From Elusimicrobiota bacterium (GTDB lineage: Bacteria > Elusimicrobiota > Elusimicrobia > UBA1565 > UBA9628), in the NCBI GenBank assembly GCA_030696455.1, contig JAUYSH010000024.1:1-33433 (forward strand): 33,433 bases of DNA. Direction: 5' to 3'. The notes beneath the pieces were generated by a model that worked only from the letters and a program-made list of their open reading frames with translations, was not told where the DNA came from and ran no database searches. The position numbers and the translations under genes were made by a program. Shown here piece by piece: positions 1 through 33,433 of this stretch (the first letter of the stretch is position 1; each line of letters opens with the position of its first letter).

Positions 1-1920
1 GGCCTGGGTCTTCTCCTGTGGACCGCGTGGGCGCTCGCGCGCAACACCGCCGTCATCGGCTACCTGGCGGCGACCCCGGGGGCCTGGGATTCTTCGAGCC
101 TGGGCGTTTTCCTCGGGAGCGCCGTCATCCCCGCGCTCGCCGCGAGCCTGATCTTCCTTCTCCTCATGGGCACCGGCCGGCGCCTGTGCCGCGTGACCGG
201 TATCCCTGACGACGGCGCCCTGATAGCCCTTCCCGGAGCGCTCGCTTTGGGGCTGTTCGGCACCGCCCTGTTCGCGGCGGGCCTGGCCGGGGCGCTCACG
301 CTCGGCATCGGCCTGTGTCTGGCGGCCGTCGCCGTCGCGGGGGCGGCCGAGGCTTGGGCCTCGAGGGGCTCTCTTCGTCTCCCTCGCCGCTCCGGGGCGG
401 TTCCTCCATGGAAGACCGGGCTCGCCGCCGCCCTCGGGTTCAGCTTTTTCCATATCCTCGTCAACGCGCTGGCCCCGCCCGTCGGCTGGGACGCCTTGGC
501 CTACCACCTGGCGATCCCGCGGCTCTATCTCGATGCCGACGCCGTCAGGCGCATACCGTGGCTGCTGCAAAGCTATTGGCCGCATCTGCTGGAATTGATC
601 TACGCCGCGCCCTTGGCCCTGGGCCGGGAGTCCTGCGCGGCGCTGCTCCACGCCGCGATCGGCGCGGCCCTCGTCTTCACCGTCTATCGCGTGGGGCGTG
701 AGGAGGGAGGCGAGGCCGTGGGCTGGACGGCCGCGGCTTTGCTCGCCGCGCAGCCCGTATTTCTCGAGGTGGCCGCGGAGCCTCATTGCGACGCGGCGTT
801 GGCCCTTTTTCATCTGCTCGCCTGCCTCTGCCTCTGGCGGTGGTCGAAGGAAGGCGGCGGGGGCCTGCTGGCGGCCGCGGGGCTTTGCAGCGGGCTGGCG
901 GCGGCGGTCAAGCTTCAGGGCCTGGCGCTGACCGGGGTCTTGCTCGTCTGGCTGCTCCTCGCGCCGCGCCGCCGTGCCGGCGCGGCCGCGTTCCTTATTT
1001 GGGCGGCCCTGCCCGCCGCGCCCTGGTACCTGAAGACCTGGCTGGCCGCCGGCAATCCGGTCTGGCCCTTTTACTCAGGCCTTTTCGGCGGCCGGTCGCA
1101 GCCCGAGCTCGTCGCCGAGGGGCTCGTGCGCCTCAGCACCTGGCGCTTTCCCCGCGACGCCGGCCTGCTCTGGCGCTACGGGCCGCAGTTCCTCCTGCTG
1201 CCGGCGGCCGCGCTGGCCGCCCTCGCGGCCGGCCGGGGGCCGCGCCTTCCCCCACGAGTCTGGTTCCTCTTCCTGGCGACGGCGCCCCTCGTCCTCATCA
1301 CCGCCCGCTATCATGAGGGCTGGCGCTACCTGCTTCCCCTGATGCCCGCCATCGCGCTGGCCGCGGGCTGGTGGTGCGTCGCGGCCTGCCGCCTGCCCGG
1401 CCCGCGCCGCGCCGCCGCCGCGCTGTTCGTGGCGTTGGGGCTGTGGCCCGCCGCGGCCTCGACGCAGAGCAACGAGCTCTTCGCGGTGCTGGCGCTCCAT
1501 TCCCGCGCGATGCCCGGCGTTCCCGCGGCCGAGGTCTACCGCGCGCGGCAATTGCCCTTCTACTTGTTCTACCGGAAAGCCGAGGCCGCCGTCCCGCCCG
1601 GCGAACGGGTCCTGCTTTTCCGCGAGATCCGCGGCTATCACCTGCGCGCGGATTATCAATGGGGGGACCCGGTCATGCAGACCCAGATCCTCTACGACCG
1701 CATCGGCTCCCCCGAGGCGCTGCGCGAGGCGCTCGAACAACGGCGCCTGAACTTCGTGCTGATCAACGAGGCCAACGGTCTGTACGGCCCCAACGAGGAT
1801 TACTACAGCCGAAGGACCTTGGCCCTGATGGACGCGATGCTCGCGCGGTACGGCCGCGAGGCCCTGAGGGAGGGGCCGCTCGTGCTGCACGCGCTGCGCC
1901 CGCTCAAGGAAAGGCCATGA
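1..1920 (+). CDS. Polytopic membrane protein, probable GT-C type glycosyltransferase (5' end cut off)
   Basis: The frame is open from the first base, so the N terminus lies outside the window; 639 residues are visible before the TGA. The first 470 or so residues are a chain of Leu/Ala/Gly-rich membrane segments, followed by a more polar C-terminal part with several charged and aromatic residues. Near visible residue 162 is the motif GWDALAYH, followed by IPRLYL. An acidic residue in an early extracytoplasmic loop next to such a motif is typical of GT-C enzymes (ArnT/PMT-like), which move sugars from polyprenyl-phosphate carriers at the outer face of the inner membrane. The next gene overlaps by ATGA and encodes a similar protein, so the two probably serve one cell-surface glycan pathway. 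Donor and acceptor cannot be read from the sequence. It could instead be a non-enzymatic polytopic protein, so the call is at family level only. Confidence 0.6.
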   Translation, partial: GLGLLLWTAWALARNTAVIGYLAATPGAWDSSSLGVFLGSAVIPALAASLIFLLLMGTGRRLCRVTGIPDDGALIALPGALALGLFGTALFAAGLAGALTLGIGLCLAAVAVAGAAEAWASRGSLRLPRRSGAVPPWKTGLAAALGFSFFHILVNALAPPVGWDALAYHLAIPRLYLDADAVRRIPWLLQSYWPHLLELIYAAPLALGRESCAALLHAAIGAALVFTVYRVGREEGGEAVGWTAAALLAAQPVFLEVAAEPHCDAALALFHLLACLCLWRWSKEGGGGLLAAAGLCSGLAAAVKLQGLALTGVLLVWLLLAPRRRAGAAAFLIWAALPAAPWYLKTWLAAGNPVWPFYSGLFGGRSQPELVAEGLVRLSTWRFPRDAGLLWRYGPQFLLLPAAALAALAAGRGPRLPPRVWFLFLATAPLVLITARYHEGWRYLLPLMPAIALAAGWWCVAACRLPGPRRAAAALFVALGLWPAAASTQSNELFAVLALHSRAMPGVPAAEVYRARQLPFYLFYRKAEAAVPPGERVLLFREIRGYHLRADYQWGDPVMQTQILYDRIGSPEALREALEQRRLNFVLINEANGLYGPNEDYYSRRTLALMDAMLARYGREALREGPLVLHALRPLKERP

Positions 1921-3242
1921 GCCGCGGGACCAAGTCCGTGCTCGCCCTGGGCGCCGTCTACCTCCTGTTCAGCGCCGCGATGAGCGCGCTGGCGCCTTTG
2001 GGGAGCTGGGACAACGTGGTCTTCGGCGCCAAGCTCTGGAACGAGGGCGACCCCGGCGGCTACTACATCCCGAGCGCCCACGAGCTGTATTCGTCGAACG
2101 GGCGCCTGCTCTACCCGGGCCACCCCGGCCTGACCTTGCAGATCCTCCTGCACGGCATTCAGGCGGCGTATTTCGCGGCCTTCGCGCCCGCGGGCACCGG
2201 CTTCTCCGAGTTCTGCGCGGCGAACCTCGCGCGGATCTTTTTGATCTCGAAGCTCGCGATGACCGCCGCGCACGCCGCGTCCTTCGTCCTGTTCCTCGCC
2301 TTCGCGCGACGCCTGCTGGGCAACGAGCGCGCCGCCCTGTTCGCGACGTTCGGCTACGCGACCTGCTGGCCCGTCGCCTATTATCTGTCGCGCGTGTCCG
2401 TGGAGCCGCTCATGGTCGTCTGCTTCCTGGGGACCTTCCTCGCGCTTTGGAAGCACGAGGACGCCGGGGGCGAGGGCTGGGCGGCGCTGGCCGGCTTCGC
2501 CGCCGTCTCCGGCCTGGCCACGAAGTTCCATCTGCTGTGGCCTCTGCCCCTGATCGGCCTCGCGGCGCTGGTCAGACGGCCCCAAGGCCTGCTCGCCTTC
2601 GCCGCGGCGGCGGCGGCGACGCTCGGGGCGTACTCGCTTTTGCTCGACTGGCGGGACTTCTTCGCCTACTGGGAGGTGCAGTCCGTGCTCGCCGGCAGCC
2701 CGATCCGCCGCGTCCTGCTGGGCATCCCGCGCATGCCGCTCGCGCACTGGCTTCCCGGGCCGACGCGCTCGGGACTTTTCCTGTTGTGCGAGGGCCCGCT
2801 CCTGGCCACGGCGGCTTACGGCCTGTTCCTGCACCTACGCCGCCCCGGCGTCCAACGGGCGCGCCTCGCCTGGCTCGCGGCGGCCGTCGGGTACACTCTC
2901 GCGGTGTGGGCGTACCGGTGCATCGCGGTGAGCGGAGACTTCCACGCCTTCCACTACCTGTTCCCTTTCATGCTCCTCGCCGCGGTCTTCTTCGGCGAAG
3001 GCTCCGAAGCGCTGCTCGCGCGGGCCCCGGCGCCCGCCCGCATCCTCTGGGTCGTGGTGATCCACGCGATCGGATTAAATGCCGTGCTCGATACGAGGGT
3101 CAAGGACGCGAAGTTCTATCGGCGCGTAAAGCCGTATCAAGCGGGTCGCCCCGGTCTTTCGGGACTCGGCATCATCCGGGTCACCCCGCCGACGAGTTCC
3201 CGATTGATCGACGCCGCAAGCAAGATTCCGCCGGTGTTGTAG
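1917..3242 (+). CDS. Polytopic membrane protein, GT-C glycosyltransferase-like
   Basis: The 441-residue product starts at the ATG that overlaps the previous stop (ATGA), with AAGGA a few bases upstream; more upstream in-frame starts would lie deep inside the preceding gene. It opens with a membrane segment at residues 7-27, then the loop motif GSWDNVVFGAKLW with Asp32, and later LYPGHPGLTLQ. At least eight more hydrophobic segments follow, and the tail is basic. This layout, one membrane helix followed by an acidic periplasmic loop, matches GT-C glycosyltransferases and mirrors the upstream gene. The two are surely co-translated, which suggests paired or sequential steps in making a surface glycan. 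Substrate unknown. No soluble glycosyltransferase partner is visible in the window because the locus continues to the left. Confidence 0.55.
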   Translation: MSRGTKSVLALGAVYLLFSAAMSALAPLGSWDNVVFGAKLWNEGDPGGYYIPSAHELYSSNGRLLYPGHPGLTLQILLHGIQAAYFAAFAPAGTGFSEFCAANLARIFLISKLAMTAAHAASFVLFLAFARRLLGNERAALFATFGYATCWPVAYYLSRVSVEPLMVVCFLGTFLALWKHEDAGGEGWAALAGFAAVSGLATKFHLLWPLPLIGLAALVRRPQGLLAFAAAAAATLGAYSLLLDWRDFFAYWEVQSVLAGSPIRRVLLGIPRMPLAHWLPGPTRSGLFLLCEGPLLATAAYGLFLHLRRPGVQRARLAWLAAAVGYTLAVWAYRCIAVSGDFHAFHYLFPFMLLAAVFFGEGSEALLARAPAPARILWVVVIHAIGLNAVLDTRVKDAKFYRRVKPYQAGRPGLSGLGIIRVTPPTSSRLIDAASKIPPVL

Positions 3243-3248
3243 TAAACT
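3243..3248 (+). promoter_or_regulatory. Possible -10 element before hemD
   Basis: TAAACT lies ten bases before the hemD ATG, directly after the stop codon of the upstream gene. No convincing -35 box is present and no ribosome site precedes hemD. It may start a transcript with a very short leader, but read-through from upstream is equally possible. Confidence 0.25.
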
Positions 3249-3258
3249 AGGCTCGTTC

Positions 3259-4017
3259 ATGACGAAAAAAGCCCTCTCCGGCCGCGTCGTCGTCATCACC
3301 CGCCCTCGCCTCAAGTCAGGCGGCGCAGCCGCGGCGTTATCAGCGAAAGGCGCCCATGTCGTGTTCGCTCCGCTCATCCGCACGGCCCCTCCAAGGTCGT
3401 GGAAGTCGTTGGATCGAGCCATCAAAGGTCTACGCCGTTACGACGCCGTCGCCTTCACCAGCGCGAACGCCGTTGATTTTTTCTTCCTGAGATGCCGAAA
3501 ACTGCTCGCCGGGAAAAAGCCGGTCTCTCCCCGAGTCCTCGCCGCCGTCGGCCGCGCAACCTCGAAGGCGTTATCCGTTCATGGCTGGGCTTGCACCGTG
3601 CTGCCTGAAGACGCGCGCTCCGCAGGCTTAGCGAGAGTCCTGCGCGTCCCGCGCGGCTCCCGCGTTCTGATACCGAGAGCCGAGCGCGGCCTAGACACCC
3701 TCCCGCGAATGCTCCGCAAAATAGGCGCCCGCGTCGACGTCCCCGCCGCGTACCGCACCCTCCCCGACCCCGAAGGCCTCCGCGAACTGAACCGCGCCCT
3801 CGCCCTCGGCGCCGACGCCGTCACTTTCGCTTCGCCCTCCGCCGCCGTCCTCGCCGTCCCGGCCCTCAAGCTGTCCGGCGCCGCCGCCATCGCCATCGGC
3901 CCGACCACCGCGTCCGCGCTGCGCGCCAAGGGCGTCACCCCCGCCGCCGTTTCTAAGAAACCCGATCCCGAGTCCTTCGCGAGGGCGGTCGTCGCGGGCC
4001 TGCGAGGACGCCCATGA
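3259..4017 (+). CDS. hemD: Uroporphyrinogen-III synthase
   Basis: The 252-residue length is typical of HemD. The protein has the two-lobed pattern of the family: an N-terminal strand VVVITRP, the AFTSANAVDFF motif near residue 70, AAVGRATSKAL near residue 95, then a second lobe with VLIPRAERG and ADAVTFASPSAAV, ending in AIAIGPTTASAL. These match the conserved parts of a family that is otherwise very divergent. The enzyme cyclises hydroxymethylbilane with inversion of ring D to give uroporphyrinogen III, the precursor of haem, sirohaem and corrinoids. No other tetrapyrrole gene is in the window. The gene overlaps the next one by ATGA. There is no clear ribosome site, although a -10-like box sits close upstream. 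Confidence 0.85.
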   Translation: MTKKALSGRVVVITRPRLKSGGAAAALSAKGAHVVFAPLIRTAPPRSWKSLDRAIKGLRRYDAVAFTSANAVDFFFLRCRKLLAGKKPVSPRVLAAVGRATSKALSVHGWACTVLPEDARSAGLARVLRVPRGSRVLIPRAERGLDTLPRMLRKIGARVDVPAAYRTLPDPEGLRELNRALALGADAVTFASPSAAVLAVPALKLSGAAAIAIGPTTASALRAKGVTPAAVSKKPDPESFARAVVAGLRGRP

Positions 4018-4793
4018 CCCGGTCCTCTCTGCTCCAGACCGTCCTTCTTCGCGCCGGCAAGATCCTGACCCGTCACTTCGGGAAGGTCGGGTATAAGTCG
4101 AAGCGACGGGCGGACCTGCTCACCATCGCGGACCTCGAGAGCCAGAAAACGATCCTCGACGCGATCCGGAAGAACTTTCCGGGGGACGATTACAAAGCCG
4201 AGGAGAACGAGGAACGGCTCACGGGCGCGGAATACCTTTGGATCATCGATCCGCTCGACGGGACGACGAATTACGCGCATGGGTATCCGGTGGCGTGTAC
4301 GTCGATCGGGGTGCTGCGGCGGGGAACGCCCCGGCTCGGTGGGATTTACGATCCTTTCAGGAAGGAGCTTTACCTCGCTCAACGGGATAAAGGGGCGTTT
4401 TTGAACGGCAAAAGATTGGGCGTATCTACGACGGCCCTTATGAAAGACTCGTTACTTATCACGGGCTTTGCGTATGACCGCGCCGAAAAGGCCGATTATT
4501 ATTTGGCGCGGTTTAAAACATTCATGAAGAACAGCCACGACGTCCGACGCTCGGGATCGGCGGCTTTGGATCTTGCCTGGATCGCGGCCGGACGTGCTGA
4601 TGGTTTTTGGGAGTACGAACTCAATCCTTGGGATGTCGCGGCGGGATTGCTGTTGATAAGGGAGGCCGGAGGACAAGTCACCGATTTCAACGGCAAATCT
4701 TGGAATGACTGGCGCTCGATGGGAAAGCGCACGCTCGCGAGCAACGGACTGATCCATGCGTCGATGTTGCGTACTTTGAGGAGGACCAAATGA
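4014..4793 (+). CDS. Inositol monophosphatase family protein
   Basis: The 259-residue protein has the family's two signatures. The metal site is seen as Glu63-Glu64 and IIDPLDGTTNY with Asp79 and Asp82; the C-terminal signature is ELNPWDVAAG with Asp207. These residues bind the two or three Mg ions used to hydrolyse a phosphate monoester. Substrate cannot be settled: the family includes inositol-1-phosphatase (SuhB), CysQ-type nucleotidases, HisN-type phosphatases and fructose-1,6-bisphosphatases. The ATG overlaps hemD by ATGA, with GAGGA upstream, and the stop overlaps the thiolase start in the same way. The second half of the gene (about 4360-4750) uses clearly more A/T-rich codons than its neighbours, although the reading frame and motifs are intact. 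Confidence 0.88.
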   Translation: MTRSSLLQTVLLRAGKILTRHFGKVGYKSKRRADLLTIADLESQKTILDAIRKNFPGDDYKAEENEERLTGAEYLWIIDPLDGTTNYAHGYPVACTSIGVLRRGTPRLGGIYDPFRKELYLAQRDKGAFLNGKRLGVSTTALMKDSLLITGFAYDRAEKADYYLARFKTFMKNSHDVRRSGSAALDLAWIAAGRADGFWEYELNPWDVAAGLLLIREAGGQVTDFNGKSWNDWRSMGKRTLASNGLIHASMLRTLRRTK

Positions 4794-5911
4794 GCGAAAT
4801 CCTCATCCTCGGTGGAGCGCGAACCCCTTTCGCGACCTGGAGTTACGGCATGACCGGGAAGGGGACTCCCGGAGGCGCCTTAAAAGAGCTCGATCCTCAG
4901 GATCTTGCCGCCGCGGCCCTCAAGGGAGCGCTCTCGGCCGCGAGCTTGGCGCCTCGCGACCTGCAATTCATCGCCTTCGGCAACATGTACCAGGTCGGCC
5001 CGCACGGGTGCTATGGCGCCCGCTATGTGGGACACCGCGCGGGCTGTCCTTCAGAAACCGCGGGCGTCGCCGTTTCGCTCGCCTGCGGCACCGGCTTGCT
5101 CGCGCTCACCACCGCGGCCGACGCGATCTCGAACGGCCGCGCCTCCTTCGCCGCGGCCGCCGGCGCGGATACCCCGAGCCGCTTGCGGCGGGACATCTTC
5201 GTTCCGTCCTTCACCGACATCTCCTGCGGGAAGCATATCGCCAAGACGGCCGAGGAGCGCGCGGGGGAGGCCAAGCTCACGCGCGAGGCGATGGACGCGT
5301 GGGCTCTGGGCTCTCACAAGAAGGCGCAGGCCGCCGCCAAACTGCGCGCCGCGGAGATCGTCCCCGTCGCGGGCCTCGCGGAGGACGACGCGATCAAGCC
5401 GGACGCCTCGCCCGCGAGCTTTTCCGCGGCGAAGCTCCTGTTCAGCGACGGCACGACGGTGATGACCCACGCGAACGTGCACGGCATCGTGGACGGCGGC
5501 GCCGCGCTCATCCTCGCCTCGGCGAAGGCCGCGCGGGGGCGCGCGCTTGGCCGCCTCGCGTCCTCGGCCCTGGTCGGCGTGCCGCCCGAGCGCATGGCGT
5601 ACGCCGCCGTGCCCGCCGTCCGCCTCGCCCTCGAGCGCGCCCGCTGGCGCGCCTCCGAGGTCGACGTCTGGGAGATCAACGAGACCTTCGCCGCGCAGGT
5701 GATGCTGGACCGGGCGGAGCTGGGCATCGACGCGGAGCGAGTCAACCCCAACGGCGGCGCGATCGCGCTGGGCCATCCTTTCGGGGCGACCGGCGTGCGC
5801 CTCGTGCACACCTTGCTGCTCGAGCTCCGGCGCCGCTCCCGGCGCCGCGGCGTCGCCGCCGTCAGCGTCGGCGGCGGCCTCGGCATCGCCGTCTGCGTCG
5901 AAGCGCTCTAG
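4790..5911 (+). CDS. Thiolase-family acyltransferase (acetyl-CoA C-acetyltransferase-like), second Cys replaced by Ser
   Basis: The 373-residue protein is a full-length thiolase. The N-terminal ILGGARTPF opening is typical. The nucleophile is Cys99 in LACGTG, the NEAF-type motif is Asn297-Glu298-Thr-Phe, and the GHP motif is His329 in ALGHPFGATG. The last motif, normally CxGGG with a catalytic Cys, reads SVGGG with Ser359; the next Cys (369) is ten residues further on, outside the motif. Thiolases make or cleave acetoacetyl-CoA or longer 3-ketoacyl-CoA using both cysteines, so activity may be altered. ATG was chosen because it follows a good GAGGA site and overlaps the previous stop. The gene ends eight bases from a convergent gene. 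The co-transcribed hemD and phosphatase genes do not obviously share a pathway with it. Confidence 0.87.
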   Translation: MSEILILGGARTPFATWSYGMTGKGTPGGALKELDPQDLAAAALKGALSAASLAPRDLQFIAFGNMYQVGPHGCYGARYVGHRAGCPSETAGVAVSLACGTGLLALTTAADAISNGRASFAAAAGADTPSRLRRDIFVPSFTDISCGKHIAKTAEERAGEAKLTREAMDAWALGSHKKAQAAAKLRAAEIVPVAGLAEDDAIKPDASPASFSAAKLLFSDGTTVMTHANVHGIVDGGAALILASAKAARGRALGRLASSALVGVPPERMAYAAVPAVRLALERARWRASEVDVWEINETFAAQVMLDRAELGIDAERVNPNGGAIALGHPFGATGVRLVHTLLLELRRRSRRRGVAAVSVGGGLGIAVCVEAL

Positions 5912-5928
5912 GCCGGGCGCTAGAAGCG
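5904..5928. terminator. Possible bidirectional hairpin across two convergent stop codons
   Basis: CGCTCTAG pairs with CTAGAAGCG (one bulged A) around an eight-base GC-rich loop. The arms contain both stop codons of the convergent thiolase and PorV-like genes. There is no T-run, so intrinsic termination is uncertain. Confidence 0.35.
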
Positions 5929-6900
5929 GAAGGCGATGGTGATGCGGTTGACGGTGCCGAGGTCGCCGAAGGGGATCCAGGCGTAATCGAGGCGCAGCGC
6001 GGAGAAATCGAAGCCGGCGCCGGCGGAGACGCCGGTGAAGCCCTCGACGCCGCGCGTGCGGCTCTGGTCGAATCCGCCGCGGACGGCGATGGCCCAGGGT
6101 CTCTTCGAGCCGACGGCCGCGGCGGGGATCCGGCCCTCGATCCCCACGGAAACATAGGGATCCTGATCCACCGGGAAGTTGACGTCGAGGGCGGAGTCGA
6201 CGGTGGGAGTCACGTGCCAAACGCCGCCGGCTCGCACGCGGGCGGGCAGGGGGTCCGCGGCGCCGCCGAGCTTGAGGGGCGGGCCGATGTTCAAGACCGC
6301 GAGCCCGGCGTCGAGCGTGCCGTCGCCGATGTCGGCGACATGCTGGGCGAGCAGGCCGAGATCCGCGGCGGCGGTCATCCCGGAGCGGTCGTCGATGGCG
6401 GAGCGGATGATCTTGAGTCCGCCGCCGAGCGAGAGCGGTCCGAGGAGGCGCCGGGCGTACCAGGCGCCCAGCGCCAGGTCCGTCGGCGTGAACCGGCCGG
6501 TCGCGTCGCCGATGGCGTTGTACTTCGTCTGCGCGCCTTGAGAGGCGTAGACCAGGCCCGCCGCGAACGCGCCGTCGCGTCCGAGGGGCCGGGCATACGC
6601 GGCGGAGCCGGTATAGGAGGACTCGAGCAGCGCGTCATAGCCCAGGGCGACCTCGCTCGGAGACTCGGCCGCGATCCGCGCCAGCGAGGCGGGGTTGAGG
6701 AAGACGGCCTCGGCGCCGGCGCCGGCCGCGGCGGACACTCCGCCCATCGCCGAGGCGCGGGCGCCGCCCGGCGTTTTGAGGAAGGGCGCGCTCGTGGTCC
6801 CCGCGGCGCGGGAGGAGAAGGCTCCGCTCGGGAAAAAGCCGGCGCGAGCGGGAACCGCGGTTATGAAAAAAATAACCGCGAAAGCGGTTAAACGGGCCAG
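5920..6900 (-). CDS. PorV/PorQ-like outer-membrane beta-barrel protein, probable CTG start
   Basis: The downstream part (from Met52) has the hallmarks of the PorV/PorQ (UPF0164) family: FLKTPGGARASAMGGV, then AEAVFLNPASLA, then alternating strands ending in the aromatic terminus ITIAFRF. Family members are outer-membrane barrels, some of them shuttle proteins for type IX secretion cargo. The conserved motif starts before the first ATG (6747), so the gene must begin further upstream, yet the open frame back to a TGA near 6977 has no ATG, GTG or TTG. A CTG at 6900 would give an ideal signal peptide, with Arg3, a hydrophobic core, and cleavage after VPARA at residue 20, for a 326-residue precursor. 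It would overlap the upstream gene by 13 bases. A sequencing indel in the nearby T-run is the main alternative. The start is tentative; the family call is fairly firm. Confidence 0.72.
   Translation of the reverse strand: MARLTAFAVIFFITAVPARAGFFPSGAFSSRAAGTTSAPFLKTPGGARASAMGGVSAAAGAGAEAVFLNPASLARIAAESPSEVALGYDALLESSYTGSAAYARPLGRDGAFAAGLVYASQGAQTKYNAIGDATGRFTPTDLALGAWYARRLLGPLSLGGGLKIIRSAIDDRSGMTAAADLGLLAQHVADIGDGTLDAGLAVLNIGPPLKLGGAADPLPARVRAGGVWHVTPTVDSALDVNFPVDQDPYVSVGIEGRIPAAAVGSKRPWAIAVRGGFDQSRTRGVEGFTGVSAGAGFDFSALRLDYAWIPFGDLGTVNRITIAFRF
6866..6890 (-). terminator. Intrinsic terminator-like hairpin after the Pro/Glu-rich gene
   Basis: On the minus strand, TAACCGC-TTTC-GCGGTTA forms a perfect 7-bp stem with a 4-base loop, followed by seven T. 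The first three bases of the stem are the stop codon of the upstream gene. The element lies inside the proposed signal-peptide region of the PorV-like gene. Part of it can also pair differently: positions 6856-6880 form a 9-bp hairpin that uses the same arm. Confidence 0.65.
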
Positions 6901-7745
6901 ACCGGCCCCCGCCGCGGCTTTTCCTCGGCCGCAGGCGCTTCCGCGGGCTGCGCAGGTTCCGCGGCGACGGGCTCCTCAGCGGCCGCGGGCGGCGCGATAA
7001 TCTCGCCGAGCTCCATGCGGATCGTCTCGTCCGGGGAAAAAGTCTTCGCGGGGGCCGCGGGCTCGGGCAGGGGCTCGTCGACCGGAGGCGGCGGAAGAAC
7101 CTCGATGGCGACCTCTTCGGCGGGCTTGGGAGCCGCGACGACGACCTCGGGGGCCGGCTCCGGCGCCGGCTCGGGCTCGGGCTCGGGAGCCTTCTCGGCC
7201 TTGCGCGACTTGCGCGCCGGCTTGGGAGCCTCCTCGTCCGCGGCCGGGGCGGCGGCGGCCTTGAGGCCTTCGACGGCGCGGGTCAATTCGCCCAGGCGCT
7301 CGATCAACGCCTCGTCGCGGGTGGAGACAGAGGAAAGCTCGTCGTCGACGCGCTTGGACAACGCGCGCAGATCCTTGTGCAGGTCGGCCAGCTCGACCTT
7401 GATGTTCTGGAGGTAAACGACGGCCGGGCTGATGCCGCCCGTCGACGTCGCCGGGTCCCGGCGGCGCTCGACGAACGGAGTCTCCTCGACCTTCGGCTTG
7501 GGCTCGGGCTCCGGCGCGTCCGCGTGGGAAACGACCTTCGCGGAGGGCTCCTCGTCGGGGATGTATACCGGCCGGACGGCGACATCGGGGACGGCCGCTT
7601 CCTTGTCGGCGGCCTGTTCCTCGGTGGCGTCGGCCGCCTCGGAGGCGAGGCGGTACTGGCCCAAAAGGAAGAAGAAGAGGATTCCGCTGATCAGGAGCCC
7701 CGCCGACGAAATATAGAACCAGCCGTCCGCCCAGAGTCCCATCAT
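6888..7745 (-). CDS. Membrane-anchored Pro/Glu/Ala-rich protein of unknown function
   Basis: The 285-residue product has one N-terminal membrane helix (about residues 10-28, YISSAGLLISGILFFFL) and then a long hydrophilic region. A predicted coiled coil lies near the middle, from VVYLQNIKVELADLHKDLR through the Glu/Arg heptads that follow. It is flanked by low-complexity stretches, including repeated Pro-Glu units. It resembles proteins that span the periplasm or tie the inner membrane to other envelope parts, but no family is recognised. The start is ATG 7745: an in-frame TTG at 7784 falls inside the predicted -35 box. The gene lies upstream of the PorV-like gene, so a shared envelope role is plausible but unproven. 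A terminator-like hairpin begins at its stop codon. Confidence 0.7.
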   Translation of the reverse strand: MMGLWADGWFYISSAGLLISGILFFFLLGQYRLASEAADATEEQAADKEAAVPDVAVRPVYIPDEEPSAKVVSHADAPEPEPKPKVEETPFVERRRDPATSTGGISPAVVYLQNIKVELADLHKDLRALSKRVDDELSSVSTRDEALIERLGELTRAVEGLKAAAAPAADEEAPKPARKSRKAEKAPEPEPEPAPEPAPEVVVAAPKPAEEVAIEVLPPPPVDEPLPEPAAPAKTFSPDETIRMELGEIIAPPAAAEEPVAAEPAQPAEAPAAEEKPRRGPVWPV

Positions 7746-7755
7746 ATCTATAGGA

Positions 7756-7784
7756 ATGTTATCCGTACGGGGGGGCAAAGTCAA
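7756..7784 (-). promoter_or_regulatory. Sigma70-type promoter of the Pro/Glu-rich gene
   Basis: On the minus strand, TTGACT (7784-7779) and TAACAT (7761-7756) are separated by 17 bases. The -10 ends ten bases before ATG 7745, so the leader would be only a few bases long. No ribosome site is seen. Confidence 0.6.
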
Positions 7785-7820
7785 TCAAACTTTAAGGCGA
7801 GGTTTCCCGGCGCGAAGAAG

Positions 7821-7826
7821 TATAAT
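7821..7826 (+). promoter_or_regulatory. Perfect -10 box, leaderless start of the phosphopantetheinyl transferase
   Basis: TATAAT ends six bases before the ATG at 7833, so the expected transcription start falls on the start codon itself. There is no ribosome site and no good -35 box. It diverges from the promoter at 7756-7784. Confidence 0.6.
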
Positions 7827-7832
7827 ACCCGG

Positions 7833-8516
7833 ATGACCACGGGCCGGCCGCCGTATCGTCTCGCGTTTTGCCCGCGCCTCGAGGCCGAGAGGACGCTCGA
7901 AGACCCCATTCTGCTGGAGAAGCGCTTCAGCCCCCGCGAACTCGCCGAGCTGGAGGCCCTGCCGGAGCGGCGCAAGCTCGACCGCGCCTCGGGACGGCTG
8001 GCGGCCAAGCGCGCGCTCGCCGCGCACTTTCTCGGGGAGCACGGCTGGGAGGCGGACGCCCGCGAGCTGGAGGTCTTCAACGACGACGCCGGCCGGCCGC
8101 GCCTGCGGCTGCCCAAGGGCGCGCCGGCTCCGGAACCGTCCTTCTCCATCTCGCATTGCGCCCAGGGCGGCGCCGCGGCCGTCGCCGCGCCCGGCCGCCT
8201 TGTCGGCGTGGACATCGAGACCATCGTGCCCCGTCCCGCGGACGTGATCGCCTTCGTGGCGTCCCCCGGTGAGCCGGCGGCGGGGCCCAACGATCCGGAG
8301 GCGCAGGCGCGCCTCTGGACGGGTAAGGAAGCGGCTTTGAAGATGCTGGGGCTCGGGCTCGACGCCGACGCGCGCGCGGTGCGCCCCGAAGCCGACGGCG
8401 TGACCTTGACGGGCGCGCCCGCGAAGGCATGGACCGCCCTCGGCTCGCCGCGCGTACGGCTGGACTACGACGGAGTCGAGGGCGCGCGCATCGCCGTCGC
8501 CTACACGGGAGATTGA
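7833..8516 (+). CDS. 4'-phosphopantetheinyl transferase (Sfp type)
   Basis: The 227-residue length fits Sfp-type enzymes. The two Mg/CoA motifs are present: VGVDIE at residues 124-129 (Asp127, Glu129) and WTGKEAALK starting at Trp162 (Lys165, Glu166). An N-terminal region contains RKLDRASGRLAAKRAL, which matches the usual substrate-contact helix, and FSISHC precedes the first motif. The enzyme moves phosphopantetheine from CoA to a serine of carrier proteins (ACP, PCP or similar). No carrier protein or synthase is in the window, so the partner is unknown. ATG 7833 is chosen because a perfect TATAAT lies at leaderless distance and the homology begins just after it; longer upstream readings run through a divergent gene. 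It is followed after five bases by the carboxyltransferase gene. Confidence 0.87.
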   Translation: MTTGRPPYRLAFCPRLEAERTLEDPILLEKRFSPRELAELEALPERRKLDRASGRLAAKRALAAHFLGEHGWEADARELEVFNDDAGRPRLRLPKGAPAPEPSFSISHCAQGGAAAVAAPGRLVGVDIETIVPRPADVIAFVASPGEPAAGPNDPEAQARLWTGKEAALKMLGLGLDADARAVRPEADGVTLTGAPAKAWTALGSPRVRLDYDGVEGARIAVAYTGD

Positions 8517-8521
8517 CCACT

Positions 8522-10126
8522 ATGGAAAAAGAAGCGGTGAAGGACGCGGAAAAATCGAGGGCGCCCCGGCCCGTCGCCGCGAGCGTCGTCAAGCTGCGCG
8601 CGGCCGTCGAGAAGGCCTCCGCCGGCGGCGGACCCGCCCGCCTCGAGGCGCAGAAGGCCCGCGGCAAGTTCACCGCCCGCGAGCGCATCCACTACCTCCT
8701 CGACGAAGGCACCTTCCAGGAGCTCGACCTGCTCGTCTCCACGCGCGCGGTCGACTTCGGCCTCAAGGACAAGGACATTCCCGGCGACGGCGTGATCACG
8801 GGCTTCGGCCAGATCAACGGCCGCGAGGTCTGCGTTTACGCGCAGGACTTCACGGTGCTCGGCGGCTCTCTGGGTCTCGCCCACGCGAAGAAGATCGCGA
8901 AGGTGATGGACCTCGCGTACGAGAACCGCGTTCCGGTCGTCGGATTATTGGATTCCGGCGGAGCGAGGATTCAGGAAGGAGTGGATTCTCTCGACGGTTA
9001 CGCCGAGATCTTTCAAAGGAACGTCAAGTGCTCGGGGGTGATCCCTCAGATCTCCGTCATCTTGGGGCCGTGCGCGGGCGGCGCCGTCTACTCGCCCGCT
9101 TTGACCGATTACATCTTCATGGTCGAGGGCATCTCCCAGATGTTCGTGACCGGCCCCGACGTCGTGAAGGCGGCGACGGGCGAGGAGGTCACCTTCGACG
9201 GCCTCGGCGGGGCCGACGCCCACAGCTCTAAATCGGGCGTGTGCCACTTCGTGGCGAAGTCCGAGCCCGACTGCTTCCGGCAGGTCCGCGAGCTGCTGAG
9301 CTACCTGCCCCAGAACCGCTGGGAGAAGCCGCCGCGCGTGGCCAACCCGGACCCCATCCGGCGCCATGTGCCCCTGATGGAGCAGATGTGCAACCTGGAC
9401 CCGCGCAAGTCCTACCGCGTGCACCACATCGTCTGGCAGATCGCAGACGAGCACAAGTTCTTCGAGGTGCAGGCCGGCTACGCCAAGAACATGGTCACGG
9501 GCTTCTGCCGCATGGGCGGCGAGGTCGTCGGCGTGGTCGCCAACAACCCGGCCCACGTCGCGGGCGCGCTCGACATCAACGCGTCCGACAAGGCCGCGCG
9601 CTTCATCCGGTTCCTCAACTGCTTCAACATCCCCGTGCTGACCCTCGTCGACGTCCCGGGCTACTGGCCCGGAGTCACGCAGGAGCACGGCGGCATCATC
9701 CGCCACGGCGCGAAGATCCTGTTCGCCTACGCCGAGGCGACGGTCCCGAAGATCACCGTGATCCTGCGAAAGGCGTACGGCGGCGCGTACATCGCCATGA
9801 GCTCCAAGCACATGAAGGGGGACTTCAACTTCGCCTTGCCCTGCGCCGAGATCGCCGTCATGGGACCGGCCGGCGCCATCGAGATCCTCTACTCGCGCGA
9901 GATCGCGGCCTGCAAGACCGACGCGGACAAGGCGGCCTTGCGCGCCAAGCTCTGCGCCGAGTATGCGGCCAAGTTCGCCTCGCCCTACCAGACGGCCTCG
10001 ACCGGCTCCATCGACGAGGTCATCGAGCCCTCCCTGATGCGCTACAAGATCGTGCGCGCCCTGCGCTTCCTTAAGGACAAGCGCGTGCCCGGAACCCACG
10101 AGAACCGAGGAAACATCCCTCTCTGA
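8522..10126 (+). CDS. Acyl-CoA carboxylase carboxyltransferase (beta) subunit
   Basis: The 534-residue protein spans both crotonase-like halves of a biotin-dependent carboxyltransferase. The N-terminal oxyanion region is LLDSGGARIQEG (around 144-150); the C-terminal one is VDVPGYWPG, then HGGIIRHGAKILFAYAEAT, then RKAYGGAYIAM. It transfers carboxyl from biotin to acetyl- or propionyl-CoA. In Streptomyces enzymes a residue in the GGAYxxM motif helps set specificity (Asp in PccB, Ile in the acetyl-accepting AccB); here it is Ile424, hinting at broad or acetyl-CoA use. That alignment is from memory of the family. No biotin carboxylase or biotin carrier gene is nearby, so these must be encoded elsewhere. 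ATG 8522 follows GGGAGA and lies five bases after the upstream stop. Confidence 0.9.
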   Translation: MEKEAVKDAEKSRAPRPVAASVVKLRAAVEKASAGGGPARLEAQKARGKFTARERIHYLLDEGTFQELDLLVSTRAVDFGLKDKDIPGDGVITGFGQINGREVCVYAQDFTVLGGSLGLAHAKKIAKVMDLAYENRVPVVGLLDSGGARIQEGVDSLDGYAEIFQRNVKCSGVIPQISVILGPCAGGAVYSPALTDYIFMVEGISQMFVTGPDVVKAATGEEVTFDGLGGADAHSSKSGVCHFVAKSEPDCFRQVRELLSYLPQNRWEKPPRVANPDPIRRHVPLMEQMCNLDPRKSYRVHHIVWQIADEHKFFEVQAGYAKNMVTGFCRMGGEVVGVVANNPAHVAGALDINASDKAARFIRFLNCFNIPVLTLVDVPGYWPGVTQEHGGIIRHGAKILFAYAEATVPKITVILRKAYGGAYIAMSSKHMKGDFNFALPCAEIAVMGPAGAIEILYSREIAACKTDADKAALRAKLCAEYAAKFASPYQTASTGSIDEVIEPSLMRYKIVRALRFLKDKRVPGTHENRGNIPL

Positions 10127-10152
10127 CCTTTGGGCCCTTGGTGTGTGAAGTC

Positions 10153-10180
10153 GTGACATTTCGGTGAATTCTGCTATACT
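10153..10180 (+). promoter_or_regulatory. Extended -10 promoter, leaderless start of the response regulator
   Basis: TATACT (10175-10180) carries an upstream TG in the extended -10 position. GTGACA (10153-10158) is a reasonable -35 at 16-base spacing. Seven bases separate the -10 from ATG 10188, and there is no ribosome site. Confidence 0.65.
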
Positions 10181-10187
10181 TCGGGCG

Positions 10188-10874
10188 ATGATCAAGGCGC
10201 AGATTCTCGTCGTCGAGGACCAGGCGGCCACGGCCGACCTCATTCTCGAGGTGCTCAAGGGCGAGGGCTACGAAGCCCAGACCGTGGACACCTTGGCGAA
10301 GGCCCGCGCGCGCCTCAAGAAGCAGCCTCCCGAGCTCCTCCTGCTCGACCGGAACCTCCCCGACGGCGACGGCGTGGACCTGCTGGCCGAGATCCGGGAT
10401 GACGACAAGCTCTCGAATCTGCCGGTCATCATCCTCACCGCGAAAAAAGAGGTCGCCGACAAGATCGCCGGACTGCGCGTCGGCGCCGACGACTACGTCG
10501 CCAAGCCCTTCAACACCGAGGAGCTCGTCGCCCGCGTCGCCGCCATCCTGCGCCGCGCCGGCAAGGTCGAGGAGCCGAACACGGTCGAGGCCGGCGGCGT
10601 CAAGCTCGACCGCGCCTCGCGCAAGGTCCACATCGGCGGCAAGGAGATACCGCTCTCGGCCAAGGAGTTCGACCTGCTCTGGTTCCTCGTCTACCGCAAG
10701 GGCCGCGTGCTGACGCGCGACTTCCTGCTGCAGCACGTCTGGGGCTACGACTCGGGCATCGACCTGACGACCAAGGTCATCGACGTCACGCTCTCCCACC
10801 TGCGCAACAAGATCGGGCCGGTCGCGGACAAGATCGTCGCCGTCCGCGGCTTCGGCTACCGCTTCGACGCTTAA
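10188..10874 (+). CDS. OmpR/PhoB-family response regulator
   Basis: The 228-residue protein has a receiver domain (residues 1-115) with the acidic pair Glu10-Asp11, phosphoacceptor Asp54 in LLLLDRNLPDGDG, the conserved ILTAKKE segment and Lys in DDYVAKPF. A winged-helix DNA-binding domain follows (about 130-228), with LSAKEFDLLWFL, VLTRDFLLQHVWG and the closing RGFGYRF. It should be a transcription regulator controlled by a histidine kinase, but no kinase is in the window, so it is an orphan here. ATG 10188 is preferred over an in-frame GTG at 10164, because the GTG lies upstream of the predicted -10 box and transcription start. The release-factor gene follows after ten bases, so the two are probably co-transcribed. 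Target genes cannot be inferred. Confidence 0.9.
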   Translation: MIKAQILVVEDQAATADLILEVLKGEGYEAQTVDTLAKARARLKKQPPELLLLDRNLPDGDGVDLLAEIRDDDKLSNLPVIILTAKKEVADKIAGLRVGADDYVAKPFNTEELVARVAAILRRAGKVEEPNTVEAGGVKLDRASRKVHIGGKEIPLSAKEFDLLWFLVYRKGRVLTRDFLLQHVWGYDSGIDLTTKVIDVTLSHLRNKIGPVADKIVAVRGFGYRFDA

Positions 10875-10884
10875 GGACGCCGTC

Positions 10885-12486
10885 ATGTCCCTCGAGACCG
10901 AAGTCGCCCGCCGCCGCACGTTCGCGATCATCTCGCATCCGGACGCGGGCAAAACCACGCTGACGGAAAAGCTGCTGCTGTACGGCGGCGCCCTTCAGCT
11001 CGCCGGCTCGGTCACGGCCCGCAAGAACCAGAGCTCCTCGGCGTCCGACTGGATGGAGCTCGAGCGCAAACGCGGCATCTCGGTCTCCTCGACCGTTCTT
11101 CAGTTCGATTACGAAGGCCACCGCATAAACCTGCTCGACACGCCCGGCCACAAAGACTTTTCCGAAGACACTTACCGAGTCTTGACTGCCGTCGACGCCG
11201 CGGTCATGGTCATCGATGCCGGCAAGGGCATCGAGCCGCAGACGTTGAAGCTTTTCGAGGTCTGCCGCCTGCGCGGCATCCCGATCCTGACGTTCATGAA
11301 CAAGCTCGACCGCGAGACGAAGGATCTTCTCGAGCTCCTCGACGAGCTCGAGAACCAGCTCCAGCTCCACCCCTATCCCGTGAACTGGCCGATGGGTGTG
11401 GGCCAGCGCTTCAAGGGCGTCTACGACCGCACCACGAAGCAGGCCCACATGTTCGAGCGCACCGTCCGCGGCGCCTACAAAGCCCCCGTCGAGGTCGCCG
11501 GCATCGACGATCCGGTCGTGAAGGACACCCTCGACGCGGACTCGTACCATCATTTCGTCGAGCAGGTGCATCTGCTCGACGCCGCGGGGGCGGGGTTCGA
11601 CGCCGCCGACGCGCTGAAGGGGGGCACGACTCCCGTCTACTTCGGCTCGGCGGTCAACAACTTCGGCGTGCAGATGCTCCTCGACGCGCTGATCCACCAC
11701 GCGCCCGCGCCCGCCGCGCGCGCCTCCACCGCCGGCCTGATCCCGCCGACGCGCGAGTCCTTCTCGGGCTTCGTGTTCAAGATCCAGGGCAACATGGACC
11801 CCAAGCACCGCGACCGCGTGGCGTTCGTGCGGGTGGTGTCGGGAAGATTCACGCGCGATCTGACGGTGACCCACAGCCGCGCCGGGAAGGCCTACCGCCT
11901 GGCGAACGCCCACAAGATCTTCGGCCGCGACCGCGAGATCATCGAAGAGGCGTACGCGGGGGACGTGATCGGCCTGGTCGGTTACTCGGATTTCGGCATC
12001 GGCGACACCCTCTCCGAGGATCCGAAGGTCGTTTACGACGAGATCCCGCGCTTCGCGCCCGAGTGCTTCGCGCGCATCACCAACCCCAACCCCTCGAAGT
12101 ACAAGCCGTTCGCCAAGGGGCTCGAGCAGCTCCTGCGCGAGGGCGTCGTGCGCTCGCTGGTCCCGCGAGACCTCGGCGACGCCAAGACCACCTTGCTCGC
12201 CGCCGTCGGGCCCCTGCAGTTCGAAGTCGTCCAGTTCCGCCTTCAGTCGGAGTACGGCGTCGAGTCCCGCATGGAGCCGATGGGCTGGACGCTCGCCCGC
12301 TGGGTCGGCCCGAACACGAAGCCCGGCGCGGTGGACGCCGTCGCCCTTCCGATGCAGTCCGCGCGGGTCAAGGACGAGGACGGCAACGAGATGATCCTCT
12401 TCCCGACGCCCTGGTCCCTGCAGTATCTCGCGGAGAAGCATCCCGAGATCGAGCTCCTGCGCCTGCCTCCCGCCAAGACGCGCTAG
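10885..12486 (+). CDS. prfC: Peptide chain release factor 3
   Basis: The 533-residue GTPase matches RF3 in length (about 530). The G1 loop is SHPDAGKTTLTEK with Gly22, Lys23 and Thr24; the switch II motif is DTPGHKDF (85-92); the G4 motif is NKLDR (139-143). The RF3-specific features include SVTARKNQSSSASDWMELE and RGISVSSTVLQF. Domains II and III continue to a C-terminal end in LRLPPAKTR. RF3 uses GTP to eject RF1 and RF2 from the ribosome after stop-codon hydrolysis. ATG 10885 follows AAGGA and lies close behind the response regulator. The stop codon's last base is also the first base of a long perfect palindrome that fills the gap to the next, convergent gene. Confidence 0.95.
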   Translation: MSLETEVARRRTFAIISHPDAGKTTLTEKLLLYGGALQLAGSVTARKNQSSSASDWMELERKRGISVSSTVLQFDYEGHRINLLDTPGHKDFSEDTYRVLTAVDAAVMVIDAGKGIEPQTLKLFEVCRLRGIPILTFMNKLDRETKDLLELLDELENQLQLHPYPVNWPMGVGQRFKGVYDRTTKQAHMFERTVRGAYKAPVEVAGIDDPVVKDTLDADSYHHFVEQVHLLDAAGAGFDAADALKGGTTPVYFGSAVNNFGVQMLLDALIHHAPAPAARASTAGLIPPTRESFSGFVFKIQGNMDPKHRDRVAFVRVVSGRFTRDLTVTHSRAGKAYRLANAHKIFGRDREIIEEAYAGDVIGLVGYSDFGIGDTLSEDPKVVYDEIPRFAPECFARITNPNPSKYKPFAKGLEQLLREGVVRSLVPRDLGDAKTTLLAAVGPLQFEVVQFRLQSEYGVESRMEPMGWTLARWVGPNTKPGAVDAVALPMQSARVKDEDGNEMILFPTPWSLQYLAEKHPEIELLRLPPAKTR

Positions 12487-12546
12487 GTGCCAGGCCTCCC
12501 ATTATCCCATTACTTGGAGTAATGGGATAATGGGAGGCCTGGCACC
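12486..12546. repeat. Perfect 61-nt palindrome: 29-bp arms, 3-base loop
   Basis: The left arm starts in the last base of the prfC stop codon, at GGTGCCAGGCCTCCC. The right arm is its exact complement and ends with GGCACC three bases before the stop codon of the convergent gene; the loop is TGG. All 29 pairs are Watson-Crick. The central part (TTATCCCATTACT and partner) is far more A/T-rich than the surroundings. There is no T-run, so this is not a classical intrinsic terminator on either strand, although it could block RNA polymerase both ways. Length, perfection and different base composition suggest a mobile REP- or MITE-like unit or a recent insertion. I see no second copy in the window. 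Confidence 0.9.
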
Positions 12547-12549
12547 GGC

Positions 12550-13038
12550 TCATTTATCCGGGATCGCGGCCTCGAACTTCAGCAGGTCGCCGACCTTGAG
12601 CTTGCGGCGCGAGGCCTCGCCGGAGGCGAGCTCGAGCACGAACTGGCCGCGCCCGCCCGCGGTGGCGATCTTCTCGTCGGGAGTGTCCACCGTCGAGGCG
12701 CGCAGCTTCTCGTGGATCTCGGTGATCCTCTTGTCCGGGCCGATCCAGAGGATGTCGAGCGGCACGAGGGTGTTCTTCATCCAGAAGCTGAGGTACATGT
12801 CCTGGGGGAACGCGAACAGCATGCCGTAGGCCCGGGGCATCCTGGTCACGCACATGAGGCCGGTCTCGCGCGCGGCGGGGGTGTCGACGATATCGATGTC
12901 GATGGTCTTGCCGTCGGGGAAGGCGAGGACCGTCTTCTTCGCCTTCGGCACGGATTGAGGCACGCACTTCGGGGAGGCGGGGGAGCCTCCGGCCAAGGCG
13001 GCGGGGGCCAGCGCGAGAACGAGCAACAGGGCTTTCAT
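12550..13038 (-). CDS. Secreted DUF192 family protein
   Basis: The 162-residue protein starts with a signal peptide (MKALLLVLALAPAALAGG, cleavage around residue 16). The mature part fits DUF192: DIVDTPAARETGLMC, then MPRAYGMLFAF, then FWMKNTLVPLDILWI, then LELASGEASR near the end. DUF192 proteins are small, mostly exported, and of unknown function. It begins directly after the stop codon of the upstream gene, which supplies a GGAG ribosome site, so the two are co-translated. Two cysteines (residues 25 and 63) remain in the mature form and could pair; this is only a possibility. The convergent end is formed by the 61-base palindrome. Confidence 0.85.
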   Translation of the reverse strand: MKALLLVLALAPAALAGGSPASPKCVPQSVPKAKKTVLAFPDGKTIDIDIVDTPAARETGLMCVTRMPRAYGMLFAFPQDMYLSFWMKNTLVPLDILWIGPDKRITEIHEKLRASTVDTPDEKIATAGGRGQFVLELASGEASRRKLKVGDLLKFEAAIPDK

Positions 13039-14583
13039 CTATTTTTTCTCCGACTCCGCCTGTGATTTTACAAATTCAGAGATCCTGCGCGCCTCGTCGG
13101 CCCAGCCCCGCGTGCCCCAGGGCCCGAGGCGCCCCGAGGTCAGCCGGGCGAGGTCGTGATAGAACACGCCGCGCGCCGGGCCGTCGCCGTAGACGCCGGT
13201 GACCGCGGCCTTCATGCGCCGGCCGAACTCGGCGGGGCCGGCGGGGTCCTTCTGGTGCAGGGGCCAGTCGAAGATGTCGCCGGGCAGGACCTGCGCGTCG
13301 CCCGTCTTCACGTACCCGTTCCAGCTCTTCATCAACGCCGCGTATTGCGGCTTGTCGGCCTCGTAGAACATCAGCGCGACGATGTCGGCGCCCGCGTCGC
13401 TCATCATCACCGGGTCCTGGCCGTGATGCCAGCCCTTCTCCCAGGTCAAGGTGAAGGCCCATAGGGGCTTGCCGCCGAGACGGGCCTTGATCTCGCGCGT
13501 GATCAGCGCGACCCGCCGGGCGCGCCACCACTCCCACGCCTCGACGAAGCCCAGGTCGCGCCGCATGATCTTCTTTCGCGCGAGCCAGACCATGCGCTCA
13601 TCGCGCGAGAGCCGGCGCCACTCCGGGGGCACCGCCACTCCCGGCATCTCGGCGACGAAGTCGTCGACCAGTTCGTAGCCGCCGAGCGCGTTGCGGATGT
13701 AATCGAGCCCGACCCAGTCCACGTTCGGGTCATCGGCGAACGGCTTGAGGAAAGCGGCGACGTCGGAGAGGCGCTTGTTGTCGCGGATGGAGACGGCGCG
13801 GGTGAGCACGGGCGCGCTGTCCTTGATTTCCACGCCGTATTCATAGTCCTTCAACAGCGCCTTCGACATCGTCAGGGAAAACATCGCGTAAACGCCGAAC
13901 TGCAGGCCGCGCCGCTTGCACTCCTCGGCCACCTTCGGGATCAGCGCGAGGTTGGTCTTCAACCAGACCTCGTCGGGGCCGAGCCCCGGCGTCTGACCGC
14001 CGAGCATCCAGAAGGCGTCCGCGCCGATATACTGCGCCCAGTCGAGCAGCCCGCGCCAGTCCGTCAGCTTCCCGTCCGGGCCCCGGACATTCATCGTCGC
14101 CAACGGCGCCGCGCTCTCGAGGGTGGCGACGACGAAGCCTTTGGGCATCTCCTTCGGCGCCCGCCGGGAGATCGTGAAGGGGGAGAGATGAACGCGGGCC
14201 TCCAGGTCGGGACGGCCGATCAAGACGGGCCGATACTCCCCGGAGGGGGCGTTCCAAGGCACCGGCCATCTCGCGGTCCAGCGCCCCGGCGCGAGGCGGA
14301 CCGCGGTCATCTCGCGGATGCCCGCGATCGTCGTCAAGGTCTCGGTGCCGCGCATGACGACGAAACGCGGCGGCGCCGCCGCGAAGGACTCATCCAGCGC
14401 CCGGTCGCCGGAGGTCAAGGTCAATTCGACGATGTCGTAATGAAGATGATCGGGCTTCGAGGCCGCGAGCTTCACCTCGTTGCTCTTGGAGCGCGCCGTC
14501 CAAACCCCGAAAACGGCGGCGTACAAGCCCGCGACGGCCAGGAGGAGGGCGAGGCCGCGGCCGAGGTTGTCGCGCAGGGGCAT
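13039..14583 (-). CDS. Membrane-anchored extracytoplasmic protein, possible TIM-barrel hydrolase
   Basis: The 514-residue product has a short basic N terminus and one hydrophobic helix (about residues 9-30) that acts as an anchor or uncleaved signal. A beta-rich domain of about 120 residues follows. From about residue 150 the pattern alternates strands and helices, with WVGLDYIRNALGGYEL (two Asp), LWAFTLTWEKGWHHG (a Glu) and DIVALMFYEAD. Acidic residues at the ends of strands in such a pattern are common in TIM-barrel glycoside hydrolases, especially the putative glycosidase families, but I do not recognise a specific family and cannot name a substrate. It is co-transcribed with the DUF192 gene. 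A near-perfect palindrome sits at its promoter. Function is left open. Confidence 0.6.
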   Translation of the reverse strand: MPLRDNLGRGLALLLAVAGLYAAVFGVWTARSKSNEVKLAASKPDHLHYDIVELTLTSGDRALDESFAAAPPRFVVMRGTETLTTIAGIREMTAVRLAPGRWTARWPVPWNAPSGEYRPVLIGRPDLEARVHLSPFTISRRAPKEMPKGFVVATLESAAPLATMNVRGPDGKLTDWRGLLDWAQYIGADAFWMLGGQTPGLGPDEVWLKTNLALIPKVAEECKRRGLQFGVYAMFSLTMSKALLKDYEYGVEIKDSAPVLTRAVSIRDNKRLSDVAAFLKPFADDPNVDWVGLDYIRNALGGYELVDDFVAEMPGVAVPPEWRRLSRDERMVWLARKKIMRRDLGFVEAWEWWRARRVALITREIKARLGGKPLWAFTLTWEKGWHHGQDPVMMSDAGADIVALMFYEADKPQYAALMKSWNGYVKTGDAQVLPGDIFDWPLHQKDPAGPAEFGRRMKAAVTGVYGDGPARGVFYHDLARLTSGRLGPWGTRGWADEARRISEFVKSQAESEKK

Positions 14584-14592
14584 GAAGAGGAG

Positions 14593-14598
14593 ATTCTA
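14593..14598 (-). promoter_or_regulatory. -10 box of the possible hydrolase gene
   Basis: On the minus strand TAGAAT ends nine bases before the ATG at 14583. The -35 region is poor. It touches the palindrome at 14598-14617. Confidence 0.45.
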
Positions 14599-14617
14599 AC
14601 TGTTTCCGGGAACAGTT
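14598..14617. promoter_or_regulatory. 20-bp palindrome, candidate operator
   Basis: AACTGTT and AACAGTT flank a TCCGGG centre; only one of the ten base pairs is imperfect (T opposite G). It fills the spacer region just upstream of the minus-strand -10 box, where a repressor would block that promoter. It could also influence the divergent Lrp-like gene. Confidence 0.5.
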
Positions 14618-14665
14618 CCGACCCGCGGACGCGGCAAGGCGATATGTTTTCGGCGTTTTTTTAGA

Positions 14666-14671
14666 TATACT
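14666..14671 (+). promoter_or_regulatory. -10 box of the Lrp-like gene
   Basis: TATACT follows a run of seven T. A leader of about 27 bases would then carry a GAGGAGG ribosome site (14691-14697) and a small inverted repeat, CGGAT-ATCCG. No clear -35 box is seen. Confidence 0.45.
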
Positions 14672-14704
14672 CCGGATTCGATATCCGAGCGAGGAGGGCG
14701 CGAA

Positions 14705-14938
14705 ATGGTGACCGGACTTGTGCTGGTTCGTTTGATGGCGGGCAAAGAGAAGGTCGCGCTCACCCGTATAAAGGAGATCAAGGGCGTCTCGCACGTCACC
14801 GCCGTGTTCGGCCGCTGGGACCTCGTGCTCGACATCGAGACCGAGGACGTCGGCACGCTCTCCAACGTCGTCGTGCGCGATATCCGCGCCACCCCCGGAG
14901 TGCTCTCCACCGAGAGCCTCGTCACGACCTCCATCTAG
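14705..14938 (+). CDS. Stand-alone Lrp/AsnC ligand-binding (RAM) domain protein
   Basis: The 77-residue protein is only the effector domain of Lrp/AsnC regulators. It has the beta-alpha-beta-beta-alpha-beta layout: LVLVRLMAG, a helix ending in IKEIKGV, SHVTAVFGRWDLVLDIE, a helix starting at TLSNVV, then IRATPGVLSTESLVT. The helix-turn-helix is missing, so it cannot bind DNA through that fold. Single RAM domains form dimers and higher rings that bind amino acids. The strong GAGGAGG site fixes the ATG. Its stop codon shares one base with the GTG start of the next ABC ATPase (TAGTG), so the two are translated in fixed proportion. A role as an amino-acid sensor for peptide uptake is inference from position. 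Confidence 0.82.
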   Translation: MVTGLVLVRLMAGKEKVALTRIKEIKGVSHVTAVFGRWDLVLDIETEDVGTLSNVVVRDIRATPGVLSTESLVTTSI

Positions 14939-15957
14939 TGAGCGAGCCCGTCCTCTCCGTCCGCGGCCTGCGGACGCACTTCATCACGCGCGAGCGGACC
15001 GTCAAGGCCGTCGACGGCATCAGCTACGACCTCCACCCCGGCAAGACGCTCGCCGTCGTCGGCGAATCGGGCTCGGGCAAGAGCGTCCACGCGTTAAGCA
15101 TTCTTCGGCTTCTTCCCGAACCGCCCGCCAAAGTCGTCGGCGGCGAAATTCTTTTCAACGGACGTGATCTTCTAAAACTAAATCAAGAAGACATGCGCGC
15201 GATCCGCGGCAACCGCATCGCGATGATCTTCCAGGAGCCGATGACGAGCCTCAACCCGGTCCTCAAGGTCGGCGAGCAGATCGCCGAGGCGATCGTCCTC
15301 CATCAGGGCGTCACCCAGGAGCAGGCCTGGGCCAAGTCGGTGGACCTCCTCAAGAAGGTCGGCATCCCTCACCCGGAAGAACGGGTGAACGATTATCCGC
15401 ACCAGTTCTCCGGCGGCATGCGCCAGCGCGCGATGATCGCCATCGCGCTGTCGTGCGAGCCCGACGTCCTGATCGCCGACGAGCCGACGACCGCCCTCGA
15501 CGTCACGATCCAGGCCCAGATCCTCGAGCTGATGAAGGACCTGCAGCGCGAGTACCACATGGCGATCATCCTCATCACGCACAACATCGGCGTCGTGGCC
15601 GAGATGGCCGACGACGTCGTGGTCATGTACGCCGGCCGCCCCGTGGAGCACGCCTCGGTCGGCGAGCTCTTCAAGAATCCGAAGCATCCCTACACCAAGG
15701 GCCTGCTCGGCTCGGTGCCCTCGATCTACGTCAAGAAGGAGCGCCTCGAGGCGATCGCGGGCCAGCCCCCCGACCTCAGCGGCGGCTTCACCGGCTGCCC
15801 GTTCGCGCCGCGCTGCCCGAGCGTGCTGGAGCGCTGCAAGACCGACGACCCGCCCCAGTTCCATCTCGCCGGCGAGCGCATGTCCAACTGCTGGCTGATC
15901 GAGGGCGAGTCGAAGGAATCCTCGCACCGCCACGCCTCGACGGGGGGAGCCAAGTGA
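14938..15957 (+). CDS. dppD: Peptide ABC transporter ATP-binding protein (DppD/OppD type)
   Basis: The 339-residue ATPase has Walker A GESGSGKS (42-49), a Q-loop [11 protein letters not shown], the ABC signature FSGGMRQR, and Walker [15 protein letters not shown] with the H-loop LITHNIGVV. The C-terminal extension has the oligopeptide-transporter cysteine motif GCPFAPRCP, followed by further Cys residues, typical of DppD and OppD. It should pair with the next gene to power import through DppB and DppC, which are encoded about 8.6 kb downstream. GTG is the start because it shares a base with the preceding stop; homology begins immediately ([11 protein letters not shown]). Dpp versus Opp cannot be told from sequence alone. 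Confidence 0.92.
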
Positions 15958-16970
15958 GCGAGGCGCCCCTGCTCCGGGTCAAGGACCTCAAGAAGCACTT
16001 CCTCGCCCGCAAAGGCATGTTCGGGGAGAAGACTGCGGTCAAAGCCGTCGACGGCGTCTCCTTCGACGTGATGCCGCAGGAGAGCTTCGCCGTGGTCGGC
16101 GAGTCCGGCTGCGGCAAGACCACCTTGGGCAAGCTCGTCCTCGCGCTCGAGAGCGCCACCTCCGGCTCCGTGATCTTCGACGGCCAGGACGTCGCGGCGA
16201 TGAACGGCGCGGCGCTCAAGAAGATGCGCCGGGAGATGCAGGTCATCTTCCAGGACCCCTACTCGAGCCTCAACCCGCGCATGACGGTCGAGGACATCAT
16301 CACCGAGCCGTGGGTGATCCACGGGATGCACAAGGACTCCGCGGAACGCGCCAAGACCCTCGCCAAGCTCCTCGACGACTGCGGCATCGCCAAGAGCTAT
16401 CTGCCCCGTCACCCGCACGAGTTCTCCGGCGGGCAGCGCCAGCGCGTCGGCATCGCGCGGGCCCTTTCCCTCGACCCGAAGCTGGTCGTGGCGGACGAGC
16501 CGGTGTCGGCCCTCGATGTATCCATTCAGGCCCAGATTCTAAACCTGCTGAAGGATCTGCAGAAAGAAAGAAAGCTCGCGTATCTTTTTATCTCGCATGA
16601 TTTCTCGGTGGTCCGTCATTTGTGCACAAGAATTTCCGTTATGTATTTAGGGCGCGTCGTCGAGACCGCCGACTCCGAGACGCTCTTCAACGACCCCCAG
16701 CACCCTTACACCGAGGCGTTGTTGTCCGCGGTCCCCGTCCCAGATCCCGCCATCGAGCAGCGCCGCAAGCGCATCATCCTGACCGGCGACGTGCCGTCCC
16801 CGCTCAAGCCGCCGTCGGGCTGCCGCTTCCATCCGCGCTGCCGCTACATGCGCGACACCTGCCCCGTCAACGACCAGATCCTGATCGCCGCGAAGCCCGG
16901 CCACGAGGCCGCCTGCGAGGTCCTGCCGTTCAAGGACGAGCGCAGCGAGGCCGCGCTCGTGGCGCTCTAG
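15954..16970 (+). CDS. dppF: Peptide ABC transporter ATP-binding protein (DppF/OppF type)
   Basis: The 338-residue partner ATPase has an N-terminal insertion after LLRVKDLKKHF (ARKGMFGEKTAVKAVDG), typical of OppF and DppF. It has Walker A GESGCGKTT, VIFQDPYSSLNPRM, signature FSGGQRQRVGIA, Walker B LVVADEPVSALDVS and the H-loop FISHDFSVV. The tail carries the GCRFHPRC cysteine motif. The GTG start overlaps the upstream stop (GTGA) and follows GGGGGGAG. With DppD it would form the ATPase heterodimer of one importer. The membrane subunits are separated from it by an OPT transporter and three binding proteins, an unusual gene order. Confidence 0.92.
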   Translation: MSEAPLLRVKDLKKHFLARKGMFGEKTAVKAVDGVSFDVMPQESFAVVGESGCGKTTLGKLVLALESATSGSVIFDGQDVAAMNGAALKKMRREMQVIFQDPYSSLNPRMTVEDIITEPWVIHGMHKDSAERAKTLAKLLDDCGIAKSYLPRHPHEFSGGQRQRVGIARALSLDPKLVVADEPVSALDVSIQAQILNLLKDLQKERKLAYLFISHDFSVVRHLCTRISVMYLGRVVETADSETLFNDPQHPYTEALLSAVPVPDPAIEQRRKRIILTGDVPSPLKPPSGCRFHPRCRYMRDTCPVNDQILIAAKPGHEAACEVLPFKDERSEAALVAL

Positions 16971-16994
16971 CCGCCCCAATGGAGACCACCCCTC

Positions 16995-19199
16995 ATGACC
17001 ACTTACGCTAAAGAGGCGCACAAGCCCTACGTGTCCGACGCGACGGTCATGGCGGAGTACACCTGGTCCGCGGTCATCGTGGGCGCTTTGCTCGGCATCG
17101 TCTTCGGCGCTTCCTCCCTTTATCTGGTCCTGAAGGTCGGCATGACGGTCTCCGCCTCCATTCCGATCGCGGTGCTCTCCATCACCCTCTTCCGCCTTTT
17201 CTCGAAGCTCACGGGAGCGCGCAAGACGACCATCCTCGAGAACAACATGGTGCAGACCGTCGGCTCCGCCGGCGAGTCCATCGCCTTCGGCGTCGGCGTC
17301 ACCATGCCGGCCTTGATGATCTTGGGCTATGAGATGGACGCGGCGCGCGTGCTGATCGTGTCCTCGCTCGGCGGCCTGCTCGGCGTGCTGATGATGATCC
17401 CGCTGCGCCGTGCCTTCGTCGTCAAGCTTCACGGCGTGCTGCCGTATCCGGAAGGCACCGCCTGCGCGGACGTCCTGATCGTCGGCGAGAAGGGGGGCTC
17501 CTCGGCCAAGACCGTTTTCACCGGCTTCGGCATCGCCGCCGCCTACAAGGTCCTCATGAGCGGCTTCAAGCTGTGGGGGGACGCGCCCGAGCGCCACATC
17601 CCGTTCTTCAAGGGCGCCGCGGTCAGCGGCGAGGTGGCCCCCGAGCTCGTCGGCGTCGGCTACATCATCGGCACCCGCATCTCCTGCGTCATGGTCGCCG
17701 GCGGCGTGCTGGCCTCCTGGGTGCTCATCCCGGCCATCAAGCTGTTCGGCGACGGGCTGGCGGAGCCCCTCTTCCCGGCGACCAAGCTGATCAAGGACAT
17801 GTCTCCCGGCGACATCTGGAAATCCTACATCCTCTACATCGGCGCCGGCGCCGTGGCCGCGGGCGGGATCATCTCCCTGTTCCAGGCCCTGCCCACCATC
17901 TTTTCCGCGCTCAAGAGCGGCCTGGCCGACGTCCTGGCCGGCGGCCTGACCAAGTCGAGCGGCCCCAAGCTGCGCACCGACAACGACCTGCCCAACTCCG
18001 TCGTCGTCGTGGGCAGCCTGCTCCTCATCATCGCCATCGCCGCGGCTCCCGGCTTGGGCCTGGGCTTCGGCGTCAAGGGCTTCATCGGCGCGATCCTGAT
18101 CGTGCTGTTCGGGTTCCTCTTCGTCACCGTCTCCTCGCGCCTGACCGGCGAGATCGGCTCCTCCTCCAACCCGATCTCGGGCATGACCGTGGCGACCTTG
18201 CTCATCACCTGCCTGATCTTCGTCCTCCTCGACCAGCTCGACCCCGCCGGCAACTGGGTGGGCAAGGGCGCGCGCCTGACCGCGCTGTCGATCGCGGCGA
18301 TCGTGTGCATCGCGGCCTCCAACGGCGGCACGACCTCGCAAGACCTCAAGACCGGCTACTTGGTCGGCGCCACGCCGCGCTATCAGCAGCTGGGCCTGCT
18401 CGTGGGCGCCCTGAGCTCGGCACTCGTCATCGGCCTGACCCTCATCCTCCTCAACGACGCCAGCACGACCTACGCCAAGCGGGATTTCCCCGCGATCACC
18501 GCCCCGTCCGATCTGAAGGAAACCGAGGGGCTCAAGGGCACGGACGCCGCCGTCGACGCCGCTTCCTACAAGGTCTGGCACGCGGCCGAGGGCGAGGTCG
18601 CGGGCCTTCCCCAAGGCAAATACCTCGTCGACGAGTCTGGGAAGATCAAGTATCTCGTCGACCCGGGCATCAACGGCGTGGAGACCACCCGTTTGGACGG
18701 CACAAACGTCCTTAAATACAACGCCCCCAAGGCGCGGCTGATGTCCTTGATCATCGACGGCATCATGACCAGCAAGCTGCCGTGGGGGTTGGTCTTACTG
18801 GGGGTCGGCATCGCGTTGGTCCTAGAGCTGTGCCGCGTGCCGTCCTTGCCCTTCGCGGTCGGGGTATACCTGCCGCTGTCGGCCTCCACGCCGATCTTCG
18901 TCGGCGGCGTCCTGCGCTGGATCGCCGACGGCTGGACGAGGAAGGGGGAGGCCGAAAGCGACATGAGCCCGGGCGTGCTGTTCTCCTCGGGCTACATCGC
19001 GGGCGGCGCCATCGCGGGCATCCTGCTGGCGATGCTGAGCCTGAGCCCGTCGCTGTCGCAGTCGATGGACTTAAGCGAGCGCTTCGCCGCGATCGCCAAG
19101 TCCGACCTGACCTCGGTGGCGGCGTTCGGCGTCATCTCCGCGCTGCTGCTGCTCGTGGGCGGGGAGAAGTGGCTGACGGATAAGAAGAAGCGGGCCTAA
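16995..19199 (+). CDS. OPT family oligopeptide transporter
   Basis: The 734-residue polytopic protein has the conserved blocks of the bacterial OPT family: ENNMVQTVGSAGES, LPYPEGTACADVL, SSRLTGEIGSSSNPISGMT, NGGTTSQDLKTGYLVGATP, and FAVGVYLPLSASTPIFVGG. About fifteen hydrophobic segments are visible. Between residues 500 and 590 there is a hydrophilic insertion without membrane segments, probably an extracytoplasmic domain. OPT proteins are ion-coupled importers of small peptides or metal chelates and do not need ATP. Lying 24 bases after the ATPase gene and in front of three peptide-binding proteins, it most likely adds a second peptide-uptake route. An iron-chelate substrate (as in YSL members) cannot be excluded. 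ATG is the only start consistent with the N-terminal alignment. Confidence 0.92.
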   Translation: MTTYAKEAHKPYVSDATVMAEYTWSAVIVGALLGIVFGASSLYLVLKVGMTVSASIPIAVLSITLFRLFSKLTGARKTTILENNMVQTVGSAGESIAFGVGVTMPALMILGYEMDAARVLIVSSLGGLLGVLMMIPLRRAFVVKLHGVLPYPEGTACADVLIVGEKGGSSAKTVFTGFGIAAAYKVLMSGFKLWGDAPERHIPFFKGAAVSGEVAPELVGVGYIIGTRISCVMVAGGVLASWVLIPAIKLFGDGLAEPLFPATKLIKDMSPGDIWKSYILYIGAGAVAAGGIISLFQALPTIFSALKSGLADVLAGGLTKSSGPKLRTDNDLPNSVVVVGSLLLIIAIAAAPGLGLGFGVKGFIGAILIVLFGFLFVTVSSRLTGEIGSSSNPISGMTVATLLITCLIFVLLDQLDPAGNWVGKGARLTALSIAAIVCIAASNGGTTSQDLKTGYLVGATPRYQQLGLLVGALSSALVIGLTLILLNDASTTYAKRDFPAITAPSDLKETEGLKGTDAAVDAASYKVWHAAEGEVAGLPQGKYLVDESGKIKYLVDPGINGVETTRLDGTNVLKYNAPKARLMSLIIDGIMTSKLPWGLVLLGVGIALVLELCRVPSLPFAVGVYLPLSASTPIFVGGVLRWIADGWTRKGEAESDMSPGVLFSSGYIAGGAIAGILLAMLSLSPSLSQSMDLSERFAAIAKSDLTSVAAFGVISALLLLVGGEKWLTDKKKRA

Positions 19200-19238
19200 A
19201 GCCAGAACTCGCCTCATCGATCGGCGACTCAAATTGTC

Positions 19239-19244
19239 TAGAAT
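19239..19244 (+). promoter_or_regulatory. -10 box, leaderless start of the first binding protein
   Basis: TAGAAT ends six bases before the GTG at 19251, the expected transcription start. There is no ribosome site or good -35 box. It would give the binding-protein genes a promoter of their own. Confidence 0.55.
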
Positions 19245-19250
19245 ACGGCT

Positions 19251-20993
19251 GTGACGAGACTCGCGCTCGCCGTCCTGCTGGCCGTGTCGTGCGGCCTTAA
19301 CGCCCGCGCCTCCAGCGACGGTAAGTCCACGGAATCTTCCGTCCTCGACTACGCCCTGGCCTCCGACGTGGACACTCTCGACCCGCACTGGGGCTACGAC
19401 GCGGTCTCCCTGTTCGTCGTCGACCAGGTCTACGAGACCTTGATCGACTTCAAGGGCGAGTCCCTCGACGCCTTCGAGCCGCGCCTGGCGACCGTGGTGC
19501 CCTCGCTCGAGAACGGCTTCCTGTCCAAGGACGGCCTGACCTACGCCTTCCCGCTTCGCCTGGGCGCCAAGTTCCACGACGGCTCGACCCTGTCGAGCGC
19601 GGATGTGAAGTACTCGCTCATGCGCTTCCTGCTGCTCGACCGGGAAGGGGGACCGTCCAACCTGCTGCTCTACGCGCTGGTCGGCGTGAGGAGCGCGTCC
19701 GAGCTGCCGCCGGAGCAGATCTTCGACCTGGCCGACAAGGCCATCTCCACCGAGGGCGGCTCCGTCGTCCTGCGCCTGCAGAAGCCCTTCGCGCCGCTGA
19801 TGGGAATACTCGCCAACTTCGCCCACATCGTGTCGAAGGGCCACGTGACCGCCAACGGCGGCTGGGACGGGCGCAAGGACACCTGGTTCAGGCACCGCAA
19901 CCCCGCGAAGGAAAAATCCGCGCTGTACGCGCGCGCCAACGGCACCGGTCCCTTCCGCCTCGAGTCGTGGGACCGGGCCGGCAAGAGGATCGTGCTCCTG
20001 CGCAACGAGGCCTACTGGCGCAAGCCCGCCTCCTTGGCCCGGGTCAACCTGATCGCGCTGTCGAACTCGCTCGACCGGCGCAAGCGGCTCGCCGAAGGGC
20101 TCATCGACGCGGCGTTCGTCGAGCGACGCTACCTGGACCAGTTTCAGGGCCTGCCCGGCGTGGTCGTCACCGACGGCCTGCCCGCCCTCGAGGCGCAGAA
20201 CTCGGTCCTGCTCAACCAGCGCATCGAGACGAGGGAGAACCCCTGGATCGGCAGCGGCAAGCTCGGCGACGGCGTGCCGCCGGATTTTTTCGCCGACGTC
20301 GAGGTGCGCAAGGCCTTCGCGTTCGCCTTCGACTACGACGCCTTCATCATAGAAGGATACCGCAGCAAGGCCATCCAGGCGCGCGGCCCGATCCCGGCCG
20401 TGCTGTTCGGCTACAACGAGAGGCAGAAGCCGTGGCCGTTCTCGCCGTACCAGGCCGAGGGGGCGTTCATGCGCGCCCGCAACGGCGAGGTCTGGGCGCG
20501 GGGGTTCTCGCTGTCGGTGGCGTACACCGAGGGGAACTCCGAGCGGCGCATCGCGTGCCGCCTGCTCAAGGAAGGCGTGGAGAAGATCAACCCGAAGTTC
20601 CGCGTGGAGTGCAGGGCGCTTCCCGAATCGAGGCTCTTGGATGAGTTTCGCGCCCGGCGCCTGCCCGCCTTCGTGTACCGCTGGATCCTGGACTACCCGG
20701 ACCCGCACAACGCCGTGGAGCCCTACCTGCACTCGCGCGGCTATTTCGCGTCCTTGCTCGGCTACGCGAACCCGCGCGCCGACGCGATGATCGACGCCGG
20801 CGCCGCCGAGATCGACCCGGCCAAGCGCAAGGCGCTGTACCGCGAGCTGCAGGCCCTGGCCATCTTCAACGCGCCCGCGATCTTCACGGCGGACAGCTAC
20901 AACATCGTCGTCCGGCGGGACAAGGTCCAAGGCTGGCTGTACCACCCGATCCAACCCTACGGAACTTTGTACGAGGTCACTAAAATCCCATGA
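19251..20993 (+). CDS. Family-5 peptide-binding protein, paralogue 1
   Basis: The 580-residue protein starts with a signal peptide (about residues 1-21, cleaved near NARASS). It has the SBP family-5 pattern: VDTLDPHWGYD near the N terminus, KFHDGSTLSSADVKYSL, a FRLESWDRAGKRIVLLRNEAYW segment, EVRKAFAFAFDYDAFI, and a C-terminal YPDPHNAVEPYLHS stretch. These proteins bind peptides or other solutes in the periplasm and dock on DppB/DppC-type permeases. A Cys sits near the signal end, but the surrounding residues make a poor lipobox. GTG start is supported by the -10 box upstream and the signal peptide. It overlaps the next paralogue by ATGA. It is the most divergent of the three, so it may bind different substrates. 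Confidence 0.9.
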   Translation: MTRLALAVLLAVSCGLNARASSDGKSTESSVLDYALASDVDTLDPHWGYDAVSLFVVDQVYETLIDFKGESLDAFEPRLATVVPSLENGFLSKDGLTYAFPLRLGAKFHDGSTLSSADVKYSLMRFLLLDREGGPSNLLLYALVGVRSASELPPEQIFDLADKAISTEGGSVVLRLQKPFAPLMGILANFAHIVSKGHVTANGGWDGRKDTWFRHRNPAKEKSALYARANGTGPFRLESWDRAGKRIVLLRNEAYWRKPASLARVNLIALSNSLDRRKRLAEGLIDAAFVERRYLDQFQGLPGVVVTDGLPALEAQNSVLLNQRIETRENPWIGSGKLGDGVPPDFFADVEVRKAFAFAFDYDAFIIEGYRSKAIQARGPIPAVLFGYNERQKPWPFSPYQAEGAFMRARNGEVWARGFSLSVAYTEGNSERRIACRLLKEGVEKINPKFRVECRALPESRLLDEFRARRLPAFVYRWILDYPDPHNAVEPYLHSRGYFASLLGYANPRADAMIDAGAAEIDPAKRKALYRELQALAIFNAPAIFTADSYNIVVRRDKVQGWLYHPIQPYGTLYEVTKIP

Positions 20994-22738
20994 AAACGCT
21001 TCTGCTCGCCGTCTTGTTCGCGACTCCCGCTTCCGCCCAGGTCAAGAATCCCGACACCTTCGTGTACGCGACGATCGGCGACCCCGACAGCCTGGACCCG
21101 GCGTGGTCCTACGACACGGCGAGCCACAACATCATCTCGAACGTCTATGAATATCTTCTGGCCTACAAGGGGTCGGGGCTCGCCGTGAAGGATCTCATGC
21201 CCATCATCTCCGAGAAGGTCCCGACGAAGGCCAACGGCCTGATCTCAGCCGACGGCCTGACCTACCGCTTCCCGATCCGCAAGGGCGTCAAGTTCCACGA
21301 CGGGACGACCCTGACGCCGGAGGACGCGCGCTACTCGATCCTGCGCTTCCTGCTGGCGGACCGCGACGGCGGGCCCTCGTCCTTGCTGCTCGAGCCGATC
21401 CTGGGGCTCAACAGCACGCGCAAGGCAGGCAAGCTCGACCCGACGGTCGTGGAACGCGCGTTCAAGGCGGTCACGCTCGACAAGGACGTGCTCGTCGTCA
21501 AGCTCGCCAAGCCCTTCGCGCCGTTCCTTTCGATCGTCGCGAACTTCGGCGCGATCCTGTCGAAGGACTTCTGCGTCAAGAACGGGCAGTGGGACGGGAA
21601 GGCCGAGACGGCGGCGGCGTTCAACAATCCCCTGCGCCAGGGCGTGCTGCCCAACGACAAGGCCGTCGGCACCGGGCCGTTCAAGCTCGAGCGGTTCGAC
21701 AAGACCAACAAGCAGACCATCTTGACGAGACACGAAGCGTATTGGCGCGCGCCGGCCAAGCTCAAGCAGGTCGTGATCAAGGTCGTCGACGACTTCAACA
21801 CGCGCAAGCTCATGCTCCAGGCGGGCGACGCGGACGCCGTCTACGGGCCGCAGATGTACTTCCCTCAGCTGTCGAAGGTCGAGGGCGCGGAGGTCATCGA
21901 CGGCCTGCAGAACCTCGAGCGCTCGGTGATCCTCGCCTTCACGTTCAAGATGAACCCCGTCGCCAACCAGAACATCGGTTCGGGGAAGCTCGACGGCAAC
22001 GGCGTGCCGCCCGACTTCTTCTCGGACAAGGACGTGCGCAAGGCGTTCGCCTACAGCGTCGACTACGAGGGCTACATCCGCGACCTCCTGCGCGGCAAGG
22101 GCCGGCGCACGGCCGGCGTGATCCCGGGCTCCCTGCCCGGCGCCTCGAACCCGAAGCCGACGTTCACGCTGGACCCGAAGAAGGCCGAGGAGCACCTGCG
22201 CAAGGCCTGGGGAGGACGTGTATGGGAGAACGGGTTCAAGGTCTCCTTCGTGTTCAACGCCGGCTCCGCGCCCGCCCAGGCGATCGCGCAGATGGTCAAG
22301 AAGAACATCGAGGCGCTCAACCCGAAGTTCCGGGTGGACCTGCGCATGATCCAGTGGTCGACCTACCTCGAGCAGACGCAGGCCAACAAGATCCCGCTGT
22401 TCCTCGCCGCGTGGCAGGCCGACTATCCCGACGCTCACAACTTCGCCTTCCCGATCGTCCATTCCGAAGGGTACTACGCGGGCAAGCAGGGCTACAAGAA
22501 CCCCGCCGTCGACGCGGTCATCGACGAAGCCTCGCGGACGCAGGACGACCGCGTCCGCTCATCCCTTTATAAACGAATGCAGGATTTGGTTGATGAGGAT
22601 GTGCCGCACGTGATGCTCGCGGAGGGCGTGCGTTACCGCACCCAGCGCAAGTGGGTGAAGGGCTTCATCTACCGGCCGACCTTCCCGGACATGCCTTACG
22701 GCGGCTACTACTACGACCTTCATAAGGCCGCGCAATGA
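20990..22738 (+). CDS. Family-5 peptide-binding protein, paralogue 2
   Basis: The 582-residue protein has a short signal peptide ending in TPASA, before QVKNPDTFVYATIGD. Conserved family-5 blocks follow: DPDSLDPAWSYDTASH, KFHDGTTLTPEDARYSI, FKLERFDKTNKQTILTRHE, RKLMLQAGDADAVYG, DVRKAFAYSVDYEGYI, and YPDAHNFAFPIVHS. Its opening resembles that of paralogue 3 (KNPDxYVYxTI, DSLDPAxSYDTASH) much more than paralogue 1, so these two look like the newer duplicates. ATG overlaps the preceding stop (ATGA); there is no clear ribosome site, so translation is probably coupled. It should deliver peptides to the downstream permease pair. Confidence 0.92.
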   Translation: MKTLLLAVLFATPASAQVKNPDTFVYATIGDPDSLDPAWSYDTASHNIISNVYEYLLAYKGSGLAVKDLMPIISEKVPTKANGLISADGLTYRFPIRKGVKFHDGTTLTPEDARYSILRFLLADRDGGPSSLLLEPILGLNSTRKAGKLDPTVVERAFKAVTLDKDVLVVKLAKPFAPFLSIVANFGAILSKDFCVKNGQWDGKAETAAAFNNPLRQGVLPNDKAVGTGPFKLERFDKTNKQTILTRHEAYWRAPAKLKQVVIKVVDDFNTRKLMLQAGDADAVYGPQMYFPQLSKVEGAEVIDGLQNLERSVILAFTFKMNPVANQNIGSGKLDGNGVPPDFFSDKDVRKAFAYSVDYEGYIRDLLRGKGRRTAGVIPGSLPGASNPKPTFTLDPKKAEEHLRKAWGGRVWENGFKVSFVFNAGSAPAQAIAQMVKKNIEALNPKFRVDLRMIQWSTYLEQTQANKIPLFLAAWQADYPDAHNFAFPIVHSEGYYAGKQGYKNPAVDAVIDEASRTQDDRVRSSLYKRMQDLVDEDVPHVMLAEGVRYRTQRKWVKGFIYRPTFPDMPYGGYYYDLHKAAQ

Positions 22739-22739
22739 G

Positions 22740-22748
22740 TGCTAGAAT
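22740..22748 (+). promoter_or_regulatory. Extended -10 box before paralogue 3
   Basis: TGC-TAGAAT ends seven bases before the ATG at 22756, with no ribosome site. It overlaps the end of paralogue 2 and could start an internal leaderless transcript for the third binding protein and the permeases. Confidence 0.55.
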
Positions 22749-22755
22749 AAGCCCC

Positions 22756-24501
22756 ATGATCCGACTGATCCTCGTCGTCGCGCTCGTCCTCGGCGCGGTG
22801 CCGGCCACGGCCGCCAAGAACCCCGACGCGTACGTCTACCTGACGATCTCCGACGCCGACAGCCTCGATCCGGCTTACTCCTACGATACGGCCAGCCACA
22901 TGCTCGTCCTGAACATCTACGAGCCCCTGTTCCAGTTCGACCGGACGTCGACCTCGGAGCTGATCCCGCTGCTGGCGACGGCGGTGCCGACCCGGGAGAA
23001 CGGAGGGATTTCCCCGGACGGGCGCACCTACACGATCACCCTGCGCAAGGGCGTCAAGTTCCACGACGGCACGCCGGTGACGCCCGAGGACGTGAAGTGG
23101 TCCATCCAGCGCTTCATCCTCGTCGACCGGGCCGCGGGACCCTCGGCGCTGCTGATGGAGCCGCTGCTGGGGTATCCCTCGACGCGCGGCGACGACGGCA
23201 AGATTCTCTCAGACGTATGGGTTGACGTCGAAAAGGCCGTCAGCGTGCAGGGCGACAAGCTCATCCTCCGCCTGCCGCGCCCGTACGCCCCGCTGCTGAG
23301 CATACTCGCCTCCTGGGCCCCCGTCCTCTCCAAGTCCTGGGCCGCCAAGAACGGCGACTGGGACGGCTCGGAGCGGACGTGGGAGAAGCACAACAACCCC
23401 AGCAAGCAGGCCTCCCCGTTCTTCGAGCGCGCGATGGGCTCGGGACCGTTCAAGCTCCAGCGCTGGGACCGCAAGACGAAGGAGATCATCCTCGAGCGCC
23501 ACGACGGCTACTGGCGCGGGCCGGCGAAGATCAAGAACGTGGTCATCAAGGGCGTCAACGAGTTCGGCACGCGCAAGCTCATGCTGCAGGCCGGCGACGC
23601 CGACGCGATCTACGCGGACCGCCCGCTGCTGACCCAGCTCCAGGGCATCGCCGGGGTCCAGATCATCGACGACCTCCCCACGGTCGAGATGAACCCCGTG
23701 GTGTTCTTCACGCACGAGATCAACGCCGCCGGCAATTCTTTCATCGGATCGGGGAAGCTCGACGGCGCCGGCATCCCGCCCGATTTCTTCAACGACAAGG
23801 ACGTGCGCAAGGCCTTCGCGTACTCCTTCGACTACAAGGGCTTCATCACCGACGTGATGCGCGGCAAGGGGACGCAGGCGACGGGTGCCATCCCCAAGTC
23901 CCTGCCGGGCCACAACCCGAAGGGCCGCAAGCACTCGCTCGACCCGAAGCTCGCCGAGGAGCACTTCCGCAAGGCATTGGGAGGACGTTTATGGGAGGAG
24001 GGGTTCAAGTTCACGATCGCCTTCAACACCGGCAACCTGCCCCGCCAGACCGTGTGCCAGATCCTGAAGCGGAACATCGAGAAGCTCAACCCCAAGTTCA
24101 AGATCGACGTGCGCGCCGTCGAGTGGCCGACCTTCCTGGACAACTACAAGTCCTCGAAGCTGCCGATCTTCGTGATGGGCTGGAACGCGGATTACCCGGA
24201 CCCGCACAACTTCGCGTTCCCGTTCCTGCACTCGAAGGGGGACTACCCGATGACGCAGAAGTTCAAGAACCCCGAGTTCGACCGCCTCGTCGAGGAGGCC
24301 AACTCCACGACGAACGCCGCCAAACGCAAGGAGGTCTACGCGAAGCTCCAAGACCTCGCGTTCGACGAGGCGCCGCAGCTTTACATCATCGACGGGGTGC
24401 GCTATCGCACCCAGCGCGACTGGGTGAAGGGCTGGTACCACAACCCGATCTTCCCCGACTCGCCCTACGGCGGCTACTTTTACCCCATCTCAAAGGACTA
24501 G
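22756..24501 (+). CDS. Family-5 peptide-binding protein, paralogue 3
   Basis: The 581-residue protein starts with a clear signal peptide (MIRLILVVALVLGAVPATA, then AKNPDAYVY). Conserved blocks parallel paralogue 2: DADSLDPAYSYDTASH, KFHDGTPVTPEDVKWSI, FKLQRWDRKTKEIILERHD, RKLMLQAGDADAIYA, DVRKAFAYSFDYKGFI and YPDPHNFAFPFLHS. ATG 22756 is preferred: it places the signal peptide correctly and lies seven bases after a TGC-TAGAAT box. An in-frame ATG at 22735 overlaps the preceding stop and would add seven residues; both may be used. The gene is followed by the permease genes, with a hairpin in between. Confidence 0.92.
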   Translation: MIRLILVVALVLGAVPATAAKNPDAYVYLTISDADSLDPAYSYDTASHMLVLNIYEPLFQFDRTSTSELIPLLATAVPTRENGGISPDGRTYTITLRKGVKFHDGTPVTPEDVKWSIQRFILVDRAAGPSALLMEPLLGYPSTRGDDGKILSDVWVDVEKAVSVQGDKLILRLPRPYAPLLSILASWAPVLSKSWAAKNGDWDGSERTWEKHNNPSKQASPFFERAMGSGPFKLQRWDRKTKEIILERHDGYWRGPAKIKNVVIKGVNEFGTRKLMLQAGDADAIYADRPLLTQLQGIAGVQIIDDLPTVEMNPVVFFTHEINAAGNSFIGSGKLDGAGIPPDFFNDKDVRKAFAYSFDYKGFITDVMRGKGTQATGAIPKSLPGHNPKGRKHSLDPKLAEEHFRKALGGRLWEEGFKFTIAFNTGNLPRQTVCQILKRNIEKLNPKFKIDVRAVEWPTFLDNYKSSKLPIFVMGWNADYPDPHNFAFPFLHSKGDYPMTQKFKNPEFDRLVEEANSTTNAAKRKEVYAKLQDLAFDEAPQLYIIDGVRYRTQRDWVKGWYHNPIFPDSPYGGYFYPISKD

Positions 24502-24502
24502 A

Positions 24503-24511
24503 TGCTATATA
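24503..24511 (+). promoter_or_regulatory. Possible extended -10 box before the permease genes
   Basis: TG-C-TATATA lies just after the stop of binding protein 3. It would give a leader of about 43 bases that contains the hairpin at 24533-24554. Confidence 0.35.
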
Positions 24512-24532
24512 GCTCTCCAATGACGCATCTGT

Positions 24533-24554
24533 GCCGGGCCCGAAGGGTCCCGGC
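24533..24554 (+). other. Stable hairpin between the binding protein and permease genes
   Basis: GCCGGGCCC and GGTCCCGGC form a 9-bp GC-rich stem (one G-U pair) around a GAAG loop, six bases before the DppB start codon. It has no T-run. Such hairpins between binding-protein and permease genes often stabilise upstream mRNA or limit downstream translation. Confidence 0.6.
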
Positions 24555-24560
24555 CCCCGT

Positions 24561-25589
24561 ATGCTGAAATTCTGTCTGAAGCGTCTCGCCTTCCTTCCGT
24601 TCGTGATGTTCGGGGTCACCGCGCTGCTGTTCTCCTGCCTGCAATTCCTTTCGCCGGAGATGCGGGCGTCGCTGTACATCAAGGATCCCCGCCAGCTCTC
24701 CCAGCTCGAGGCGGTCATCGAGAAGCACGGCCTGCGCAAGCCCGTGTACATTCAGTACGGGCTGTGGCTCAAGCAGGTGGCGCGCGGCGAGCTCGGCTAT
24801 TCCGAGACCGCGAAGATGCCGGTCGCCCAGGCGGTCAAGGCGTTCTTCCCCGCGACCTTCGAGCTGACCTTGATCGCCTTCTTCCCGATCATGATCGTCG
24901 GCGTCTACTTCGGCGTGCTGTCCGCGGTGTACAAGGACAAGCTCATCGACCATGTCTCGCGCTTCGTCGCGATCACGGGCTACTCCCTGCCGAGCTTCGT
25001 GCTCGGCCTGCTGCTGCTGATGGTGTTCTACGGGCGGCTGCACTGGTTCCCGCCCGGACGCTACGACCTGGCGACCGACATGCTCGTGCACGCCGACTCC
25101 TTCCGCCACTGGACCGGCCTGCTGACTTTGGACTGCCTGCTCAACGGCGAGGGGAAGGCCTTCCTCACCGTCGCCAAGCACATGGTCCTGCCCGCGACGA
25201 CCTTGCTCTACATCTCGGTGGCCCTGCTGCTGCGCATCACGCGCTCGACGATGCTCGAGGAGCTGAGCAAGGACTACGTGCGCACCGCGCGCGCGAAAGG
25301 CCTGCCTGAGAAGGTCATCATCCGCAAGCACGCGTTGGCCAACGCGCTGATCCCGGTCGTGACCTTGTCGAGCCTGATGTTCATCGGCCTGCTCGGCGGG
25401 GTCGTCATCACGGAGACCGTGTTCGACTTCCCCGGCATCGGGCGCTGGGGCGTGCAGGCCGCGCAGCAGCTCGACATCCCCGGAGTACTGGGCTCGACCT
25501 TGCTCGCGGCGTTCCTGTTCGTGATGGCGAACCTCGTCTCCGACCTGCTGTACGCCGTCGTCGACCCCCGCATCCGGGTGGGGAACTGA
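24561..25589 (+). CDS. dppB: Peptide ABC transporter permease (DppB/OppB type)
   Basis: The 342-residue membrane protein has six hydrophobic segments, starting with LKFCLKRLAFLPFVMFGVT. The cytoplasmic EAA-type loop reads EELSKDYVRTARAKGLPE, before KHALANALIPVVTLSS. The end is FDFPGIGRWGVQAAQQLDIP, typical of the DppB/OppB family. It should form the channel with the next gene and be driven by the DppD and DppF ATPases. ATG 24561 gives the usual N terminus. A GTG at 24531 would add ten residues encoded by the hairpin, which seems unlikely. Neither start has a ribosome site, so translation efficiency may be set by the hairpin. It is followed by dppC after one base. Confidence 0.93.
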   Translation: MLKFCLKRLAFLPFVMFGVTALLFSCLQFLSPEMRASLYIKDPRQLSQLEAVIEKHGLRKPVYIQYGLWLKQVARGELGYSETAKMPVAQAVKAFFPATFELTLIAFFPIMIVGVYFGVLSAVYKDKLIDHVSRFVAITGYSLPSFVLGLLLLMVFYGRLHWFPPGRYDLATDMLVHADSFRHWTGLLTLDCLLNGEGKAFLTVAKHMVLPATTLLYISVALLLRITRSTMLEELSKDYVRTARAKGLPEKVIIRKHALANALIPVVTLSSLMFIGLLGGVVITETVFDFPGIGRWGVQAAQQLDIPGVLGSTLLAAFLFVMANLVSDLLYAVVDPRIRVGN

Positions 25590-25590
25590 G

Positions 25591-26472
25591 ATGGCGAAGC
25601 TCAAATCCATCTGGAAGGTCCTCAAGCACCGGCCGATGTCCTTGCTCGGCTTCGGGCTGATCGGTTTCTTCCTGTCCGTGGCGCTCCTAGCACCCGTGCT
25701 GGCCCCGCCCGAGGCCGGCTCCCGCGACTCGTACATCATCCCGCAGTCCGGCTACAGCCCCGATCCCGTGCGGCCCTCGAAGGAGCACTGGTTCGGCACG
25801 ACCGAGCAGCAGTACGACCTCTACTACGGCATGGTCTGGGGCACGCGCACCGCGTTCTCCGTCGCGCTCAAGGTCGTCGGCTTCTCGGTGTGCGTCGGCA
25901 TCCTGCTCGGCGGCGCGGCCGGCTTCTACGGCGGCTGGATCGACGAGCTGCTGATGCGCTTCACCGACGTGATCCTCGCGTTCCCCGACATCGTCCTCGC
26001 CGTCGTCATCGTCGCGGTCCGCGGGCCGAGCCTGGAGAACGTGATGATCGCGGTCACAGCCGTCTCCTGGCCGTCCTATGCCCGCCTTATGAGGGGAGAT
26101 GTGATGTCCGTGAAAGAGCGGGACTTCGTCGCCGCCGCGCGCGCGATCGGCGCGTCCGACGCGCGCATCCTGTTCCGCCACATCATCCCGAACTCGATCT
26201 ACCCCGTCCTCGTCGTCGCGTCCCTGTCGATGGGCCGCATCGTGATCACGGCGGCGGCCCTGTCCTTCCTCGGCCTGGGCGCGCCGCTGGGCTACGCCGA
26301 CTGGGGCCAGCTGATATCCCTTTCCAGGAATTGGATCCTGGGATCGGCCGGGAACCCCTTCGAATACTGGCACACGGTGTTCATCCCCGGGATCGCGATC
26401 TTCCTCTTCGTGCTCGGCTGGAACCTGCTTGGCGACGCCGTGCGCGACATCCTCGACCCGAGGCAGAAATAG
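25591..26472 (+). CDS. dppC: Peptide ABC transporter permease (DppC/OppC type)
   Basis: The 293-residue protein has one N-terminal helix, a periplasmic segment with HWFGTTEQQYDLYYG (the family motif normally reads FGTDELGRD), and the transmembrane core with an EAA loop, SVKERDFVAAARAIGASDARI. It ends with AALSFLGLGAPLGYADWG and VLGWNLLGDAVRDILDPR, all typical of DppC. It pairs with DppB as the import channel. The unusual residues in the FGT motif may affect interaction with the binding proteins, but its exact role is not known. The stop codon shares one base with the GTG of the acyl-CoA synthetase (TAGTG). Confidence 0.93.
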   Translation: MAKLKSIWKVLKHRPMSLLGFGLIGFFLSVALLAPVLAPPEAGSRDSYIIPQSGYSPDPVRPSKEHWFGTTEQQYDLYYGMVWGTRTAFSVALKVVGFSVCVGILLGGAAGFYGGWIDELLMRFTDVILAFPDIVLAVVIVAVRGPSLENVMIAVTAVSWPSYARLMRGDVMSVKERDFVAAARAIGASDARILFRHIIPNSIYPVLVVASLSMGRIVITAAALSFLGLGAPLGYADWGQLISLSRNWILGSAGNPFEYWHTVFIPGIAIFLFVLGWNLLGDAVRDILDPRQK

Positions 26473-28043
26473 TGTCCACCCTCAACGCTTTGCTCGACCG
26501 CTCGGCCCAGGAGGGGGGCGGCAAGACCGCGATCGTCTTCGGCGACCGGGAGACCTCCTTTCTTGCCTTGCGGCAAGAAATCCTTGAAATCGCCGAGGGC
26601 CTGCGCCGCGCCGGCGTCGCCAAGGGCGACCGGGTCGCCATCGTCCACCGCAACGCGCCGGAGTTCATCATCGCTTACTTCGCGATCAACCGCCTCGGCG
26701 CGATCGCCGTGCCGATCAACTTCATGGTGCAGAAGGCCGACGAGCTCGCGTACATGCTCGGCGACTGCGGCGCCAAGGGCGTCTTCACGCAGAAGGATTT
26801 CCTGCCGGGCCTGAACGGCGCGGCCGCCAAATGTCCCGACCTCAGGGCCCTCTGGGTCACCGACGCCGGCGCCGAGCACACCGCGCTCGTGCGTCCCTAC
26901 TCCGAACTGCGCGCCGCCGCCTTCCCCGAATCGTCCGCCGACCCCGCCGTGGAGGGAGACGTCGCCGCGATCCTCTACACCTCGGGCACGACCGGCTTTC
27001 CCAAGGGCGTCATGCTCACGCACCGCAACCTGGTGACCAATTGCGAGTCGGCGCTCAAGCGCATGAACCTCACCCGGTCGGACGTGACCTTGTGCATCCT
27101 CCCGATGTTCCACAGCTTCGCCTGGACCGGGATCGTCCTGACCTCCCTGCGCCTGACGCTGACGAGCGTGGTCTTCTCCGCGATCGCGCCCGCCAAGCCC
27201 TGGCTCAAGGCGATGGGCCGCCGCGGCGTGAGCCTGTTCGCGGCCGTGCCGCAGGTGTACGCCGCGCTCGTGCGCGAGGCCAAGGGCTGGAAGACCCGCG
27301 CGTTCCTGCGCTTCTGGGCGTTCCGCCGCGTCAAGATCGCGGTCTCCGGCGCCGCGCCCCTGTCTAACGTCGTCGCGGACGGCTTCCAGCAGGCGCTCGG
27401 CTTAGCGATCGACCAGGGCTGGGGCCTGACCGAGACGAGCCCCGTGGCCACCATCAGCGCGCCGGACGCGATCCGCCTCGGCATGGTGGGGCCGCCCATC
27501 GAGGGCGTGCGGGTGAAGATCGTCGACGATCTGGAAGCGTCGCTGCCGATAGGCAGCGAGGGCGAGATCTGCGTCTCGGGCGACTGCGTGATGAAGGGCT
27601 ATTGGAACCGGCCCGAGGACACCCGCGCGGCGTTCACGGCCGACGGCTGGCTCAAGACCGGCGACATCGGCGTCCTGGACGAGGACGGCTACCTCGCCAT
27701 CCGCGACCGCAAGAAGGACATGATCATCGTCAAGGGCCTCAAGGTGTTCCCCGCGCAGGTCGAGGCGATGATCGCCGAGAACCCCGCCATCGAGGAGAGC
27801 GCGATCATCGGCGTGCCCGACGAGCTCGGCGACGAGGTCATCAAGGCCTTCGTCGTCTTGAAGAAGGGCGCCGTCGCCGACAAGTCCGCCCTGCTGCAGT
27901 ACTTCAAGGAGCGCCTCGACGCGTACAAGCGGCCCCGCGACGTCGAGATCCTGGACGCCCTGCCCAAGAACGCGCTCCAGAAGGTCCTCAAGCGCGAGCT
28001 GCGCGACCGCGAGCTGAAGAAGCGCGACGTCGCCGGGAACTGA
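26472..28043 (+). CDS. AMP-dependent acyl-CoA synthetase
   Basis: The 523-residue adenylate-forming enzyme has the AMP-binding P-loop YTSGTTGFPKG (from 169), GWGLTETSP (316-324), the hinge region KTGDIGVLDEDGYLAIRDR then KDMIIVKGLKVFP, and a C-terminal catalytic lysine, Lys504, in LPKNALQKVLKREL. Such enzymes activate carboxylic acids with ATP and CoA, usually medium or long fatty acids. GTG shares a base with the dppC stop (TAGTG), so the gene is translationally coupled to a peptide importer, an unusual partner. It could activate acids from amino-acid fermentation or fatty acids for membrane repair; neither is shown. A perfect 9-bp hairpin lies within codons 30-37. Confidence 0.9.
   Translation: MSTLNALLDRSAQEGGGKTAIVFGDRETSFLALRQEILEIAEGLRRAGVAKGDRVAIVHRNAPEFIIAYFAINRLGAIAVPINFMVQKADELAYMLGDCGAKGVFTQKDFLPGLNGAAAKCPDLRALWVTDAGAEHTALVRPYSELRAAAFPESSADPAVEGDVAAILYTSGTTGFPKGVMLTHRNLVTNCESALKRMNLTRSDVTLCILPMFHSFAWTGIVLTSLRLTLTSVVFSAIAPAKPWLKAMGRRGVSLFAAVPQVYAALVREAKGWKTRAFLRFWAFRRVKIAVSGAAPLSNVVADGFQQALGLAIDQGWGLTETSPVATISAPDAIRLGMVGPPIEGVRVKIVDDLEASLPIGSEGEICVSGDCVMKGYWNRPEDTRAAFTADGWLKTGDIGVLDEDGYLAIRDRKKDMIIVKGLKVFPAQVEAMIAENPAIEESAIIGVPDELGDEVIKAFVVLKKGAVADKSALLQYFKERLDAYKRPRDVEILDALPKNALQKVLKRELRDRELKKRDVAGN
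26559..26580 (+). repeat. Perfect 9-bp inverted repeat inside the acyl-CoA synthetase gene
   Basis: TTTCTTGCC and GGCAAGAAA flank a four-base loop, about 90 bases after the start codon. It is in frame and does not disturb the protein. It may be chance or affect early translation. Confidence 0.6.
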
Positions 28044-28044
28044 T

Positions 28045-29556
28045 ATGGCCGCCCGCCGCGTCCGGCTGGGAGCCGAAACGCGGGAGGCGCTCGCGAAGGT
28101 CTTCGCGGCCGCGCGGCAGCCGGTATGGCTCGTCGGCGGCTCGATCCGGGACGCGGCCCTCGGGCGGCCCTTCGCCGACCTCGACCTCGCCTGCGCCGAC
28201 GCGCGCGCGCTGGCGGCCCAGCTCGCGCGCGCCTTCAAAGGCACCTTGGTCACGCTCGATGAGGAGAACGCCGTGTTCCGCCTCGTCCTGCGTCCCGCGC
28301 GCGGCAAGGCGATCAAGCAGATCGACATCGCCGGGCTTCAGGGCAAGACCATCCTCGAGGACCTCGCCCGCCGTGACTTCACGGTCAACGCCGCCGCCCT
28401 CGTGCTGACCAAGGAGTTGCCGCCGTCGCTGCCCGAGCCGGCCTTCATCGATCCGCGGGGCGGGCTCAAGGACCTTGCCGCGGGCGTCCTCCGGGCGGAC
28501 ATCGAGCAGAACCTCAGCGACGACCCCCTGCGGCTGCTGCGCGCCTTCCGCATCGCCGCCCAACTCGGCCTGACGATCGAGGCGAAAACGCTGAAGGCGA
28601 TCAAGCGCCGCTGCCGCCTGATCCAGGCGCCCGCCGCCGAGCGCGTCACCGCGGAGCTGCTCATGCTCCTCGCCGTCCCCGGAGCCTCGTCCTGGCTCGC
28701 CCTGATGGATGAGCACGCCCTGCTCACGGCCATCTTCCCCGAGCTCGAGCCCGCGCGACGCTGCGCCGAAGACTACTACGGGGCGGGGGGCGTCCTCAAG
28801 CACACGCTCGAGGTCTGCGCCCGCGTCGATTTCCTGCTCTCGAACCTGCGCACGGTCTACCGGACTCTCGCCGGGGATCTGGAGGCGCATATCGCCGCGC
28901 GCAACGGGGGCGCTTTCCGCGCGCTCCTCCTGCTGGCCGCGCTGCTGCACGACGTCGCCAAGCCCGAGACGGCGAAAAGGATCGACGGACGCCTGCGCTT
29001 CTTCGAGCACGACACGAAAGGCGCGGTCCTGACCGAGAAGATCCTGCGCCGCCTGCGCCTGTCGCGCGATCAGATCTCCACCGCCTCCGCCATCGTGCGC
29101 CAGCATCTGCGCCCCGGCCATTTGGCCGCCGGCGGCCCGCTGACCGAGCGCGCGGCGTACCGCTTCTTCCGCGATCTCGGCGAGGACGCCCCGGGGCTGC
29201 TCATGGTCTGCTGGGGGGACCACGCGAGCTACCTTCCCGAGGCGCGGCTCAAGCGCCTGCTCAAGTCGGCGGTCGCGAACCCCAAGCGCTCCGACCTGTC
29301 CCGCTTCAAGCCAGAGGACGCCCGCAAGACCGTCCATCACCTGCAGCTCGTTTCCGAGCTCCTGCGCCGGTGGCGAGACCTCTCGCGCGCCCCGGCCCCG
29401 GAGCGCCTGCTCGACGGCCGGGACATCATGAAGGCCCTCAAGATCCCTCCCGGGCCCCGCATCGGAGAGCTCCTCGAGCGCGTGCGCGAGGCGCAGGCCG
29501 AAGGGGAAGTCCACAATCAACAAGAGGCCTTGGCCCTGATCTCGCGTTTGAAATGA
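28045..29556 (+). CDS. cca: CCA tRNA nucleotidyltransferase (class II poly(A) polymerase family)
   Basis: The 503-residue protein has the nucleotidyltransferase signature LVGGSIRDAALG, with Asp45 and Asp47 in the metal-binding DLD triad. RRDFTVNAAAL and DDPLRLLRAFRIAAQLG match the conserved motifs of class II enzymes. An HD domain follows with GVLKHTLEV and LLHDVAKPET (His302-Asp303), and a C-terminal helical region ends in NQQEALALISRLK. The enzyme adds or repairs the 3' CCA end of tRNAs. Poly(A) polymerase is the other possible activity of the same fold. The HD domain resembles that of the E. coli-type protein, which has phosphohydrolase activity. The ATG lies one base after the acyl-CoA synthetase stop. 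Confidence 0.9.
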   Translation: MAARRVRLGAETREALAKVFAAARQPVWLVGGSIRDAALGRPFADLDLACADARALAAQLARAFKGTLVTLDEENAVFRLVLRPARGKAIKQIDIAGLQGKTILEDLARRDFTVNAAALVLTKELPPSLPEPAFIDPRGGLKDLAAGVLRADIEQNLSDDPLRLLRAFRIAAQLGLTIEAKTLKAIKRRCRLIQAPAAERVTAELLMLLAVPGASSWLALMDEHALLTAIFPELEPARRCAEDYYGAGGVLKHTLEVCARVDFLLSNLRTVYRTLAGDLEAHIAARNGGAFRALLLLAALLHDVAKPETAKRIDGRLRFFEHDTKGAVLTEKILRRLRLSRDQISTASAIVRQHLRPGHLAAGGPLTERAAYRFFRDLGEDAPGLLMVCWGDHASYLPEARLKRLLKSAVANPKRSDLSRFKPEDARKTVHHLQLVSELLRRWRDLSRAPAPERLLDGRDIMKALKIPPGPRIGELLERVREAQAEGEVHNQQEALALISRLK

Positions 29557-29593
29557 TTGCGTAACAGCCGGAAGCTAGCCTTCTCCTAATAGG

Positions 29594-32500
29594 ATGGCGC
29601 CACCCTCGATAAGCGCTCGTCGCACCGTGATCGCCGCCCTTTGCGCGGCCTCCGCTCTTTACGCCCCGGCGCCGTCCTCGGCGACCCCGCCGAACATCAC
29701 TCCGAAGGTCCTCCAATGCGACGGAAGCTTCACCACCGGCTCGATCACGAGCCATCCGACGCCGACGGTCCGGGCCGACGAGCAAAACAGCAACCCCGGC
29801 CTCAAGGTCGGACAGCGCCGCCTCAGCATCCTCTCCGCGACCTTCGCCCTCTGGCGCTTCGACGGCACCTATGGGGTGACCGTATCGAGCAATTACACGG
29901 TCGGCTGCACCGTGGGCTGCTGCAAGACCTGGTATTACAACCACGTGAGCACGAACGGCTCGGCCAACCTGGACACCGGACGCTGCTCCTACCGCGACGC
30001 CGTCAACGATGACTGCTCGGTGCCGTCGGACATGACCTCCTTCGGAACCTCTCACGCCCCGGTGCAGATCGGCGCCTGCCCCGCCAACCCTTCCACCCTC
30101 GCCGTCGCCAGCAGCAGCTTCCCGATCACCGCTCAGGGGCCGCTTCCCTTGGCGGGACCGCAGCCCGGTGACCCGACCTTGGGCCTGTCCTCATCGGCGC
30201 TTCAGCTCAACGGGTCGAGCCAATACGCGACCACGCCCGATTCGTCCGCCTGGGACCTTCCGGCGTCCTACACCCTCGCGGCCTGGGTCAAGCCCTCGGC
30301 CGCCAACGGCCGGATCGTCTCCCAACAGGACGCCACCGGCTATTGGGGCATCGCCGTCAGCACCGGCGGGCGGCTTCGGCACTTCGACTCCCGCGACGTC
30401 GCCGGCCCCGACGCCGTCTTGCCGGACTCGACCCCCAGCCTCACCGACGGGAGCTGGCACCTCGTCCATGTCGTCCGCCGGAACAGCGTCGACCGCCGCT
30501 TCTTCATCGACGGCCGGCTCGTCGCCACGGTGGTCGCCTCGAGTTCGGATTCCTTCAGCGGCCACTCGATCAGCGCCGCCCTCGAGATCGGCCGCGCCTC
30601 CAGCGGCGAGTACTTCAACGGCCTCATCGACGACGTCCGCATCGAACGGGCCGCGCTCGACCCCGACGCCATCCTCCTCGAATACAACACCGAGATCCAC
30701 AAGTATTCTGCGGACTCGGGAGCCACCTTCAGCGTCGCCGCCGGCGCCTACTCGGGCAGCCCGGCCAACGGCACCACGTCCGCCGTCACCTACATCCCGG
30801 GGGCGCCCTACACGGCGACCTCCCGGTGGAGCTTCGGCGCGCAGTCCATCGACGGCGAGAGCACCTTCAGCCCGACCTACGGCTTCACGATCGACTCCTC
30901 CTCGCCGGTCGCGCCGGGGCTCACGGCGGTCCCGACGTCGCCCAACGACATCACCTGGAACTGGAGCCTTCCTCCGCGGGTGTGCCTGCCCCCGGGCTCG
31001 GCCGCGGTCACCTATCACCTCGTCGACGCCCTCACCGACTCGAATCTGATTCCGCCGGGAAGCATGAACCATCCGACCTTCACGGTCGGAGAGAACGTGC
31101 CCGGATCGTCGAACCAGCTGATCGCGCGAAAGATCAGGGTCACCGATACGTGGGGTTCGGGCCTCAGCGTCGCGACGTCCATCTACACCTTGGCCAACCC
31201 TCCTCTGGCGGCCAGCGTCGTGCCGAGCGCCGTCTCGACCGGCAGCGCGCTGATCAGCTGGAATCAGAGCGGCAACCCCTCCTACACGCGCTACCTCGTC
31301 AGCATGTCCCAGGACTCCCTGTTCCTGACCGGCGTGTCGACGCCCGCGACGGTCGCGAACAATCTGACCGGCAGCTCGATCGCGCTCTCGGGCCTTGCGA
31401 TCGGCACGACGTATTTCGTTCGCGTTCAGGCGATCAGCGGCCGCTCCACCGACCCGTACGGGGGGACGGGCTCCGTTTTCATCAGCACTTCGTTCACCAC
31501 CTTGCCCGGCGCGCCGAACCTCGGCGGCGTCTCCGGCACCAACCTGATCACCTGGAACTGGACCGCCGTGCCGGGGGCCCAGTACTACAAGCTGTTCGCC
31601 GTCGACGGCTCGACCTTGTACACCGGCGGAAACCTGTCCCACCCCCAGACGGGGCTGGCGACCAACACCCAATACACGGCGCGGGTCGAGGCCGTTTCGG
31701 GCAACGGCGCCGGCGCGCGCGCCACAGCCACGACCTTCACCTTGGCCGACGATCCGACGGCGCCCGTCGTCAACGAGGTTCACACCAGCAGCATCATCTA
31801 CTCTTGGACGGGGGGGCTCAACCCCGCCTACACCTTTTATGAGGTCAGGGTCACCACGGACGCGAGCTTCGGCATCATCGTGAGCACCTTGACCGTCAAC
31901 GCGACGACCGCGACCGTCACCGGGCTGCTTCAGGGCACCACCTATTACGCCCGGGTGCGCTCGATCAACGGCGGCCAGCTCTACGGGCCCGGCTTCGCGG
32001 TGTTCGCGACGACGCGCACGATCCCCAATCCGTCGATCACCTCGGTTCTGGCGCCGCCCTCGGCCTACGTCCCGCCCAACGGCTCCATCGGGCAGTGGCA
32101 CTTCGACGAGAGCACCGGCACGACCGCGGCCGACTCTTCGGGGGGCGGCAACGCCGCCGCCCTCACCTGCGTCGCCGCCGCGTGCGCCTCGACGCCAACC
32201 TTCGTCGCCGGACCCGCCGGGCTGGGCAGCGCCGTGTCCTACTCCGGCGTCGCCGGCGGGCTGGTGATCGTCCCGGACACCGCGACCTACGACTCCATCG
32301 GCAGCCTCGCCGTCTCCGCCTGGGTGAATCCCTCGAGCCTGTCCCAGCCGGAACGCGCGGGCATCGTCGTGCGCGGCAGCGGCACGGTCGAAAACTTCGC
32401 GCTCGACATGTCCACCGACGCGGTGCGCCGCTTCCGCTTCATGGCCAAGCCGGGGCACATCGCGACCTCGACGAGCCCGGTCACTGCGGGGACCTGGGTC

Positions 32501-33433
32501 CATCTGATCGGCGTCTACGACGCCGCGGCCGCCAGCGCCACGCTGTACGTGAACGGAAGGCCGGCCTCCACCGTGCTGGCCGTGCCGGCGCGCACGGCGG
32601 CGACCCACGACATCACGATCGGCAATCGACAGTCGGGCATCGCGACCGGCTATGACCGCGGCTTTCTCGGCAGCATCGATTCCGTGCGCGTCCAGCACCG
32701 GGCCCTGACCGCCGCCGAGGCCCTCGCCGAATACCAGGGCAGCTTCGTCTCGACGATCACGCCGCCCTCGCCCAACAGCGCCGTCCTCATCGGCCTGGCG
32801 CCCAACGCCTTCGGCGCGCCCGCCACCATGAGCGTGTCCGTCGACCCCCTCACGCATCCGATCACGATCACGCCCGCCGTCCTCAACGCCGGCCTCACCG
32901 TGATCCCGACCGGCTTCACCCTCGTCCCGAACAGCCTCGTCGAGATCGTCCCGATCGTCGGCGGCAATCCGTTCACGCAGACGCTCGGCTCCTCGGCGAG
33001 CGTCTCGGTGCCCTATGCCGACGCCGGCGGCGACAACATCATCGACGGCACGAGCCCGCCCATGGCCGCGTCCGCGATCAAGGTCTACACGCTCAACACC
33101 ACCGTCAACCGCTGGGAGGCGCTCGAGAGCTACGTCGATACCTCCGCGCGGCGGGTCATCTTCTTCACGCCCCACTTCTCGGTGTTCGCCCTGTTCGCCC
33201 CGCTGACGATCGGCAGTTCGCTGTCCGAGGTGCGGGTCTATCCTATTCCCTGGAAGCCCGGCACACGCGGCCGCTTCGACGCCGCGGGGGTCACCTTCGA
33301 CCGCCTCCCGGTCTCGGGCACGATCCGCATACTGACCCTGGCCGGCGAGCGCGTGCGGGAGTTCACCTTCGACGGCGGCGCCTCCGGCTCGATCGTCTGG
33401 AACGGCGTGACCGACTGGGGCCAGCGCGCCGCC
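29594..33433 (+). CDS. Large secreted LamG/FN3 surface protein with FlgD-like C-terminal domain (3' end cut off)
   Basis: The frame stays open from ATG 29594 to the window edge, 1280 residues, so the protein continues outside. A signal peptide (about 1-30, ending in APSSA) is followed by a cysteine-containing N-terminal region (to about 190). LamG-like domain 1 covers about 197-368 (LQLNGSSQYATTPDSS to FNGLIDDVRIERAAL). Fibronectin type III-like repeats cover about 436-820, with TWNW, SWNQ and TTYFVRVQA or TTYYARVRS strand motifs. LamG domain 2 covers about 832-1049 (GQWHFDESTGTTAADSS to GSIDSVRVQHRAL). The end, from Ser1210, is an FlgD/Por-type Ig-like domain with VRVYPIPWKPG and IRILTLAGERV. 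LamG domains often bind glycans. A surface adhesin or carbohydrate-binding role is inferred. No catalytic domain is seen. Confidence 0.85.
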   Translation, partial: MAPPSISARRTVIAALCAASALYAPAPSSATPPNITPKVLQCDGSFTTGSITSHPTPTVRADEQNSNPGLKVGQRRLSILSATFALWRFDGTYGVTVSSNYTVGCTVGCCKTWYYNHVSTNGSANLDTGRCSYRDAVNDDCSVPSDMTSFGTSHAPVQIGACPANPSTLAVASSSFPITAQGPLPLAGPQPGDPTLGLSSSALQLNGSSQYATTPDSSAWDLPASYTLAAWVKPSAANGRIVSQQDATGYWGIAVSTGGRLRHFDSRDVAGPDAVLPDSTPSLTDGSWHLVHVVRRNSVDRRFFIDGRLVATVVASSSDSFSGHSISAALEIGRASSGEYFNGLIDDVRIERAALDPDAILLEYNTEIHKYSADSGATFSVAAGAYSGSPANGTTSAVTYIPGAPYTATSRWSFGAQSIDGESTFSPTYGFTIDSSSPVAPGLTAVPTSPNDITWNWSLPPRVCLPPGSAAVTYHLVDALTDSNLIPPGSMNHPTFTVGENVPGSSNQLIARKIRVTDTWGSGLSVATSIYTLANPPLAASVVPSAVSTGSALISWNQSGNPSYTRYLVSMSQDSLFLTGVSTPATVANNLTGSSIALSGLAIGTTYFVRVQAISGRSTDPYGGTGSVFISTSFTTLPGAPNLGGVSGTNLITWNWTAVPGAQYYKLFAVDGSTLYTGGNLSHPQTGLATNTQYTARVEAVSGNGAGARATATTFTLADDPTAPVVNEVHTSSIIYSWTGGLNPAYTFYEVRVTTDASFGIIVSTLTVNATTATVTGLLQGTTYYARVRSINGGQLYGPGFAVFATTRTIPNPSITSVLAPPSAYVPPNGSIGQWHFDESTGTTAADSSGGGNAAALTCVAAACASTPTFVAGPAGLGSAVSYSGVAGGLVIVPDTATYDSIGSLAVSAWVNPSSLSQPERAGIVVRGSGTVENFALDMSTDAVRRFRFMAKPGHIATSTSPVTAGTWVHLIGVYDAAAASATLYVNGRPASTVLAVPARTAATHDITIGNRQSGIATGYDRGFLGSIDSVRVQHRALTAAEALAEYQGSFVSTITPPSPNSAVLIGLAPNAFGAPATMSVSVDPLTHPITITPAVLNAGLTVIPTGFTLVPNSLVEIVPIVGGNPFTQTLGSSASVSVPYADAGGDNIIDGTSPPMAASAIKVYTLNTTVNRWEALESYVDTSARRVIFFTPHFSVFALFAPLTIGSSLSEVRVYPIPWKPGTRGRFDAAGVTFDRLPVSGTIRILTLAGERVREFTFDGGASGSIVWNGVTDWGQRAA

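Follow-up and report, generated by a model that had tools for sequence, protein, structure and literature searches.

The locus described here raises the question of where translation of a gene begins when none of the usual start codons is available to it. The gene belongs to the PorV/PorQ family and lies on the minus strand at 5920..6900 of the window, the whole 33,433-nucleotide stretch of DNA that was analysed. The gene is carried on a 33-kb contig (G000:C87) of a draft genome of 4.0 Mb in 147 contigs. An in-frame TGA at 6976..6978 (minus) bounds the region in which translation could start. From this TGA to the first in-frame ATG (6745..6747, minus) there is no ATG, GTG or TTG, as the preliminary description had stated. 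The ATG encodes the Met of ...RASAMGG; it falls inside a conserved motif and is too late for a start, which bears out the earlier claim that translation must begin before it. In-frame ATT and ATA codons are confined to the hydrophobic core. The proposed start is a CTG at 6898..6900 (minus), here called P1, which overlaps the Val-Trp codons of the upstream gene. Read from this codon, the gene has 326 codons followed by a TAG at 5922-5920. Judged by eye, the protein shows what had been claimed for it: the third residue is Arg (Arg3), there is a hydrophobic core, and PARA-G resembles a cleavage site. The signal-peptide-like N terminus, LARLTAFAVIFFITAVPARA, is encoded at 6841..6900 (minus; by eye) and is followed by GFFPSG; orthologues have similarly hydrophobic N termini. 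From this and the comparative evidence below, translation very probably starts at CTG 6900-6898, a genuine and probably weak CUG start inside the tail of the upstream gene.

The gene product is a member of the PorV/PorQ family, as it exceeds the curated family cut-offs in profile searches (NF033709 at 150.1 bits, cut-off 90; PF19572 at 33.1 bits, cut-off 27). It differs from PorV, PorQ and PorVQ2 proper, scoring under each equivalog cut-off (PorQ 100.1 against 220, PorV 73.3 against 250, PorVQ2 24.5 against 325), and so was not identified as the type IX secretion PorV or PorQ itself. It is predicted to be an outer-membrane protein. A scan of named genomes gave 10 loci, of which 7 with at least 46% identity belong to metagenome-assembled Elusimicrobia or Elusimicrobiota; the remaining 3 (26-32% identity) come from other candidate phyla.

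The upstream gene (6888..7745, minus; likely ATG at 7745) encodes a Pro-rich protein with an N-terminal segment that by eye resembles a membrane anchor, and with the C terminus RRGPVWPV. No family was assigned to it, the protein having sub-cut-off matches alone in NCBIfam and Pfam; relatives occur in 39 of the 56 genomes of the order. Its TAA stop codon lies at 6888..6890 (minus), and the two genes overlap by 13 nt (6888-6900). The C-terminal motif PVWPV (6891..6905, minus) is dual-coding with the start of the PorV gene. At an E-value of 1e-50 or lower, 45 of the 56 genomes have an orthologue of the PorV gene, and Pro-Val-Trp-Pro-[Val/Ile]-stop stands upstream at all 45 loci. At both loci of family f4 (L066 and L067, which fall outside the 45) the motif reads PIFPI-stop. 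P-[VI]-[WF]-P-[VI]-stop is retained even where the PorV gene is absent or starts elsewhere, and the motif therefore probably has its own function as a peptide. A sigma-70-like promoter match (TTGACT-17-TAACAT, 9 of 12 positions, window 7756-7784) lies just upstream of the ATG at 7745, a position suggesting a very short leader for the upstream gene. A terminator-like hairpin, TAACCGC-TTTC-GCGGTTA followed by seven T (6866..6890, minus), begins at the upstream stop codon, within the part of the PorV gene that encodes the signal peptide. Loci L001, L011 and L013 share an identical 35-nt run around it, compared with 79-82% identity over gene nucleotides 61-900, and the hairpin is broken in L012. 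Derivation of the hairpin from a repeated element was rejected, as its 23-nt core (at most 3 mismatches) occurs once in its own genome.

Across the orthologues, P1 is the NTG triplet that the upstream Val-Trp codons (GTN TGG) create in the -1 frame. This triplet is CTG at 40 of the 45 loci, TTG at 4, GTG at 1 and ATG at none. The loci were sorted into three classes, the usability of a start being the analyst's judgement: 4 in class A, 11 in class B and 28 in class C, with 2 not assignable. Class A has a canonical codon at P1 in the PorV frame (TTG in L029, L030 and L065; GTG in L058). Class B has, or possibly has, a canonical start elsewhere, which is a GTG at a 4-nt overlap in L036, L037, L059 and L060; the other members are L024, L026, L028, L032, L035 (placed here despite an odd N terminus), L057 and L062. 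Class C comprises the loci with CTG at P1 in frame and no usable canonical start. Outside it stand the two unassigned loci, L063, where P1 is off the PorV frame, and L027, where P1 is off the aligned frame. In L027 (G010:C1; named copy L052, CP096137.1) the protein match is split over two frames; a run of T that follows the signal peptide could reflect an error of sequencing. Extra sequence of varying length lies between the overlap and the signal peptide in L061-L063 (genus g9); the CTG frame is open in L061 and L062, and differs from the PorV frame in L063.

The interval from the in-frame stop to P1 is free of ATG, GTG and TTG at 27 of the 28 class C loci; only L017 has canonical codons there, one 750 and one 762 nt upstream of P1. 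In-frame stops occur just 9-15 codons upstream in L021, L033, L039, L042 and L046. For 15 loci there is no canonical codon from 200 nt before P1 to query residue 30, and 14 of the class C loci lack one at any distance. The first canonical codon of the other 13 lies 21 to 69 nt behind P1, inside or past the hydrophobic core, and would leave a truncated signal peptide or none. P1 is the sole NTG codon common to all 28. The arrangement recurs in 28 of the 45 orthologues and is therefore more than a chance occurrence. As most relatives in the family share it, the CTG appears to be a genuine start and no artefact of sequencing. The preliminary description had left open a genuine non-canonical start or an assembly indel and had suggested comparing orthologues; this comparison favours the former. 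The figure of 28 in 45 does not count independent species, as all 28 fall within one family of uncultured Elusimicrobia. That branch holds 36 orthologues, of which 28 have the CTG arrangement, 1 has TTG and 7 are others, L027 and L063 included. The remaining 9 orthologues, in families f2 and f3, are all class A or B. Placed on the tree, the CTG label requires 7 changes, 4 of them forced by well-supported branches, and is compatible with a single origin followed by later losses.

A Shine-Dalgarno-like CGGGGG (6906..6911, minus) falls within the Arg-Gly codons of the upstream gene, 5 nt before the CTG. The organism's own 16S rRNA ends in an ordinary anti-Shine-Dalgarno sequence, GGATCACCTCC, with which CGGGGG can pair. 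In the 14 genus members that have the gene, the C-terminal codons of the upstream gene read CGG GGG CC[GC] GTC TGG CC[CG]. The Arg codon is CGG in 13 of them, which thus carry CGGGGG; L027 has CGA for CGG and reads CGAGGG. The Gly codon is GGG in 14 of 14, compared with a mean of 15% and a maximum of 46% in 33 control Gly columns. These controls are conserved columns of the PorV gene in the same species; like the control columns used below for the first base of P1, they share the species tree and come from the PorV gene, not from the upstream gene. Five genus genomes are without an orthologue. Three of these (L097, L100, L151) keep the upstream gene with [AT]PVWPV-stop; GCG, GCG and ACG, respectively, replace GGG, and the G-run is lost. 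The 3.0-4.0 kb fetched at these three loci gave only insignificant tblastn matches to the PorV gene (best E 0.059). Their Val codon is GTG in L097 and GTC in L100 and L151. The other two genomes, G008 and G013, gave no match to the upstream protein. Conservation thus covers the lack of usable canonical starts, the CTG and, in the genus, a G-run at silent sites that is absent from three members in which no PorV gene follows.

Over the rest of the family, the stretch before P1 is usually AAGG-, GGGG- or AAAGG-like. A Shine-Dalgarno-like stretch at suitable spacing is present in the window and the genus and missing at the class C locus L061; pairing before P1 is weak or absent in L061, L062, L063 and L065, and in L057 of f2. 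Modelled anti-Shine-Dalgarno pairing over the 45 loci averages -5.95 kcal/mol at P1 against -3.0 kcal/mol at control sites, which were in-frame positions picked at random 30-180 nt upstream. In 9 of the 45 loci (L023, L030, L042, L057 and L061-L065, with L063 equal after rounding) pairing at the control sites equals or exceeds that at P1.

The first base of P1 is a silent site of the upstream frame, and an ATG or GTG at P1 is one silent change away. Among the 36 family members with the gene this base is C in 35, T in 1 and never a purine; the two most uniform of 54 control columns have 96.7% and 86%. All 14 genus members have C here, a uniformity equalled by 2 of 89 control columns. In the whole order C stands at 40 of 45 loci, a share above that of all 44 control columns (maximum 87%). 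Finding at most one purine in 45 has a chance of 8e-5 given Val usage before T (pooled 55% C, 24% purine), a value that ignores kinship. The Val codons before TGG in 17 window genes (n = 14) are GTC 9, GTA 3, GTT 2 and GTG 0, and the scarcity of GTG at P1 may be a codon-pair bias. In class B, where P1 is unneeded, the first base is still C in 10 of 11 and T in 1. The CTG is partly forced by the upstream peptide, in which GTC-TGG encodes Val-Trp. Selection for Arg3 through the upstream Pro codon was considered and set aside, the bias of CCC (22 of 28 class C loci, 9 of 17 others) being suggestive only.

Other genes provide a further comparison. Among 24 conserved frames of the window, the PorV gene alone is without a canonical start near the beginning of homology (judged by eye, with OppD/OppF resolved and the frames at 2052-3224, 29593-29964 and 30197-33433 set aside). 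A second apparent case at 15186-16967 proved to be a false alarm. An OppD-like gene (14938-15957, GTG start) occupies its first part in a different frame, and an OppF-like gene comes next; the case shows that in GC-rich DNA a tblastn match of high identity can lie in the wrong frame. The PorV stretch behind the upstream stop yielded no gene besides PorV. The organism's own genome contains 18 further PorV-like matches; of the 9 paralogue loci examined (L002-L010), the signal peptide is preceded by an ATG or GTG at 8 and by a TTG only at L003. PorV-like paralogue loci from other genus members have an ATG in 6 of 6 cases.

Several other explanations of the missing start have to be weighed. The idea that a missing or extra base in the assembly hides an in-frame ATG draws on the run of seven T at 6872-6866, a classical site of error. 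This run is identical in L011 and L013, the corresponding stretch of L012 has the same length with a different sequence, and a usable canonical start is lacking in 28 of 45 orthologues; we regard the probability of an indel as negligible. A better candidate, still an unlikely one, is a start at P4, 9 nt after P1 and in a 4-nt overlap with the upstream stop, where termination-reinitiation would depend little on the codon. An overlap of 4 nt is one of the most frequent kinds and has been associated with termination-reinitiation (PMC10666635), four f2 orthologues (L036, L037, L059, L060) have a GTG exactly at P4, and P4 is CTG in 8 of the 28 class C loci. Against this, P4 is not an NTG codon in the other 20 (CTA 12, TTA 4, ATA 4), and the window protein would lose Arg3. 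The conserved G-run lies 5 nt from P1 and 14 nt from P4; mean pairing at P4 (-5.5) is near that at P1, but with a spacing of 11-12 nt in most rows.

The CTG could also be a by-product of the Val-Trp codons, with translation starting at ATT, ATA or ATC or reaching the gene by -1 frameshifting from the upstream frame. The upstream motif alone indeed forces T-G-G, GTC is the favoured Val codon (57%), and at all 28 class C loci the PorV gene is read in the -1 frame relative to the upstream gene. By eye, however, no ATT, ATA or ATC is shared by the 28, and the overlap in the window contains no X-XXY-YYZ slippery heptamer. Frameshifting would place the signal peptide inside a fusion, and in L024, L028, L032 and L057 the PorV gene uses a different frame and has a GTG after the upstream stop. 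Neither version explains the GGG bias or the absence of this bias where the PorV gene is missing, and we consider them improbable, somewhat more so than a start at P4. Initiation at the CTG of P1 is the preferred explanation.

The putative initiator tRNA of this organism was also considered. A Met tRNA (L125, G000:C119:5403-5476, minus), which looks like the initiator by comparison with known initiators, has the anticodon stem-loop CAAGGCTCATAACCTTG with A29-U41 and begins with U opposite A72. The A29-U41 pair replaces one of three G-C pairs that are called conserved. Of the 56 order genomes 44 contain the sequence AGGCTCATAACCT, as do 13 of 179 genomes of the class outside the order, where 7 of 10 scanned loci are Met tRNAs. 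The sequence GGGCTCATAACCC occurs in none of the 56 order genomes and in 18 of 235 class genomes. A link between this tRNA and the CTG start was rejected, since AGGCTCATAACCT is also present in families with canonical starts (6 of 8 f2 and 1 of 4 f3 genomes) and in the 13 of 179 genomes outside the order. The AGGCTCATAACCT sequence is at most a permissive background.

In the proposed mechanism, translation of the outer-membrane protein would begin within the tail of its neighbour's reading frame. The CGGGGG at 6911-6906, in the last codons of the upstream gene, would position ribosomes at CTG 6900-6898, and ribosomes finishing the upstream gene would probably help initiation there. Both the overlap and the in-gene Shine-Dalgarno-like stretch fit such a coupling. 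Most likely, fMet-tRNA would initiate at the CUG; as it reads this codon poorly, a weak and IF3-sensitive initiation is expected. The genome contains a match to infC, the gene for IF3, that exceeds the cut-off. The absence of purines from the first base throughout the family suggests that selection tolerates a weak start or maintains it. If sigR and FIB rep, described below, are a guide, the CTG may serve to keep the outer-membrane protein scarce and in a fixed proportion to the upstream protein. Use of the CTG, coupling, IF3 sensitivity and selection for weakness are what we infer from sequence comparison. A more far-reaching account is tentative, and we would sooner doubt it than rely on it: the family may keep CUG by selection for weak initiation, with the ribosome-binding site and the start held in synonymous positions of a neighbour's conserved C-terminal peptide, and the A29-U41 initiator tRNA may make the weak codon usable.

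A conserved CUG start is a priori unlikely, because such starts are rare, poorly expressed and seldom acquired. In E. coli, expression from CUG is 0.86% of that from AUG, and 0.024% of bacterial initiation codons are CUG (both figures quoted in PMC11497404); the same source describes the reason for this near-absence as unclear. PMC5622118 reports only 4 switches to a CUG start among 36 genome groups. A CUG with a toeprint signal in Caulobacter dnaA proved to be unused in vivo (PMC8443254). In the open-access literature, in which titles and the beginnings of abstracts were covered, the matches listed showed nothing on this gene or on CTG starts in Elusimicrobia; subscription papers mostly lie outside this scope. 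The proposed CUG start of most family members and the TTG or GTG found at P1 in sister lineages form a natural series in which codon strength can be compared with ribosome-binding site and overlap. A gene finder that accepts just ATG, GTG and TTG would probably lose the signal peptide of this protein in many genomes.

The locus shares individual features with several known systems. Termination-reinitiation pairs (PMC10666635, PMC6728339) likewise consist of two same-strand genes that overlap at stop and start. The overlaps of such pairs are -4 or -1 nt, whereas the window pair overlaps by 13 nt at P1 with a CTG codon; a 4-nt overlap results only if P4 is used. Like the start proposed for the window gene, that of the rep gene of FIB plasmids is a CTG with a good ribosome-binding site; it is said to be selected for just enough expression (PMC11983097, for this and the following statements on rep). 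ATG and TTG versions also worked, and most GenBank records set the start at a later GTG. The rep gene differs in being a plasmid replication gene whose CTG is supported by start-codon mutations and an N-terminal analysis cited from earlier work, and the available text describes no overlap with an upstream gene, unlike the window pair. The sigR gene of Streptomyces starts with GTC in 32 of 34 Streptomyces and with GTT in 2; IF3 represses initiation at this GTC, which has an extensive conserved ribosome-binding site, and a canonical codon in its place leads to overproduction of the protein (PMC5472188, here and below). In contrast to the window gene, sigR is the upstream gene of its pair, its codon is GTC, and stoichiometry and the effect of IF3 were tested for it, whereas the window gene is known from sequence. 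The likeness is that sigR keeps a non-canonical start across a bacterial group together with a conserved ribosome-binding site, as the window gene appears to do.
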